From Spirochaetia bacterium (GTDB lineage Bacteria; Spirochaetota; Spirochaetia; Sphaerochaetales; Sphaerochaetaceae), in the NCBI GenBank assembly GCA_009930325.1, contig RZYO01000003.1, forward strand, positions 1-64,000: DNA of 64,000 nt, written 5' to 3'. Every line of letters begins with the position of its first letter. Positions within the stretch are counted from its first letter, which is position 1. The notes below the pieces were generated by a model. It was given only the letters and a program-made list of their open reading frames with translations, had not been told where the DNA came from and searched no databases. Of this stretch, positions 1 to 64,000 are shown one piece after another. The translations under genes were made by a program, and so were the position numbers.

Positions 1-162
1 TTTCTCCATTGAATCTAGATGGGCCTCTATCCCCTCCATCTCTTGAAGGTCTTCTATCTCTATCATCTCTGTTGAAACTTCTTTCTCCATTGAATCTAGC
101 GGATCTTCTATCCCCTTCGTCTCTTGAAGGTCTTCTATCTCTATCATCTCTTGAAAAACTGC
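1..162 (-). repeat. 81-bp tandem repeat encoding a 27-residue Arg/Asp-rich unit
   Basis: Two adjacent copies (1-81 and 82-162) both begin with tttctccattgaatctag on the plus strand. The period of exactly 81 bp keeps the reading frame of the methyltransferase tail. The encoded unit runs DDRDRRPSRD, then EGDRRSARFN, then GERSFNR. Further copies may lie beyond the left edge. Confidence 0.8.
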
Positions 163-1627
163 TAGGTCTATCATTTCTAAATGATCGATTATCACCACGA
201 TCTCTTGAACCATAGCTTCTATTAGAATTATTTCTATCATTATAGTTGTTTGATGGTCGTGAAGCACGTTCTTTTGGTTTATTATCTAAATCCTCATCCC
301 ATACTAAAACTAAATCGTCATCTGAATCATATTCTTTAGTTTCTTCAATTTCTTCAACTTCAGAATCTTTTTCTAAGTTAGCAATTATTTTTTCAAAATC
401 ATTTTCTTCTTCAACAATATTTTCATTAGAATCATCTTCTATACTATCTTCTGTTTCTTTGTTTAAATCATTTTTTTGTTCTAACGCTTCAATAATTTCA
501 TCAAATTCATTTTCATTTTGACTTGCACTTAATAAGTCATTTTGATTTTCTACATTTAAATTCATTTCTTCAAAATCTTTTTCTTCTGATTTTTGGATTT
601 CATCCATTTCATTTACCCTTTTTCTCTTTTGAGTTTCTTTTACTGTAAAGTATTTTTTTCCTTGATAATCTTCTTTAGTTAATTTTACTTTACTTATTTT
701 TTCTAATATCCAAGTTCTAGATGTTCCTTTTTTCTTTGAGAAACCATCTGCTAAAATATCATGGGTTATGTTAGTAACTTTAAACCCTTGAATACGACCT
801 GGATCCATGTGGAAGGAACTTAAATTTGTTGAAAAAATAACCCTTCCCTCTTTTGTTAACAAATTGTTAATTAATCTTAAATACCTTACATAATCACGTT
901 GAACATCAAAATCTTTTTCCATTTTTCTACTATTAGAAAAACTAGGTGGATCAAAAATTACTAAATCATAGCTTTTTTTTGCATTTAATGATTCAATAAT
1001 ATATTTTAATGCATCCTCTGTTATACAAGGATACTTATCTCCTTCAAAACCATTTAATAATAAATTGTTCTTCGCCCATTCGCTATAGGTTTTGCTCAAA
1101 TCTACAGATTCAACTAATGTAGCATTACCAGCAGCGGCATAAACACTAAATGATCCTGTATATGAAAATAAATTAAGAACTTTTGAATTATCACTTATAC
1201 TTTCAACAAATTTTCTTGTTTTATAATGATCTAGAAACAAACCTGTATCGATTCTCTTTGTTAAATCCACTTTAAAACGATGTGAAGCTTCAGATACTTC
1301 TATAGAGATACTTTTATTGCTTTGCAACTCATGTTGCTCTCCACTACTTCTTTTTTCTCGTCTGTGAAAAATTACGAACTCACTTTGAATATAGCACATA
1401 CGTCTAACTATATCTTTAACAAGTTCTTCTGTTTTAATTGAAAGTCCTTCAGCACTATAATCGGTTATTCTTGCATACTTACCATACAAATCAACACTGA
1501 GAGGTAATTCATCAAAGTTTCTATCATAAACTCTCATACAATCAGTATTCTCTTGTAATAATAATCGTCTCATCATTAAAGCATTCTTTTTAAGAATCTT
1601 TCCAAAATCTTTCATTAAATAATCCAT
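1..1627 (-). CDS. RlmK-like 23S rRNA methyltransferase with long disordered tail (partial, 3' end outside window)
   Basis: The frame is open from an ATG at 1627 to the left edge, so the C-terminus is missing. Residues about 1-335 resemble the C-terminal RlmK half of E. coli RlmKL, which makes m7G in 23S rRNA: an N-terminal region with CMRVYDRN, then RIDTGLFLDH, the SAM-binding motif LNLFSYTGSFSVYAA, and the catalytic-loop region FDPPSFSNSRKME followed by DFDVQRDY. There is no THUMP/RlmL half. After about residue 338 the protein changes to an acidic Asn/Asp/Glu-rich stretch of about 110 residues. A basic Arg/Asp/Ser/Gly-rich tail with a tandem repeat follows and is cut by the window. The Shine-Dalgarno is weak (GATAGG). 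Family assignment is firm; the exact modified base is inference. Confidence 0.85.
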   Translation of the reverse strand, partial: MDYLMKDFGKILKKNALMMRRLLLQENTDCMRVYDRNFDELPLSVDLYGKYARITDYSAEGLSIKTEELVKDIVRRMCYIQSEFVIFHRREKRSSGEQHELQSNKSISIEVSEASHRFKVDLTKRIDTGLFLDHYKTRKFVESISDNSKVLNLFSYTGSFSVYAAAGNATLVESVDLSKTYSEWAKNNLLLNGFEGDKYPCITEDALKYIIESLNAKKSYDLVIFDPPSFSNSRKMEKDFDVQRDYVRYLRLINNLLTKEGRVIFSTNLSSFHMDPGRIQGFKVTNITHDILADGFSKKKGTSRTWILEKISKVKLTKEDYQGKKYFTVKETQKRKRVNEMDEIQKSEEKDFEEMNLNVENQNDLLSASQNENEFDEIIEALEQKNDLNKETEDSIEDDSNENIVEEENDFEKIIANLEKDSEVEEIEETKEYDSDDDLVLVWDEDLDNKPKERASRPSNNYNDRNNSNRSYGSRDRGDNRSFRNDRPSSFSRDDRDRRPSRDEGDRRSARFNGERSFNRDDRDRRPSRDGGDRGPSRFNGE

Positions 1628-1793
1628 CGCTAAATACCTATCTCATACTGCTTTACTAACTAATCGCTTTCAATAATCTGTGTTGCATGCTACAATAATC
1701 AACATAATTATTCAAGGATTAAGCAACTAATAATCATAGATACATTATAAATATAATTGTTGGAGGATAGCTATATCAGCTAAGATAAATAAA

Positions 1794-2252
1794 ATGGATG
1801 AAGAAACAAAAGAATTTTTGGAAAATTTAGAAAAAGAATATGGTGGGAATATAGAATGGAAAACCTTCGCTACTTGGTATGGTTGCTCTGATTCAACATT
1901 TAGAGAGTATGGTGTTTTCTTATTTAAAATAAACAACACATTACATTTTGAAGATTTTGAAAAAAAATATTCAATTTTTGGGATGGAATTAAAAACTAAA
2001 AAGAAAAATTATCAAAAATATGTAAAATTAAAGAGATCTATAGATATTTCACAAGTTAAATCTATTATGAAAGTATCTCAAGCAAATGCCTTAGATGTAA
2101 TTAAGAATAAAAAAGACCCAAAAACACTAAGTGAAATCAATCTATTTGATAAGATCTTCAAAAAAAGTGTAACTGCTGTTGAATTAGAAGATGGTACATA
2201 TCATTTTTTTGAATTATTAAATAATGCAGAGTTTGCTAAAAATTTAAAATAG
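1794..2252 (+). CDS. hypothetical protein, 152 aa
   Basis: I do not recognise this family. It is a soluble, charged protein with no signal peptide or membrane segment, Lys- and Phe-rich in the middle (KYSIFGMELKTKKKNYQKYVKLK) and ending in an acidic-hydrophobic segment. The gene stands alone, divergent from the methyltransferase, with its own bidirectional terminator. The start is uncertain. A strong GGAGG lies at 1762-1766, 27 nt upstream of this ATG, and the same frame stays open back to it through ATA codons at 1767 and 1773. The real start may therefore be a non-canonical ATA adding seven residues (or the GGAGG is unrelated). It reads as a real gene because of its length, codon use and terminator. 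Confidence 0.7.
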   Translation: MDEETKEFLENLEKEYGGNIEWKTFATWYGCSDSTFREYGVFLFKINNTLHFEDFEKKYSIFGMELKTKKKNYQKYVKLKRSIDISQVKSIMKVSQANALDVIKNKKDPKTLSEINLFDKIFKKSVTAVELEDGTYHFFELLNNAEFAKNLK

Positions 2253-2258
2253 AAACAA

Positions 2259-2293
2259 AAAACTACTAGGATGCTGCCTAGTAGTTTTTTTTT
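2259..2293. terminator. bidirectional intrinsic terminator
   Basis: Perfect 10-bp stem AACTACTAGG / CCTAGTAGTT with a 6-nt loop, T-run on the plus strand and A-run upstream. It serves the 152-aa gene and the convergent rpsD. Confidence 0.9.
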
Positions 2294-2313
2294 AAATCTT
2301 ATAAAGCTAAAGA

Positions 2314-2907
2314 TTATTTTGAGTAGAACTCAACAACTAATTGGTCGTTGATTTCAACTGGAAGTTCAGCTCTTTCTGGTTTTCTTAAAAGTGTACCAGA
2401 GAAGCCTGTTTCATTCTTATCTAAGTAAGCAACTTTAAATTTAGCTGCACCTAAGAAATTCTTTTTGAATGTTTCATTCTTTGCTGATTTTTCTTTTAAT
2501 GAAATCACATCACCAACTTTACATTGATATGAAGGGATATCTATCTTCTTACCGTTTACTAAGATGTGACCGTGAGATACTAATTGACGTGAGAGTCTAA
2601 TTGAGTTACCAAAACCGATACGATATACAAGGTTATCTAAACGACATTCTAGTGTTGTTAATAAAGCATCACCAGTTCTTAGTTCTGATCTACTTGCTTG
2701 AGCATAGTAATTACGTAATTGCTTTTCAAAGATTCCGTAATATGCTTTAACTTTTTGTTTTTCTGCTAATTGCATACCATAGTCGGACACTTTGTGTTTC
2801 TTTCGAAAAGCAGGAGCGTTTGCGCGATCCATAGCCTTAGGGTGACCACAAGCATTCACACCTAATCTACGACATTCTTTAAAACGTGGGCCTCTTCTTG
2901 TTGCCAT
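2314..2907 (-). CDS. rpsD: 30S ribosomal protein S4
   Basis: Primary 16S rRNA-binding protein that nucleates assembly of the small-subunit body and contributes to decoding fidelity. The protein begins [16 protein letters not shown], carries the S4 RNA-binding domain around residues 90-150 ([27 protein letters not shown]) and ends in the usual VEFYSK region. The ATG at 2907 is preferred over an in-frame TTG two codons upstream because AAAGGAA sits six bases before it. Length 197 aa is normal. It stands alone rather than in an rpsM-rpsK-rpoA operon. Confidence 0.97.
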
Positions 2908-3011
2908 AGTCAATTCCTTTAAGAAAGTTTTCTTCTAATAAACAAATCTTTTAAAACAGCATTTTTAAAGACAATTTACTAGGGTATGTGCTAACTCTCA
3001 TACCTAGAGCA

Positions 3012-3039
3012 AATAAAAAGCTCCCTAAAAAATGGGAGC
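3012..3039 (-). terminator. terminator after tRNA-Asn
   Basis: On the minus strand GCTCCC pairs with GGGAGC across an 8-nt AT-rich loop and is followed by TTTTTATTTG. It separates the tRNA from rpsD. Confidence 0.85.
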
Positions 3040-3049
3040 AATAATTAAG

Positions 3050-3122
<73 letters not shown>

Positions 3123-3144
3123 TTATGTTCTTCGAACGATTGGT

Positions 3145-3173
3145 ACATTACCTTATTGAGCCATTTCTGTCAA
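3145..3173 (-). promoter_or_regulatory. promoter of tRNA-Asn
   Basis: Minus-strand -35 TTGACA (3168-3173), 17-nt spacer, -10 TAATGT (3145-3150), placed about 22 nt upstream of the mature tRNA 5' end. This matches the sigma-70 consensus closely. Confidence 0.8.
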
Positions 3174-3289
3174 TACAATTCTAATAATTTTTTTCTTTTT
3201 TGGCTAGTTTTTTTTACGATATTTAATAAGTATTGAATTTACGTTACTTACATTTTGTTAATCAAAAAAAAATTTTTATTTTAATTTCC

Positions 3290-3318
3290 AAAATAAAAGA
3301 CCCACATAATGTGGGCCT
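3290..3318 (-). terminator. terminator of the 5'-nucleotidase gene
   Basis: Minus-strand hairpin GCCCACAT / ATGTGGGT immediately downstream of the stop codon, followed by CTTTTATTTTGG. Confidence 0.85.
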
Positions 3319-3339
3319 TTATTAAATTGTATTTAACAA

Positions 3340-5148
3340 TTATTTAGCTGGGTAATTCTTTGCTAAGTAATCAGCAAGAACATCACTTAATAGTTCTCTT
3401 TGTGCTAATACTTTTCCAAATTGTGTATATCCATCACCACCAACTGACATAAAGTCATTTGTAGCTACTTTATAAACAGTTGAATCATTTTTGATTGCTA
3501 CACCGTTAGCATAAAGTCTTAGGATACGTTTACCAGGAGCTGCATACTTGTTGTAAACAACTTTTAGGTTAGTTTGAGCATATGAACCTGCTGCATCAGG
3601 AAGATGTGAATAACCATATTCCATAGCTGCATAAACTTCTTTACCAGTTACTTCAGCAACTGTAACAATGTTATTGAAAGGTAGAACTCTAATTACATCG
3701 CCCATTGTTACTTTACCAGCTTCAATGCTAGCTCTAATTCCACCACCATTTGTAATTGCAAAATCAGCGCCTGAAACTTCAGTCATTGCATCACAAATCA
3801 TTGTAGATAGGTTTGTTTTCTTAGTTCTTACATCAGCTCTTTCACCTTGTAATGTTCTTGGTACGTTAGCTACAACAACACTATAAATAGCATCTAAGTC
3901 AGCTTTCTTAGCATCAACATAAGCTTTTACTTGAGGATCTTCAGGAACTGCGATAATACCATAAGCACTTGCTAGTGGGCTACTTGCTGGATCTACAACA
4001 TCAGAAGCTTTAATTAAGAATGCGTTTTCTGAAACAACTTTTTTATTCTTAACTAGAACATCAACAACGCCTAGATTTTCCATATATTCACCAGTTTGAA
4101 CAATCAATGTGCCATTTACATATTTACCATTAGGTAATTCATCATGACTATGACCATCTATCCATAAATCAATACCATCGATATTTTGGCAAACTAGTTC
4201 ACTTGTTAATCCACTAGGACTATTTTTATCCATACCGAAATGACCTAATACTACTACGTAATCAGCTAATTGATGAGCCATATCAATTGCATATTGTGCA
4301 TTTTGAACTACTAGAGGGCTATCAAAAGTTAAACCTTTTACGTTATTTGGATTAGTTGTAACAGTTGTATCAGGAGTTGTTAAACCAATAACAGCAACTT
4401 TGAAACCATTAAAGTTATAAATTTGGTAAGGTTGGAATAATAAGTTACCTTTGCTATCTAATACGTTAGCAGATAAAACTTTTACATTAGAATATTCTTT
4501 AGCAATTTGAGCTGCTTGTAAAATTCTGTCTAAACCATAATCAAATTCGTGGTTACCTAAAGCGATTGCATCATAACCTAACATGTCGATTAATACTGCA
4601 GCTGTTTCACCTTTATATAGGTTAACTAAGTTACTACCAGAAATTGCATCGCCAGCATCTAATAATAAAATATTATCTGTAATACTTCTTGCAACTTGCA
4701 TCATAGTAGATAGTCTTGAATAGCCAATATTTGAATCTGTTGCTTCGAGTCTACCATGTACATCATTAGTATGAACAATAAATAAGTCGAAAACATCATG
4801 TCCTTCAGCTTTAACAATTTCTTTTACACCGTAAGGATAAACAACTTCAGGTTCTTTCTCTTTAACAACTGTAACTACTTTAGCTTCTTCTTTTACTTCC
4901 GCTTTAGGAGCTTCTTTCTTTTCAACAGGAGCTACTACTTTCTCTTCAACAGGAGCAACTACTTTTTCTTCAACAGGTGCAGCTACTTCTTTTGCAGGAG
5001 CTTTTTCTGGTGCAGGAGCTACAGGTTTTACAACTGCTGCAGCTGGTACTTCTTCAACAGGCTGAGGTGTTGACTTACATCCTATTACGGAAACGATGAG
5101 CAATGTTACTAACAATGCTGTCATTAATTTACTTGAAAAACGTTTCAC
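3340..5148 (-). CDS. lipoprotein 5'-nucleotidase / UshA-family phosphoesterase
   Basis: Surface or periplasmic enzyme predicted to dephosphorylate nucleotides or related phosphoesters. A GTG start at 5148 is chosen because AGGAGG (5155-5160) lies six bases upstream; longer in-frame starts would bury the signal peptide. A hydrophobic signal peptide ends in the lipobox VIGC (Cys24). An Ala/Pro/Glu/Lys-rich linker of about 80 residues with repeated APVEEKVV units follows. The calcineurin-like metallophosphatase domain has VHTNDVHGRLE, DAGDAISG, GNHEFDYG, GHFGMD and DGHSHDELP. The C-terminal 5'-nucleotidase domain has NGGGIRASIEAGKVTMGDV and MSVGGDGY. Family assignment is firm; the substrate could be nucleotides, UDP-sugars or cyclic nucleotides. 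Confidence 0.93.
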   Translation of the reverse strand: MKRFSSKLMTALLVTLLIVSVIGCKSTPQPVEEVPAAAVVKPVAPAPEKAPAKEVAAPVEEKVVAPVEEKVVAPVEKKEAPKAEVKEEAKVVTVVKEKEPEVVYPYGVKEIVKAEGHDVFDLFIVHTNDVHGRLEATDSNIGYSRLSTMMQVARSITDNILLLDAGDAISGSNLVNLYKGETAAVLIDMLGYDAIALGNHEFDYGLDRILQAAQIAKEYSNVKVLSANVLDSKGNLLFQPYQIYNFNGFKVAVIGLTTPDTTVTTNPNNVKGLTFDSPLVVQNAQYAIDMAHQLADYVVVLGHFGMDKNSPSGLTSELVCQNIDGIDLWIDGHSHDELPNGKYVNGTLIVQTGEYMENLGVVDVLVKNKKVVSENAFLIKASDVVDPASSPLASAYGIIAVPEDPQVKAYVDAKKADLDAIYSVVVANVPRTLQGERADVRTKKTNLSTMICDAMTEVSGADFAITNGGGIRASIEAGKVTMGDVIRVLPFNNIVTVAEVTGKEVYAAMEYGYSHLPDAAGSYAQTNLKVVYNKYAAPGKRILRLYANGVAIKNDSTVYKVATNDFMSVGGDGYTQFGKVLAQRELLSDVLADYLAKNYPAK

Positions 5149-5419
5149 GGTTTTCCTCCTAATATAAATCTCAATGGTTTTTGTATAATAAATACTTCTT
5201 CTATAGAAGTATATCATATGAGTTCAATTTTAGGTACAAAAAATTGGATTAATTTTAATATTTCATTAAATAACAATTAATACGAGAATATTTTGCCCAT
5301 AAATTCTCCGTTGTGCTCATTACTGATAATTAACATTACCACCTAATACTCTATACTATACCTTTCTTTATGCTTTATATCAATATTTATTTTCATACAA
5401 AAACATCTATATAACAACA

Positions 5420-5454
5420 AACCAGAGATAAATTATCTCTGGTTTTATTTTTTT
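5420..5454 (+). terminator. hairpin with U-tract downstream of the 56-aa gene
   Basis: Stem AACCAGAGATA / TATCTCTGGTT with a 3-nt loop. The better T-tract (TTTTATTTTTTTT) is on the plus strand. On the minus strand, where it would terminate the 56-aa gene, only a broken TTTGTTGTT follows, so it may work mainly in one direction. Confidence 0.7.
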
Positions 5455-5457
5455 TGT

Positions 5458-5628
5458 TTACATTAAGTCTTTTGCTTTGCGAGCAGTATTACCTGTTTTT
5501 TCACAATAAGCAACGTGACGAAGTTTGCCATTTTCGAAAACACTCTTCATTTTAATAGTGCCACCCCAACGACTTGTAAATACTTGAGCACCTGAACGTC
5601 TTGCGTTCTTTGATACATTACCTGCCAT
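5458..5628 (-). CDS. small basic protein, 56 aa, distant resemblance to ribosomal protein L28
   Basis: The frame runs ATG 5628 to TAA 5458, with GGAGGAA (5636-5642) about nine bases upstream, so it is very likely translated. The product starts MAGNVSKNARRSG, continues VFTSRWGGTIKMKSVFENG and ends RHVAYCEKTGNTARKAKDLM. It is short, strongly basic and without hydrophobic segments. The order 'NVSxxxRR ... RW ... ENGK ... V ... C ... TG..' loosely recalls bacterial L28, but the N-terminal zinc-ribbon CxxC of typical L28 is absent. I treat the coding call as strong and the L28 idea as a guess. It could equally be an RNA-binding protein of an unnamed family. It is monocistronic. Confidence 0.65.
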   Translation of the reverse strand: MAGNVSKNARRSGAQVFTSRWGGTIKMKSVFENGKLRHVAYCEKTGNTARKAKDLM

Positions 5629-5781
5629 ATCGATATTCCTCCATATAATAATTCTAAATAATATGCTTTAAGGTATCATTATCTTATATAAAAGTCAAAT
5701 ACCTAATGTAGTTTTATTTATTCCTTTTTATTTTTTAAAAAAAAAACAAAACAAATATATACTCTTATGTGACAAAGTAAC

Positions 5782-5816
5782 TTGTGTTTTACTATTTCAT
5801 TAGCTATATTTAATTT
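5782..5816 (+). promoter_or_regulatory. yidD promoter, predicted leaderless
   Basis: -35 TTGTGT (5782-5787), 17-nt spacer, -10 TATATT (5805-5810). The expected transcription start coincides with the ATG at 5817, and no Shine-Dalgarno can be found. Confidence 0.65.
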
Positions 5817-6113
5817 ATGAAAAAAATAAAAACTATATTAAGACAAATATATCTAATTCCAGTTTATTTATACAAAGGTGTACTGTCACCTTATATAGGT
5901 GGCTCCTGTATATATTCACCAACATGTTCAACTTATTTTCAGCAGGCTGTTTCTAAACATGGAATTTTTAAAGGAACAGTTTTAGGGGTAATTAGGATAT
6001 TAAGATGTAGCAGATTTTATATTGGTGGCTACGACCCTGTTCCAGAAGAATTTTCATTAGAAGTTATAAAGAAAAATAATATTATTTTCAAAAGAAACAG
6101 AAAAAACAAATAA
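5817..6113 (+). CDS. yidD: membrane protein insertion efficiency factor YidD
   Basis: Small inner-membrane-associated protein that helps YidC insert membrane proteins. The family core is present: IPVYLYKGVLSPY, SCIYSPTCSTYFQQAV, and RCSRFYIGGYDPVP. The conserved cysteines of SPTCS and RCS are kept. Length 98 aa is within the family range, with a short Lys/Asn-rich extension. In many bacteria yidD sits in rpmH-rnpA-yidD-yidC; here it stands alone between a 56-aa gene and galM with its own promoter. Confidence 0.93.
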   Translation: MKKIKTILRQIYLIPVYLYKGVLSPYIGGSCIYSPTCSTYFQQAVSKHGIFKGTVLGVIRILRCSRFYIGGYDPVPEEFSLEVIKKNNIIFKRNRKNK

Positions 6114-6116
6114 AAA

Positions 6117-6142
6117 AAGAGGCTCAAGCCTCTTTCTATTTT
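6117..6142. terminator. bidirectional terminator between yidD and galM
   Basis: Stem AAAGAGGCT / AGCCTCTTT with a tight loop, A-run on the left and TTTCTATTTTT on the right. It serves both convergent genes. Confidence 0.85.
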
Positions 6143-7170
6143 TAATAATTACCAAATTGATATATTGTTGTATGATTATATTTTTCACCTTTTTTTAACA
6201 ATATTGATGGAAAATTAACATTATTGGGGGAATCTGGATAAAATTGTGTTTCAAAACATATTCCACCATTTTTTAATCCTTTTGAACCATCTTTATTAAT
6301 ATCATTTTCACTAATAAAATTTCCACTATATAATTGAAGAGATGGAAGAGTAGTATATATTTCCATCTGAATTTTACTTCTATCGCATTTAAAAACACCA
6401 ACTTTAGATAATTGTTGTGACCAATCACTAAAGCATAATGCATGATCATATCCAAAAGGTGTATCTGCTATTCTCTCTCCAATAGAATGATAATTAGAAA
6501 AATCAAAAGGTGTGTTTTCTGTAGGTAAAAGGTTGCCTGTAGGGATTAAATTATCATCAATTTCGACATATTTATCGCAATCTAACATTAATTGATGGTC
6601 TAAAACAGTTGTTTTATAATCACCACTTAAATTAAAATAGCTATGATTAGTGATATTCATAACAGTATCTTTATCACCGATTGCCTCATGTTTAATAACC
6701 AATTGACCATCATTTGTTAATAAATATAAACAAGAAATTGTTACATTAGCTGGGAAACCACCCTCTCCATCATATGAACTAACACTAAATTTTAAAGCTG
6801 GATTACTATTTATATATAATTCTTCACAAGACCATTTTTTAAAAGCACTTGAGGTTGAACCACTATGTAAACAATTTTCGTTTTCATTTTTTTCAACATT
6901 ATATTCTTTTTCATCAATATAGAATTTTGCATCTTTTATTCTATTTGCTACTCTTGCAACACTCATTCCATAAAAAGTTTTACAATTTTCATATTCAGCT
7001 AATGTTTTATAGCCTAAAACTACATCTGTCATTTTACCATCTTTATCTGGTACGTTAAGCGAATAAATTAAAGCTCCAAAGGATAATACTTCTACAGAAT
7101 ATTTACCGTTGGTGATAATATATTTATAAACATTTTCACCATTTTTAGTTTGACCAAAAAATTCTTTCAT
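6142..7170 (-). CDS. galM: aldose 1-epimerase (galactose mutarotase)
   Basis: Interconverts alpha and beta anomers of galactose or glucose. The protein (342 aa from the ATG at 7170) shows the family signatures NRIKDAKFYIDEKEY near residue 70, ENCLHSG, NHSYFNLSG (catalytic His region), PTGNLLPTE, FGYDHALCF and a C-terminal GGICFETQFYPDSPN with the catalytic Glu. The start is chosen for AAGGAC seven bases upstream; a further upstream ATG would begin within the preceding terminator. It lies downstream of lepA on the same strand but a terminator hairpin separates them. No other galactose genes are nearby. Confidence 0.93.
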   Translation of the reverse strand: MKEFFGQTKNGENVYKYIITNGKYSVEVLSFGALIYSLNVPDKDGKMTDVVLGYKTLAEYENCKTFYGMSVARVANRIKDAKFYIDEKEYNVEKNENENCLHSGSTSSAFKKWSCEELYINSNPALKFSVSSYDGEGGFPANVTISCLYLLTNDGQLVIKHEAIGDKDTVMNITNHSYFNLSGDYKTTVLDHQLMLDCDKYVEIDDNLIPTGNLLPTENTPFDFSNYHSIGERIADTPFGYDHALCFSDWSQQLSKVGVFKCDRSKIQMEIYTTLPSLQLYSGNFISENDINKDGSKGLKNGGICFETQFYPDSPNNVNFPSILLKKGEKYNHTTIYQFGNY

Positions 7171-7182
7171 AATTTTGTCCTT

Positions 7183-7216
7183 AAAAAAGAGTCTATACAA
7201 TTACATACAGACTCTA
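7183..7216 (-). terminator. terminator between lepA and galM
   Basis: Minus-strand hairpin with arms AGAGTCT / AGACTCT (plus three more imperfect pairs) followed by TTTTTTAAGGAC. The U-tract runs directly into the galM ribosome-binding site, so galM depends on read-through or an internal promoter. Confidence 0.75.
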
Positions 7217-7228
7217 AAAAATATTAAT

Positions 7229-9049
7229 CTAATTACTACTATCATCACTTTTTAATACAGCTAAGAAGGCTTCTTGTGGAATTTCTACACTTCCAACCAT
7301 TTTCATTCTCTTTTTACCTTCTTTTTGTTTTTCAAGCAACTTTCGTTTTCTTGAGATATCTCCACCATAACATTTTGCAGTAACATCTTTTCTATATGCT
7401 GTTATAGTTTCTCTTGATACAATTTGTCCACCAATAGCAGCTTGTATTGCAATTTTATATTGTTGTTTATGAATTTCATTTTTTAATCTTTGACAAACTA
7501 CTTTTCCTCTTGAAACAGCATTTCCTCTAAAGACTAATTGTGATAAAGCATCAACTTGATCTCCATTAACTAATATATCTAATCTAACTAAATCAGTTCT
7601 TCTATAACCAATTACTTCATAGTCAAAAGAAGCATATCCTCGAGAAATTGATTTAAGTCTATCATAGAATTCAAACAATACTTCAGCTAATGGCATTTCA
7701 TATTGAAGTTCAACTCTTTTTGAATCTAAATAACTCATATTAGTTTGAACGCCTCTTTTTTCCATAGCCAAATTCATTATTGGCCCAATATATTCAGCTG
7801 GAGTTATTACATTCGCTCTAATATAAGGCTCTTCACTATATTCAACTAACATTTGATCTGGATATTCTAATGGGTTATCTATTTCCACAATTTCATTATT
7901 CTTTTTTAAATGAACTTTATATTCTACAGAAGGGGAAGTAAATACTATTGATAAATCAAACTCTCTTTCAATTCTCTCTTGTATAACTTCTAAATGCAAT
8001 AAACCTAAAAATCCACATCTAAATCCAAAACCTAAAGCTGCTGAAGAGTCTTTTTCATAAACAAGAGAAGCATCATTTAATTTCAATCTCTCAATTGCGT
8101 TTAATAACTCTTCATAATCATTAGCATCAACAGGGTAAATGGAGGAGAAAACAACAGGTTGAACATCTTTAAATCCTGAAAGAGGTTCTTTCGCCAAATT
8201 TGATAATTTAGTTACAGTATCACCTACTCTAATATCACCAATTTTTTTAATTCCAGCAACAAAATAACCTACATCACCGGCATGTAAAGTACCAGTTTTA
8301 ATAAAACCTAATTGGAAAATACCAACTTCTTCAACTTCAAAATCTGCTCCACCATGCATAAATCTAACGATATCGCCTTTTTTCAAACAACCATCAAAAA
8401 CTCTACAGTGTACAATAACACCACGATATGAGTCATAATGAGAATCAAAAATTACAGCTTTTAAAGGATCTTCATCAACACCTGATGGTGGTGGAATAAA
8501 TTCAACTATTTGTTCAAATAATTGATCAACGCCTAATCCAGTTTTTGCACTAACTTGAACACATAAATCAGGGTCTAAACCTAAATCATGGTTTATCATT
8601 TCTAAACACATTGGAATATTTGCAGAAGGTAAATCCACTTTATTAATTACAGGAATAACTTCTAAATTATGTTCCATTGCTAAATATAAATTAGCTAAAG
8701 TTTGTGCTTCAACACCTTGAGAAGCATCAACTAATAATAAAGCACCTTCGCAGGAACTAATAGCTCTTGATACTTCATAGCTAAAGTCAACATGGCCGGG
8801 GGTATCAACCAAATTTAAGGTATAGGTTTTACCATCTTTTGCAGTATAAGGGATAGTGACAGCTTGGCTTTTAATTGTAATGCCTCTTTCTCTCTCAATA
8901 TCCATATTATCTAATACTTGTTCTTGGGCAGGTCCTCTTGTATTTCCTAATTTCGCTTTTTCAATAAATCTATCGGCCAAGGTAGATTTACCATGGTCGA
9001 TATGCGCAATAATACAGAAGTTTCTTGTCAAAGAATAATCGTGTGTCAT
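7229..9049 (-). CDS. lepA: elongation factor 4 (LepA GTPase)
   Basis: Ribosome-bound translational GTPase that remodels post-translocation or stalled ribosomes. G-domain motifs are intact: G1 AHIDHGKSTLADRF, G2 RGITIKS, G3 DTPGHVDF, G4 NKVDLP and G5 SAKTG. The LepA-specific C-terminal domain is present (KRKLLEKQKEGKKRMK, then VGSVEIPQEAFLAVL). Length 606 aa is standard. AAAGGA lies upstream of the ATG, inside the intergenic gap to ftsH, so the two genes are probably cotranscribed. Confidence 0.98.
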   Translation of the reverse strand: MTHDYSLTRNFCIIAHIDHGKSTLADRFIEKAKLGNTRGPAQEQVLDNMDIERERGITIKSQAVTIPYTAKDGKTYTLNLVDTPGHVDFSYEVSRAISSCEGALLLVDASQGVEAQTLANLYLAMEHNLEVIPVINKVDLPSANIPMCLEMINHDLGLDPDLCVQVSAKTGLGVDQLFEQIVEFIPPPSGVDEDPLKAVIFDSHYDSYRGVIVHCRVFDGCLKKGDIVRFMHGGADFEVEEVGIFQLGFIKTGTLHAGDVGYFVAGIKKIGDIRVGDTVTKLSNLAKEPLSGFKDVQPVVFSSIYPVDANDYEELLNAIERLKLNDASLVYEKDSSAALGFGFRCGFLGLLHLEVIQERIEREFDLSIVFTSPSVEYKVHLKKNNEIVEIDNPLEYPDQMLVEYSEEPYIRANVITPAEYIGPIMNLAMEKRGVQTNMSYLDSKRVELQYEMPLAEVLFEFYDRLKSISRGYASFDYEVIGYRRTDLVRLDILVNGDQVDALSQLVFRGNAVSRGKVVCQRLKNEIHKQQYKIAIQAAIGGQIVSRETITAYRKDVTAKCYGGDISRKRKLLEKQKEGKKRMKMVGSVEIPQEAFLAVLKSDDSSN

Positions 9050-9058
9050 ACTAATCCT

Positions 9059-11029
9059 TTACTTCAAACTTAAATTATTTTCAATTGGTTCAAAACCTAA
9101 CAATACTCTTATTTCAGCATCATCTAAAGTTTCTTTTTCAACTAATTCATTTGTTAATAAATCTAATTGATCTCTGTGGGAAATTAAAATATCTCTAGTA
9201 TCACTTAAACACTTATTTAATATTTTCAACATCTCTTCATCAATTATTTTTGCTGTAGATTCACTGAAGTTTTTATGTTGAGCAATTTCTCTACCTAAGA
9301 ATAAAGGTTCATCTTCATCACCTAAATTAATAAAGCCTAAACTACTCATACCAAACTCAGTAACCATTCTTTTTGCTATATTTGTAGCTTGTTGGATATC
9401 ATTTGAAGTTCCAGTAGTTGTTTCACCATATACTATCTCTTCAGCAACATATCCACCCATTGTGATTTTAATTCTATCTACTAATTTACTTTTTGTCATA
9501 GTATAAGAATCTCTTAAAGGTAAACTTATTGTTAAACCTAAAGCTCTTCCATGAGGGATAATTGTAACTTTATGTAGTGGATCAACATTATCCAAATAAT
9601 AGTGAAGTAAAGTATGTCCAGCTTCATGATAAGCTGTTGCTTTTTTATCATCATCAGTCATGAACTTACTTTTCTTAGCAACACCAAGCATTACTTTATC
9701 TCGAGCATCCTCAATATTATCCATTGAAACAGTTTCTTTATTTTGTCTAGCAGCAAATAGAGCAGCTTCATTTATCATATTAGCTAAATCTGCTCCACTA
9801 CTACCTGGAGTTGCTCTAGCAATTCTTGATAAATCTACATCACTTTCTAACTTAACTTTCTTACAGTGGATATCTAAAATAGCTTCTCTTTCTTTAATAT
9901 CTGGAAGATCAACAACAACTTGTCTATCAAATCTACCTGGTCTTAATAAAGCTTGGTCTAATACATCAGGTCTATTTGTTGCAGCCATAACTATTACATT
10001 TGTAACTGTATCAAAACCATCCATTTCAACAAGAATTTGGTTAAGGGTTTGTTCTCTTTCATCATGACCACCACCTAATCCAGATCCACGGGCTCTACCA
10101 ACAGCATCTAACTCATCAATAAAAATAATACAAGGTGCTGCTTTTCTAGCTTGTTCGAATAAATCACGTACACGAGATGCACCCATACCAACAAACATTT
10201 CTACAAAGTCAGAACCACTTGTATGTAAGAAAGAAACGCCAGCTTCTCCAGCTACAGCTTTTGCAAGCAAAGTCTTACCTGTTCCAGGAGGCCCTACTAA
10301 CAAAGCTCCTTTTGGAATCTTTGCTCCTATTTTATGGAAACGAGTAGGATTTTTTAAAAAGTCTACGACTTCCATTAATTCATTTTTAGCTTCTAACTGA
10401 CCAGCAACGTCTTTAAATGTAGTTTTATTCTCATCAGGTTTATATTCTTTAGCAAGATTTTTGCCAAGGCCACCCATCATTTTTGAACTCATTCCATTTG
10501 CTTGTCGAAATAAAATAACCATAAATCCAACAAAAATAATCCATGGAATAATACTTAAAAATAGAGACAAATAAGAAATTTGTTGTTCTGATCCAGATAC
10601 TACTACCCCGCTTGAATTTAATTCATCTAATAAACCTTCATCCAAATATGGAATTAAAGTTTTCATTTTTAAATTAGATTCAGTTACAAAGGTAATTTTT
10701 TGATTAGCTTCAATATCAACTGTTTTTACTTGACCTGAAGCAACATATTGTTTGAAGGTTGTATATGGAACACTTTGTACATTTCCATTAGCCATTCCAT
10801 CAAACATCAATATTCCAAATGTAAATATTACAAATATAAAAATACCTAAAGAAATTCTATTTTTTGGGTTCTTTAAAGGATTTTTACCGTCTCCACCTGA
10901 GGAAGATCCGCCACCTTTTAATCCATTCCAGAAATCATTTTTATTATCTGGTTTTCTATCATCATTATTATTCTTTTCATCATAATAAACACCAGCTTTA
11001 GCTCGGCTTTGATTATTTAAACTGTTCAC
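9059..11029 (-). CDS. ftsH: ATP-dependent zinc metalloprotease FtsH
   Basis: Membrane-anchored AAA+ protease for quality control of membrane and regulatory proteins. A GTG start at 11029 follows AAAAGGA. A Gly/Asn-rich cytoplasmic N-tail of about 57 residues precedes TM1 (about 58-76); a periplasmic domain and TM2 (about 155-175) follow. The AAA module has Walker A GPPGTGKT (246-253), Walker [13 protein letters not shown] and the RPGRFDRQV second-region-of-homology arginines. The protease site is HEAGH near residue 470. Length 656 aa is normal. It lies 14 nt after tilS, a common pairing. Confidence 0.98.
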
Positions 11030-11043
11030 TTATTTAATCCTTT

Positions 11044-12372
11044 TCAAACAATACTATATATTTTAACGGTTTTTCCTACAAGAGGTGTTTTCACTCTCTT
11101 TGCAATTCTATCTCTTCCGCCGAGATGTTTTGCAAAAACTGCAATTAAACCATTTCTATCTTCTAATACAATAACTTTTTTTCTATCTCTTTCTTCTATT
11201 TTCCAATTAGAAAAAAATTTATTTAATTCTACTCTACCACCATCAGTTATTAATGTATCATCACTTCTCACATTTCTAACTATTAATGGATATGAAATAT
11301 CTTCATCAGCAATTCTCAATAAAGTATTATCATTACTTTCATTCGAAGTAATTTTTAATTTGCTTTCAAAAATTTCTAATTCTTGATCTTTACTATTTTC
11401 AATTACAAAACTAAATTTTGAAATAGTGTTTACTTTATTAATAGCAAAAGTATCATCTTTTATCAACAATTCTACTTCACCAAACACTTCAAAGCCATCT
11501 TTTTTTTGCTTAATTACATTATCTATGTGTACAACTTTTTTAAAAGATGGGATTTCATATTTTTTTATTAATTTTGACAAAATATTGTATCTTATAATTT
11601 CTTCTTGTAGCAAATATTCTTTTCGATTAACAATATCATTTGTTGATAAAGAATTAACTTTATCTTGAACAATATTTACCAAACCTGTAAATAAAAATGC
11701 ATTTCTATAAACTATTTGTTTTGCATCTGGGAAAATTGATTCAACACTTGGTGTTATTTCTTTTCTAATTCTATTTCTTAAATAATCAGTCTTTTTATTT
11801 GTAGAATCTTCACTCCAAGAAAGACCAGCCACTTTTAACAACAACCTTAATTCATCTTTTGTATAAGTTAATAAAGGCCGAATTATTTTAATGCCTTCTT
11901 GTTCCCTATATTCTTTAATACAAGTTAAAGAAAGCAAAGAAGAACCATTAAAAGATCTCATAATCATTGTTTCAAGTTGATCATCTATTGTATGAGCTGA
12001 AGCTAAAGCATAATAATTATTTTCTTTGCAAAAAGTTATTAACTTCTCATATCTACAAAATCTTGCTGCATCTTCTACTCCATTGCCTCGTTCTTTGGCA
12101 ATAGCGTTAATTTCCCCTTCTCTGAAAATAAATTCTTTATATTCAACACCTAAGGCTAAACAATTCTCTTTATTTAAAACACTTTCCTTATTTAATTCAT
12201 TATTAGCTCTTAAACCATGATTGACATACAAAGCAATTAATTTTTTTTTATCAAATATTTGAGAAAATAAATAAAGTAAAGCCAAAGAATCACTTCCCCC
12301 TGAGAAAGCTATAGCTATCTTTTTGTCATATAAATCAGGGTATTTAATAAAATATTCATTAAATTGATCCAT
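11044..12372 (-). CDS. tilS: tRNA(Ile)-lysidine synthase
   Basis: Converts the wobble cytidine of tRNA-Ile(CAU) to lysidine, changing its codon from AUG to AUA. The N-terminal PP-loop ATPase motif AFSGGSDSLALLYLF is at residues 23-37. It is followed by the catalytic core with ASAHTIDDQLETMIMR and RPLLTYTKDELR, and C-terminal substrate-recognition domains ending GKTVKIYS. Length 442 aa is typical. AAGGTGG precedes the ATG. It is grouped with ftsH downstream and pth upstream. Confidence 0.96.
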   Translation of the reverse strand: MDQFNEYFIKYPDLYDKKIAIAFSGGSDSLALLYLFSQIFDKKKLIALYVNHGLRANNELNKESVLNKENCLALGVEYKEFIFREGEINAIAKERGNGVEDAARFCRYEKLITFCKENNYYALASAHTIDDQLETMIMRSFNGSSLLSLTCIKEYREQEGIKIIRPLLTYTKDELRLLLKVAGLSWSEDSTNKKTDYLRNRIRKEITPSVESIFPDAKQIVYRNAFLFTGLVNIVQDKVNSLSTNDIVNRKEYLLQEEIIRYNILSKLIKKYEIPSFKKVVHIDNVIKQKKDGFEVFGEVELLIKDDTFAINKVNTISKFSFVIENSKDQELEIFESKLKITSNESNDNTLLRIADEDISYPLIVRNVRSDDTLITDGGRVELNKFFSNWKIEERDRKKVIVLEDRNGLIAVFAKHLGGRDRIAKRVKTPLVGKTVKIYSIV

Positions 12373-12470
12373 AAAGCCACCTTAAAATTTTTGTAGTATA
12401 AATTTAAATATGTATAGAAAAACCATATTCGTCAATCTAATTAATCAATAAAAGTGACTTTGTTACTATT

Positions 12471-13037
12471 TTATTCCTTTACTTTTTTATTATATGTTTG
12501 CATTAACTGATTAATTGACTGACCATTTATTAAATCAATTAGAGCTTGATTTGCCTTTTCAATTCCTTGAAAAAACAATTCTTTATTCTCTTCAATGCCA
12601 AGAACATGTTCTACAATACTCTCATTTTCTTTTGGTCTTCCAATTCCAACATAAATTCTTGTAAAATCAGTTTGATTATCTAAATTATATATTATACTTT
12701 TCAAACCATTGTGACCTGCACTACCGCCACCCTTCTTAATTCTTATATTTGAAAGGGGTAAGTCCATTTGATCACAAATTACAATTATATCTGAAGGTGG
12801 AATATTTTTAAAATGGTGTAGAATATTACCACTATGATTCATATATGTTAAAGGCTTTATTAAATGGAAAGTATCATTTTGATTTACAATCTTTGTCTCT
12901 TGGTATAAACGAAAACAGCGCTTTTTCATTTTCACATGAAAAAACGCTGCACATAATTCTATTACTTGAAATCCACAATTATGTCGAGTTTCGTTATACT
13001 CAGCTCCAATATTACCTAAGCCAAGTACTAATTTCAT
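12471..13037 (-). CDS. pth: peptidyl-tRNA hydrolase
   Basis: Releases tRNA from prematurely dropped peptidyl-tRNA. Starting at the ATG at 13037 gives the canonical N-terminus MKLVLGLGNIGAEYNETRHN with the catalytic His20. LIKPLTYMNHSGN and KKGGGSAGHNGLKSI are also present, with RIYVGIGRP near the end. A longer open frame upstream adds a Lys-rich extension overlapping rplY and is rejected. The start is four bases after the rplY stop, with AGAGG inside the end of rplY, so the two are translationally linked. Confidence 0.96.
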   Translation of the reverse strand: MKLVLGLGNIGAEYNETRHNCGFQVIELCAAFFHVKMKKRCFRLYQETKIVNQNDTFHLIKPLTYMNHSGNILHHFKNIPPSDIIVICDQMDLPLSNIRIKKGGGSAGHNGLKSIIYNLDNQTDFTRIYVGIGRPKENESIVEHVLGIEENKELFFQGIEKANQALIDLINGQSINQLMQTYNKKVKE

Positions 13038-13041
13038 AAAA

Positions 13042-13647
13042 TTAAGCCTCTGGAGAAATAACTTCTTCTTCTTCTTCTGTTGCAACTTTTTCACTCTTAA
13101 GAGCTTTTACAGTAGCTACAGTGTCAACTGCATCACTAATAATAGTAATTGCTTTATCAACAATAATATCTTTTACTGATAAGTGACCATTTAAATCAAT
13201 CTTAGAAACATCAACTTTAATATCAGAAGGTAAATCTTTTGGTAAACATTCAACTTCAACTTCATGCAAGATAACATCTAAGATACCAGCTTTTCTACAA
13301 CCAATAGGATTACCAACCATTGTTAAAGGAACAAAAGCACGTAATTTTTCACCACGAACAACTTCATAGAAGTCAACATGATAAATTTTATCAGTCATTA
13401 AATTCTCTTGGAAAGATTTTACTAATACTTCATGTTCTTTTCCTTCAACATTTAAAGTAAGTAATGTTGATTCAGAAATAGAGTTAATTGCTAAAGTAAA
13501 CTTATGTCCATCAATTACAACGTGCATAGGTTTAGTTTTGCTACCATAAATAACAGCAGGGATTTTTCCAGCACGTACTAAACGGCGAGAACCAGCACTT
13601 CCAAAATCAGAAGTTCTTAGAGTTGCATCAAAAATATGTTTTGACAT
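13042..13647 (-). CDS. rplY: 50S ribosomal protein L25/TL5/CTC, long form
   Basis: 5S rRNA-binding protein of the long CTC type, with an N-terminal L25 beta-barrel (residues 1-90: RRLVRAGKIPAVIYGSK) and a C-terminal TL5 domain (HVDFYEVVRGEKLRAFVPL, then GILDVILHEVEVECLP). It ends with an acidic tail EEEEEVISPEA. GGAGAA precedes the ATG. It leads the rplY-pth-tilS-ftsH-lepA group from a good promoter. Confidence 0.96.
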   Translation of the reverse strand: MSKHIFDATLRTSDFGSAGSRRLVRAGKIPAVIYGSKTKPMHVVIDGHKFTLAINSISESTLLTLNVEGKEHEVLVKSFQENLMTDKIYHVDFYEVVRGEKLRAFVPLTMVGNPIGCRKAGILDVILHEVEVECLPKDLPSDIKVDVSKIDLNGHLSVKDIIVDKAITIISDAVDTVATVKALKSEKVATEEEEEVISPEA

Positions 13648-13720
13648 ATTATTCTCCTAATACTCTCATTGGATCTATGTCCAATTACCATGGGATATTA
13701 ACACTTAAGTGTCATCCGCT

Positions 13721-13749
13721 ATAGTACTGATATCGAATAGTTGGGTCAA
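13721..13749 (-). promoter_or_regulatory. promoter of the rplY-pth-tilS group
   Basis: Minus-strand -35 TTGACC (13744-13749), 17-nt spacer, -10 TACTAT (13721-13726), giving a leader of about 65 nt before rplY. Confidence 0.75.
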
Positions 13750-13761
13750 GTAAGCACCCTT

Positions 13762-13794
13762 AGAAAATAAAAAACCTGCTAAAATTAGCAGGCT
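13762..13794 (-). terminator. terminator after tRNA-Gln
   Basis: Minus-strand stem CCTGCTAA / TTAGCAGG followed by TTTTTTATTTT. It separates the tRNA transcript from the rplY promoter. Confidence 0.85.
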
Positions 13795-13798
13795 TAAG

Positions 13799-13870
13799 CT
13801 GGGAAGGAGGGACTCGAACCCCCGGTGCCGGCACCAAAAACCAGAGCCTTAACCACTTGGCGACTTCCCA
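13799..13870 (-). tRNA. tRNA-Gln (anticodon TTG)
   Basis: Acceptor TGGGAAG / CTTCCCA with discriminator G. The D-arm is GCCAAGTGGTTAAGGC, the anticodon loop TTTTGGT has TTG at positions 34-36, and the T-arm is GGGGGTTCGAGTCCC. CCA is not encoded. Confidence 0.95.
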
Positions 13871-13882
13871 ACGACACGAGGT

Positions 13883-13911
13883 AAACTACATCATTTTTTT
13901 AAATTTGTCTA
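13883..13911 (-). promoter_or_regulatory. probable promoter of tRNA-Gln
   Basis: Minus-strand -35 TAGACA (13906-13911), 17-nt spacer, -10 TAGTTT (13883-13888). The -10 is weak but the spacing and location are right. Confidence 0.45.
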
Positions 13912-13947
13912 GCACTTTTATAAAAAAAATATTTTTTTTTATTTTTT

Positions 13948-14214
13948 TTATTCAGCTTTACTTGCTTCCTTCTCGTAAGCATCTAAAATTGTTTGTTGTA
14001 ATTTATTTCTAAAATCACTATTTATAGGGTGGACAATATCTTTATATTCATTATTTGCAGTTAAACGAGCTGGCATTGCAATAAATGGCCCAGTTTTACT
14101 TTCAATAACTTTAATATTGTGAACTACAAATTCATCATCAAAGGTTACAGTAGCATAAGCTTTTAGCTTACTTTCACCAGATACAGTACGAATTCTAACC
14201 TCTGTTATTTTCAT
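13948..14214 (-). CDS. spoVG: SpoVG family RNA/DNA-binding regulator
   Basis: Small site-specific nucleic-acid-binding protein; in Borrelia and Gram-positives it regulates gene expression and division. The N-terminus [42 protein letters not shown] and the C-terminal [19 protein letters not shown] are highly characteristic. 88 aa is normal. GAGGAG precedes the ATG. It follows ispE on the same strand with a 42-nt gap, a common spoVG neighbour. Confidence 0.97.
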
Positions 14215-14256
14215 TTCAATCTCCTCTAACTATAGCATTGCTTTAATTACATTATA

Positions 14257-15108
14257 TTAGATATTTAAGAAAAAACAACTCTTAGTATAGTTTTTATTCT
14301 TAAATTTTCTAAAAAAGGTAATTTTATTATAACAAGAACTACTTTTGTTACAAATACTATAACAAGTTGAACCAGAGCCACTCATAAGTGAAAAATAATT
14401 ATAATCTTTTTTTAAAATTTTTAATTCTTCTGTTTCAATAACTAATTCAAAATCATTAAAAAAGTATTTTTTCCACGATTCTATTCCAGCATAAAAAATA
14501 TCAATTATTTCATCTTTATTTTTAAAAGGAGGCCTATCTATTTTATCTAATTGCTCAAAGGCCCCGCGTGTACTTATTCCAATATGAGGTTTTATCAGAT
14601 AAATAATATATTCAAAATTAGCAATTAAAGGAGTTATAATCTCTCCTCTACCTTCCACATAAGCAAAAGTTGAATCACATAAAAAGAAAGGAACATCAGA
14701 GCCAACCTCTAAAGCAATTTCTTCTAATATATTTCTGGCTAAAGCATACTCACTAAAAATATTATTTAAGGCCTTGAGGGTTGATGCTGCATTACTAGAG
14801 CCACCACCAAGACCAGCTTGAGATGGTATTTTCTTATCTACATAATATATAACATCTATTTTAATATTTGCTCTCTCACACCATAGTCTTGTAGCTTTTG
14901 TAATAGTATCTTCGCCTTTTATATCACAATTTTCTAATCCTAATATCGTTATTCTTAATTCATCACTAATTTTTGCATCAATTTCTATAGTATCGAATAA
15001 ATCTATTTTTGCAAAAATAGATTGCAAATTATGAAAATTATCAGCTCTTTTTTCACCAACTGCCAAATGCAAATTTATTTTGGCATAAGATTTAATAAAG
15101 TATTTCAT
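14257..15108 (-). CDS. ispE: 4-diphosphocytidyl-2-C-methyl-D-erythritol kinase
   Basis: GHMP kinase of the non-mevalonate isoprenoid pathway, phosphorylating CDP-ME. The protein opens SYAKINLHLAVG, has the ATP-binding glycine-rich loop SQAGLGGGSSNAASTL near residue 100, SDVPFFLC, and the C-terminal motif LMSGSGSTCYSI. Length 283 aa fits. TAGGAG precedes the ATG, and the first 17 nt overlap the end of the uracil-DNA glycosylase gene, suggesting coupled translation. Confidence 0.95.
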   Translation of the reverse strand: MKYFIKSYAKINLHLAVGEKRADNFHNLQSIFAKIDLFDTIEIDAKISDELRITILGLENCDIKGEDTITKATRLWCERANIKIDVIYYVDKKIPSQAGLGGGSSNAASTLKALNNIFSEYALARNILEEIALEVGSDVPFFLCDSTFAYVEGRGEIITPLIANFEYIIYLIKPHIGISTRGAFEQLDKIDRPPFKNKDEIIDIFYAGIESWKKYFFNDFELVIETEELKILKKDYNYFSLMSGSGSTCYSICNKSSSCYNKITFFRKFKNKNYTKSCFFLNI

Positions 15109-15826
15109 TTAATACTCCTATCTCTATTAATTGTTTTTCAGCTTGCTCAATCCAACCTCTATTTGCAATTGGAGAAGCTGGTGATGGATGAATTATTGAA
15201 TAATAAGGTATATTATCATTTTTTAATTTTTTTTGAGCATATTTACCAATTCCGATTAATTTCTCACATTTTAAAAGCTCAATAGTATCAAAGAGATATT
15301 TATCACAAACTTTATCTAATAAAAATCTTGTTTCTTTAGATAATTTATCAGGTGTAATATTTGTAGCTCTTTTTTGAGGAGATAAAAAAAGTAATGGACA
15401 ATAATTTGCAACATATATTATCCCCTTCATATCTTTTGCTTCTTTAAAATGCTTTTCAATCAGAGCCCAAAATCTTAATCCACTTACTTCACTTCTCTCT
15501 ATATTAAGACCTTCAATTTTTCTATAAGGATGTTCTCTCTTTGGTGTATTTATTATTTCATTAATTTTAAGATAATTTTTAACAGTATTAATTTCACCAA
15601 AAGGAATTCCAGTTTGTGCCATACCATAAGGACCTGGATTCATTCCTAAAAAAAGAAACTTTGTAGGAGCTATTGCATATTCATTAATATATGCTTCCAT
15701 CATTTTAGAAGCATAATTCAATGGATTGTATATATATACATCTTCATTAATTTTATCAACTATTTTCTCAATTTCTTTATTAAAAATAGTCGTTCTTTTT
15801 ATCAATTGAGTACTAACATTTTTCAT
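15092..15826 (-). CDS. SMUG-type single-strand-selective uracil-DNA glycosylase
   Basis: Base-excision repair enzyme removing uracil and related bases from DNA. The SMUG1 active-site signature is clear near residues 58-78: FLGMNPGPYGMAQTGIPFGE. The C-terminal motif HPSPASPIANRGW carries the catalytic-loop His. Length 244 aa matches. No Shine-Dalgarno is seen; a TATATT box ends 7 nt before the ATG (15834-15839), so a leaderless mRNA is likely. It overlaps ispE by 17 nt. It is divergent from the HAD gene across a 112-nt region. Confidence 0.88.
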   Translation of the reverse strand: MKNVSTQLIKRTTIFNKEIEKIVDKINEDVYIYNPLNYASKMMEAYINEYAIAPTKFLFLGMNPGPYGMAQTGIPFGEINTVKNYLKINEIINTPKREHPYRKIEGLNIERSEVSGLRFWALIEKHFKEAKDMKGIIYVANYCPLLFLSPQKRATNITPDKLSKETRFLLDKVCDKYLFDTIELLKCEKLIGIGKYAQKKLKNDNIPYYSIIHPSPASPIANRGWIEQAEKQLIEIGVLNEILY

Positions 15827-15924
15827 AATTCTAAATATATTGCATAATTATTGAATAAAAAACCCTAAAAATCATTCTAAATGAATATTTTTTATTTAAA
15901 TACTAGCATTAATTAATAGCTTGT

Positions 15925-15938
15925 TATAAAGTATCGTT
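15925..15938 (+). promoter_or_regulatory. extended -10 promoter of the HAD gene, predicted leaderless
   Basis: TATAAA (15925-15930) is preceded by TG plus one base (extended -10) and lies 8 nt before the ATG. There is no clear -35 and no Shine-Dalgarno. Confidence 0.45.
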
Positions 15939-16697
15939 ATGGAAAATGCGATTAACTTAAAAGCAATTATCTTTGATAAGGATGGAACTCTTTTTGATTA
16001 CTCATATGTATGGCACGAAGTAATTAAGGCTTCTATTGATAAAGCTTTTGAAGAAACAAATGAAAAAAGAAAAAAGAAAAGAAAAAGTGATTTAATTAAA
16101 CTTTTAGGAATAGAACCTAGCGGAAAGACAATTGCAACTGGAGCTATTTTTTCTCATGGAAAATTTAATATCACAAAAAAAGGACTCAGATACTGTATTA
16201 CAAACTTTATGAGGCCATCTACTCTTATAAAATATACAAAAAAAATAATTGAATATAATAATATATTGATTGAAGAAAAAATTAAAAAGATAGATTTCTC
16301 AAAACAAAGAGAACTATTTAAAACGCTAAAAGAAAAAGGTTTCAAAATAGCTATTGTAACTGTCGATAATAGAACTTCAGCAAATCTGTTTATTAAATAT
16401 ATGAAAATAGAGCAATATGTTGATTATATTTCAACTAAAGATGATGACATGCCAAACAAACCAAAACCCGATTCATTTATCCATTTTTGTAGCATGTTTA
16501 ATCTAAAACCAAATGAAGTTGCTATGGTAGGTGATACCGTTACAGATATGAAATATGCTAAAAACAGTAACGCTGGATATAAAATTGGTGTTCTTTGGGG
16601 TGCAAATGATTATCCTAATTTAAGCAAATATGCTGATGTAATTTATCCAAATATTTACAAGCTTTTAGATGACCCCATTATATCAAAAAACTTCTAG
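15939..16697 (+). CDS. HAD-superfamily hydrolase (phosphoglycolate phosphatase-like)
   Basis: Predicted cytoplasmic phosphatase. HAD motifs are in order: motif I IIFDKDGTLFDYSYVW (residues 10-25), motif II IVTVDN near 142, motif III Lys in NKPKPD near 175, and motif IV MVGDTVTDMKYAKN near 198. A helical cap domain lies between motifs I and II, as in PGP/Gph enzymes. The substrate cannot be told. A run of Lys/Arg codons (residues about 45-56) is unusual for the family and may be a flexible loop. Confidence 0.85.
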   Translation: MENAINLKAIIFDKDGTLFDYSYVWHEVIKASIDKAFEETNEKRKKKRKSDLIKLLGIEPSGKTIATGAIFSHGKFNITKKGLRYCITNFMRPSTLIKYTKKIIEYNNILIEEKIKKIDFSKQRELFKTLKEKGFKIAIVTVDNRTSANLFIKYMKIEQYVDYISTKDDDMPNKPKPDSFIHFCSMFNLKPNEVAMVGDTVTDMKYAKNSNAGYKIGVLWGANDYPNLSKYADVIYPNIYKLLDDPIISKNF

Positions 16698-16745
16698 TTT
16701 TATCATTATTTGTTTTTCCATAAACATTTATAAAAACTTTTTTTA

Positions 16746-16779
16746 TTGACAAATAAGGTATTAATTGTCAATATATATT
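16746..16779 (+). promoter_or_regulatory. promoter region with inverted repeat before the acyl-CoA ligase
   Basis: A perfect inverted repeat TTGACAA / TTGTCAA (16746-16752 and 16765-16771, 12-nt spacer) overlaps a consensus -35 TTGACA. The -10 is not well defined; the best-looking boxes (TATATT/TATATA) are 20-22 nt away. The repeat looks like an operator for a dimeric repressor. Confidence 0.45.
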
Positions 16780-16806
16780 TTATAAATAAAAGAAAGGATA
16801 TATATT

Positions 16807-18522
16807 ATGAATTATTCATGGGACAAATATTTAGACCCCTATAGAGGTAAATATTTTGATAGTTATTGGCCAACATTAACACAAATTTTCACAATGACTG
16901 TGGAAAAATTTCCAGATAGGAAATGTTTCACTAAATTTAATCCAAATAGATTTTCTCTCACTTACAAAGAAGTTCATCAATACTTATTAAACATTAGTTC
17001 TTATCTTAGAGAACATGGTTTAGAAAAAGGTGATAAAGTAGCCATAAATGGTAAAAACAGTATCGAATGGGCAATAGCATATCTATCAGTAAACTTTGCT
17101 GGAGGAATTGTTGTTCCTTTAGATAATCAATTAACTCCAAAAAAAGTAAAACAACTTTCCTTATATAGCGATTGTAAATTCTTTTTTGCTGATAAAAATA
17201 TTTTTGACTCTTTAGATACTCTTGATCCAGATTTTCTTTCTACTTTCTCTTTGTGTATGACACTTCAAGGGAAAAGCGACAAATTTGAATCAATGATGAA
17301 TTGCAAAGCAAAAAAAATACTAGAGCCAGTTAAAGGAAATGAAGATGATGTTGCTGCAATTTTATTTACAAGTGGAACTACAGGAAATGAAAAAGGGGCT
17401 GTATTAACTCAAAAAAATATTGTAAGTGATGTATACCAAGCAAAAGATGAACAATTCCTTCAATTAGATGAAAATGATGTATTATATGCACTTCTTCCGC
17501 TTCATCATAGTTATTGCTGTACTGCTGTTCTATTAGTTTCAATTACCTTTGGTAGTGAATGTGTATTTGGACATGGTATTGTAGTTTCAAGAATGGTAAA
17601 TGATTTAACTCGTGGTGAAGTTACTGTATTTATGGGCATACCTTTATTATATAACAAACTTTTATCAGGTATGATGAAAGAAGTAAAAAAGAAGGGTTTT
17701 GTTACAAATACTGTGGTCCATACATTAATGGCAATTAATGGCTTTTTCAAAAAATATTTCAAATTAAATCCTTTTAGAAATTTCTTTAATAAAAAATTAT
17801 TATCTAAAGTTGGGTTCGCTCACAATAGAATTTTAATTTGTGGTGCAGGACCTTTATCTCCAAAAGTATTTAAACAATATCAACAACTAGGATTGGATTT
17901 TATACAAGGATATGGCTTAACTGAAACTAGCCCTATCTTGGCTTTAAACCCAATTTCTAAATTTAAAATAAAATCTGTAGGTAAAATATTTGAGTTGGTC
18001 GAAGCAAAGATTTTAAACCCTGATGCTTCAGGAGTCGGAGAAATAGCAGTCAAAGGACCAAATATTTGCCAAGGTTATTACAAAGATGAAGAAAATACGG
18101 AAAAATTGTTTGATGAAGATGGTTGGTTAAAAACAGGAGATTTAGGATATTTAGATAAAGAAAATTATCTCTATTTAAAAGGAAGAGCAAAAAACATTAT
18201 TGTTACTGAAGGTGGAAAAAATGTTTATCCTGAAGAAATTGAAGATCTCTTCCAACTACATCCACAAGTTGATCAAATATTAGTTAGAGGATATCAAGAG
18301 AAAAAAGATGTCCCTGCAGAATGTATTGAAGCAGTAATTTATCCAAATCAAGAATATTTCAAAGATAAGGAAGACCAAATAGAAAAAGAAATGCATGAAG
18401 TAATTAATTTGGTTAACAAGGAACTTAGTGGTTATAAAAAAATTGGAAAAGTTACTATAACGAAAGAACCAATGGTTATGACAAGCACAAAAAAAATAAA
18501 AAGAAATTTAGTCTCTAATTAA
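16807..18522 (+). CDS. AMP-forming acyl-CoA synthetase / long-chain fatty acid-CoA ligase
   Basis: Adenylate-forming enzyme predicted to activate a fatty acid to acyl-CoA via acyl-AMP. ANL-family motifs: the P-loop-like A3 ILFTSGTTGNEKGAVLTQ (about residue 193), A5 QGYGLTETSPIL, A7 GWLKTGDLGYLD and A10 near KIKRN. Length 571 aa fits the FadD-like class with N-terminal and C-terminal lid domains. AGAAAGGA precedes the ATG. It is monocistronic or leads toward mtaD, which has its own promoter. The exact acid is unknown. Confidence 0.88.
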   Translation: MNYSWDKYLDPYRGKYFDSYWPTLTQIFTMTVEKFPDRKCFTKFNPNRFSLTYKEVHQYLLNISSYLREHGLEKGDKVAINGKNSIEWAIAYLSVNFAGGIVVPLDNQLTPKKVKQLSLYSDCKFFFADKNIFDSLDTLDPDFLSTFSLCMTLQGKSDKFESMMNCKAKKILEPVKGNEDDVAAILFTSGTTGNEKGAVLTQKNIVSDVYQAKDEQFLQLDENDVLYALLPLHHSYCCTAVLLVSITFGSECVFGHGIVVSRMVNDLTRGEVTVFMGIPLLYNKLLSGMMKEVKKKGFVTNTVVHTLMAINGFFKKYFKLNPFRNFFNKKLLSKVGFAHNRILICGAGPLSPKVFKQYQQLGLDFIQGYGLTETSPILALNPISKFKIKSVGKIFELVEAKILNPDASGVGEIAVKGPNICQGYYKDEENTEKLFDEDGWLKTGDLGYLDKENYLYLKGRAKNIIVTEGGKNVYPEEIEDLFQLHPQVDQILVRGYQEKKDVPAECIEAVIYPNQEYFKDKEDQIEKEMHEVINLVNKELSGYKKIGKVTITKEPMVMTSTKKIKRNLVSN

Positions 18523-18538
18523 TTTTAAATTTATCTTA

Positions 18539-18574
18539 TCGACTTTATAGAAATGAAATGTTATCTTTAAAGAT
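18539..18574 (+). promoter_or_regulatory. mtaD promoter, predicted leaderless
   Basis: -35 TCGACT (18539-18544), 17-nt spacer, extended -10 TGtTATCTT (-10 at 18562-18567), 7 nt before the ATG. No Shine-Dalgarno. Confidence 0.55.
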
Positions 18575-19852
18575 ATGAATACTTTAATAAAAAACGCAAT
18601 AATTCTCGATATGACACAAAGAGATAAGTCATATCGAGGAGATATAAAAATTGAAAATGGTAAAATTAGTGATAATCCAGATTTTATTGCTGAAAAAACA
18701 ATTGATGCAACTAATATGATTTGCATGCCATCATTAATTAATGCTCATACTCACACGTCCATGACTCTTATGAGGAATTACAAAGATACTGCACCCGATT
18801 TAATGTCATGGCTTAGTGAGATTTTCCCTATCGAAGCAAAATTAGAACCTGAAGATATTTATTGGGCTTCTCAAATTGCATTAGGAGAAATGATTAGTTC
18901 AGGTTGTACAGCATTTAATGATATGTATTTCATGATGGATCAAACTTGTGAAGCTGTTCATAATGCAAAAATGAGAGCTAATATTGGTATGACTTTATTT
19001 GGAGATTTAAAGAACAACCAAGAAAGAATTATTCCTAATACAAAAATAGCCGACAAATATTTAAGTAAATCAAATGGATTAATCAAATTCAATGTTGCTC
19101 CACATGCAATATATACAACACCACTTGAAACTTATCTCTTCGCTAGAGATTGGATTCTTGAAAGAGGTGGAGATTTACACACTCATATGAGTGAGACAAT
19201 GACTGAAGTAAATAATTCAATAAAAGAATTTGGAAATACTCCATTAATGTATCTTGAAAAAGCAAAGGCTTTAAAAGATATAAAGGTTATCTTAGCTCAT
19301 GGAGTTTATCTAAGTGATGAAGAAATCGCTTTATGTAGAGATAGAAATATGAGCATTGTCCATAATCCAAGTAGTAATTGTAAATTAGCAAGTGGAATAG
19401 CTCCAATTTCAAAATTCAGGAACTCAAAAGTAAATGTTGCTTTAGGAACTGATGGAGCCTCTTCAAATAATAATTTAAACATGATGGAAGAAATGCACTT
19501 AGCTGCAATGTTAAGTTGTGTAAGCACCCTCAATCCTATTGCCAACACTCCATATGATATTATTGAAATGGCTACAATTAATGGAGCTAAAGCTTTATCT
19601 ATTGATGATAAAGTGGGAACAATTGAAGTTGGAAAAGATGCTGATATTATTTTAATTGATACAAATAAACCACATTTAACTCCATTAAACAATCCTTTCT
19701 CAGCTGTAGTATATAGTGCTCAATCAAGTGATATTGATTGTGTATTCTGTAAAGGAGAGTTATTAATGGAAAATAGAAAGCTTCTTACTTTAGATATTGA
19801 TTTAGCAATGAAAAAGACTAAAGAAAGATGGAATCGATTACAAAACAACTAA
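18575..19852 (+). CDS. mtaD: 5'-methylthioadenosine/S-adenosylhomocysteine deaminase
   Basis: Zinc or iron amidohydrolase predicted to deaminate MTA, SAH or 5'-deoxyadenosine to the inosine derivatives. Key motifs are NAHTHTSMTLMRNYKD (metal HxH plus the MtaD-typical extension), APDLMSWLSE, a downstream HTHMSET, ILAHGVYLS and LGTDGASSNNNLNMMEE with the metal-binding Asp. Length 425 aa is normal. It is followed 15 nt later by mtnA, so the pair forms a methylthioadenosine salvage unit. Confidence 0.9.
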   Translation: MNTLIKNAIILDMTQRDKSYRGDIKIENGKISDNPDFIAEKTIDATNMICMPSLINAHTHTSMTLMRNYKDTAPDLMSWLSEIFPIEAKLEPEDIYWASQIALGEMISSGCTAFNDMYFMMDQTCEAVHNAKMRANIGMTLFGDLKNNQERIIPNTKIADKYLSKSNGLIKFNVAPHAIYTTPLETYLFARDWILERGGDLHTHMSETMTEVNNSIKEFGNTPLMYLEKAKALKDIKVILAHGVYLSDEEIALCRDRNMSIVHNPSSNCKLASGIAPISKFRNSKVNVALGTDGASSNNNLNMMEEMHLAAMLSCVSTLNPIANTPYDIIEMATINGAKALSIDDKVGTIEVGKDADIILIDTNKPHLTPLNNPFSAVVYSAQSSDIDCVFCKGELLMENRKLLTLDIDLAMKKTKERWNRLQNN

Positions 19853-19867
19853 AAGAAGAGAATATAT

Positions 19868-20896
19868 ATGAAAGAACCTTTTAACACTTTAGAATTTAAA
19901 GATGAAGAACTATTATTGATAGATCAAAGATTATTACCAGCAAAATTTGAAATTTTTGTAGCAAAAGATTATAAAGATATTGAATTTTCAATAAGAGATA
20001 TGGTTGTAAGAGGGGCACCTGCTATTGGAGCAACAGCAGCTTATGGTGTTTATTTTGCACTTAAAGAATTTTCTAATAATGAAAATGAATTTTATAAAGC
20101 TTGTGATTTTATAAATAGTTCACGACCAACAGCTATAAATTTAAAATGGGCTATTGATAGAATGATTAAAAAATATCAAGAGAACAAAGACAAAGAAAAT
20201 GTTTTAGATCTTTTAAAAAATGAAGCTATAGATATTCAAAATGAAGATATAATCACAAATAAAAAAATTGGTGATAATGGATTATCTCTTATCCCACAAA
20301 ACGCAACTATCTTAACACATTGCAATGCTGGAGCTTTAGCAACTGCAGGATGGGGAACAGCTTTAGGTGTTATTAAAACGGCTTTTTATAATGATAAAAA
20401 TATCTTTGTCTATGCTGATGAAACAAGACCTCGTCAACAAGGTGCTAGATTAACAGCTTGGGAATTAACACAAGCTAAAATCCCAAGTAAGTTAATTGCT
20501 GATAGTGTTGCCGCCACTCTTATAAGAGATGGGAAAATTGATTTAGTAGTCCTTGGAGCTGATAGAATTGCTACAAATGGAGACGTTTGCAATAAAATCG
20601 GTACTTTTGGACTCTCTGTAATCTGTAAACAATATGGGGTTCCTTTTTACAGTGCCGCTCCAGTTTCAACAATAGATTTTAATATAGAAAGTGGTAGTCA
20701 AATACCTATTGAAGAAAGAGATAAAAATGAAGTTCGTTTTGTTGGTGAAACTCAAGTAGCTCCATTAGAAATGGATGTATATAATCCAGCTTTTGATGTA
20801 ACTCCACATCAAAATGTAACTGCAATAATTACTGAAAAAGGAGTTATTTATCCTCCTTTTAAAGAAAACATTCAAAAATTAAAAGAACAATTATAA
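19868..20896 (+). CDS. mtnA: 5-methylthioribose-1-phosphate isomerase
   Basis: Converts methylthioribose-1-phosphate to methylthioribulose-1-phosphate, and may act on 5-deoxyribose-1-phosphate. Motifs are RGAPAIGATAAYG, LTHCNAGALATAGWGTALG with the catalytic Cys, DETRPRQQGARLTAWEL, and GADRIATNGDVCNKIGT with the catalytic Asp. Length 342 aa is typical. It is cotranscribed with mtaD and closed by a terminator. The later pathway genes (mtnBCD or an aldolase) and the phosphorylase are not in this window. Confidence 0.95.
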   Translation: MKEPFNTLEFKDEELLLIDQRLLPAKFEIFVAKDYKDIEFSIRDMVVRGAPAIGATAAYGVYFALKEFSNNENEFYKACDFINSSRPTAINLKWAIDRMIKKYQENKDKENVLDLLKNEAIDIQNEDIITNKKIGDNGLSLIPQNATILTHCNAGALATAGWGTALGVIKTAFYNDKNIFVYADETRPRQQGARLTAWELTQAKIPSKLIADSVAATLIRDGKIDLVVLGADRIATNGDVCNKIGTFGLSVICKQYGVPFYSAAPVSTIDFNIESGSQIPIEERDKNEVRFVGETQVAPLEMDVYNPAFDVTPHQNVTAIITEKGVIYPPFKENIQKLKEQL

Positions 20897-20919
20897 TAAA
20901 TATATTATATAAAATAAGT

Positions 20920-20956
20920 TCAAGTTCCTTTACTACAAGTAGAGGAACTTTTTTTA
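20920..20956 (+). terminator. terminator of mtaD-mtnA
   Basis: Stem AAGTTCCT / AGGAACTT with an inner TACT/AGTA extension, followed by seven or more T. Confidence 0.88.
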
Positions 20957-21212
20957 TCAAAAATGTTATATATTTTTTTTAAAATATAACAAAATGAATA
21001 TTTTTGCATTTTTAATAAAAAAAAATTAAAAATTTTTGATTTAATATAAGTAAATTGATATTTTTTAATCTTAGCATCAATAAAAAACCTACTATTATTG
21101 ATGTATACCTAAAAAAATAATCAAATAATCTACTTTACCCTCTTTATAATAATAATTATAATATACAAAAAATTGAATATTTATTCGCTAATAATGCAAG
21201 GAGTGATTTATT
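20957..21212 (+). promoter_or_regulatory. gdhA upstream region with promoter and inverted repeat
   Basis: This AT-rich gap of about 255 nt holds a good promoter: -35 TTTACC (21134-21139), 17-nt spacer, -10 TATAAT (21157-21162), giving a leader of about 45 nt. Farther upstream is a perfect 8-bp inverted repeat TGTTATAT / ATATAACA (20963-20970 and 20983-20990), of unknown function. No small ORF or RNA is recognised. Confidence 0.6.
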
Positions 21213-22574
21213 ATGCACAAAGAAACTCAAAAAATCTTGGATTATGTAATCCAAAAAGATCCTGATCAAAAAGAATTCCATCAAGCTGTTACAACATTCT
21301 TAAATTCTATTGATGGTGTAATCGCTGAAGAACCTCAAATGATTTATCACAAGATACTAGATAGATTAATTGAACCTGAAAGAATTATTATGTTTAGAGT
21401 TCCTTGGGTTGATGACAATGGAAAACTTCAAATAAACAGAGGTTTTAGAATTCAACAAAGCAGCGCTTTAGGTCCATACAAAGGTGGATTAAGATTCCAC
21501 CCTTCTGTAAACCTATCAATTTTAAAGTTTTTAGCTTTTGAACAAGTATTTAAAAACTCCTTAACTGGTCTGCCAATGGGTGGAGGTAAAGGTGGTGCTG
21601 ATTTTGACCCTAAAGGGAAAAGTGATACTGAAGTAATGAACTTTTGCCAAAGCTTTATGACAGAATTATCTAAACACATTGGAGCAAACACTGATGTACC
21701 TGCTGGCGATATGGGTGTAGGTGGAAGAGAAATTGGTTATATGTTTGGGCAATACAAAAGACTTCAAAATGAAGTAACAGGTGTATTGACTGGGAAAGGA
21801 TTATCTTTTGGGGGCTCTCTAATACGACCTGAAGCAACTGGTTATGGCTTAATCTATTTAGCCCAAGCTGTACTTGAAGCTGAAAATGATTCATTCAAAA
21901 ATAAAGTATGCCTAGTATCAGGATCTGGAAACGTTTCTCAATACACTATTGAAAAAATAAATCAATTAGGCGGAAAAGTAATTACTATAAGTGATTCTAA
22001 TGGAGTTATCATAGATAACGATGGTATCGACAATGAAAAACTTGAATGGATTAAGGTTTTAAAAAATGTAAGACGTGGTAGAATTAGTGAATATGTTAAA
22101 AAATATTCAAATGCTACATATATCGCAAGAACTGGAAATGAAGAATACAATGAACTTTGGAATGTAAAAGCGGATTTAGCATTCCCTTGTGCCGTTCAAA
22201 ATGAAATAAACCTTAAAGATGCTGAGCATATGATTGCTAATGGTATTAAACTTGTGGGAGAAGGCGCTAATATGCCAACTAATTTAGATGCTCATCGCCT
22301 TTTCCAAGCTAAAGGTGTATTATTCTTACCAGGAAAAGCTGCTAACGCTGGCGGTGTAGCTGTATCTGGCTTAGAAATGAGCCAAAACAGTGGTCGTATC
22401 TCTTGGACCAAAGAAGAAGTAGACAGAAAGTTAGAAGCAATTATGAGAAATATTTACAAAGTAATTAGTGAAGCTGCAGATAATTACAGCACACATAATA
22501 ACTTTACTGACGGAGCAAATATTGCAGGATTCTTAAAAGTATCAGATGCAATGCTAGCTCAAGGATATGTATAA
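21213..22574 (+). CDS. gdhA: NADP-type glutamate dehydrogenase
   Basis: Catalyses reductive amination of 2-oxoglutarate to glutamate, the main ammonium assimilation step when GS-GOGAT is weak. This is the class-I hexameric type of about 450 aa. Motifs are GPYKGGLRFHPSVN, LTGLPMGGGKGGADFDPKG with the catalytic Lys, PAGDMGVGGREIGYM, and the Rossmann fingerprint VSGSGNVSQYTIEK. AAGGAG lies nine bases before the ATG. It is monocistronic, with its own promoter and a strong terminator. Confidence 0.97.
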   Translation: MHKETQKILDYVIQKDPDQKEFHQAVTTFLNSIDGVIAEEPQMIYHKILDRLIEPERIIMFRVPWVDDNGKLQINRGFRIQQSSALGPYKGGLRFHPSVNLSILKFLAFEQVFKNSLTGLPMGGGKGGADFDPKGKSDTEVMNFCQSFMTELSKHIGANTDVPAGDMGVGGREIGYMFGQYKRLQNEVTGVLTGKGLSFGGSLIRPEATGYGLIYLAQAVLEAENDSFKNKVCLVSGSGNVSQYTIEKINQLGGKVITISDSNGVIIDNDGIDNEKLEWIKVLKNVRRGRISEYVKKYSNATYIARTGNEEYNELWNVKADLAFPCAVQNEINLKDAEHMIANGIKLVGEGANMPTNLDAHRLFQAKGVLFLPGKAANAGGVAVSGLEMSQNSGRISWTKEEVDRKLEAIMRNIYKVISEAADNYSTHNNFTDGANIAGFLKVSDAMLAQGYV

Positions 22575-22598
22575 AATCTTATAAATAAAAAACAAAAT

Positions 22599-22640
22599 GA
22601 TACCTTCAAAATAAAATAAATATTTTGAAGGTATTTTTTT
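22599..22640 (+). terminator. terminator of gdhA
   Basis: Long stem ATACCTTCAAAATA / TATTTTGAAGGTAT followed by seven T. Confidence 0.92.
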
Positions 22641-22795
22641 ATTTAAAAACAAACAACTTAAAACGTAAATATTGCATAATATTTACTTACTATATAATAA
22701 ATTAAAGCATATTATTTATTAACATAACTCATATTTGCAAACTATTGACATAAGATACAAAATATATTATTTTAATTATAAACAAGAAGGGAAAT

Positions 22796-23464
22796 ATGAA
22801 AAAACATTATTTATTATTATTAACAATATTATTAATATCAATAAATACTTTGTTTGCAACTACATCAAATAGATCTATTCTATTGAATGTTGATATAGCT
22901 GAAACAGGGCCTGTCTTTAGTATGTATAAAGGAGAAAGTTCTAATTCTGTTATAACAGGCGTATCTCCTACTTCTGAAAACACCTCAAGAGATTTATCAA
23001 CCGATTCACTTTTAATTGACAATCCTGCTAACACGTCTATTTTAAAATATTACTTTTTCGTAGGTTCAAACTTTAATCAAAATAGAAATTTAAATGTTTC
23101 AATATCAAGTGATGGTTTTACAAATCCAAATACAAGCACAACTGTTCCAATTATAACTGAAATAATTGCTCCAACTAATAATGCTTTTACAAAAACAACA
23201 AATACTTTTGTATTATCTAGCTCATCTACTCAAGTTATTTCTGATTACGAAATTGAAAGCGGATATTATTTAGACAAATATACATCAAGTAATAACGCAA
23301 GCATTCCTTCTGCAGATACTTATAATGCTTCAAGAGCAATTCCTTCATCAAATATTTATAGAGAATTATTCTTTATGGAAATGGCAATTGGTTGGAACGG
23401 AGAAAGCAAACTCCCTGCGGGTTCTTATAGTGCTACAATTCAAATAGCATATTCTGTTAACTAA
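22796..23464 (+). CDS. secreted beta-rich protein of unknown function, 222 aa
   Basis: An N-terminal signal peptide (KKHYLLLLTILLISINTLFA, cleavage near residue 22) and no further membrane segment indicate export. The mature part is rich in Ser, Thr and Asn with few charges. It ends in a beta-strand pattern, KLPAGSYSATIQIAYSVN, reminiscent of immunoglobulin-like or fimbrial/spore-coat-U-type secreted subunits. I do not recognise the family. AAGAAGGG precedes the ATG. No chaperone or usher gene is adjacent, so a pilus role is not supported. Confidence 0.8.
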   Translation: MKKHYLLLLTILLISINTLFATTSNRSILLNVDIAETGPVFSMYKGESSNSVITGVSPTSENTSRDLSTDSLLIDNPANTSILKYYFFVGSNFNQNRNLNVSISSDGFTNPNTSTTVPIITEIIAPTNNAFTKTTNTFVLSSSSTQVISDYEIESGYYLDKYTSSNNASIPSADTYNASRAIPSSNIYRELFFMEMAIGWNGESKLPAGSYSATIQIAYSVN

Positions 23465-23604
23465 ATTATTAATTATTTAATCATTTTTATAAAAGGTCTT
23501 GATTTTATTAGGAATTAATGTTAATTAATAATCAATATCAATTAGAAATTATATTTTCAATTTTTCTAAATCTATGATATTATTACTACATAGGAGATAA
23601 AATA

Positions 23605-23988
23605 ATGAAAGAACAAGAATTTTACGTTTGTAAACATTGCGGTAACATTGTAGCTAAAGTTCACGACGGAGGAGTTCCTCTAGTTTGTTGTGGAGAAGAA
23701 ATGATTAAACTCGAACCAAACACTGTTGAAGCAGCTAATGAAAAACATGTACCTGTTGTAACAGTTGATGGCAATGAAGTAACTGTAGAAATTGGTTCTG
23801 TACCTCATCCAATGACAGAAAAACACTTAATTACATGGGTATATATCCAAACAGTTCATGGTGGTCAAAGAAAAAATCTTACTCCTAATGATGAACCAAA
23901 AGTAAAATTTGCTTTAGCTGATGGTGATGAATTAATTGCAACTTTTGCATATTGTAATTTACATGGATTATGGGAAACAAGAGTATAA
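23605..23988 (+). CDS. dfx: desulfoferrodoxin (2Fe superoxide reductase)
   Basis: Reduces superoxide to hydrogen peroxide without making oxygen, as used by anaerobes. The N-terminal desulforedoxin-like FeCys4 site is FYVCKHCGN...LVCCGEE. The catalytic Fe(His)4Cys site is formed by EKHVP, GSVPHPMTEKHLI and the C-terminal CNLHGLW. Length 127 aa is standard. TAGGAGAT precedes the ATG. It is a single gene with a bidirectional terminator. It supports an anaerobic host that meets oxygen. Confidence 0.97.
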   Translation: MKEQEFYVCKHCGNIVAKVHDGGVPLVCCGEEMIKLEPNTVEAANEKHVPVVTVDGNEVTVEIGSVPHPMTEKHLITWVYIQTVHGGQRKNLTPNDEPKVKFALADGDELIATFAYCNLHGLWETRV

Positions 23989-24009
23989 ATATTTGTTTTT
24001 TATAATTTA

Positions 24010-24045
24010 AAGAGGCTGTTTTACAACAGCCTCTTATTTTTTTTA
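24010..24045. terminator. bidirectional terminator, dfx / SSS symporter
   Basis: Stem AGAGGCTGTT / AACAGCCTCT with TTAC loop and a T-rich run on the plus side (TTATTTTTTTT). It sits between convergent genes. Confidence 0.88.
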
Positions 24046-24069
24046 ATACATAATATTTAATAAAGAATT

Positions 24070-25515
24070 TTAATCTTCTTCGTATTTTAAGTCCAAAGAA
24101 AATTCTTTTGGAGGCATTAATAACGAGAAAGTGATAAATAATACAGCACTTAATAATAATGCAGGAATAATATTATTGATACTTGCAATACTTGGTACTA
24201 CACCCTTATCTAGTAAGTAATAGAATAAACTACCACCTAAAATAGATGCAATACTACCTGCACTTGAACTCTTTTTCCAATAATGTCCCATTACATATGG
24301 GAAGAAAGTCCCTGCAGCTCTTAATGTAAAGCTAAATGCTAATAATGAAATAATATTATCTGCCCATCTTGCAACAAAATATGCAAATACACCAATTAAT
24401 ACCATACAAATCTTTGTTACTAATAATACTTCTTTTGAGCTAGCATCTTTTTTCAAGAATACTTTATAAATATCATTACTAAACATTGAACCAGCACCTA
24501 AAAGGTCAGAGTCAGCAGATGACATTGTAGCACTAATAATTCCAGCAAATAAAAAGCCACAAATAATTGCAGGCATTGCAACATTTGCTAATGCAGGTAA
24601 TGCATATCTGCTATTATTTTGTAATGCATCAACAACTGAAGGATCTAAAATTCCTTGATTTTGCATTGATAACATTGAAATACCTAAAAGGACTGGTACA
24701 AAAGCAAATATAAAGTTAATAATTGCAGCAGCAATAGAACCTTGTACAGCAGCTTTTCCATCTCTAGCAGCATAATATCTACTTACAGCTTCTTGTCCTA
24801 CAGAGAAAGAGGCTAAATACATAATTACATAACCAATAATTTGACCTGGACCACCTATCCCCTTTGTAAAACTAAATGTTTCAGCAGGAACTGTTGATTT
24901 AATAGTTGACCAACCACCAGCTAATCTAAATGCAAAAGGAATAGCTAAAAGCATACCAATAACAATCAAAAATACCTGGATAAAATCAGTTAGTGTTACA
25001 GACCACAAACCACCTAATACAGCATAAATTGTAATTACAATTGCAACAATTGTAATGGCAGTACCATATTTTATACCAAGCATAATTTCTAAAATTGAAG
25101 CACTGGCTTTAAATTGAGCAGCAGTTAATCCTATTAATGCTAATATCATAACTACAGCACTAAATCCACCTGAAAACTTATCATATCGACGTCTAAAATA
25201 TTCAGGAACAGTCTTTACTTCTGTTTTTCTAAATTTTGGAGCTAATGGAATCAAAATTAAAAAAGCTATACCCATTGCAATAATATACCAAGCAGAAGAT
25301 AAACCCCATTTGCCATAACTATTTGCAACAACTCCTAATGAACTTCCTCCACCAATTTCAGTAGCTGCTAAAGTTCCCGCCATCAATAAAGGCCCTAAAC
25401 GTCTTCCAGCAACCATAAAATCTGTATTTGATTTTACTTTTGTACTAGAATAATAACCAATTGCTAACATTGCTATCATATATACAACAACAATTACAGT
25501 AACAAGTACATTCAT
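24070..25515 (-). CDS. sodium/solute symporter (SSS family)
   Basis: Inner-membrane secondary transporter with about 12-13 hydrophobic segments. The start at the ATG at 25515 follows GGGAGA and places the first TM helix (VLVTVIVVVYMIAMLAIGYY) at the N-terminus; a longer open frame upstream is rejected. SSS features include MVAGRRLGPLLMAGTLAATEIGGGSS (TM1-2 region), ARDGKAAV and the conserved SAxMSSADSDLL motif (SATMSSADSDLLGAGSMFSNDIYK). The substrate (amino acid, pantothenate, sugar and so on) cannot be assigned. It is monocistronic. Confidence 0.9.
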   Translation of the reverse strand: MNVLVTVIVVVYMIAMLAIGYYSSTKVKSNTDFMVAGRRLGPLLMAGTLAATEIGGGSSLGVVANSYGKWGLSSAWYIIAMGIAFLILIPLAPKFRKTEVKTVPEYFRRRYDKFSGGFSAVVMILALIGLTAAQFKASASILEIMLGIKYGTAITIVAIVITIYAVLGGLWSVTLTDFIQVFLIVIGMLLAIPFAFRLAGGWSTIKSTVPAETFSFTKGIGGPGQIIGYVIMYLASFSVGQEAVSRYYAARDGKAAVQGSIAAAIINFIFAFVPVLLGISMLSMQNQGILDPSVVDALQNNSRYALPALANVAMPAIICGFLFAGIISATMSSADSDLLGAGSMFSNDIYKVFLKKDASSKEVLLVTKICMVLIGVFAYFVARWADNIISLLAFSFTLRAAGTFFPYVMGHYWKKSSSAGSIASILGGSLFYYLLDKGVVPSIASINNIIPALLLSAVLFITFSLLMPPKEFSLDLKYEED

Positions 25516-25756
25516 ACAAAAAATCTCCCATATTTTTAGTTTTTTTAAAAAAATCATATATGAATTAATATATGTCAACAAAAAAAAACACAAAAAATAC
25601 AGAAAATAAGTAATTTTTTTAATAAGAATTATAAAGTGTTATATTGAAATAAATTAGCTCAGACATAAAAAAAATTATGTAAAAATATTTTTTTTAAGCC
25701 AAAAATTGTTATAATAGGCAATATATCTTATTTTTTTGAGATTTATGGCAAAAAAT

Positions 25757-26461
25757 TTATTTTTTTAAAATAGCTCTTAATATTTGATTTTCATACAAAC
25801 CAATTTTCTCATCGCTCAAAGGCTTTTCATTTTTTAAATTAATACCTAATTTAGGTTTTTGAGGGTTTCCTAAACAAATTAAGCTATCTCCCATATTTAA
25901 AGCATCTCTTAAATCATGAGTAACAAATAATGTTGTTCTAGGATCATTGTTCCACATTTCTTTAAACAATTCTAATACATCATATTTTAAACTAATATCT
26001 AAACCTTGCATTGGTTCATCCATTAATATTAAATGAGAAGGATATGCAAAAGCTCTAGCAATTGCAACTCTTTGCCTCATACCTCCAGAAAGTTCTCTAG
26101 GATATTTTTGTCTATCATCAATAAGACCTACTCTTTCAAGATAATATAAAACTCTTTCTTTTCTCTCTTTTTTATCAGAAATAGAATTTTTTAATATTAT
26201 ATCAAGATTACTAAAAGTAGTTTGACTTCTCAATAAACGAGTCTCTTGAAATAAATAACTAACACTACCCTCTTCGTTTTCACTCTTTATTATTTCGCCA
26301 CTCTTGGGTTTCAATAAATTAGAAACTAATTTAAGAAGAGTTGTTTTACCACAACCAGAAGAGCCAACTATTGAGCATATCGAATTTTCACTAATATTTA
26401 AATTAAAATTATCAAAAATGATAGTGTCTTTATAACTAAAGGATAAATCAATTATTTTCAT
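25757..26461 (-). CDS. ABC transporter ATPase, NitT/TauT type
   Basis: Energises import with the adjacent permease and binding protein. Walker A is GSSGCGKTTLLKL (residues 33-45), the Q-loop is YLFQETR, the signature is LSGGMRQRVAIARAFA, Walker B is LILMDEPMQGLD, and the switch His is in FVTHDLRDAL. 234 aa is short but complete. It overlaps the permease gene by four bases (ATGA), so translation is coupled. Confidence 0.92.
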   Translation of the reverse strand: MKIIDLSFSYKDTIIFDNFNLNISENSICSIVGSSGCGKTTLLKLVSNLLKPKSGEIIKSENEEGSVSYLFQETRLLRSQTTFSNLDIILKNSISDKKERKERVLYYLERVGLIDDRQKYPRELSGGMRQRVAIARAFAYPSHLILMDEPMQGLDISLKYDVLELFKEMWNNDPRTTLFVTHDLRDALNMGDSLICLGNPQKPKLGINLKNEKPLSDEKIGLYENQILRAILKK

Positions 26462-27243
26462 TTTGCTTGATTCTCCTTAATTTTTTTTATAATTAAAACA
26501 ATTAAATCTTGGACTAAATAGAAAATAAAATCTCCGATTGCAGATAATAAAATTGCAATAAGAGTCCAAGCTAATACTTCTGCAGTTTCTAATTGTATTT
26601 GAGCAAATTGCATCTTCGCACCAACACCAAATTTTGGAATTGTTAATACCTCAGCAGCAACAACAACTTTCCAAACCATAGATAAAGTTTGTTTAGCTCC
26701 AAGAGAAAAAGGTTTAGATAAGGTTGGAATAATATAATAAAGTAGTTTTTGGGATTTTTTAAATCCGTAAAGAAAACACATCTGATTCATTTCTTCTTCA
26801 AGATGTTCTACTGCTCCTTCCATCATCATGTACATAATAGGAAATCCCATTAAAAATGCAGAAAAAATTGGGACGGTACCAGTTTTAAACCATATAAAAG
26901 CTAATAAAATAACACTCATTACTGGTGTAGTCTTTAATACAGTAAGCAAAGGGGTAAAAAACAAACTTAACATTCTATATTTGCCAGCAAGAGTGCCTAA
27001 AATAGTCGCAAAAACAATAGTAATGATAAAACTTTCAAAAGCTCTACTTACCGTTGAGAATATATTATAAAAGAATTCATCATTAGAAAATAATTCAAAA
27101 AGCCTTACTAAAACTTCATGCACTCCTGGAAGAAGTATTTGAGAATCTATTCTCCATGAAAAAATTTGCCACAATAATAAAAATACAAATACTGATAATA
27201 TTATTACAAAAATTTTAGTAAAGGCTTTTTTACTTTTATTCAT
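26458..27243 (-). CDS. ABC transporter permease, NitT/TauT type
   Basis: Six or so membrane segments, and the BPD_transp_1 coupling (EAA-type) loop around MNQMCFLYGFKKSQKLLYYI. The N-terminal helix is FVIILSVFVFLLLWQIFSW. 261 aa is normal. It lies four bases after the binding-protein stop, with no obvious Shine-Dalgarno, so it is probably coupled to the upstream gene. Confidence 0.92.
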   Translation of the reverse strand: MNKSKKAFTKIFVIILSVFVFLLLWQIFSWRIDSQILLPGVHEVLVRLFELFSNDEFFYNIFSTVSRAFESFIITIVFATILGTLAGKYRMLSLFFTPLLTVLKTTPVMSVILLAFIWFKTGTVPIFSAFLMGFPIMYMMMEGAVEHLEEEMNQMCFLYGFKKSQKLLYYIIPTLSKPFSLGAKQTLSMVWKVVVAAEVLTIPKFGVGAKMQFAQIQLETAEVLAWTLIAILLSAIGDFIFYLVQDLIVLIIKKIKENQAK

Positions 27244-27246
27244 ATA

Positions 27247-28212
27247 TTATAAATATAATCCTTGGTTTGGTAATTTTCCACCAACAGATTTTGCATCAAA
27301 ATTGAATAATAAATTAAAATAATTTTCAACTTCAGCTTTTGCCTCGTCTATACTTTCATAAACTAAATTACAATTAGGTATAGCTGGAGCAGCCATTGCA
27401 GCTGGCATAATATTAATTGATTCAATTGTTTTAGCAGCTTCCATTGGATTTGCTAATACATATGCCACACTTTCTTTATATGCAGCTAAAATAGCTTTTA
27501 CAGCTTCAGGATGTTCTTCATTAAACTTATTTTGTACAACAAGTACAGTCATTGGATAATTTTGAATTCCTGTAGTTTGAGCATACATTTTTTGAATATC
27601 TAAGACCTTTTGCATTTTTGGATTTTTAGCTAATACCATTGTAGTAAAAGGTTCAGGTAATAATGCTGTTACAGCTTTATTAGCTATCAATAATTGTGAT
27701 AATTGAGCTGAAGACACAATACTATAATCTAAATCAAAATCATCAATATTATAGCCATTTTCGCCAATTAACATTGAAGCCATTTGATTTGGAGTTGCTG
27801 CTGGGCCACCAGAAATTTGAATCTTAGTGTTAACCCAATTATCAGGTTCTGAAGAAATAACATTTAACATACCATTACCAATTACAGCTGCTAATTTAAT
27901 ATCTACACCTTTATTATAAAGGATGGCGGCTAAATTTGTAGGTAATGCTGCTACATCAACTTCCCCATTAGTTAATTTTGCAATTACTTCGTTAGGGGAT
28001 GCAAAAACACTAGTGCTAATTAAAACATTAGATCCAATATCGCCATTATCTTTTGCAATTTTTGCACTTGAAAAACCAGTAGGACCTGCCATTACGGCAA
28101 GTTCGACATTAATTTTGTTTGATTGATTTGCTTTTTCAAATTCTGCTTGTGCAAAAATTGAATTTAGTCCAACTAATACTATTAGGCCTAAAGTAAATAC
28201 TCTTTTTTTCAT
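27247..28212 (-). CDS. ABC transporter substrate-binding protein, NMT1/TauA-like
   Basis: Periplasmic binding protein with an N-terminal signal peptide (FTLGLIVLVGLNSIFAQ) and an SBP_bac/NMT1-type fold: PNEVIAKLTNGEVDVAALPTNLAAIL is the typical 'reads gene dosage of ligand path' segment of the family, followed by LLPEPFTTMVLAKNP. The ligand is unknown; the family covers sulfonates, nitrate, thiamine precursors and riboflavin. AAAGGAAG precedes the ATG. The gene is 46 nt after tyrS with no visible terminator, so it may share the synthetase transcript. Confidence 0.88.
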   Translation of the reverse strand: MKKRVFTLGLIVLVGLNSIFAQAEFEKANQSNKINVELAVMAGPTGFSSAKIAKDNGDIGSNVLISTSVFASPNEVIAKLTNGEVDVAALPTNLAAILYNKGVDIKLAAVIGNGMLNVISSEPDNWVNTKIQISGGPAATPNQMASMLIGENGYNIDDFDLDYSIVSSAQLSQLLIANKAVTALLPEPFTTMVLAKNPKMQKVLDIQKMYAQTTGIQNYPMTVLVVQNKFNEEHPEAVKAILAAYKESVAYVLANPMEAAKTIESINIMPAAMAAPAIPNCNLVYESIDEAKAEVENYFNLLFNFDAKSVGGKLPNQGLYL

Positions 28213-28258
28213 AATTTATACTTCCTTTATGAAACTATGGCTATATGTCGTAATTTCT

Positions 28259-29518
28259 TTATTTCAAGATAATTCTAAAGAAACGTTTTTTACCTGCTTT
28301 AAGGATAAGTTCGCCTTCTTCATCTATCATTTTATCTGTTACAATGAATTTTACATCAGTTATTTTTTCATTATTAATTAAAGCACCTCCACCTGATACT
28401 AATCGTCTAGCTTCACTATTTGAAGAAGCTAAAGAAGTCATAGCAAACAAGTTTAAAACAGGAATACCCTCTTCTAGTTGAGATCTTTCAAGTTCTAAGG
28501 AAGGCATACCTTCTCTTTGAGATAATGAGGCAGAGGCATTTGAGCTAAACATAGCCTTTGCTGCTACTTTTGCTTTTTCTGCTTCTTCTTCGCCATGAAC
28601 AATTTTTGTCTGTTCATAAGCAAGTCTTTCTTTTGCTTCATTAATATTAACATTTGATTTTTCATATTCTGCAATTTCTTCAAGAGATAAGAATGTAAAT
28701 AATTTCATAAATTTGAAAACATCTGCATCATTTACATTTCTCCAATATTGATAGAAATCATAAGGAGAAAATAATTCAGGATCTAAGAATACTGCTCCTT
28801 TTTCACTCTTACCCATTTTTTTACCATCAGCTCTAGTAATTAAATTAAAAGTTAAGCCGTAACAGTCTTCCCCACCTTTTTTTCTAATTAAATCAATACC
28901 ACTAACAATATTTCCCCATTGATCATCACCACCAATTTGCAATCTACAATTTTCATTTTGATATAATGTTAAGAAATCGTATGATTGTAATAATTGATAA
29001 TTAAATTCAATAAAAGAAAGGCCTCTTTCAAGTCTTTGTTTGTATGATTCAAAAGTAAGCATTCTATTTACAGAAAAGTGTCTACCAATATCTCTTAAAA
29101 AATCAATATAATTTAAATTAGTTAACCAATCAGCATTATTTAACATAACCGCTTGGCCTTTAGAACCGTCTGTTTGTTCACTAAAATCTACAACAGTACC
29201 TAATTGTTTTTTAATACTTTCACAGTTTTGTTGAATTTGTTCAGGAGTTAACATCTGTCTCATTTCAGTTTTCCCTGAAGGATCGCCAATCATTCCTGTT
29301 CCACCACCAACTAATGCAATTGGTAAATGACCTGCATTCTGTAAATGATGCATAGCAAAGAAAGGTACCATATGGCCAACATGTACACTTTTTCCAGTTG
29401 GATCAACTCCTACATAAAATTTTACTTTTTCTTTATCCATTAAATCGCTTAATGCATCAATATCAGTACAAGCTTTTATAAACCCTCTATCTTGTAATGT
29501 TTGTAAAGCACTATTCAT
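28259..29518 (-). CDS. tyrS: tyrosyl-tRNA synthetase
   Basis: Class I aminoacyl-tRNA synthetase. The HIGH-like motif is in PTGKSVHVGHMVPF (near residue 45) and the KMSKS-like motif is KKMGKSEKG near 235. Catalytic YQLLQSYDFLTLYQ and GGDDQWGNI are present. A C-terminal S4 RNA-binding domain (SSNSEARRLVSGGGALINNEK) completes the bacterial TyrRS architecture. 419 aa is normal. GAGGAAA precedes the ATG, two bases after the glyS stop. Confidence 0.97.
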   Translation of the reverse strand: MNSALQTLQDRGFIKACTDIDALSDLMDKEKVKFYVGVDPTGKSVHVGHMVPFFAMHHLQNAGHLPIALVGGGTGMIGDPSGKTEMRQMLTPEQIQQNCESIKKQLGTVVDFSEQTDGSKGQAVMLNNADWLTNLNYIDFLRDIGRHFSVNRMLTFESYKQRLERGLSFIEFNYQLLQSYDFLTLYQNENCRLQIGGDDQWGNIVSGIDLIRKKGGEDCYGLTFNLITRADGKKMGKSEKGAVFLDPELFSPYDFYQYWRNVNDADVFKFMKLFTFLSLEEIAEYEKSNVNINEAKERLAYEQTKIVHGEEEAEKAKVAAKAMFSSNASASLSQREGMPSLELERSQLEEGIPVLNLFAMTSLASSNSEARRLVSGGGALINNEKITDVKFIVTDKMIDEEGELILKAGKKRFFRIILK

Positions 29519-29520
29519 TA

Positions 29521-30843
29521 TTATTTCCTCTTGTAATTCTTTGTTGCTTCTTTAATAGTTTTTACTAAATCATTTTTTGCAACTCTGACTTGTTCCATTG
29601 AATCTCTAAATCTTAAAGTAACTGTATCATTTTCTTTTGTATCGTAATCAACGGTTATACAATAAGGAGTACCAATTTCATCCATTCTTCTATAGCGACG
29701 ACCAATAGCACCACTTTGATCATAGAATGTAGAGAAATCATTTCTCAATTCTTTTTCTAACTCTTCAGCAATCTCTGCAATTCCATCCTTTTTAACTAAT
29801 GGTAAAACAGCAACTTCAACAGGAGCTATTGAAGGATGGAAATGTAATACAGTTCTTGTATCTCCATCTAAATCTTCTTCTTCATATGCATCACTTAATG
29901 CCATTAATACATTTCTTGTTAATCCAGCACTAGTTTCAACAACATATGGAATATATCTTTCATTTGTAATTGGATCTAAATAATCTTGTTTCTTACCACA
30001 GAATTTTGTATGTTGAGTTAAATCATAATCAGTTCTACTATGAATACCTTCTAATTCTTGCCAACCCATTGGGAAAAGGAATTGAATATCAAAAGCATCT
30101 TTAGCATAGAAGGCTAATTCATCACTTCCGTGTTGGTGCCATCTTAAATGATCCATTCTAATTCCCATCTTATCATAGAAAGCCATTCTTTGTTCTTTCC
30201 AATATGAGAACCATTCTTCATCATCTCCAGGTTTTACAAAGAATTGCATTTCCATTTGTTCAAATTCACAGGATCGGAAAATAAAATTCTTAGTTGTAAT
30301 TTCATTTCTGAAAGATTTACCAATTTGTGCGATTCCAAAAGGAATTTTAACTCTTGAGGAAGCTACAACATTTTTAAAGTTTACATAAATACCTTGAGCT
30401 GTCTCTGGTCTTAAATAAACAACTGAAGAAGCATCTCTATTTGCACCAATGTGAGTTTCAAACATAAGATTGAAATTTCTTGGTTCTGTAAAACTATCTT
30501 TATTCCCACAAACAGGACATGGAGCATTTAAATCAATTTGGTCTGCTCTAAAACGACTTTTACATTCTTTACAGTCGACCATAGGATCACTGAAGTTTGA
30601 TACGTGTCCACTAGCTTCCCATACTTTTGAAGCCATCAAAATTGAAGCATCAATACCAACTATATTATCATGAAGTTGAGTCATTTCTTTCCACCAGAAA
30701 TCTCTGATGTTATTCTTTAATTGAACACCTAATGGACCGTAATCATAAGCACCATTTAAACCACCATATATTTCACTTGATTGGAAAATAAATCCACGTC
30801 TTTTACACAACGATACAATCTTATCCATTGTTACTTCTGCCAT
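29521..30843 (-). CDS. glyS: glycyl-tRNA synthetase, homodimeric class II
   Basis: Charges tRNA-Gly; the single-chain alpha2 type (GlyQS/GRS1-like), not the alpha/beta type. The N-terminus has RRGFIFQSSEIYGGLNGAYDYGPLG. A zinc-binding insert carries CKECKSRF and CPVCG. Class II motif 2 (FRNEITTKNFIFRSCEFEQMEMQFF) and an anticodon-binding C-terminal domain (APVEVAVLPLVKKDG) are present. 440 aa is within range. It is one base after the gltX stop, with GGGAGAA overlapping the end of gltX. Confidence 0.96.
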   Translation of the reverse strand: MAEVTMDKIVSLCKRRGFIFQSSEIYGGLNGAYDYGPLGVQLKNNIRDFWWKEMTQLHDNIVGIDASILMASKVWEASGHVSNFSDPMVDCKECKSRFRADQIDLNAPCPVCGNKDSFTEPRNFNLMFETHIGANRDASSVVYLRPETAQGIYVNFKNVVASSRVKIPFGIAQIGKSFRNEITTKNFIFRSCEFEQMEMQFFVKPGDDEEWFSYWKEQRMAFYDKMGIRMDHLRWHQHGSDELAFYAKDAFDIQFLFPMGWQELEGIHSRTDYDLTQHTKFCGKKQDYLDPITNERYIPYVVETSAGLTRNVLMALSDAYEEEDLDGDTRTVLHFHPSIAPVEVAVLPLVKKDGIAEIAEELEKELRNDFSTFYDQSGAIGRRYRRMDEIGTPYCITVDYDTKENDTVTLRFRDSMEQVRVAKNDLVKTIKEATKNYKRK

Positions 30844-30844
30844 T

Positions 30845-32326
30845 TTATAGTTCTCCCTCTAGCATTTCAATTGCTCTTTCTATTCTTTTAAAACATTCTT
30901 CCTTACCCAATAAATTTACTGTATCATTCATTGGTAAACTTACATTACTTGATGTTAATGCAACTCTTAAAGGTGTAAAAACACCATTTACTTTTACATC
31001 CATCTCTGTTGCAAGATTTGAAATTTCATTTTCGATTTCTTCAAATGGAAGTTCTTTATCTAATCCATTTCTTAATATTTCATAAGCTTTTACTAAAGCT
31101 TTTGTGGTTGATTCTAAATCCATTTTTTTAGCAACAAACATTTCTTTGTCTGCTATTCCTGGATTTGTAAATAAGAAACTTGATAAGTCAACTACATCAG
31201 ATAAAACTTTTAATCGTGGTTTTACACAAGGTATTAATTGATCGAGTATAGCATTTTGTTCATCTGTAATTTCGTCATTTATAAAACTAGCTTTTACTAA
31301 ATATGGGATTAATTTTTCTTTTAATTCCTCATCACTCAATTTTCTAATATATTGACCATTAAACCAATCTAATTTCTTATAATCAAAAATTCCAGGAGCT
31401 TTATGAATTTTATTAATATCGAAAACTTTCTCTAATTCTTCTTTACTAAAGAATTCTGTACTCTCATCATAAGACCAGCCAACTAAAGTTACATAATTCA
31501 TTAATGCTTCAGGCAAATAACCTTTTTCTCTAAAATCTCTTACACTAGTAGATCCGTGTCTTTTTGATAATTTTTGACCGTCTTTTCCCATAACCATAGG
31601 CAAATGGCAATAAATTGGAGGTTCCCAGCCAAAAGCTTTATATAAAATAATATGTAAAGGTCCTGAAGGAATCCATTCTTGAGCTCTCATTATATGAGTA
31701 ATTCCCATTAAATGGTCATCAACAACATTAGCTAAATGATATGTTGGAAATCCATCACTTTTCAATAAAATTGGATCTGGTGATACATCTTTATTTTTTC
31801 TTGTAATGTCTCCCATTAATACATCATGAAAAGTAGTTTTCCCTTCAGTCGGTACTCTTAATCTAATTACAGGTTTAATACCTTGTTTTTCATACTCAGC
31901 TCTTTCTTCTGCACTTAAATTACTACAATGTCTATCGTAACCTTGTGTTGAACTTTTATTTGCTTTTTGTTCTTCACGAACTTTTTCTAATCTTTCTGGA
32001 GTACAATAGCAATAATATGCCATGTCATTATCGACTAGCATTTTTGCATATTTCTGATACAGATCAAAACGTTCACTTTGAATATATGGACCGTATTGGC
32101 CGCCAACAATTGGACCTTCATCCCATTTAACATCTAACCAGTTCAAAGTTTGATATAAATCATCTAATGATTCTTCACTATATCTTTCTCTATCAGTATC
32201 CTCAACCCTAAGTAGAAAATCTCCGCCTTGAGATTTAGCATAAAAATAATTAAATAATGCTGTTCTTACTCCACCAATGTGCTGTAACCCGGTAGGAGAG
32301 GGTGCATAACGTACTCTAACACTCAT
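30845..32326 (-). CDS. gltX: glutamyl-tRNA synthetase
   Basis: Class I synthetase charging tRNA-Glu, and possibly tRNA-Gln in organisms using the GatCAB route. N-terminal RYAPSPTGLQHIGGVRTALF carries the HIGH-type motif, KLSKRHGS is KMSKS, and VEDTDRERYSEE is typical. Length 493 aa is normal. AAAGGAG lies upstream of the ATG. It is first of the gltX-glyS-tyrS run. Confidence 0.97.
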   Translation of the reverse strand: MSVRVRYAPSPTGLQHIGGVRTALFNYFYAKSQGGDFLLRVEDTDRERYSEESLDDLYQTLNWLDVKWDEGPIVGGQYGPYIQSERFDLYQKYAKMLVDNDMAYYCYCTPERLEKVREEQKANKSSTQGYDRHCSNLSAEERAEYEKQGIKPVIRLRVPTEGKTTFHDVLMGDITRKNKDVSPDPILLKSDGFPTYHLANVVDDHLMGITHIMRAQEWIPSGPLHIILYKAFGWEPPIYCHLPMVMGKDGQKLSKRHGSTSVRDFREKGYLPEALMNYVTLVGWSYDESTEFFSKEELEKVFDINKIHKAPGIFDYKKLDWFNGQYIRKLSDEELKEKLIPYLVKASFINDEITDEQNAILDQLIPCVKPRLKVLSDVVDLSSFLFTNPGIADKEMFVAKKMDLESTTKALVKAYEILRNGLDKELPFEEIENEISNLATEMDVKVNGVFTPLRVALTSSNVSLPMNDTVNLLGKEECFKRIERAIEMLEGEL

Positions 32327-32515
32327 ATAACAAGAGCTCCTTTAATATAAAAAACGTTTAAAGTAAGATTACTAGAATTTAATAATAATGGCAACAATTG
32401 AAACAACATATTAGATAAACCATAAGATAAATATTTACTGTATTAGAGATAATAATTCTATTTATCATTTATTTCTTATTTTAATCTTTATTAATTTATA
32501 AATAATAACATATAC
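32327..32515. other. divergent gap before gltX and the cobalamin leader
   Basis: AT-rich and non-coding. It holds the gltX ribosome-binding site (AAAGGAG) and, at 32511-32516, a TATACT box that would start transcription just before the riboswitch. Nothing else is recognised. Confidence 0.5.
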
Positions 32516-32638
32516 TGATTGAGCAAAATGTGAAACAGGTGTAATTCCTTATAGACCAGCTACTGTTAAAGTCAGACCACTAATTATTGCATAACCTACT
32601 GGACTTTAGGCTATGGCCAAAAGTCTCCTTATAAGGAG
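32516..32638 (+). promoter_or_regulatory. cobalamin riboswitch with Shine-Dalgarno-sequestering hairpin
   Basis: Core B12-box elements are visible: gtgaaacaggtg (32530-32541), attcctta, and ctactgttaaagtcagacca (32560-32579), corresponding to the conserved GCCACTG...AGTCAGA consensus. A hairpin GGACTTT...AAAGTCT (32601-32626) follows. The end is CTCCTTATAAGGAG (32625-32638), in which CTCC pairs with the GGAG ribosome-binding site of the following gene. This indicates translational OFF control by cobalamin. The downstream genes are a BtuFCD-type transporter. Confidence 0.85.
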
Positions 32639-32646
32639 CTTTATTT

Positions 32647-33546
32647 ATGAAAAAATATTTCATTGTTTTTTTATTAACTTTTTTTTCTTTAACCTCTGTT
32701 TTTAGTGCCGGAACAAAAGAAAATATCACCACAAATAACAGTTTTGAATTTATTGATTCCTACAACAGAAGCGTTGAAATAAAAACAAATCCACAAAGAA
32801 TTATTTCACTTGGACCCAATATCACTGAAATAATAAGTGAATTAAATTTTGAAAAACTTGTTGGAAGAACCGATTATTGTGATTATCCTGAGAAAGTATC
32901 ACAAGTAAGTAGTATTGGAACTATTATGAATCCTAATATTGAAAAAATAATTGACCTTGAACCAGATTTAGTTATTGCTTCAGTACATGCTCCAAAAGAG
33001 TTATTAGAAACTCTCGAAAAAATGAATATCCCGGCTATCGCTATCTATGATGATAATTCACTAGAAGGTTCTTATAATCTTATTTCTAAAATTGGATACA
33101 TAATGAATGAAGAAAAAAAAGCAAATGATATTATAAATAGTAATAAAGCTTTAGTAGAAGAAGTAATTTCTAAAACAAAGAATTTAGATAAAAAAAGTGT
33201 TTATTATGTTATTAGTTTTGGCGAATGGGGCGATTTTACAGCAGGTGGCAATACTTTTATTGGTAAAATGATTAATTTAGTTTCAGCTACAAACATTGCA
33301 GAAGATGTAAATGGTTGGAATTTTAGCATTGAACAGCTAATTGAAAAAGATCCTCAAATAATTATTGTTTCAAAATATTATGATTCAAAAAACCAATTTA
33401 TAAACACTAAACCATATGCTGATTTAACAGCTGTGAAAGAAAATAGAGTTTATGAAATAGATAACAATCTACTTGATAGACAAGGAATTAGAAATGCTCA
33501 AGGATTACTTGAATTAGCAAAAATTATTCACAATGAAGCTTTCTAA
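32647..33546 (+). CDS. btuF: cobalamin (or corrinoid) ABC transporter substrate-binding protein, BtuF-like
   Basis: Periplasmic_binding_2 (helical-backbone) protein with a signal peptide ending in SVFSAG. Family segments are RIISLGPNITEIISEL, LVGRTDYCDYPEKV and KIIDLEPDLVIAS. Length 299 aa fits BtuF. The sequence alone would also permit an iron-siderophore or heme ligand; the cobalamin riboswitch just upstream decides for corrinoid. Translation start 32647 is set by AGGAG at 32634-32638. It overlaps the permease gene by 14 nt. Confidence 0.88.
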   Translation: MKKYFIVFLLTFFSLTSVFSAGTKENITTNNSFEFIDSYNRSVEIKTNPQRIISLGPNITEIISELNFEKLVGRTDYCDYPEKVSQVSSIGTIMNPNIEKIIDLEPDLVIASVHAPKELLETLEKMNIPAIAIYDDNSLEGSYNLISKIGYIMNEEKKANDIINSNKALVEEVISKTKNLDKKSVYYVISFGEWGDFTAGGNTFIGKMINLVSATNIAEDVNGWNFSIEQLIEKDPQIIIVSKYYDSKNQFINTKPYADLTAVKENRVYEIDNNLLDRQGIRNAQGLLELAKIIHNEAF

Positions 33547-34555
33547 GAGAAAAACAAATAATTTAATACTAGTAATTTTATTTATTTTCGGAATTTTAAT
33601 AATCTTTAGTTCAATTACTAAAGGAAGTGTTAAAATTCCTTTAAAAGAAGTTCTTGCTATTTTTTTTAATACAAATGAGAAAATAGTATCAGCTTCTCAT
33701 AAGTATATCATTTTAAATCTTCGAATACCTAGAACAATAAGTGCCTTGATTGTTGGGATGAGTTTAGCTATTTCAGGAGCAGTTTTTCAAACATTATTTA
33801 AAAATCCACTGACAGAACCTTATCTATTAGGGATTTCTTCAGGGGCGGCGCTTGGGGTTGCAATTGCTAGTGTATTTAATCTATTTGCCCTTATTCCTGG
33901 AATCTGGGGAACCTTCTTTTTTGCATTCATTTTTGCATTATTAACTTCATTATTAATTTTTTCACTAGCAGGTAAAAACCGTACCTCCTTATTAATTCTA
34001 CTTTTATCAGGATTAGCTATTAACTTTTTTCTTTCTGCTTTAAACTCTTTATTACTTTATTTTAACAGAGACAAACTACAAAATATTATTTACTGGCAAA
34101 TGGGAAGTTTTAGCTTAAGTTCATATGAAAAAATTATATTCACTCTACCAATAATAATTCTTATAATAGTCCTATTACTTACAAAAACAAAAGAATTAGA
34201 TGTATTATTATTAAGTGATGATACTGCTTTATCTATTGGCTTAGATGTAAAAAAACAAAGAATTATTCTTTTATTATTAACTACACTTTTAACAAGTATT
34301 TGTGTTGGATTAGCCGGAACAATAGGCTTTGTTGGATTAATTATTCCACACATTGTGAAATTGATTTTTGGAGTAAAACACAAATTTGTTTTACCGCTCT
34401 CATTGTATGTAGGGGCAATATTTACACTTTTATGCGATATTATTTCTCGTACATTAATTGATAATGCTGAAATCCCAATAGGTATAATTACAGCATTATT
34501 TGGAGCTCCTTTCTTTTTATATATTCTTAGAAAAACAAAGGCTAGTATTTTATGA
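33533..34555 (+). CDS. btuC: cobalamin ABC transporter permease, BtuC/FecCD family
   Basis: About ten membrane segments. FecCD-family signatures are LRIPRTISALIVGMSLAISGAVFQTLFKNPLTEPYLLGISSGAALG split over the first third, and GTIGFVGLIIPHIVKL near residue 265. 340 aa is typical. It starts 14 nt inside btuF and its stop overlaps btuD by four bases (ATGA), so the three genes form one translationally coupled operon. Confidence 0.93.
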   Translation: MKLSKRKTNNLILVILFIFGILIIFSSITKGSVKIPLKEVLAIFFNTNEKIVSASHKYIILNLRIPRTISALIVGMSLAISGAVFQTLFKNPLTEPYLLGISSGAALGVAIASVFNLFALIPGIWGTFFFAFIFALLTSLLIFSLAGKNRTSLLILLLSGLAINFFLSALNSLLLYFNRDKLQNIIYWQMGSFSLSSYEKIIFTLPIIILIIVLLLTKTKELDVLLLSDDTALSIGLDVKKQRIILLLLTTLLTSICVGLAGTIGFVGLIIPHIVKLIFGVKHKFVLPLSLYVGAIFTLLCDIISRTLIDNAEIPIGIITALFGAPFFLYILRKTKASIL

Positions 34556-35310
34556 ACATATATATAAAAAATCTAAATTATTCCTATTTTGAAAATACAA
34601 TATTCAATTCATTGAATTTAAGATTTGAAGAAAAAAAATTCTATGGAATATTAGGATCAAATGGATGTGGAAAAACTACATTGATAAAAACTATATTAAA
34701 GTTATTAAAAATAGAAAACGATTCAATTTTATATAACAATGAAGATCTCAATAGTTTAAAAAGAGAAGATATTGCAAAAAAAATAGCATACGTAGAACAA
34801 TCCACACAACTTGTTCCACAAATAAGCGTATTTGAATATATTAGACTTTCAAGATACTTGTTTAATGATTCTTTAGAATCAGAAACAATAAAAATTAATA
34901 AAGTAATCAATCAATTAAAAATTAGTAAATTAAAAAATAAATATTTAAATGAATTAAGTGGAGGAGAATTACAAAAAGTAATTATTGCTAGAGCAATAGC
35001 TCAAGAATCAAAAATATTAATTCTTGATGAACCAATTGCTAATTTAGACCCACTCCACCAATTAGAAATCATGACATTATTAAAAGATTTAGTTTTAAAA
35101 AATAATTTAACAATTATTACAACTCTTCATGATATTAATCTTTCTTTATCATTTTGTGATGAAATAGTATTATTAGACAAAGGAAAAAAACTACAAGGAA
35201 ATGTAAATGATATTATAACCCAATCAAATATCAAAGAATTTTTCAATTTAGATAGCCATTTTATAACAAATCCTTTTACAAAAAAACCTTTTGTAATTCT
35301 TAATCATTAA
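34552..35310 (+). CDS. btuD: cobalamin ABC transporter ATPase, BtuD/FecE-like
   Basis: Walker A is GSNGCGKTTLIK (residues 35-46), the signature is LSGGELQKVIIARAIA, Walker B is ILILDEPIANLDP, and the switch His is in TTLHDINLSLSFCDE. 252 aa is standard. The last 11 bases overlap, on the opposite strand, the end of the alpha/beta hydrolase gene, leaving no room for a classical terminator. Confidence 0.92.
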   Translation: MNIYIKNLNYSYFENTIFNSLNLRFEEKKFYGILGSNGCGKTTLIKTILKLLKIENDSILYNNEDLNSLKREDIAKKIAYVEQSTQLVPQISVFEYIRLSRYLFNDSLESETIKINKVINQLKISKLKNKYLNELSGGELQKVIIARAIAQESKILILDEPIANLDPLHQLEIMTLLKDLVLKNNLTIITTLHDINLSLSFCDEIVLLDKGKKLQGNVNDIITQSNIKEFFNLDSHFITNPFTKKPFVILNH

Positions 35311-36181
35311 AAAAGTCTACTACTGAGTCATTACATAAATTTCTTTTTTCTTCATCATTAAAGTATTGGATTAAATGATTCGCTCCATCAATTATTAAGC
35401 TAGATAAAGGAGACTTAATAGATGATTCTAACAATTTTTTTACTTTTTCACTATTAACAGACATATCTTTAGATCCAAAAACACAAAATGTTTTAGAGCT
35501 TAATCTATTTAAAGAGTTTAGAGCTAATTCTCTTACTTTATTAAATTCACACAATTGTTTTAAAATAATTATTGACCAATAATTAGTACCAAGATATTGA
35601 TCATCACCTTCTTCTCTTTCACAAATACCCCAAAAAGAAGAATCCATTTTCCAAGGAATACTTAACTCTTTTTTAAAAAGCATTAATGTTTTTAATTTAA
35701 ATTTTGAAAAGCCTCTTATATAAAAAGCTGGGGCGATTAATGCAACTTTTTCTATATCAAATTCTTTCGCAACAATAGTAGCAATCAGAGAGCCCATTGA
35801 ATGACCTACTACATAAACACACTCATATTCTTTCTTTAAATAACCTATACTAGATCTAGCTACAGAGAGCCAATCTTCTGCCCTTGTTTTAATAAAATCT
35901 TCTTGATTTACACCATGTCCTGGATATCGTGGACAGTATACATCATAATTTGAATTATAAAATTTCAATCCTAAATATGACATTTCTCCAGGGTAACCTT
36001 GATATCCATGAAGTAATAAAACAGCACAATTTGTCTTTGTTTCATGCACCATTTTCCATGGAGTAGCGCAAAGAACAGGTTTTGATTTTTCCATATGATA
36101 ATATGGCTCTAAAATATTATATAATTCATCACTATGTGTAAGTCTTTTATAACCTGGACAAAGATTTAGTATTTCGTTCAT
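35300..36181 (-). CDS. alpha/beta hydrolase (lysophospholipase/carboxylesterase-like)
   Basis: Serine hydrolase with the nucleophile elbow VGHSMGSLIA (about residue 125), oxyanion-side LLLHGYQGYPGEM, YPGHG, acid-side FGSKDMSVNSE, and catalytic His in DGANHLIQY. It has no signal peptide. The pattern resembles the monoglyceride lipase / carboxylesterase Est30 group (Hydrolase_4). The substrate is unknown. GAGAG lies upstream of the ATG. A terminator of the rloB gene sits only about 20 nt before the start, so expression comes from read-through or an unseen promoter. Confidence 0.85.
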   Translation of the reverse strand: MNEILNLCPGYKRLTHSDELYNILEPYYHMEKSKPVLCATPWKMVHETKTNCAVLLLHGYQGYPGEMSYLGLKFYNSNYDVYCPRYPGHGVNQEDFIKTRAEDWLSVARSSIGYLKKEYECVYVVGHSMGSLIATIVAKEFDIEKVALIAPAFYIRGFSKFKLKTLMLFKKELSIPWKMDSSFWGICEREEGDDQYLGTNYWSIIILKQLCEFNKVRELALNSLNRLSSKTFCVFGSKDMSVNSEKVKKLLESSIKSPLSSLIIDGANHLIQYFNDEEKRNLCNDSVVDFFND

Positions 36182-36197
36182 TTTTCTAAGCTCTCTT

Positions 36198-36235
36198 TAA
36201 AAAATAAAAACTATTTTAGAAACTCTAAAATAGCT
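36198..36235 (-). terminator. terminator of the PHP-rloA-rloB operon
   Basis: Minus-strand stem CTATTTTAGA / TCTAAAATAG with a 3-nt loop, followed by TTTTTATTTTTT. Confidence 0.85.
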
Positions 36236-36253
36236 TTCATTTTATATAATTTT

Positions 36254-36889
36254 TTACATTCCAATAGTTCTTTGATTTTGAGTAAAATTAGCTGCTCCAC
36301 AATTTTCAATTATGGCTAGATGTAAATCAATATAATTTATTGCAGGTAAGCCTAAAACGGCTTCGACAGCTTCATTATATAATCTGGAATTTCTATTTGC
36401 TTCATTATCTTTTACACAAATCTTATTATAAAAATCTATTCCATCAGTTCTTAAATATGTAGCAGTGTCTTCAAAACCAGGGAGTTCTTTTTGAATAACT
36501 CTATTTATACTAGAACTATCTGTAATTAACCCGTTAGCGCCTCTAAAATGGAATAAATACCATAAATTAATACCAGGATTACTCCAACATAAATGAACTC
36601 TTTTTTTCTTTGCAATAGGAATATATTTCTTTACTGTTTGAGAATCAACATTCAAATCCTCAAAAGAAAATACTAACCAAACCTCATTAAATTTACCTTG
36701 AGTTCTACTTCTTGAAGCTAGTGAAATTAATTTTTCTAAATCTTTTTCTCCACCTGCCCATTCAACACTTAAATTTGAATATCTTGCGTCTTTTCTTACT
36801 TGAGAGAAAAACAAAGCTTCTTTTTCACTTGCACCAACAATTAACATAGTTTTTCTAGGTGCTAGATTTTTTCTTTTTCTAGTTTTCAT
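36254..36889 (-). CDS. RloB-like protein with altered active-site residues
   Basis: 211 aa. The order of segments is that of RloB (AbiLii-type): a basic N-tail RKRKNLAPRKTMLIVGASEKEALFF, then FNEVWLVFSFEDL, then HLCWSNPGINLWYLFHFRG. From memory the family consensus in these places is CEGEKTE, VFDxDD and SNPxFExWLLLHF. Here they read VGASEKEA (18-25), VFSFEDL (73-79) and SNPGINLW (103-110), so acidic residues expected for a Toprim-like nuclease centre are missing in three places. GGAGGA overlaps the rloA stop, and the start is three bases after it. RloA/RloB pairs are associated with phage defence; the function of this variant is unknown. Confidence 0.75.
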   Translation of the reverse strand: MKTRKRKNLAPRKTMLIVGASEKEALFFSQVRKDARYSNLSVEWAGGEKDLEKLISLASRSRTQGKFNEVWLVFSFEDLNVDSQTVKKYIPIAKKKRVHLCWSNPGINLWYLFHFRGANGLITDSSSINRVIQKELPGFEDTATYLRTDGIDFYNKICVKDNEANRNSRLYNEAVEAVLGLPAINYIDLHLAIIENCGAANFTQNQRTIGM

Positions 36890-36892
36890 AGC

Positions 36893-38146
36893 TTATTTTT
36901 CCTCCTTACCATCTACAAAGTAAAAATCACTTAATAATGGTAGAGCACCAAAGGCACCATTCATATATTGTTCACTAGTTAAGTCTCTGCTCTTTGAATA
37001 TCTAAATTCAGCTAGAGAGAAATAAACAGTCTCACTTTTTTCATTTTTTTGAGCAAAATAAACTCCATCTCTTCTTAATAATCCTGGGACTAATAAAGAA
37101 GGATTACAATCAACAGCAAGTAATTGAGAACCTGTTTCAGAATTACATTCTTCAAATATTTCAATTATATGCTTTAATACATACGGATGTAATAACATAC
37201 CAAAGTCATCAATTATCAAGGTTTTCTGATCTTTAAAGCTTTCAAAAAAAGCTATTCCTATTAAACATAAACGTCTTAACGATAAACTTTCAAGTGAATA
37301 ATATGTAGCATAAGATTGCATTACATTAGTATGAGAGAAAACTAAACGATTATTCATTATTTGAATATTTTTAATATCAGTAATATCTAAGGACCATAAA
37401 AAATTAATTAATTGTTGAACCCAAGAAGGATGCTTTGTAATTTGATCCATTATATATTGTTCACTTAGAGTTGAAACACCCATTGGAAGTATATTTAAAT
37501 TATTATCAAACCAATTTTTCACAGGACCTGCTGTTTCACCATCTTTAAATGCAGACTCACTTAAAAAAGCATGTTTTTCATCTATTTTTTTTATAAGTCT
37601 TTTTTTCTCACCTCTATACATTTTTCCAAACCTATATTTATAAGATATTGGAGAATCTTCATCTGCTAAAGGATCAACGACTTCTGTTCTTTCAAACATT
37701 AATTTTTTACTTCTATTAAATACAAAGTATAGTGATTCATGTGTGATTTTTTTATTATTTGCAGAAAAAGAATATAAGGCAATTATAGATGGCTCTTCAT
37801 CTAAATTATTTTGATTCCCTTTTTCAAGCACAATACTAATAGAAATAGTACAAGGTGTATTCTTCTCTTTACTATAAGCAAAACTAGTTCCAGAAAGAAT
37901 CTGTAATGGATTCTCTACTTCTTCAGTTGAACTTAAAATACTTTTTAATGATTCTAAAGCACGAACAAATGAACTCTTACCAGCACCATTTGGGCCAATA
38001 ATTGCTGCACTCTTAATCAAGTTAAGTTTATCGTTTACTCCAACTATCTTTGATTCTGGAAATCTATTATCCTTTATGGCTTCAAACGAAATTGTTTGTG
38101 GTTCCTTAACGGATTTAAAATTCGCAATAGTCATATCTAATAACAT
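36893..38146 (-). CDS. RloA-like AAA/ABC-type ATPase with altered catalytic motifs
   Basis: 417 aa. It begins with the SMC-like N-terminus MTIANFKSVKEPQTISFEAI and an intact Walker A GPNGAGKSSF (51-60). The later motifs deviate. The signature segment reads ESLSL (286-290) where the family usually has ESxGT. Walker B reads LIIDDF (310-315) with Asp in place of the catalytic Glu. The switch His region reads LLAVDCNPSLL instead of a TTH-type motif. The end (YMNGAFGALPLLSDF) is the typical AbiLi/RloA C-terminus. GGGAGGGAAG precedes the ATG, which is 29 nt after the PHP gene, so PHP, this gene and rloB probably share one mRNA. Confidence 0.8.
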   Translation of the reverse strand: MLLDMTIANFKSVKEPQTISFEAIKDNRFPESKIVGVNDKLNLIKSAAIIGPNGAGKSSFVRALESLKSILSSTEEVENPLQILSGTSFAYSKEKNTPCTISISIVLEKGNQNNLDEEPSIIALYSFSANNKKITHESLYFVFNRSKKLMFERTEVVDPLADEDSPISYKYRFGKMYRGEKKRLIKKIDEKHAFLSESAFKDGETAGPVKNWFDNNLNILPMGVSTLSEQYIMDQITKHPSWVQQLINFLWSLDITDIKNIQIMNNRLVFSHTNVMQSYATYYSLESLSLRRLCLIGIAFFESFKDQKTLIIDDFGMLLHPYVLKHIIEIFEECNSETGSQLLAVDCNPSLLVPGLLRRDGVYFAQKNEKSETVYFSLAEFRYSKSRDLTSEQYMNGAFGALPLLSDFYFVDGKEEK

Positions 38147-38175
38147 GCGACTTCCCTCCCTTACTACCTCTATTT

Positions 38176-38811
38176 TTATAAATATATTTTTCCCATTCTC
38201 TTAATAAGATAGGGATATTTTCCTAATTGTTCCAAATAAATTATTGGTAATTTAAAATTACCATGATTATCTGTTGATATTAAATCAGCAATTTCATTCT
38301 CAACAAAATCTACTGCTTTACCATTGGCCAAACTTGAAGCATTAACTTGTATTAATACTCCCATATCAATCAATTTCTCTAAATGAGGAGAGCCAACCTT
38401 CAAATAAGGATATCTCTCAACATGAGCTAAGATTATTATTATTCCTGATTTTATTAAATTATAAAACTTTTCAACAAAATCTTTTGGAGGTAAAGTAGTG
38501 GGTAGCTCAACTAATTGATATTTAGATGAAATAGGTATCCCAACTATTCTAGATTGATTTAAATAATAATATTCAGATCCCAATAATAAGTCTATGCCAA
38601 AATTCAATGCAATATCTTTTACTTTCAAATAAGTATCTTTGATATTTGCAATATCAGTTTTAACATAAGGATTATACAAATGTGGAGTACATACAATCTT
38701 AGAAAACCCTGCTTTAGAATAAACTTCTAGCATTTCTTCAATTTGATCAAACTTTAATACTCCATCATCTATGTTCGGAAGTAAATGTGTATGAAAATCA
38801 ATGTAACTCAT
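38176..38811 (-). CDS. PHP-domain phosphatase, CpsB/YwqE-like
   Basis: Metal-dependent phosphoesterase; the CpsB branch dephosphorylates tyrosine on polysaccharide-assembly kinases. PHP motifs are DFHTHLLPNIDDG (residues 4-16), CTPHLYN, GSEYYY, LAHVERYPYL and STDNHG. The ATG at 38811 is chosen because the homology starts there and TATACT ends 6 nt before it. A longer frame upstream encodes a hydrophobic stretch through a terminator and is rejected. 211 aa is a little short but complete. It lacks a capsule-gene context and is followed by rloA/rloB. Confidence 0.85.
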   Translation of the reverse strand: MSYIDFHTHLLPNIDDGVLKFDQIEEMLEVYSKAGFSKIVCTPHLYNPYVKTDIANIKDTYLKVKDIALNFGIDLLLGSEYYYLNQSRIVGIPISSKYQLVELPTTLPPKDFVEKFYNLIKSGIIIILAHVERYPYLKVGSPHLEKLIDMGVLIQVNASSLANGKAVDFVENEIADLISTDNHGNFKLPIIYLEQLGKYPYLIKRMGKIYL

Positions 38812-38845
38812 ATAAAAAGTATATCCTAAAATGCAAATAAAGTGA
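38812..38845 (-). promoter_or_regulatory. promoter of PHP-rloA-rloB, predicted leaderless
   Basis: Minus-strand TATACT ends 6 nt before the ATG at 38811, with TTCACT about 18 nt upstream as a plausible -35. No Shine-Dalgarno is present. Confidence 0.5.
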
Positions 38846-38869
38846 AGAAAAAAAGTAAACAACAATGAA

Positions 38870-38912
38870 AATAGGCTATTGTTAACTAACAATAGCCTAT
38901 TTTTGTTATATT
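38870..38912 (-). terminator. terminator of the CsgG-like lipoprotein operon
   Basis: Long stem ATAGGCTATTGTTA / TAACAATAGCCTAT downstream of the 127-aa gene, with CCTATTTTC following on the minus strand. It is symmetrical enough to work in both directions. Confidence 0.8.
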
Positions 38913-38947
38913 TATATATACTTTTGATTCTTTTGTATAATTAATAA

Positions 38948-39331
38948 CTATTCTTTAATAATCTTACAATTCATTTGTTCCCAAAATAATTCAATTTTAT
39001 TCCCAGAAATAATTAAATTTGGAAAGCCAACTTTTTTTTTATGATCAAAAAGCCATTCAAAAACTAATTCCTTTTGAAAAACATCTAACCCATTTAAAAC
39101 AAAAACTTGATCAAAAGCCTCACTACTTATCCACCTCTTTAGTTGAGAAAAAGCAACATCAACTTTAGATTCTTTATATTTCTTTATAATTATTTCACTA
39201 CTTGGAAAAACTACAAAAGAAGTGGAAAAATCAATAATTCCAATTTTACCTTCACTTCTGTATTTTTCAAAAACTTCTTTTGCATTTGAATTTTCTACAA
39301 GCAATATTTCTTTTTTAACTTGAGCTTCCAT
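38948..39331 (-). CDS. hypothetical protein, 127 aa
   Basis: I do not recognise this protein. It is cytoplasmic, with no signal peptide, and shows alternating beta/alpha segments: ILLVENSNAKEVFEKY, IGIIDFSTSFVVFPS, FDQVFVLNGLDVFQKEL and NLIISGNKIELFWEQ. It starts eight bases after the stop of the CsgG/LpoB-like lipoprotein, with AAGGATAT upstream of the ATG, so the two genes are cotranscribed. Confidence 0.75.
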   Translation of the reverse strand: MEAQVKKEILLVENSNAKEVFEKYRSEGKIGIIDFSTSFVVFPSSEIIIKKYKESKVDVAFSQLKRWISSEAFDQVFVLNGLDVFQKELVFEWLFDHKKKVGFPNLIISGNKIELFWEQMNCKIIKE

Positions 39332-39339
39332 AAATATCC

Positions 39340-40416
39340 TTAATTACTTTTAATTTGGTTTTCTGCTAAATTAGTATCATATTTATATTGTTCCATTCTA
39401 CTTAACTGTTCATAAGCATCAACCTTATTATAATAATTATATACTTCTCTCATTCTATCAATAGCCCCTTGTCTATCTCCTAAGGCTTCAAGTACTAATG
39501 CAGAATTATATCCAGCTGCATATAAGCGAGAATTATTCCAGGCCATACTAAAGTTATCATAAGCAACTCTTAAACTACCTTTTTTTGCTGCTTCCATACC
39601 AGCATCAAAGAAAGTATTTTTACTCTTATCAGAAATTAATGAAATACTTTTTGTTACATATTGAGGAGTCAAATCACTTACAATTTCTTTTTCTCCTTGA
39701 GTTAAAGCCTTATCATATAATGATTGCATTGAAGGTAATGAAATTAAATTTTCTTCATATTCAACTTCATTTGTTAAAGTCTTCTTAAAAGAAGAAGATG
39801 CAATAATAGAACCTGTATTGATATCAATTACTTTATAGCTATAACTTACATTAGCTTGTTGTACTATTGTAACTTCTCTCTCTGAAGATTCAATGTACTC
39901 TGGTTGTGTTAAATCTGTAGTATAGTCAGGATTTTTAATGAGTTTATAATCGCCAATGATAGGATATTCTTTGTAATCAAAATAATCTATTTGACTTACT
40001 AATAAAGCATCCGCACCTAAATCTCTTAATTTACTTATTGCATTAATTCCATATTTTAAATTATTAATATAACCATCAGTTATAACAGGCTTAATAATAT
40101 TAAAATAAGAAGTTTTATTTAAATCACTATATAAATCGTATGTGAAATTAGCTGCAATATTTGAAGCAATTCTTCTATCATATCCGGTAAAAACTCTATC
40201 TTCAAAATCATCATATTGAATAGTAACAAAACTATCTGGGAATGGTGGTACATCTACAACTTTCATTGAAGCAATAGCTAAATTCTTGTATTGAGTTAAA
40301 TCATATTTTGCAGGTTGCAGATATGATACTGTTACAGACGTTGCACAAGAACTTAAAACTAAAATTGATGTTATAAAAATTAAAAAAGATGAAACCTTTT
40401 TTTTAGAAACATTCAT
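39340..40416 (-). CDS. CsgG/LpoB-like lipoprotein with C-terminal TPR-like repeats
   Basis: 358 aa. A signal peptide ends in the lipobox LSSC (Cys23). The central part (residues about 30-260) follows the CsgG/LpoB-type alpha-beta pattern: YKNLAIASMKVVDV, IASNIAANFTYDLYSDL, FNIIKPVI, LGADALLVSQIDYFDY, and SYSYKVIDINTGSIIASSSF. Residues about 280-350 form helix pairs typical of tetratricopeptide repeats (GSLRVAYDNFSMAW, AAGYNSALVLEALGDRQGAI). The role is probably at the outer membrane or envelope; the partner is unknown. It is followed by the 127-aa gene. Confidence 0.8.
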   Translation of the reverse strand: MNVSKKKVSSFLIFITSILVLSSCATSVTVSYLQPAKYDLTQYKNLAIASMKVVDVPPFPDSFVTIQYDDFEDRVFTGYDRRIASNIAANFTYDLYSDLNKTSYFNIIKPVITDGYINNLKYGINAISKLRDLGADALLVSQIDYFDYKEYPIIGDYKLIKNPDYTTDLTQPEYIESSEREVTIVQQANVSYSYKVIDINTGSIIASSSFKKTLTNEVEYEENLISLPSMQSLYDKALTQGEKEIVSDLTPQYVTKSISLISDKSKNTFFDAGMEAAKKGSLRVAYDNFSMAWNNSRLYAAGYNSALVLEALGDRQGAIDRMREVYNYYNKVDAYEQLSRMEQYKYDTNLAENQIKSN

Positions 40417-40649
40417 AAAAAACTCCTATTTTTTATTTACTTGGTTACAGAAAATAATACCATTGAATACCAAAAAGATTACAAAAAAAAGTATTTTTTT
40501 TACTCTTTTATGTAAAACTGACAAAATAGTAATAATTAACACTAAAAAATATATTTTCATGGTTAAAAATAAGTAATTTTTATTGACGAGTTTTCACTAC
40601 TATTCTATCATAATTATAGATACTTTTATTTTTGAGTGGAGAGAAAAAA

Positions 40650-40955
40650 ATGAAACACGACGACATAGATGATGAGTTAGACCTTGAGGAAGAAAAATAC
40701 TTCAATGATTTAGATTTCGATGATGAAGATTTAATAGAAGATTTAGATGCTCCCCCAGTAGGTGACTTTGATGATGATGAAATGCTAGATGATGTTACTG
40801 ATGATGAAGATTTAATTAATGATAACTTCTTATTTGGTGATGATGAATCTTATGAAGATGAATTAAATGATCTAGATGATGACTATGACGACGACGATGA
40901 TTTTGATGAAGATGACTTTGAAAATGACTTCTTCTCGAGAGACGAAGATTGGTAA
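40650..40955 (+). CDS. extremely acidic protein, 101 aa
   Basis: The ATG at 40650 follows GGAGAG by six bases, and a clear terminator follows the stop, so it is a real gene; an in-frame TTG at 40632 is rejected. Of 101 residues, 54 are Asp or Glu and only three are Lys or Arg (net charge about -50). Acidic runs alternate with hydrophobic or aromatic residues (FNDLDFDDEDLIEDL, DDDYDDDDDFDEDDF). No domain is recognised. It could be a nucleic-acid mimic, a histone-like-protein antagonist, a calcium binder or an acidic RNA polymerase accessory (delta-like) protein. No adjacent partner indicates which. Confidence 0.8.
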   Translation: MKHDDIDDELDLEEEKYFNDLDFDDEDLIEDLDAPPVGDFDDDEMLDDVTDDEDLINDNFLFGDDESYEDELNDLDDDYDDDDDFDEDDFENDFFSRDEDW

Positions 40956-40965
40956 AATACTAAAT

Positions 40966-40990
40966 GGGCCTTTTTGGCCCCTTTTTTTTA
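40966..40990 (+). terminator. terminator of the acidic protein gene
   Basis: GGGCC TTTTT GGCCC hairpin followed by C and eight T. Confidence 0.9.
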
Positions 40991-41048
40991 TATTTTTCTC
41001 ATTTAATTATTATTAAAAATCTAATAAAAAATAAATATTGTATATTGT

Positions 41049-41078
41049 TTGAATATTTTTACATTTTATGTATATAAT
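41049..41078 (+). promoter_or_regulatory. promoter of the TrpXYZ-type ABC operon
   Basis: -35 TTGAAT (41049-41054), 18-nt spacer, -10 TATAAT (41073-41078), giving a leader of about 55 nt with TAGGAGAG before the ATG. Confidence 0.7.
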
Positions 41079-41138
41079 AATTTACAAAGACAAATATATG
41101 TAGTATATTAGCACAAACAAATCTTAGGAGAGAAAGAT

Positions 41139-42119
41139 ATGAAAAATCACAAACTTTTATCTATAATGCTTATTTTAAGTTTAGCAACTTCCAGTATTTT
41201 CGCACAAGGTAGTAATGAAGTTACTAATTCAAACGTTAAGAAAATTGGTATCTCAAAATTATTACCACACCCAGCACTTGACGCTGTTGAAAAAGGAATT
41301 CAAGATTATTTAGCAACAACAGATTTAGAAGTTGTATATAATTTACAAAATGCAAATGGAGATATCTCAACTGCAGCATCAATAGCTCAACAATTAAAAA
41401 GTGACAATTGTGATTTAGTAGTTGGTATTGCAACTCCTTCAGCTCAATCTCTTGCTAATGTATTTACAGATATTCCTGTAGTTTTCTCAGCAGTAACAGA
41501 TCCAAAGAGTGCTTCTTTAGAAGGTGGAAACCTTTGTGGTGTTTCAGATGCTAACCCTGTTTCAGCTCAAATTAAATTATTAGTAGAACTAACTAATGCA
41601 AAAACTATTGGTAATGTATATGCTAGTGGCGAAGCAAATGGCGTTGTTTTAATGGAAATGGCAAAAGCTGCTTGTGATGAATTAGGCGTAGAATTTGTAA
41701 GTGCTGCAGTATCAAACACAAGCGAAGTAAAGATGGCTGCTCAATCAATTATTGGTAGAGTTGATGCAATCTATGTTGCTACAGATAATACAGTTATTTC
41801 TGCAGTTGCAAGTATTAATGATGTTTGTAAAAAAGCTAACAAACCATATTTAAGTTCTGATCCAACAAGTACTGGAGAATTAGATTGTCTTGTATCTTGG
41901 GGATTTAATTACTATAATCTAGGATTAGAAACAGGTAAGGTTATTGAGTCTTGTTTAACTGGAACAGCTCCAAGTGAAATTGGCTCAGTTTATCTTACAA
42001 AACCATCTGATTTTGAACTTTGGTTCAATCTAGATGTAGCAAAAGAATTGAATATCACTATTAGTGATGAATTATTAGACTCTGCTGCTGTCATCATCAA
42101 AGATGGTGTTAAAAACTAG
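41139..42119 (+). CDS. ABC transporter substrate-binding protein, TrpX/ABC_sub_bind family
   Basis: 326 aa, periplasmic-binding-protein-like I fold. A signal peptide ends ATSSIFAQG. Family features are KIGISKLLPHPALDAVEKGI, GIATPSAQSLANVFTDIPVVFSAVTDP, and the C-terminal half with SSDPTSTGELDCLVSWGFNYYNLG. Members of PF04392 with these partners are proposed tryptophan/tyrosine importers (TrpXYZ) in Gram-positives. No T-box or trp attenuator is visible here, so the ligand is open. Confidence 0.88.
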   Translation: MKNHKLLSIMLILSLATSSIFAQGSNEVTNSNVKKIGISKLLPHPALDAVEKGIQDYLATTDLEVVYNLQNANGDISTAASIAQQLKSDNCDLVVGIATPSAQSLANVFTDIPVVFSAVTDPKSASLEGGNLCGVSDANPVSAQIKLLVELTNAKTIGNVYASGEANGVVLMEMAKAACDELGVEFVSAAVSNTSEVKMAAQSIIGRVDAIYVATDNTVISAVASINDVCKKANKPYLSSDPTSTGELDCLVSWGFNYYNLGLETGKVIESCLTGTAPSEIGSVYLTKPSDFELWFNLDVAKELNITISDELLDSAAVIIKDGVKN

Positions 42120-42161
42120 CAAAGAATAAATATTTTTTATTTATCTTTTATTATTTTTCTT

Positions 42162-42185
42162 AGGATGCCATCTAGGTGGCATCCT
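42162..42185 (+). other. perfect hairpin between binding-protein and permease genes
   Basis: AGGATGCCA / TGGCATCCT, nine perfect pairs with a 6-nt loop, not followed by a T-run. It probably stabilises the upstream binding-protein mRNA and lowers expression of the membrane genes. Confidence 0.75.
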
Positions 42186-42212
42186 GTCATTGTTCTTAGG
42201 TAGAGGTATTTT

Positions 42213-43148
42213 ATGATTGAAGGGATTTTTGTTGATGGATTAATATTTTCCATTATGGTTATTGGAATTCTTATTTCCTTTAGAGTTTTAGATTTTGCAG
42301 ACCTTACATGTGATGGGTCATTAGCAACAGGTGCAGCAGTTGCTACAATGCATATTATAAGTGGCGGAAGCATTTTTTTTGCTTTGATATTAGCTTTTTT
42401 AGCTGGAACTGTAGCAGGCTTTGTTACTGCAACTATTCATAATAAGTTCAAAATTCCAGGATTACTTGCTGGTATTCTTACAATGACTATGTTGTATTCG
42501 ATTAATTTAAGAATTCTTGGAAATAAAGCTAATGTCCCTTTACTTAGAATCGAAACTTTTTACACAATTATCCCAGAAAAATTAAGTTCACTTCCATCAT
42601 CAGTAGCAGTTTTAATTGGAACTTTACTGGTGGTTTTAATTGTAAAAACATTAGTTGACGTTTTCTTTAGAACAGATTTAGGATTAGCTGTTGGAGCATT
42701 AGGTGGCAATGAACAAATGGTTATTTCACAAGGAATGAATCCTGATTATTTAAAACTATTAGGCATTGGTGTTTCTAATGGTCTTATTGCTCTTTCAGGT
42801 GGATTATTAGCACAATATCAAGGTTTTGCTGATGCAAACTTAGGTCAAGGTATGGTTGTTCAAGGCCTTGCAGCTATTATGATTGGGGAATTCTTATTTA
42901 GCAGTAATAGAATTTCACTAATTACTCTTAGAGCTGTGTTAGGTGCTATTATTTATAAAACATTAATGTTCTTTGGTAGAAAATATGGTTATCTAATTAA
43001 TATAACTCCAAATGATTTTAAACTTTTAACAGGTATTTTAGTTATTACTTCTCTTTGGATTGCAAAAAGTAGAACTACTGCAAGTAATAGAGTTGCTAAA
43101 AAGAACGCTATTTTAAGAACACAAAAAGGAGAACAATCTAATGATTAA
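42213..43148 (+). CDS. ABC transporter permease, TrpY-like (COG4120)
   Basis: About eight membrane segments in a branched-chain-permease-type fold: ISFRVLDFADLTCDGSLATGAAVA near the N-terminus, HNKFKIPGLLAGILTMTMLYSINLRILG in the middle, and GLAVGALGGNEQMVISQGM on the cytoplasmic loop. 311 aa is usual. GAGG precedes the ATG. It overlaps the ATPase gene by eight bases. Confidence 0.9.
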   Translation: MIEGIFVDGLIFSIMVIGILISFRVLDFADLTCDGSLATGAAVATMHIISGGSIFFALILAFLAGTVAGFVTATIHNKFKIPGLLAGILTMTMLYSINLRILGNKANVPLLRIETFYTIIPEKLSSLPSSVAVLIGTLLVVLIVKTLVDVFFRTDLGLAVGALGGNEQMVISQGMNPDYLKLLGIGVSNGLIALSGGLLAQYQGFADANLGQGMVVQGLAAIMIGEFLFSSNRISLITLRAVLGAIIYKTLMFFGRKYGYLINITPNDFKLLTGILVITSLWIAKSRTTASNRVAKKNAILRTQKGEQSND

Positions 43149-43929
43149 ACTAGAAAATTTGACTAAGGTTTTTTATCCTGGAACTGTAAATGAAAAGATT
43201 GCTATAAATGGTGTTAGCTTACACATAGAAGAAGGTGAAATAGTTTGCGTTATTGGATCGAATGGATCTGGTAAATCAACCTTATTTAATTTAATAAGTG
43301 GAACATACCCTTTAACAAATGGAACTATTGCTTTCAACGATATCGATATTACAAAAACCCCAGAATATAAAAGAGCAAAATATATAGGAAGAATATTCCA
43401 AGACCCTACTATGGGGACTGCTGCAAATATGAGTATTGAAGACAATATGATTACTGCATCCACAAAAGGAATGAAAAGTCTAAAAATTAGTTTAAATAAT
43501 GAAAAAAGAAAACAATTTAAAGAATTATTAATCCCAATTGGAATGGAAAATAGATTAAAAGACAATGTCGGACTACTTTCTGGTGGTCAAAGACAAGCTC
43601 TAACTTTATTAATGACTGTAATGAGTAATCCAAAACTTATATTATTAGATGAACATACTGCGGCATTAGATCCTAGGAATGCAGATATTGTAATGGATTT
43701 AACTCAAAAATACATTGTTGAAAAAAAGCTAACTGCCCTTATGATAACTCATAATATGAAATTTGCTATTGAATTCGGTACAAGATTAATTATGATGGAT
43801 GAAGGAAAAATCATATTAGATGTTAAGGGTGAAGAAAAGAAAAAATTAACAGTTGATAAGCTAGTTGAAATTTTCAGAAATATTAAAAATGAAGAATTTA
43901 GTGCTGATGAAGAATTATTAAACGTTTAG
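43141..43929 (+). CDS. ABC transporter ATPase, TrpZ-like (COG1101)
   Basis: Walker A is GSNGSGKSTLFNLISG (residues 38-53), the signature is LSGGQRQALTLLM, Walker B is LILLDEHTAALDP (His follows the catalytic Glu, typical of this COG), and the switch His is in MITHNMKFAIE. 262 aa. It is the last gene of the operon, and a weak hairpin terminator follows. Confidence 0.92.
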   Translation: MIKLENLTKVFYPGTVNEKIAINGVSLHIEEGEIVCVIGSNGSGKSTLFNLISGTYPLTNGTIAFNDIDITKTPEYKRAKYIGRIFQDPTMGTAANMSIEDNMITASTKGMKSLKISLNNEKRKQFKELLIPIGMENRLKDNVGLLSGGQRQALTLLMTVMSNPKLILLDEHTAALDPRNADIVMDLTQKYIVEKKLTALMITHNMKFAIEFGTRLIMMDEGKIILDVKGEEKKKLTVDKLVEIFRNIKNEEFSADEELLNV

Positions 43930-43952
43930 TAATTTTGTAAATACATTATTGG

Positions 43953-44000
43953 ATGGGCCGTTAATAGTCTAAAAAGCTAGGAGCGGTTCTTTTTTATATA
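43953..44000 (+). terminator. probable terminator of the TrpXYZ-type operon
   Basis: Imperfect stem GGGCCGT / GCGGTTC (with G-U pairs) plus TAG/CTA inner pairs, followed by TTTTTT. Confidence 0.6.
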
Positions 44001-44061
44001 TATTAGTTAAAAAAACACTTAATACAGGTATATAAAAAGCCCTTAAAAATAAACCTTTTTT

Positions 44062-45411
44062 CTACTTAGCACTTAAAATTTCAACAAGATTAGCTTTTGA
44101 TTTTGATACTTTAAAATCTTTTATTTCTTCTTGATAAATCACTTCATTTCTTGAATTCAAATATTTAATTTGTATATTATACTTTCCAGGATCAATTTCA
44201 AAAGATCCTATCCAGGACATTGAAGGAAAGAAATGAGAACATCTTAAATCACCACTACCTTCAGCTGCATAAGAAAAAAGAGTAAAAACATCGCTAAATA
44301 TAGAACTTTGTGCATAGGTTTGTCCTTCTTTAACAGATGAAGAATCAGCAACAGATTTTGCTATTTCTCTAGATATTGCTCTAATATATGCTCTTACATA
44401 TTCTCCACTACATGTTTGTTGTAATGCTTCATATGCAATTTTCCCTAAATTTTCAAAAGCTTGAAGGTAATATTTTTTACCATCTATTAACACTTCAATT
44501 TTTTTTACATTTGTTCCTCTTTCTTGTGGAACTGAATAAATTACATTTGTATAATAAGGTTTATGATATACCCCATTCTCGTCAACATATTCATCTAATA
44601 CTAATACATTTCTATCAACTTTAGTTATCTTAATTGGAGCTAACCCTGAAAATGCCAAGAAATTGATTACTGTAGAATCCTTTTTTACACTCTCTAATGT
44701 ATCGAAGGCATCATATTTTTTTTCTTGGTAATAAGTTGGCAATATCTTATAAGTAGCTTGAGCTTTATCCCTTGATATTCTAAATGTATCATAATCTCCA
44801 TATTCAAAAGCAAAAAGACTTGAAAGATAATAACTTAATGCAGATGAATAAAAATCTGAATTAAAAGCAGTTAATTTATTATCAATATCACTTACATTAT
44901 TATCTGCTAATTGTTTTTCTAAAGAAGCTCTGAGTTGTGGTAAATTTTGTTCTCTTAATTGTAATTTCTCTAAACTTCTTCTTACCTCAACCATAGCATC
45001 TTCAACTTCATTTAAATGATAGTAATTCAAAGATAAAAATATATTACTATATATATCCTCATAGAATGAACTCTCATAATCTCTAACACTTTCATTTACA
45101 AAAAAAGAACCTATTGAAGCAGAAATACTTTTAGTAAAATTATCTTCAATTGCCCTTTCAGCTCTTGCTAAACTAATATTTGATACTTTGTATTTATCTG
45201 CTGCATGAGAAACAATACCCTCATCTAAGCTATAGACAATGGAACCTTGAGCTTTTTCAATTTGAAGAGTATTTAATAAAAGGAAATTTAATGCTCTATC
45301 ATAATCACCTTGATAATAAGAAGTTTGGGCTTCAGTTAAATCAAAGTAAGTACTACAACTAGGTAAAACAAGTAATGTAACAAATAAGATAGGCATTAAA
45401 TACTTCTTCAT
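44062..45411 (-). CDS. COG3014-like TPR lipoprotein
   Basis: 449 aa. The signal peptide has lipobox LPSC (Cys19). The N-terminal half is helical and repeat-like (LTEAQTSYYQGDYDRALNFL, FLSLNYYHLNEVEDAMVEVRRSLEKLQ). The C-terminal half is beta-rich (KITKVDRNVLVLDEYVDENG, SFEIDPGKYNIQIKYLNSRNEVI). This arrangement and its place beside LPP20 and LpoB genes match the uncharacterised COG3014 family as I remember it. The start shares one base with the preceding stop (TAATG), so translation is coupled. No terminator is visible after it. Confidence 0.75.
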   Translation of the reverse strand: MKKYLMPILFVTLLVLPSCSTYFDLTEAQTSYYQGDYDRALNFLLLNTLQIEKAQGSIVYSLDEGIVSHAADKYKVSNISLARAERAIEDNFTKSISASIGSFFVNESVRDYESSFYEDIYSNIFLSLNYYHLNEVEDAMVEVRRSLEKLQLREQNLPQLRASLEKQLADNNVSDIDNKLTAFNSDFYSSALSYYLSSLFAFEYGDYDTFRISRDKAQATYKILPTYYQEKKYDAFDTLESVKKDSTVINFLAFSGLAPIKITKVDRNVLVLDEYVDENGVYHKPYYTNVIYSVPQERGTNVKKIEVLIDGKKYYLQAFENLGKIAYEALQQTCSGEYVRAYIRAISREIAKSVADSSSVKEGQTYAQSSIFSDVFTLFSYAAEGSGDLRCSHFFPSMSWIGSFEIDPGKYNIQIKYLNSRNEVIYQEEIKDFKVSKSKANLVEILSAK

Positions 45412-46340
45412 TAAAATAATTCTCCTTCAATTATGGTCATTGCTTTTTCTAGTGCTTTTTCTTTTGCACTATCTTCACTAATACCTATTGCTCTTGAAGT
45501 TTTATCTAATGAAAAAACTACATTTCCTTTATCAATTAATTGAACTTTTAAAGTAAAAGTACATTGATATAAATTATCTTTTGGTGGGGCTAATGAATCT
45601 TTATATTCAATTTCTAGCTTAGCTCCATTTTCATTAATATCAACACCACTACTGATTAGCATAGTTTCAACAACTTTTTTCAAGTCATTTGATTGTTGAA
45701 TATTTTTTGCATTTACTACAACAGAAATTGCTAAAGTCTCTTTTATTTTTGCTATTTTATTTTCTATAGTCATAAGAGGTGAAATAACCGTTGCATTCTC
45801 TAATACTGATAATTGATCATAATAATTCTGAATTGTTAAGGCAATATTTTTAGCTCTTAATAAATCTTGAAGATATATAAAATTACTCTTAGAATTATCC
45901 ATCATCAAAGAATTAATCTCGTTATTTTTAGGTGTTATAATTGATCTTATCTTATTTGAAGCTATTTTTTTGTCTAAAGCAACTCTAACATAAAAAGTTC
46001 CATTATTATCAATATAAGTATTAATTACACTAACTCCAACTAAATCATCAACACTTGTATCAATATAGCCTCGAGAACTCATAGAAGAAGTTGTATCATT
46101 ATCAAAAGTTACGGTAGCACTCTTTATGCTTGTATTAAATATTTGGGAAAGTGATACTTTTGCATTTTCTTCAGCTTCTTCTTTTGTTTCTCCTGCTCCA
46201 ACTGCGCAAATATAATTATTTTTGGTATATGATGAATCATATTGATTAATAAACCAATTTGGAATTGAATTATTATCTACACTCACACAGGAAGTAAAAA
46301 ACATACAAGATAAGATTAGCAACGAAATAATTTTTTTCAC
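45411..46340 (-). CDS. LPP20-like lipoprotein
   Basis: 309 aa. A GTG start follows AAAAGGAG. The signal peptide has lipobox FTSC. The LPP20 core is near the N-terminus: IPNWFINQYDSS, YICAVGAGETKEEAEENAKVSLSQIF, and GTFYVRVALDKKIA. The C-terminal half has a second alpha-beta module (TIENKIAKIKETLAISVVVNA, ISSGVDINENGAKLEIEY). The function is unknown; such proteins sit in the outer membrane in Helicobacter. It is the fifth gene of a six-gene lipoprotein operon. Confidence 0.8.
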   Translation of the reverse strand: MKKIISLLILSCMFFTSCVSVDNNSIPNWFINQYDSSYTKNNYICAVGAGETKEEAEENAKVSLSQIFNTSIKSATVTFDNDTTSSMSSRGYIDTSVDDLVGVSVINTYIDNNGTFYVRVALDKKIASNKIRSIITPKNNEINSLMMDNSKSNFIYLQDLLRAKNIALTIQNYYDQLSVLENATVISPLMTIENKIAKIKETLAISVVVNAKNIQQSNDLKKVVETMLISSGVDINENGAKLEIEYKDSLAPPKDNLYQCTFTLKVQLIDKGNVVFSLDKTSRAIGISEDSAKEKALEKAMTIIEGELF

Positions 46341-46360
46341 AATAACTCCTTTTTTAACAA

Positions 46361-46966
46361 TTAAAATCTATAAGAGCTCTTTTGGACCTTTTTCTTCACT
46401 GTATCTTGGCCTAACCAAACTTTTTGTCCAGTTTCAATATTAATTAATTCCATATCAACATAATATGTTCTAATTGCAGTATTAGAAACTTGGTCTAAAT
46501 TAAATTTTACACTTCCTTGAAGCATAAAATCTGCTCCAGTTTCTTCACCTAGTTGTGCAGCTGTTTCACTACTAGCATTATATTGTTGGTCTAGTTTTTC
46601 TTCTCTTACATCGTCTCTAAAATAAAAATCAGCTACAGTATTTACTTTTCCAGAATTTACTAAAGCCATTTCAAATTTCTTACTAATTATAGTAGTATCC
46701 ATGTGTTCACTAGATCTATTTTGAATTTGTCCAACAATAACAGTTGGTTTCATATTTCCGCTATTCATTAAATAATCTAATATCCATGGAGCAGATAAAC
46801 ATTCATTAACTAAACTTTCACTAACTATTCTAATGTCTGTATCGTTCCAATATCCTGATAAATCTTCATTATAATTTTCATCTAATCTATCAACCCCACT
46901 AGTTGCACAAGATGTAATTATAATTGCACTTAAAATCATTAAAGATATTAATTTTATTTTTTTCAT
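46361..46966 (-). CDS. LpoB-like lipoprotein (penicillin-binding-protein activator family)
   Basis: 201 aa with lipobox ITSC. The PF13036 (LpoB/YcfM) pattern is clear: SESLVNECLSAPWILDYL, PTVIVGQIQNRSSEHMDTTIISKKFEMALVNSGKV, ETGADFMLQGSVKF, and YYVDMELINIETGQKVWLGQDTVKKK. In E. coli LpoB activates PBP1b from the outer membrane; whether this one touches a PBP is unknown. GGGAGAG precedes the ATG. It lies between LPP20-like genes with gaps of about 20 nt. Confidence 0.85.
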   Translation of the reverse strand: MKKIKLISLMILSAIIITSCATSGVDRLDENYNEDLSGYWNDTDIRIVSESLVNECLSAPWILDYLMNSGNMKPTVIVGQIQNRSSEHMDTTIISKKFEMALVNSGKVNTVADFYFRDDVREEKLDQQYNASSETAAQLGEETGADFMLQGSVKFNLDQVSNTAIRTYYVDMELINIETGQKVWLGQDTVKKKVQKSSYRF

Positions 46967-46987
46967 TTTTTCTCTCCCAAACTGTAA

Positions 46988-47710
46988 TTATTTTAATAAT
47001 TTATTTAAATTATCCAACATTTCATCAACTTTTACATTTTCTTCTTGTTGTTTTAATGCTTCAATTTCTTTATTTTTTTCACTAACAACAACTTCGAGAG
47101 CTTTAGCTAAAGCTTGTAATTGTTGTTCTTTATTTTCACTATTAGTTAAGTTAATTTGTTCTATAGCTTGAGCATTTCTTTCTTTAGCTAAAGCTAGAGC
47201 TTCTATTGCTGCAATCTTTCTTTTCTCTAAATTTCTCTTTAAGTTTTCAGCTTCAGCTTTATAGGCTTGAGGTAAATATTTTTTTTCAAATGAAGCAATT
47301 ACCCAAATGGCTTTTGTTTTTGGATCTTGATATGTATTTTCGATAATAACATTTCTAAGGGTCGTATTTGCTACTTGTAATGAAATCGTTTCAAAGGCTG
47401 TTAACTCTTGAGTATTATTTAATAATCCAGCTTCATTGGTATAATTTTTTACAGCTGTATTAATTAATACAGAAACTTGCCTTGCAATTTCATCTCTTGC
47501 TCCAGCTTCAGCTCTCATTTTACTATTTACTGGATTTGATAACTGTCCCATACCCACACCATAAAATCTATCTTTGTTTATTGGTGTTAATACTGTCCAA
47601 TATGGAGCTCCATCCTCAGTAAATTCTGGATGATCGGTTATATATGGTGATTTTGAAACACAACTAGCTAAAAGTAGAACTGAAATTAATAATAGAATTA
47701 ATTTTTTCAT
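46988..47710 (-). CDS. LPP20-like lipoprotein with C-terminal coiled coil
   Basis: 240 aa, lipobox LASC. LPP20 core: GAPYWTVLTPINKDRFYGVGMG, AGARDEIARQVSVLINTAVKNY, and KAIWVIASFEKKYLPQAY. Residues about 150-230 are Ala/Glu/Lys/Gln-rich heptads (LALAKERNAQAIEQIN, LQALAKALEVVVSEKNKEI) predicted as a coiled coil, which could mediate assembly with its neighbours. GGAGG overlaps the end of the upstream gene, which stops immediately before. Confidence 0.8.
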   Translation of the reverse strand: MKKLILLLISVLLLASCVSKSPYITDHPEFTEDGAPYWTVLTPINKDRFYGVGMGQLSNPVNSKMRAEAGARDEIARQVSVLINTAVKNYTNEAGLLNNTQELTAFETISLQVANTTLRNVIIENTYQDPKTKAIWVIASFEKKYLPQAYKAEAENLKRNLEKRKIAAIEALALAKERNAQAIEQINLTNSENKEQQLQALAKALEVVVSEKNKEIEALKQQEENVKVDEMLDNLNKLLK

Positions 47711-48508
47711 TTATTCCTCCCTATTATCTTTCATAATAATTAAACTATAAAACATATTATTTTTTTTATCATACCAATAATCAACATTTTGTAATCCTTC
47801 AACTGTAGCTAATTCTTTATGAACTTTGCCTTCTTGCGAATAAGTTGAAAAATCGGTTTGTTTAATTGCAAAATAATTTTGTAAATATGATGTTATATTT
47901 CCATTTTGAGAAGATATATCATAAATTGCTTCATGGTCTGCTGCAAGCAGAGAATCAACAAATAGTCTATAACCTAAGGTTGATCCAATGCCAACGATAT
48001 ATCCATCAATAACTGGTCTTTCCTTTATCCAAGTAGGAACACCATTTTCATCATATTGAGGTTTATAAACTCTCTTTTTACCTTTAACTCTTGTATCTTT
48101 AGCTATAACTATACACCCAGCTTCTTGAGCGAAATATATTTTAATAATTTCTAAAGAATTAATTATTTGAGGTAATTTCTCATCCTTATAAACAAAAAGT
48201 TCATCTGTATCAAAATAAGTATAACCAATATTTGATTTACTCTCACTTATAATGGATTTATTTAAAACGAGATATTCATCAATTAAAATATTTTTAGCAA
48301 CATTCATTATTGCGACTTCAAGCATTTTTTCTTTTGTACTATAAATACTTGATACTCCTACATAAACATTATCTTCATATTCAGAAAGATTTAATAAAGA
48401 TAAATCTTTTTCTATTTTATTTGGTTTAACTAACTGTGTCTCTTTTTCAAAAGAGACACAGCTATTACATAAGATTATTATAAGTAAAATAGGTAATAAT
48501 CTTTTCAT
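47711..48508 (-). CDS. LPP20-like lipoprotein (divergent)
   Basis: 265 aa, signal peptide ending CNSC (lipobox). The C-terminal half carries a recognisable LPP20 segment: GVPTWIKERPVIDGYIVGIGST then LLAADHEAIYDIS. The N-terminal half (YEDNVYVGVSSIYSTKEKMLEVAIMNVAKNIL) looks like a second, diverged copy. The Shine-Dalgarno is not obvious; the gene starts 10 nt after the previous stop. Function unknown. Confidence 0.75.
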   Translation of the reverse strand: MKRLLPILLIIILCNSCVSFEKETQLVKPNKIEKDLSLLNLSEYEDNVYVGVSSIYSTKEKMLEVAIMNVAKNILIDEYLVLNKSIISESKSNIGYTYFDTDELFVYKDEKLPQIINSLEIIKIYFAQEAGCIVIAKDTRVKGKKRVYKPQYDENGVPTWIKERPVIDGYIVGIGSTLGYRLFVDSLLAADHEAIYDISSQNGNITSYLQNYFAIKQTDFSTYSQEGKVHKELATVEGLQNVDYWYDKKNNMFYSLIIMKDNREE

Positions 48509-48518
48509 AAAAGAATGT

Positions 48519-49094
48519 TTAAATTTCGCCGTTTAATAATTTAGCAAAAGCATCAGCCATTTTTTGATTTGCAGCTTCTGCAGCTTCATTCTTTTCAAAT
48601 GTTTGAGATACTGCTTGAGAAGCAGGTTCAAAAGCTTTTTCTACATTGCTTAGAGGAATAGCCATTAAAACATAAACAGTTCCATCATCAGCTTGATATA
48701 ATTTCTCTCTAGTAACTCCACTCAAAACACTTTGAGAAACTTGAACAGAAATTGCTTCAAAAGCATCAATATTTTGTCTATTATCTCCTGAACCAGCATC
48801 ATTTACATAAGTTTTAATTACTTCTTTTACGCTAGTTTGAACCCATTCTGAAATAGAAGTTCTACCTTCAGCTTCAGCTCTTTTTATTGAAGTTTGTAAA
48901 TTAGCTGCTTTTGCTGTACCAACTGCATAATGCATATCAGCAGATTTTGGAGTACTTAATATCCATTCTGGGAGTGAATCTAACATTGAATTTGAAGCTT
49001 CAACTTCTTGAACAGCTACATCTTTAGATGATGCACAACCAATTAAACCTAATAGAGAAATTACTAAAATTGTTAACAATAATGATTTTTTCAT
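48519..49094 (-). CDS. LPP20-family lipoprotein
   Basis: 191 aa from the ATG at 49094, which follows CAGGAGCT; a longer frame would begin upstream of the promoter. Lipobox is LIGC (Cys20). LPP20 core: LPEWILSTPKSADMHYAVGTAKA, AEAEGRTSISEWVQTSVKEVI and GTVYVLMAIPLSNVEKAFE. The C-terminal region is Ala/Gln-rich and helical. It is the first gene of the lipoprotein operon. Confidence 0.85.
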   Translation of the reverse strand: MKKSLLLTILVISLLGLIGCASSKDVAVQEVEASNSMLDSLPEWILSTPKSADMHYAVGTAKAANLQTSIKRAEAEGRTSISEWVQTSVKEVIKTYVNDAGSGDNRQNIDAFEAISVQVSQSVLSGVTREKLYQADDGTVYVLMAIPLSNVEKAFEPASQAVSQTFEKNEAAEAANQKMADAFAKLLNGEI

Positions 49095-49124
49095 AAAAAT
49101 AGCTCCTGAGTATAATTTGTTTAA

Positions 49125-49153
49125 ATTATACACTAATATTATATAAATGCAAA
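49125..49153 (-). promoter_or_regulatory. promoter of the six-gene lipoprotein operon
   Basis: Minus-strand -35 TTTGCA (49148-49153), 17-nt spacer, -10 TATAAT (49125-49130), about 25 nt upstream of the first ATG. Confidence 0.6.
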
Positions 49154-49204
49154 ATAAATATTTATTTACCATAATTAAATATTATTTATTACACAACAAT
49201 ATGG

Positions 49205-49236
49205 CAAAATAAAACCTTTGGCAATAAACCAAAGGC
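49205..49236 (-). terminator. terminator after rsfS
   Basis: Minus-strand stem CCTTTGG / CCAAAGG followed by TTTTATTTTG. Confidence 0.85.
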
Positions 49237-49242
49237 TAATAA

Positions 49243-49581
49243 TTATTTATCTGTTTCTTTCCAAAGTTTTTCTAATGAATAAAATTCTCTAAGTTCTTCA
49301 CTCATTAGATGAATAACAATTGAATTACAATCAATTAATTCCCATCCATCCCCAGCTGGAGTTTTATGTCTATTATTAACATCTAAACCTAAATCATTTA
49401 ATACTGACCATAGATTATGGGATACACCTCTTAAATGTCCTACACTGTTTACTGTTGCAATAACAAAAACATCTGCCCATGAACAACGAGTTTCAACATC
49501 TATAACATTAATATCTCTACATTTTTGATCATCTAAATATTTTGTAATTTCATCAACTTTACTTTTTAATTCAGTATTCAT
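49243..49581 (-). CDS. rsfS: ribosomal silencing factor RsfS
   Basis: Binds L14 on the free 50S subunit and blocks subunit joining when nutrients are short. Family motifs: INVIDVETRCSWADVFVIATVNSVGHLRGVS, HKTPAGDGWELIDCNSIVIHLMSEELREFYSLEKLW. 112 aa is normal. AGAAGGA precedes the ATG. It overlaps the upstream lipoprotein gene by four bases. Confidence 0.95.
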   Translation of the reverse strand: MNTELKSKVDEITKYLDDQKCRDINVIDVETRCSWADVFVIATVNSVGHLRGVSHNLWSVLNDLGLDVNNRHKTPAGDGWELIDCNSIVIHLMSEELREFYSLEKLWKETDK

Positions 49582-50078
49582 AAATCCTTCCTTCTAGATA
49601 ATGCCTTAACTTGATTTAACCAAAGGGCTAAATTATTTGCACTATCTTTTATTTCTTCTATATTATCAAAACAATAAGCTTTTTGTTTACTAATTAAATT
49701 AATAAAATTTGTTATATCAAAATTTCCTTCTTCTGATATTATTTGCTTTAATTGTTCATCAAGTTGTTTTTTATTATTTATATAAATTTGAGCCAAACAA
49801 CTTTCATTCTCTCTATATTTTTCAATAATATTAATTATATTATCTTTTAATGTATCATCAATACTAATTTCCATGTTAGGTGTAATATTTAGTATTTTAT
49901 TTAATTTATCTTTATCTATTTCTCTACTATCGTATGGTATTGTAATAAATGAATCATTATTTACTATAATTAAATAATTCTCTGTATTTGTTTGTGCTAA
50001 TAAAACAAAATCAATTTCTTGTTTTTGTTCACATGATATTAATAAAACAAATGTTAAAAGAATTAATAACTTTTTCAA
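49578..50078 (-). CDS. hypothetical lipoprotein within the rsfS operon
   Basis: 166 aa. A TTG start follows GGAAGGTGGAA and overlaps the yqeK stop (TTGA). The signal peptide KKLLILLTFVLLISC has a lipobox at Cys16. The mature part shows IDFVLLAQTNTENYLIIVNNDSFITIPYDSREID, then Ile/Asn/Lys-rich helices. The topology (membrane anchor plus extracytoplasmic 'LLAQTN' opening) faintly recalls the start of LytR-CpsA-Psr proteins, which often occupy this position between yqeK and rsfS, but the catalytic domain is absent. Function unknown. Confidence 0.8.
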   Translation of the reverse strand: MKKLLILLTFVLLISCEQKQEIDFVLLAQTNTENYLIIVNNDSFITIPYDSREIDKDKLNKILNITPNMEISIDDTLKDNIINIIEKYRENESCLAQIYINNKKQLDEQLKQIISEEGNFDITNFINLISKQKAYCFDNIEEIKDSANNLALWLNQVKALSRRKDL

Positions 50079-50624
50079 AAAGTTCCACCTTCCTTTAAAT
50101 AATCATAAAGGCCCTTCGTAGAAGTTGCAAAGGATAAGGCATTATCCTTAAAATGATGTTTCATTTGTTTTAATACATTTAAGCAAATGATTTCTAATGA
50201 CTCCATTTTATTATATGCAACCCTTTGAGAATCTGTTAAAAAAGTTCTTCGTGGTTCTAAATAATCAGCAAGATAAATAATTAATCCCAATTTACCCATA
50301 TCTTTATTACCAAGAGTATGCCATCTAATTGCAGTTTCATATTCCTCAAATCCTAATTCTTTAACAAGAGATGCACCAACTGGGGCATGAAGCAATAAGG
50401 GATGATGCACTTCTTCTTTTTCTAGAGGTATTTGATTATTTTTTGTATATAATAATAAATCTCCAGCCTGCCAGTTACGTGCTATATCATGAAGTAATCC
50501 ACATTTATAACAATCATCTTGATCTAAATTAGTATTAAATTTTGAATTTAAATATATTGCAGTCTCTGCAACAGAAACACTATGCAAATATCTTTTAGGT
50601 TTAACTTTACTTTTTACGTATTGC

Positions 50625-52327
<1,703 letters not shown>

Positions 52328-52345
52328 TTATCGTTTTTTGTACTC

Positions 52346-52651
52346 TTATTCGCTAATTAGGCATTTGCGGTTAGTGAAATCATTAACCACTACTTTACCT
52401 TCTACAGCTTCAATAGTAATGTATTTTCTGTTCTTCTTTTCGATGAACTTTACTTTACCATCAATTTTAGCAAATAGAGTATAATCTGAACCACAACCTA
52501 CGTTTTCACCAGGGTGGAACTTTGTTCCATGTTGACGTACTAAAACTTCACCAGCTGATACTAGCTGACCGCCAAAACGTTTAACGCCTAAACGTTGTGA
52601 ATTAGAATCGCGACCATTCTTAGAGGAGCCGCCACCTTTCTTATGTGCCAT
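52346..52651 (-). CDS. rpmA: 50S ribosomal protein L27
   Basis: Located at the peptidyl transferase centre. The protein starts [20 protein letters not shown] directly, with no Prp-cleaved N-terminal extension. [32 protein letters not shown] follows. 101 aa is slightly long, owing to a C-terminal extension. GGAGAG precedes the ATG. It is 11 nt downstream of rplU. Confidence 0.97.
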
Positions 52652-52662
52652 TTCTTCTCTCC

Positions 52663-52974
52663 TTATTTTGCGATTTGTTCAATCTTGATCAATGAGTATT
52701 TTTCGCGGTGACCTTGAGTTCTGCGATAACCCTTTCTACGATGGAACTTATAAACTTTAATCTTTTCGCCCTTAATGTCTTCTACAACTGTTGCAACAAC
52801 CTTTGCACCATCAACATAAGGAGCACCAAACTTAGCACCGTCTTCACCAACTAAGGCTAAAACGGAGTTGTATTCTAGCTTTGCACCAGCTTCTTGATTT
52901 ACTAAATCAACTTGAATGGTATCGCCTTCAACAACTTTGTACTGTTTTCCGAGAATTTCAACGAGTGCGTACAT
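52663..52974 (-). CDS. rplU: 50S ribosomal protein L21
   Basis: 23S rRNA-binding protein. [23 protein letters not shown] at the N-terminus and [29 protein letters not shown] at the C-terminus are characteristic. 103 aa. The gene leads rplU-rpmA-obgE-nadD-yqeK-lipoprotein-rsfS. The ysxB/prp gene often found between rplU and rpmA is absent. Confidence 0.97.
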
Positions 52975-53012
52975 GTTCTCTTTACATCCTTGTTTTTATA
53001 TTTTCTAAATAA

Positions 53013-53041
53013 TTTATAACAATTAAATATAAACTATACAA
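53013..53041 (-). promoter_or_regulatory. promoter of the rplU-rpmA-obgE operon
   Basis: Minus-strand -35 TTGTAT (53036-53041), 17-nt spacer, -10 TATAAA (53013-53018), about 32 nt upstream of the rplU ATG. Confidence 0.75.
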
Positions 53042-53084
53042 GGTAATTTTAAAAATAAAATGTTCAATATTAATAAATTACATA

Positions 53085-53120
53085 TTGATTAACTACCGAA
53101 CGGTCGTTAATATATTAAGC
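53085..53120 (+). promoter_or_regulatory. TetR-gene promoter with palindromic operator, predicted leaderless
   Basis: -35 TTGATT (53085-53090), 17-nt spacer, -10 TAATAT (53108-53113). The -10 ends 7 nt before the ATG at 53121. The spacer is filled by the near-palindrome AACTACCGAACGGTCGTT (53091-53108), with core ACCGAACGGT. This is the classic arrangement for TetR autorepression. Confidence 0.75.
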
Positions 53121-53693
53121 ATGAATAATAATAAAACAGCATTAAATTTAATTAAAGCATTTATAACAGAAGGCTCAATAAAGGGCTTAGATAATGTTTC
53201 ATTATCAAATTTAGCAACTAAATTAAATATTGCAAAAAGCTCAATATTCTCTCATTTTAAAAATAAAGAAGAATTAATTAATCAAATGTATTTATATGGA
53301 AGAAAATTATCAGCTAGGAACAAAGTAAACTTTTCATTTGAAGGGGATAGCAATGAAGTCTTATTATCTCTTGTTGATCATTGGCATAGTATTTATTCAA
53401 ACAAAACATTATTTGATTTTTATAGAATGGTTGAAATGCAAAAATTTATTGATGAGAGAGCTAAAGAAATATCAATTTCAATTGATTCTATGATAGCATC
53501 CCAAACAAGAATTGTATTAGAAGTCTTAAATGAAACTAATAGACTGGAAATCAATGAATTAGACTTAGCTATTGAAAGCTTTGCTTCAACTTTTATTAAA
53601 TATTTAAAAAATGAATTATTTTTAGAAAACGGAGATTTAATCTGGGAAGAAGAAAGATATATTAATAGATTCTGTAAACAATATAAAATATAA
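53121..53693 (+). CDS. TetR/AcrR-family transcriptional regulator
   Basis: 190 aa from the ATG at 53121; an in-frame longer version would start inside the promoter and operator. The N-terminal HTH is GLDNVSLSNLATKLNIAKSSIFSHFKNKEELINQMY. The ligand-binding helical domain is divergent. It is flanked by ribosomal-protein and argS operons, so the only candidate target in this window is itself. The inducer is unknown. Confidence 0.9.
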   Translation: MNNNKTALNLIKAFITEGSIKGLDNVSLSNLATKLNIAKSSIFSHFKNKEELINQMYLYGRKLSARNKVNFSFEGDSNEVLLSLVDHWHSIYSNKTLFDFYRMVEMQKFIDERAKEISISIDSMIASQTRIVLEVLNETNRLEINELDLAIESFASTFIKYLKNELFLENGDLIWEEERYINRFCKQYKI

Positions 53694-53701
53694 CTAAACA
53701 A

Positions 53702-53741
53702 AAAAGAGGCTATATCATATTTATAGAGCCTCTTTTTTAAT
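53702..53741. terminator. bidirectional terminator between tetR and argS
   Basis: Stem AAAAGAGGCT / AGCCTCTTTT with a 15-nt AT loop, A-run on one side and TTTTTT on the other. Confidence 0.85.
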
Positions 53742-53765
53742 ATATTAAATTATTATTTTTAAATA

Positions 53766-55529
53766 TTACATTGTTTCAAGGTATGAAATACCAACTAAAC
53801 TGAAAGAGTTCTTAATAACTTGAAGAACCATTTTAGCAAGATTTATTCTTGCAACAACCATCTTCTTATCTTCAGCCATTAAAATTTTATTATCGTGATA
53901 CCACTTACTAAACATTTTTGAAATATCATAAAGATTAGAACAAATAATTGAAGGATTGAAATTAAGACCTGCTTTTTTAACTATTTCAGGGAAGTTTGCA
54001 ATCATTTTAACAAGTTCTCTTTCTTCTTCTGTAGTTAAAAGAGATGGATCAAACTCAACACCTAAATATTCATCTTTTTGTTCTTCAAATTTTCTAAGCA
54101 TTGAAGATATTCTAGCTCCCATATATTGTAAATATGGTCCAGTATTACCATTAAATGAAATACTTTTTACAGGATCAAAAGTCATATCTTTTGATGGATC
54201 TACTTGTAGTAAATAATAGTTTAAAGCTCCTAAGGCAATAGCATTAGCAGTTTTATCAAGGCCATCAACTAAACCTTCTCTCTCTTTATTTTGAATTTCT
54301 TGTTTAGCAAGTTCTGCTAAATTATCAAATAAATCATCAGCATCAACAACAGTACCTTCTCTACTTTTCATTTTACCATTTGGAAGGTTAACCATACCGT
54401 ATGATAAATGATGTAAATCTTTTGCCCAAGAATATCCCAATTTTTCTAAAATATAGAACAAGACCTTAAAGTGATATTGTTGTTCGCTTGCAACAACATA
54501 TACTAAAGATTCAAAAGGCCAATCTTCATGTCTTGAGATTGCAGTCCCAATATCTTGAGTCATATATAATGAAGTACCATCACTTCTTAAAAGAACTTTT
54601 TTATCTAAATTAATTTCTTCTAAATCAATCCAAACAGAACCATCTTCTTCTTGGTAGAAAACACCAGATTCTAAACCTTTTAGAACTTTATCTTTACCAA
54701 GTTTATATGTTTCACTCTCATAATAATATTTATCAAAATGAACACCAGTTTTTTCATAAGATTGTGCTAATCCATCAAGAGTCCAACCGTTCATTTTATT
54801 CCATAAATCAATAGTTTCTTTATCTCCATCTTCCCATTTAACAAGCATTTCTTTTGCTTGATCTACTGCAGTTGGATCTTCTTTTTCCCATTGAGCAAAT
54901 TTAACATAATATTTACCAACTAAATGATCTCCTTTTATATTTGAACTTTCTGGAGTCTCGCCATTACCAAATTTTTTATAAGCAAGCATACTTTTACAAA
55001 TATGAACACCACGGTTATTAATTAAATTAACCTTTTGAACATCAGCACCGTTTGCTTTTAATATTGAAGAAACACTTTCTCCTAAACTATCATTTCTCAT
55101 ATGACCAAGATGAAGAGGTTTATTTGTATTAGGACAACTGAATTCAATCATTACCTTTTTATTATTAAATACATTACTATTACCATAAGCATCTTTTTCA
55201 TTAAATACTTTATCTTTTAAATCATTTATCAAGGAGGCAAAATCAAGTCTAATATTTAAATAAGGTCCTGCTAAGATTAATTGCCCTGAAGGTCTATTAG
55301 CAAGAAGTTCAATTCTCTCTTTTAGAACTTGTGCTATTTTTACAGGAGCTAATCTCAATTGCTTTGCATAAGCAAATAATGGGAAAGCTACATCTCCTAA
55401 TTCAGGTTTTGGAGGAACTTGAATTGTTAAAGGTGCTAAAATTACATCTTCTTTTAGTATTTCTTTAGCATAAATTGCTAATTGTTCTTCAATTAAAGTT
55501 TTCCATTGTTCTCTTATTTCTTGTAACAT
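53766..55529 (-). CDS. argS: arginyl-tRNA synthetase
   Basis: Class I synthetase. HIGH-type motif is in FSCPNTNKPLHLGHMRNDSLGE (about residues 130-150). KMSKS equivalent is GKMKSREGTVVDADDL. The C-terminal DALR anticodon-binding domain (AIALGALNYYLLQ, then YMGARISSMLRKFEE) is complete. 587 aa is normal. It is a single gene, separate from the gltX-glyS-tyrS group. Confidence 0.97.
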   Translation of the reverse strand: MLQEIREQWKTLIEEQLAIYAKEILKEDVILAPLTIQVPPKPELGDVAFPLFAYAKQLRLAPVKIAQVLKERIELLANRPSGQLILAGPYLNIRLDFASLINDLKDKVFNEKDAYGNSNVFNNKKVMIEFSCPNTNKPLHLGHMRNDSLGESVSSILKANGADVQKVNLINNRGVHICKSMLAYKKFGNGETPESSNIKGDHLVGKYYVKFAQWEKEDPTAVDQAKEMLVKWEDGDKETIDLWNKMNGWTLDGLAQSYEKTGVHFDKYYYESETYKLGKDKVLKGLESGVFYQEEDGSVWIDLEEINLDKKVLLRSDGTSLYMTQDIGTAISRHEDWPFESLVYVVASEQQYHFKVLFYILEKLGYSWAKDLHHLSYGMVNLPNGKMKSREGTVVDADDLFDNLAELAKQEIQNKEREGLVDGLDKTANAIALGALNYYLLQVDPSKDMTFDPVKSISFNGNTGPYLQYMGARISSMLRKFEEQKDEYLGVEFDPSLLTTEEERELVKMIANFPEIVKKAGLNFNPSIICSNLYDISKMFSKWYHDNKILMAEDKKMVVARINLAKMVLQVIKNSFSLVGISYLETM

Positions 55530-55605
55530 TAATCTGTCCTTATTCTATTATTTTTTAATCGCTTTATGATACTAATAACACAATTTCTATTCAAGATAAA
55601 AACTG

Positions 55606-56583
55606 CTATTTTGTTACTCTTAATGTAACTTCTCCTGTCCCTAATTCTATTTCAGTATTATCATCCAATTCTACTATTAAATGAGCCTTATCATTTATAT
55701 CTTTTGCAAATCCAGTTTGAGATGAATTATCTTTATTATAAATAATTACATTTTTACCAATAACATTTGATTTTTCTCTATATTCATTTAAAAAAGCTTT
55801 ATTAGGTAAGTTCTCCCATATACTATAAATCTCAGTTACTATTTCTTTGACTAATAAAGTCCTATTTACATTATTTGGAATTGCTTGTTCATTTTTATAA
55901 ATGCTAGTAACTATATCTCTAATATCTTCTGGAAATTGTTCAATAGGTGTTGAAAAATTAATCCCAATTCCAACAACCATTGATTTAATTCTTCCAACTT
56001 CCATATCAATAACACCTTCGGTTAATATTCCACAAACCTTTTTATCATTAATATAGATATCATTCACCCATTTAATTTTACAATCAATGTCACAAACTTT
56101 TTTTATTGCTCTTACAATTGCTACAGAAGCTATACTTGTTATTAATAAATTATCATCATTATTATTATGAGAGTTAATTAGAAGACTAAAATAAATTCCA
56201 CCTTCAGGAGATATAAAAGCTCTACCCCTTCTACCTCTTCCATTACTTTGATGGGATGCAACAACAATAGTATTTTTCTTCATATCTGAAGGTTCAACTT
56301 TTTTACAAAAGGAATTTGTTGAATCAATTTCATCAAAATAATAAACATTAAATTCATTTAATTCTTTCTTTAAACTCTCTAATGATAGTTTTTGAGATTC
56401 TCTAACTAAATAATAACCTTTATTAGTAACAGCCTTTATTAAAGCACCTTCTTTTCTTAACTCAGAAATAGCTTTCCAAATAGCTGTTCTACTAACCTTT
56501 AATTCATCTGCTAGTTGTTGTCCAGAAACATACATTTCTGAATCATTTTCTAAATATTCTAATACTTTATTTTTTAAACCCAT
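55606..56583 (-). CDS. birA: biotin-protein ligase / biotin operon repressor BirA
   Basis: Biotinylates carrier proteins and represses biotin genes as biotinyl-AMP-bound dimer. The N-terminal winged HTH has YVSGQQLADELKVSRTAIWKAISELRKEG. The catalytic domain has VASHQSNGRGRRGRAFISPEGGIYFSLLI and CKIKWVNDIYINDKKVCGIL. The C-terminal domain has YREKSNVIGKNVIIY. 325 aa is the bifunctional (HTH-containing) class. It is divergent from bioY, and a BirA operator lies between them. The leader is very short with no clear Shine-Dalgarno. Confidence 0.96.
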   Translation of the reverse strand: MGLKNKVLEYLENDSEMYVSGQQLADELKVSRTAIWKAISELRKEGALIKAVTNKGYYLVRESQKLSLESLKKELNEFNVYYFDEIDSTNSFCKKVEPSDMKKNTIVVASHQSNGRGRRGRAFISPEGGIYFSLLINSHNNNDDNLLITSIASVAIVRAIKKVCDIDCKIKWVNDIYINDKKVCGILTEGVIDMEVGRIKSMVVGIGINFSTPIEQFPEDIRDIVTSIYKNEQAIPNNVNRTLLVKEIVTEIYSIWENLPNKAFLNEYREKSNVIGKNVIIYNKDNSSQTGFAKDINDKAHLIVELDDNTEIELGTGEVTLRVTK

Positions 56584-56644
56584 AATTAAATTTAGAATAT
56601 ATATATTTATTTATTTTATCAATAATATAACAGACTATATTATA

Positions 56645-56677
56645 TTGTTAACCAATTTTTTAAAAACATGTTTACAA
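56645..56677 (+). promoter_or_regulatory. BirA operator overlapping the bioY promoter
   Basis: TTGTTAACC (56645-56653), 15-nt spacer, TGTTTACAA (56669-56677). This matches the TTGTWAACC-N14-16-GGTTWACAA consensus with about one mismatch per arm. The right arm contains the bioY -35 box. Confidence 0.85.
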
Positions 56678-56705
56678 TAATAAAAGCATTTGATATATTA
56701 CACCC
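56671..56705 (+). promoter_or_regulatory. bioY promoter, predicted leaderless
   Basis: -35 TTTACA (56671-56676), 17-nt spacer, -10 TATATT (56694-56699), 6 nt before the ATG at 56706. There is no Shine-Dalgarno. Confidence 0.75.
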
Positions 56706-57248
56706 ATGAATACAAGAAAAACATTAATAACAGCATTATTTACAGGTTTAATTATTGTTGGGACTTTTATAAAAGTTCCATTACCACCGGTTCCAATTAC
56801 ATTACAAACTTTATTTGTAATTTTAGCTGCTTTATTAGGTGGCTTTAATGTTGGAGTTTTCTCATTTATTGTCTATTTGATTTTAGGAACAATTGGACTT
56901 CCTATTTTTTCTAGTGGCGGGGGAATTGGAGCTCTCATAGGACCAACAGGGGGATATCTATTTGGAATGCTTCTTTCAACAATCATTGCTGGCATAATTT
57001 CTGATTTGGGAAAAGAAAAAGATAATAAAATACCATATTTTATAATTGGTGGGCTTTTAGCTACAATAGCAATATATGCTATTGGGGTGCCTTGGTTAAA
57101 ATTATCTACTAGTATGGAATGGAATAAAGCATTCAAACTTGGACTAACTCCTTTTATTATTGGAGATACTATAAAACTTGTGATTGTTGTCCTTTTAAGT
57201 AATAAATTCTATGACAGAATTCAACAATTAATTAAAAATGAAGAATAA
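56706..57248 (+). CDS. bioY: biotin ECF transporter S component BioY
   Basis: Integral membrane biotin-binding subunit. About six TM helices and BioY signatures: KVPLPPVPITLQTLFVILAALLGG near residue 25 and GPTGGYLFGMLLSTIIAGII. 180 aa is typical. The energising EcfA/EcfT genes are not nearby. No biotin-synthesis genes are visible in this window, and the gene is regulated by BirA, so biotin uptake is likely important to the cell. Confidence 0.95.
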   Translation: MNTRKTLITALFTGLIIVGTFIKVPLPPVPITLQTLFVILAALLGGFNVGVFSFIVYLILGTIGLPIFSSGGGIGALIGPTGGYLFGMLLSTIIAGIISDLGKEKDNKIPYFIIGGLLATIAIYAIGVPWLKLSTSMEWNKAFKLGLTPFIIGDTIKLVIVVLLSNKFYDRIQQLIKNEE

Positions 57249-57281
57249 ATAAAATATACAAATCTAAATTATTAGGAACTA

Positions 57282-57305
57282 CCGATGCTTTTGCATCGGT
57301 TTTGT
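57282..57305 (+). terminator. terminator of bioY
   Basis: ACCGATGC TTTT GCATCGGT hairpin followed by TTTGTTG. Confidence 0.8.
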
Positions 57306-57351
57306 TGTTTATTTGTTGTATTTTTTGTATATTTTCATTAGGAGATAACAA

Positions 57352-58248
57352 ATGGACAACAACTATGAAAAATATTTAGAAAGTTTTGATAGAATTAGCG
57401 ATAAAGGTGCTAACTTCTTAGGCCTAAAACCTCTACCTAGTAGTCTTTGTGTTGAAAAGTGTGCAAATGAACTACTTGAATTAATGTTTCCTGGACGCTG
57501 CGAGGGTGCTGCTGGTCAATCTTTCCAAGATATAATTATAAATCAATTAAATACAGTAAAATGGACTTTATCAAATTTAATATTTCTTTCTTTTAATCAT
57601 GAATGTGATACAACATGTGAAAATGCTCACACAAGTAGAAAAAAAACAGATAAGGCACTAGAAATATTATTTGAAGAACTTCCAGCAATAAGAAAAAAAA
57701 TAAAAGAAGATGCTGAAGCAGGTTTTAATAATGACCCCGCAGCAACAAACCTTCATGAAGTTATTTTATCTTATCCTTATATAAAAGCATTAACAATCTA
57801 TCGAGTTGCTCATAGTTTATTTAATGCAAATGTTCCAATACTTCCAAGAATGCTAACAGAATGGGCTCATAAAGAAACTGGGATTGATATACACCCTGGT
57901 GCTGAAATTGGAGATTATTTCTTTATTGACCATGGTACTGGTGTTGTTATAGGACAAACAACAGTCATTGGGAATAATGTAAAAATATATCAAGGGGTTA
58001 CTCTCGGTGCTTTAAGCTTTCCTAAAGATTCCTCAGGAAATATCATAAAAGGAGCAAAAAGACATCCAACTCTTGAAGATAATGTTACTATTTATGCAAA
58101 CGCAACAATCCTTGGAGATGTTACAATAGGTAAAGATTGTATAATTGGTTCCTCAGTTTGGATAAAAGAAGATGTTCCTGAATCGACAATGGTACTACTT
58201 CAAGAACCAAAAACAAATCATAGAGAAATAAAAAAAATGTCTATATAA
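57352..58248 (+). CDS. cysE: serine O-acetyltransferase
   Basis: First step of cysteine synthesis. The N-terminal helical domain (residues 1-160) is followed by a left-handed beta-helix of hexapeptide repeats: HKETGIDIHPGAEIGDYFFIDHGTGVVIGQTTVIG, NVKIYQGVTLGALSF, NVTIYANATILGDVTIG. Catalytic His residues are in DHGTG and HP. 298 aa is longer than E. coli CysE, as in the SrpH/EpsC-type long class. TTAGGAGA precedes the ATG. Cys-rich segment CDTTCENAH in the N-domain is unusual. Confidence 0.92.
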   Translation: MDNNYEKYLESFDRISDKGANFLGLKPLPSSLCVEKCANELLELMFPGRCEGAAGQSFQDIIINQLNTVKWTLSNLIFLSFNHECDTTCENAHTSRKKTDKALEILFEELPAIRKKIKEDAEAGFNNDPAATNLHEVILSYPYIKALTIYRVAHSLFNANVPILPRMLTEWAHKETGIDIHPGAEIGDYFFIDHGTGVVIGQTTVIGNNVKIYQGVTLGALSFPKDSSGNIIKGAKRHPTLEDNVTIYANATILGDVTIGKDCIIGSSVWIKEDVPESTMVLLQEPKTNHREIKKMSI

Positions 58249-58264
58249 TAATACATATTTTAAT

Positions 58265-58316
58265 AAAAAGAGATTGGAATAACTTTAAATTACTTATTCA
58301 CAATCTCTTTTTTTTG
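58265..58316 (+). terminator. terminator of cysE
   Basis: Stem AAAGAGATTG / CAATCTCTTT with a 24-nt loop followed by eight T. Confidence 0.82.
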
Positions 58317-58411
58317 TATTTCATAAATAAAATAAAAAATGAATTCTTGTTATATGAAATTATTTATTGTAAAATTAAGAAAACTTAATTCAAATTTTTA
58401 CTAGGAGAAAT

Positions 58412-60154
58412 ATGCAAAGCCTTGAATTGCTGTCAAAAATATCATTAATTACTGTTAAAACACATAATTTCAAAAGTCAAATGAATAATATCCTTTCCTT
58501 AATAGGAAAATACAGTAATGTTTCACGCACTTACATTTTCATAAATAATGAAGATAACACAATCACTAATAATGAATTTGAATGGTGTAACACTGGCATA
58601 TCTCCTGTAATCCATTTTTTCCAAAACAGGGCTTTATCTGATATCCCCTCTCTGTTCAAAATATTAAATAAAGAAGGGAAATTATTTTCAACAAATATTG
58701 AAAATCTACCAGAAGACCTCTATAAGATTTTTATATCTCAAAATATAAAATCTTTAATTATTTACCCTTTATATATCAATAATAAAATCTTTGGTTTTGT
58801 AGGCTATGATGAATGTATAGTTAATAGAAATTGGACAGAAGAAGATTTAAATATTTTAGCAACAATTTCAGGTATTATTTCTAATTTATATAAAAACCAC
58901 TATTATCTTAAAAAAATTGAAGATGATAAACATTATTTTGAAAACTTTTTCAATACTATTACAGACTACATTATCATTGGGAATATGAAAGGTAAGATTA
59001 TTTATGCAAATAAAGCTACAATTGATAAACTAGGCTATTCTATTAATGAATTATTAGATATGAATATAATTGAACTTCACCCAAAAAACAAAAGAGACGA
59101 AGCTTCATCAATACTAAATCAAATGTTTATAGGTGATATTCAATCATGTCCTTTAGAATTAATAAGTAAAACTAATATAATAATTCCCGTTGAAACTCGT
59201 GTTTGGTTTGGTAAATGGAATAACGAGGATTGTATATTTGGAATATCAAAAGATTTATCAAAAGAGCAAGAAGCTCTTCAGAAATTTACAAAAATTTTCA
59301 AAAACAATCCTGCTTTAATGGCTCTATGTAATATGGATGATAAAAAGTTTGTTGATGTAAATACATCGTTCTTAAATAAATTAGGATATTCTTATAATGA
59401 AGTAATAGGAAAAACTAGTTCTGATTTAAAACTTTTCCCAGATCCAGAAAAACATGAAAAGACAACAGATAAACTAACGCAATCTGGTGAAATAAAAAAT
59501 ATTGAACTAAAAGTAAGATGCAAAGATGATTCTATACTATATGGAATATTCTCAGGTGAAGTTATTGAAAGTCAAGGAAAGCAATACTATTTAACAGTAA
59601 TGATTGATGCTACTGAAAAAAAAATAATTGAACAACAATTAGAAGAACTTTCAATTAGAGACTCTTTAACAAATATCTATAACAGAAGATACATTTTCAA
59701 TGTTTTAGAAAACTATTTAAATAAATTTATAAATGGAAATCAAATCTTTTCAATTACTATATTAGATATTGATTTCTTTAAAGAAATCAATGATACCCAC
59801 GGCCACGTCATTGGAGATTATGTATTAATTGAATTTACAAAAATGATATCAAAATTTTTAACCCCTAATCAAATATTAGGAAGGTATGGTGGAGAAGAAT
59901 TTATAATTATATCTCCTGATGAATATAAAAAAACTACGGCTACTCAAATTAATAATATTTTAAATGAAATTAATAAAACAACATTCAACATTAATAATAT
60001 TAGGATTAATCTCTCTTTTAGTGCTGGAATTTCAGATACTGAATTTTTTGAAAAAGATAATATCACTATTGAAAAAATAATTAACATTTCTGATGAGAGA
60101 TTATATAAAGCAAAAAGAACAGGTAGAAACAAAGTAGTTTATTTAGATAATTAA
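58412..60154 (+). CDS. GAF-PAS-PAS-GGDEF diguanylate cyclase
   Basis: 580 aa, no membrane segment. N-terminal GAF domain (about 1-165: YSNVSRTYIFINNEDNT, FGFVGYDECIVNRNWTEEDL), PAS domain 1 (about 180-290: NTITDYIIIGNMKGKIIYANK), PAS domain 2 (about 295-405: IFKNNPALMALCNMDDKKFVDVN), and GGDEF domain (about 415-580) with active-site GRYGGEEF and SAGIS. The RxxD inhibitory site is absent (TPNQ in its place), so product inhibition at that site is not expected. AGGAGA precedes the ATG. It is followed by a second cyclase sharing the same GAF domain. Confidence 0.9.
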   Translation: MQSLELLSKISLITVKTHNFKSQMNNILSLIGKYSNVSRTYIFINNEDNTITNNEFEWCNTGISPVIHFFQNRALSDIPSLFKILNKEGKLFSTNIENLPEDLYKIFISQNIKSLIIYPLYINNKIFGFVGYDECIVNRNWTEEDLNILATISGIISNLYKNHYYLKKIEDDKHYFENFFNTITDYIIIGNMKGKIIYANKATIDKLGYSINELLDMNIIELHPKNKRDEASSILNQMFIGDIQSCPLELISKTNIIIPVETRVWFGKWNNEDCIFGISKDLSKEQEALQKFTKIFKNNPALMALCNMDDKKFVDVNTSFLNKLGYSYNEVIGKTSSDLKLFPDPEKHEKTTDKLTQSGEIKNIELKVRCKDDSILYGIFSGEVIESQGKQYYLTVMIDATEKKIIEQQLEELSIRDSLTNIYNRRYIFNVLENYLNKFINGNQIFSITILDIDFFKEINDTHGHVIGDYVLIEFTKMISKFLTPNQILGRYGGEEFIIISPDEYKKTTATQINNILNEINKTTFNINNIRINLSFSAGISDTEFFEKDNITIEKIINISDERLYKAKRTGRNKVVYLDN

Positions 60155-60233
60155 TTTTTATTGAAAAGAACACTACTCCATTATATTATCTATATTTATA
60201 GATAAGTATTTCAAACTAAAAAGGTAGAAATCT

Positions 60234-61256
60234 ATGAAAAGCTTGGAACTTCTTTCGAAAATTGCTTTATTAGCTGTAAAAACAGATGATTTTAATAACC
60301 AAATTACTAATATTCTAAAATTAATTGGTGAATATACTCAAGTTTCAAGAACTTATATTTTTATTGACAATGAGGATAGTACTACTACAAGCAATGAATT
60401 TGAATGGTGTAATACAGATGTTGATCCTCAGATTAAGGATTTACAAGGGATTCCTTATGAAGTTATCCCTTCTTGGAGAAAGCTATTAATTAAAGATGGG
60501 ATAGTTTTTTCTAAAAATATTTTTGAACTACCTGAAGACATACTCGCAATATTAGAACCTCAAGGAATTCTTTCAATTATTATCCATCCTTTAATAATTG
60601 AAAACAAATTAAAAGGTTTTATAGGCTTTGATGAATGTAAAATAAATAGAAAATGGAGTGAAGAAGATTTATATCTTCTATCCACTATTTCAGGTATTAT
60701 TTCAAATGTTTATAACAACCACTACAATTTAATAAAAATCAAAGAACTCTCAAGCATTGATGCCCTTACTAACACATATAATAGAAGATTTATTTTCAAT
60801 CAATTAGAAAAAGATTTTGTAAAATATAATAATTCTAATTTAATTTTTTCAGTTACAATTTTAGATATTGATCACTTTAAACAAATCAATGATACATATG
60901 GTCATGTTGCTGGGGATTACATTTTAAAAGAATTCACAAAAGTTATTTATAATAACATTAGAAAGACTGATTTACTTGGAAGATATGGTGGTGAAGAATT
61001 TGTGATTATTACTTATAATTCAACAAGAGATGAAACTGTTCAAATCATTTCTAAACTATTAGAAATAATAAGAAATAAAACTTTCATTTTTAATAATCAA
61101 GAAATTAAATTTACTTTTAGTGCAGGTATTTCTGATGTTCTCTTTTTTAATAAAAACGATATAACAATTGAGAAAATAATCAATCTCGCTGATAAAAGGT
61201 TATATAAAGCAAAAGAGACTGGTAGAAATAAATTAGTATATTTAGGTGAAGAGTAA
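60234..61256 (+). CDS. GAF-GGDEF diguanylate cyclase
   Basis: 340 aa, no membrane segment. The GAF domain (residues 1-165) is closely similar to that of the preceding gene (SLELLSKIALLAVKT, QVSRTYIFIDNEDST, NEFEWCNTDVDP, GFIGFDECKINRKWSEEDL). The GGDEF domain has GRYGGEEF and, five residues before it, RKTD, a complete RxxD I-site. It lacks the two PAS domains. The two genes look like a tandem duplication, with an 80-nt gap and its own AAAGGTAG site. Confidence 0.92.
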   Translation: MKSLELLSKIALLAVKTDDFNNQITNILKLIGEYTQVSRTYIFIDNEDSTTTSNEFEWCNTDVDPQIKDLQGIPYEVIPSWRKLLIKDGIVFSKNIFELPEDILAILEPQGILSIIIHPLIIENKLKGFIGFDECKINRKWSEEDLYLLSTISGIISNVYNNHYNLIKIKELSSIDALTNTYNRRFIFNQLEKDFVKYNNSNLIFSVTILDIDHFKQINDTYGHVAGDYILKEFTKVIYNNIRKTDLLGRYGGEEFVIITYNSTRDETVQIISKLLEIIRNKTFIFNNQEIKFTFSAGISDVLFFNKNDITIEKIINLADKRLYKAKETGRNKLVYLGEE

Positions 61257-61286
61257 AAATATAAATCATAAGAAAATTGATACTTT

Positions 61287-62567
61287 TTATTGTAATAAAT
61301 GAGAATAATTTAATAAAATCTTCCACATTGGGATTACTTTAATTATTTTATCATTTTTTTCAATTTCATACTCTTCATCAAATGTTATAATGAATAATTT
61401 ATTGCAATTTCTAAACTTAGAAAAATCAATTAATGCTTTAGTTTCTCTAGCTTTTGTTTCTTCACTACTAAGTGAATAACAAACTTGAATAGCAAGATTT
61501 TTTTCTGGTATATAAAAATCTATTTCATAAGAATTATTATTAAAAAAGTAAATCGATTCATTATCACAATTTTGAATCAAATAAATGGCAACTAAATTTT
61601 CTAATAATGCTGGAGTTTGATTTATTAAAAAAAGGTTTAATAATCCTGTATCATAAAAATAATATTTAGGATTTGTTATTTTTTCACTAAATTTTGAATC
61701 AATATTATTTATTGTAAATAATAAAAAAGAATCTTTTATCATTTCTATATATTGAATGATTGTAGCTTTTCCAACTTTTACGTCTAACCTTTTAATTAGA
61801 TTTGTTAATCTAGTATAAGAAAGAGAACTTCTAATTGTTTCAGCAATTTTATTTGGAATATACTTTAATGCATAAATATTATTAATATCATTTCTTAATG
61901 CAATATCACCTAGATAAATTTTTTGAAAAATATTATTTAAATAATTCCTTTTTGCTTTAATATTAATAATTTCTGGCAATCCACCATAATTCAAAAACTC
62001 ATTGAATTTATTAATAATAATAGCTTTTTTTTCTGTTGAATAGATATCAGTACTATTATGCTTAATTTGCTTAGCTATTAAAAATTCACAAAAATTATAA
62101 GGAAATACTTCAAAAATCAAAAATCTTCCGCCTAATGTTGTTGCAATTTCTTTACTTAACATTTTTGCATTACTACCTGTTATATATATTAGATATTTTG
62201 AATCAACCATTCTTCTAGCAAATTTTTCCCATCCTTCAATTATTTGAATTTCATCTAAAAAAAGAATTGGTTTTTTATTAAATAGTTGATAATGAGCTTC
62301 TATTAAATTATTAAAATCTTCTACTTTAAAATTTAATAATCTTTCATCTTCGAAATTAATTAATAAAATAGAATCCCATTGTTCTCCCGATTTAATTAAT
62401 TCATGAATTCTTTGATATAATAAATATGATTTACCAACTCGTCTTAATCCAACAAAAACATAAGGCATACTGTCTTCAAGAATAACTTCTCTTTTAAAAT
62501 AATCTATCGATTTTACAAGTTCTATATTCTCAATAATTATTTGCTTAAGTAAATCTTTATCAACCAT
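61287..62567 (-). CDS. AAA_14 ATPase with C-terminal DUF4143 domain
   Basis: 426 aa. The N-terminal ATPase has Walker A GLRRVGKSYLLYQ (residues 36-48), Walker B KPILFLDEIQII, sensor YITGSNAKML and FEVFPYNFCEFL. The C-terminal DUF4143 part has LLENLVAIYLIQNCDN, SIYFFNNNSYEIDFYIPEKNLAIQVCYSLSSEETKARE, which carries a PD-(D/E)xK-like pattern (EIDF...QVC). The family is common and often present in several variable copies; function unresolved. The ATG is preceded by AGAGGTG. Confidence 0.88.
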   Translation of the reverse strand: MVDKDLLKQIIIENIELVKSIDYFKREVILEDSMPYVFVGLRRVGKSYLLYQRIHELIKSGEQWDSILLINFEDERLLNFKVEDFNNLIEAHYQLFNKKPILFLDEIQIIEGWEKFARRMVDSKYLIYITGSNAKMLSKEIATTLGGRFLIFEVFPYNFCEFLIAKQIKHNSTDIYSTEKKAIIINKFNEFLNYGGLPEIINIKAKRNYLNNIFQKIYLGDIALRNDINNIYALKYIPNKIAETIRSSLSYTRLTNLIKRLDVKVGKATIIQYIEMIKDSFLLFTINNIDSKFSEKITNPKYYFYDTGLLNLFLINQTPALLENLVAIYLIQNCDNESIYFFNNNSYEIDFYIPEKNLAIQVCYSLSSEETKARETKALIDFSKFRNCNKLFIITFDEEYEIEKNDKIIKVIPMWKILLNYSHLLQ

Positions 62568-63276
62568 AATACACCTCTAATATTGTTCTATGTATAAAAC
62601 AATAATAACATAATTATGTTTTGTGTGCAATACAAAAATTAATAACTATTGTTCTGATAATAGAACAATAATCAAATATTATATTTTTTAGAGCTTTATG
62701 AAATTATATTAATAAATTTATTTAACACTCATTTTTCAACTTAACCGACAAGGAAAGTTTATTAATATCAATATGTATTAGCTCATGTAGGATAAAAGGC
62801 AAAAGCCAATTTTGCTAAACAACAAAAGCAAATTTGGCTACAGCCAGACAAATAACATGCAAAGGAAATGGCAAATTTAATAGCAAAAAATTTGAAAACA
62901 AGTTCCAAAAGCGAGGAATATGTTTATTTAATGGATTAGAAGATTCATTAACTTTGTATGATTAAAGATATTAGATTCAAGGGGAATTGCCTCTAATAAT
63001 GCAAAAGGGATAGAGCTAATGCTGATATAAGAAGAAGGAGTCAAGTTGCCACAGTATTACCATCAATGGACTCTTATTTGATATTACTAGTCTCATACTT
63101 GATGGAAGTAGAAGTATGATAATCAATCCCTGAAAATGTTATATTAAAAAATCTTCATTATTCCAAGCAAAAACGACAGCCCTGGCACGTAGCATAGTTA
63201 TAAAATATTTTGATTACTAATGGTTTTAATAAAAATGAAATTGCAAACTATTATTGACGTGACCTATTATTTTTAA
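62568..63276. other. 709-nt region without a convincing gene
   Basis: All six frames are broken by stops. Base composition is somewhat richer in G and C than the flanking genes from about 62750 to 63200. It contains an imperfect inverted repeat GCCAATTTTGCT / AGCAAATTTGGC (62805-62816 and 62827-62838). No tRNA, tmRNA, RNase P, 6S or riboswitch signature was recognised. It may be a decayed gene or mobile element, or an unknown RNA. Confidence 0.5.
62805..62838. repeat. imperfect inverted repeat / hairpin
   Basis: Arms of 12 bp with one mismatch and a 10-nt loop, without a T-run. It lies within the gene-free region. Confidence 0.55.
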
Positions 63277-64000
63277 TTACCCATCTAATTTATTATAATA
63301 TTTAACTAATTTATCATTCATGATATTAACAATTTCATTTTTATCATTCTGATTTAATTGAGTCCATAATTTATAATTCATTGCAATCTTATTTAAATCA
63401 TTATTATATTCAAAAAATCTTTTTCTCTCAAATTTTTCAAAAGGATTTTTTAATATGCTTTGCTTTACTTTTGTCTTATTATTTAAGAAATCAATTGAAT
63501 AAATACAACCTTTTTTATCAACGGGTTTATTTTCATTGATTCTATTAATATAAAAATTTCTATAGCTCTCAATTAATTGATCCAAATTTATTTGGCCGTT
63601 ACAATCACAAAGTTTTATAGATTCTTTTAAAAAGACCATTTTAAAAGAAAAAGTATAATCATTTTCTTCAATAAAAGAAAAAAAATCTGATTTCAAAGTT
63701 GAATCGTCATGTACTATTAAGTTTCTTTCTCTTCTTATTTTTTCAATTGTTTCATAAGAGAAAAATTGCAACTCTGTATTACCTAATTTTAAAATCTTAT
63801 CTGCTTGTATTTTGTATTTTTTTATCCATTTTTTAAAAGTACCTGTTCCTAAATACAATTCTCTTGCAGCCGCTTCAACAGATAATAACCCTTCAAGTTG
63901 TTTATCTAGAGTATCGATATTTATTGAAACAATATTTGTTATTGTTTCATAAATTCCATTCACATTTATTAATTCTTTATTATTAAAGACTTGGTTATCA
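63277..64000 (-). CDS. helix-turn-helix-containing hypothetical protein (possibly partial)
   Basis: At least 228 aa. A possible GTG start is at 63963, but it has no Shine-Dalgarno and the frame stays open to the right edge, so the gene may begin outside the window. Residues about 25-75 look like a MerR/excisionase-type helix-turn-helix (LSVEAAARELYLGTGTFKKWIKKYKI, then FSYETIEKIRRERN). The rest is Lys/Asn-rich helical with CNGQINLDQLIESYRNFY. No family is recognised beyond the HTH-like segment. Confidence 0.7.
   Translation of the reverse strand, partial: DNQVFNNKELINVNGIYETITNIVSINIDTLDKQLEGLLSVEAAARELYLGTGTFKKWIKKYKIQADKILKLGNTELQFFSYETIEKIRRERNLIVHDDSTLKSDFFSFIEENDYTFSFKMVFLKESIKLCDCNGQINLDQLIESYRNFYINRINENKPVDKKGCIYSIDFLNNKTKVKQSILKNPFEKFERKRFFEYNNDLNKIAMNYKLWTQLNQNDKNEIVNIMNDKLVKYYNKLDG

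Follow-up and report, generated by a model that had tools for sequence, protein, structure and literature searches.

The genes considered here lie in the window, by which we mean the whole 64,000-nucleotide stretch analysed (contig RZYO01000003.1, positions 1 to 64,000), from a spirochaete of the family Sphaerochaetaceae. Three of them are adjacent on the minus strand: a CpsB-like PHP phosphatase of 211 residues (38176 to 38811, from its ATG), the AbiLi-like RloA of 417 residues (36893 to 38146) and the AbiLii-like RloB of 211 residues (36254 to 36889). The gaps are 29 nt between PHP and RloA and 3 nt between RloA and RloB, and the three open reading frames stand where the original prediction had placed them. 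The PHP protein matches Pfam CpsB_CapC (E 2.1e-31), RloA matches AAA_21 above its cut-off (E 4.7e-16), and RloB matches PF13707 (E 4.9e-14, 53.4 bits against a gathering value of 31.5). The PADLOC AbiLi model matches residues 1 to 413 of RloA (E 4.1e-56) and the AbiLii model matches RloB (E 2e-7); among the NCBIfam profiles, no model scored above cut-off for either protein.

The surroundings of these genes are conserved as well. Also on the minus strand, a CobO-like protein without a P-loop (38948 to 39331) and a predicted lipoprotein (39340 to 40416) lie upstream, and an alpha/beta hydrolase (35300 to 36181) and the glutamyl-tRNA synthetase GltX (30845 to 32326) lie downstream. The order in Sphaerochaetaceae is (PdxA), lipoprotein, CobO, PHP, RloA, RloB, a membrane/LuxR-type regulator, alpha/beta hydrolase, GltX and GlyS; it is the same across genera and forms a same-strand housekeeping run ending in gltX. 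(The names PdxA, CobO, GltX, GlyS and LuxR type, and ManC below, were assigned by reading sequences.) Across loci, RloA and RloB overlap or have only a few nucleotides between them, and usually no more than 10 nt separate RloB from the start of the regulator. This regulator (for example, 3110 to 3991 of locus L059 and 7650 to 8534 of locus L074) combines membrane helices at its N-terminus with a LuxR-type HTH at its C-terminus; it starts 0 to 30 nt past RloB in most genera, and the window and two further genomes, G001 and G003, lack it. The interval between RloB and GltX in the window holds the hydrolase and a BtuFCD/FecBCD-like ABC transporter operon on the plus strand (32647 to 35310, between the hydrolase and GltX), which breaks the usual order.

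The gene before PHP aligns with the CobO (cob(I)alamin adenosyltransferase) of relatives. When the window copy was compared with those of 11 other loci, the gene was short (105 to 131 aa) and without a P-loop in genera g1, g12 and g17; the P-loop is kept (GDGKGKT/S and similar) in g3, g5 and g20. The P-loop-less form, which is conserved within g1, is possibly a second pseudo-enzyme at the locus.

Both Rlo proteins were aligned with canonical relatives, including three from the window's own genome: 81 core orthologues and 18 canonical relatives for RloA, and 82 and 19, respectively, for RloB. The motifs on which the original prediction was built occur in the sequences exactly as quoted there, namely GPNGAGKS (Walker A), ESLSL, DDFG and VDCNP in RloA and VGASEKEA, VFSFED and SNPGINLW in RloB. 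That the catalytic residues are merely shifted can be ruled out, as the alignments with 18 to 19 canonical relatives show substitution in both proteins.

RloA is an ABC ATPase of the Rad50/SMC/PtuA type. Its Walker A motif (residues 51 to 58, 37973 to 37996; this and all motif positions below are on the minus strand) is kept in every copy, orthologous and canonical, and reads GxNGxGKS in 81 of 81 orthologues. The window protein has none of the signature ESxGT, the Walker-B Glu and the switch His. At the signature, where ESLSL (residues 286 to 290, 37277 to 37291) stands for the canonical ESxGT, the Gly is present in 18 of 18 canonical proteins and 4 of 81 orthologues, with Ser in the other 77. 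The catalytic Glu of Walker B (residues 309 to 314, 37205 to 37222) is likewise present in 18 of 18 canonical proteins; no orthologue has it, and all 81 carry Asp (Asp314 in the window). The His of the switch loop, here VDCNP (residues 345 to 349, 37100 to 37114), is found in 17 of 18 canonical proteins and 0 of 81 orthologues, where it is Cys in 77 and Val in 4. The substitutes are themselves fixed, in 77 to 81 of the 81 orthologues over 21 genera. Degenerate sites of ABC proteins bind ATP and hydrolyse it poorly, and loss of the Walker-B Glu and switch His with an intact Walker A resembles these. Judging from these residues, hydrolysis by RloA is probably impaired and ATP binding kept, with the caveat that a Walker-B Glu-to-Asp change can leave residual activity.

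RloB, predicted to be a Toprim-type protein, has neither the EG nor the first acidic residue of DxD. Its first Toprim motif, VGASEKEA (residues 18 to 25, 36815 to 36838), replaces xEGxTEx; EGxTE occurs in 19 of 19 canonical proteins (once as QGxTE) and in none of the 82 orthologues. The second, FSFED (residues 74 to 78, 36656 to 36670), replaces FDxDD, and the first Asp of DxD is present in all 19 canonical proteins and 4 of 82 orthologues. The proposed loss of RloB motifs holds for the first two; the third (NPxFExW) is variable across orthologues and not uniformly lost. These changes suggest that core RloB is nuclease-dead. The last Glu of EGxTE is still present in 66 of 82 orthologues, D77/D78 are kept in many, and residual metal binding by RloB is possible. 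The orthologues also conserve FxQMRKDCRYxN, H114, CG and a basic N-tail.

AlphaFold2 models of the two proteins had pLDDT values of 91.7 (RloB) and 86.9 (RloA). The RloA model matches PtuA, Rad50, SMC heads and OLD structures (best E, 2.8e-10), and the best fold match of the RloB model is the OLD Toprim domain 6nk8, a weak one (E 0.026). Toprim acidic residues sit at strand ends, and the altered RloB motifs are at the ends of strands 15 to 19 and 69 to 75 in the model. A sequence search of solved structures gave no convincing relative of RloB, and for RloA it gave only short matches in the P-loop region. RloB has also been linked to OLD_TOPRIM by HHpred (PMC10440598).

Orthologues of RloB, all of similar length, were found in 79 of 91 Sphaerochaetaceae genomes; a class-wide draw of 395 gave orthologues of RloA in 87 Sphaerochaetaceae genomes and in 4 from two other families (f3 and f4). 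Named relatives are Sphaerochaeta, Pleomorphochaeta and related spirochaete bins, on which the family assignment was based, and full-length RloA adjoins RloB wherever the extent of the contig allows. Some members of the family can do without the pair: 12 of the 91 Sphaerochaetaceae genomes, mostly small ones, lack it, which counts against the housekeeping reading preferred below. The original prediction had asked whether other spirochaetes share the altered residues; they are common to the Sphaerochaetaceae orthologues and the four f3/f4 genomes. The f3/f4 copies are without the Walker-B Glu, the switch His (Val instead), EG and DxD and retain an ESLG signature; the Gly-to-Ser change in the signature is confined to Sphaerochaetaceae. 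If the root lies between the canonical and core proteins, the losses look stepwise, with the nuclease and hydrolysis residues going first and the signature Gly changing to Ser later, in Sphaerochaetaceae.

In trees of both proteins, core RloA and core RloB each form a single clade apart from canonical pairs (SH-aLRT 100). Genus labels change 20 times for 21 genera, which is the minimum, so that each genus stays together. In 16 close pairs, dN/dS was 0.01 to 0.14 for RloA and 0.006 to 0.24 for RloB, a few pairs being saturated at synonymous sites and giving no value. Over 34 complete loci, the mean identity of RloA (0.63) is second only to that of GltX (0.71), with RloB at 0.49 and the lipoprotein, hydrolase and PHP at 0.33 to 0.43. 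The fixed replacements, the trees, the dN/dS values and the synteny together indicate vertical inheritance under strong purifying selection and not decay. That both partners have lost catalytic residues might suggest a defunct defence pair that is simply decaying, but we give this practically no credence: almost every copy has an intact frame (two RloA matches carry one stop, both in draft genomes), the replacements are fixed, and dN/dS is well below 1 in every pair tested. The view of the original prediction, that this is a repurposed nucleotide-binding complex rather than a decaying one, is borne out by the fixed substitutions, the intact frames, dN/dS of about 0.01 to 0.24, the vertical inheritance and the stable synteny.

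A second possibility is that the pair still serves in phage defence, killing or stalling by a chemistry other than Toprim cleavage. The strength of the AbiLi match and the AbiL-like pairing and tight spacing of the two genes are in its favor. We nonetheless consider it very unlikely, since across 21 genera the core pair is fixed, inherited vertically and in conserved synteny within a run of housekeeping genes, a distribution unlike that of the patchy, horizontally moving AbiL. Viral contigs yielded only two distant relatives, at 24 to 25% identity, and no close ones were seen. Furthermore, canonical RloAB pairs with all motifs coexist with the core pair in Sphaerochaetaceae, the window's own genome among them, and these do occur patchily. 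That genome has three more RloB genes with EGxTE (contigs C35, C68 and C398; loci L184 to L186), and in at least L184 and L186 the gene adjoins an RloA with canonical ESxGT, DE and His.

The PHP phosphatase has an intact active site in the window (H7, H9, D15, H44, E80, H130, D181 and H183, conserved in 59 to 60 of 60 copies) and lies before RloA in 57 of 76 Sphaerochaetaceae loci. All four f3/f4 genomes have the genes as ManC, Wzz/BY-kinase, PHP, RloA, RloB; the BY-kinase domain there matches TIGR01007 in three of the four, and in the fourth (G138) the kinase gene appears broken or frame-shifted. From these arrangements it could be argued that RloAB, with the phosphatase and the BY-kinase, controls polysaccharide export as a regulatory subcomplex of a Wzz/BY-kinase-CpsB system. 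This seems to us decidedly improbable. PHP is absent from 19 of the 76 loci, where RloAB is retained, and a search for a CpsB homologue anywhere in the genome found none in 17 of those 19 genomes; an obligate partnership with RloAB is ruled out by this retention after PHP loss. What PHP does track is the BY-kinase: in 60 RloAB-bearing genomes both were present in 43, neither in 12, and 5 were discordant (Fisher p 2.6e-8). On the tree the two change in the same way in five to six independent pairs and never in opposite ways, with a median sign-test p of 0.06 from these few pairs. Since its presence follows that of the kinase, PHP is probably the BY-kinase's phosphatase, and RloAB an independent neighbour. 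The Poly_export HMM had no match in the 12 genomes without PHP and BY-kinase, a weak point against the polysaccharide reading, as the same HMM missed a BY-kinase-positive genome. The link between PHP and RloAB drawn in the original prediction needs correcting: PHP is conserved next to RloAB and its active site is intact, but a functional partnership is improbable, as PHP is lost with the BY-kinase while RloAB persists.

In genome G003, which belongs to the same genus as the window, six CpsB-like PHP genes lie away from RloAB (contig C1 2582529-2649250 and 19111) and none beside it. In several genera, a BY-kinase lies about 40 to 52 kb from RloAB (G005, G025, G054, G058, G070, G039, G034 and G040). 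We draw nothing from this linkage; in the one genome read, unrelated housekeeping genes lie between.

Gene order also raises the question of a link to translation. Most Sphaerochaetaceae loci and both f3 genomes have gltX downstream of the pair and on its strand; in the three genomes of genus g14, where PHP, the regulator and the hydrolase are gone, gltX starts 3, 3 and 8 nt past RloB. The Toprim effector of PARIS, AriB, cleaves tRNAs (PMC12409363). A dead Toprim RloB that had retained the tRNA binding of Toprim defence effectors, ATP-gated by RloA and co-transcribed with gltX, might sense or sequester tRNA or modulate its charging. This translation-linked regulator, a special case of the domesticated complex favored below, is in our view unlikely: it relies on gene order, the LuxR-type gene and the hydrolase intervene in most genera, gltX was not found at the locus in the f4 genomes, and AriB and RloB are only distantly related. 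The gltX proximity and the tRNA cutting by AriB nonetheless make tRNA a reasonable first candidate ligand, at low confidence. A more specific version, in which an ATP-locked ABC dimer with a non-cutting Toprim protein binds RNA, possibly tRNA, and tunes translation with the gltX operon, is also unlikely.

The reading we prefer, and hold to be fairly probable, is that core RloAB is a domesticated RloA-RloB pair (AbiL type, split OLD family), vertically inherited and nuclease-dead, which works as an ATP-dependent housekeeping complex, most likely on nucleic acid. On this view, an ancestor shared by Sphaerochaetaceae and at least two further families of the class would have had an ancestral defence pair fixed in its chromosome. 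RloB would have lost its Toprim nuclease residues and RloA those for hydrolysis (Walker-B Glu and switch His), with vertical inheritance under strong purifying selection thereafter. RloA may bind ATP through its intact Walker A and form a long-lived dimer of the ABC/SMC type that hydrolyses ATP slowly or not at all; this dimer would position RloB, a non-cutting pseudo-nuclease with a conserved surface. Such a complex might sense or clamp its ligand, most likely nucleic acid, in an ATP-dependent way as part of a housekeeping process. We infer the defence-pair ancestor, ATP binding without fast hydrolysis, the RloA-RloB complex, the nucleic-acid ligand and the housekeeping role; nucleic-acid binding in particular is a guess from the predicted fold and a few conserved basic residues.

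Core RloAB offers a clean case in which both partners of a defence-type ATPase-nuclease pair appear to lose their active sites and become conserved core genes, with an intermediate stage of residue loss still visible in related families. It provides a direct route to asking what the RloA-RloB architecture does besides cutting. On the practical side, profile tools (here PADLOC AbiLi, E 4e-56) would probably credit most Sphaerochaetaceae genomes with an AbiL-like defence component, despite the absence of the known chemistry. None of the open-access papers searched described an RloAB that is catalytically dead or part of the core genome.

Among known systems, AbiL (AbiLi-AbiLii) has the same adjacent arrangement of an AAA_21/ABC-type ATPase followed by an RloB-family Toprim-like protein, and Pfam and PADLOC recognize the core pair as such; the core orthologues differ in having the nuclease and hydrolysis residues replaced and in forming a vertical, syntenic core locus where AbiL is patchy. 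PARIS AriA-AriB (class 4 OLD) is likewise a split ABC ATPase and Toprim protein with genes side by side, but AriB is an active tRNA nuclease (PMC12409363), and the PADLOC AriA match to the window RloA (1.4e-12) is far weaker than that of AbiLi (4e-56). The likeness to CpsB/Cps4B PHP phosphatases with their BY-kinases, in family, intact active site and BY-kinase co-occurrence, belongs to the PHP neighbour and not to RloAB. GajA (Gabija, class 2 OLD) is described as having likely lost ATP hydrolysis and kept nucleotide binding (PMC12796447) and can serve to model a switch that works by ATP binding; its Toprim nuclease, however, is still active, and its role is in defence. The precedent found in the papers searched is Cran1, an OLD-family ATPase of Sulfolobales with a non-defence, apparently essential role in the cell cycle (PMC12796447). 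Cran1 withstood replacement of its Walker-B glutamates by alanine (PMC12796447), which counts against inferring loss of hydrolysis from residues. Like core RloAB, it appears to be a defence-family ATPase-Toprim combination taken over for a conserved non-defence role in one lineage (PMC12796447). Cran1, however, kept catalysis: in this single fused protein all active-site residues are present, and ATPase and nickase activities have been demonstrated, whereas core RloAB consists of two proteins with both sites altered.
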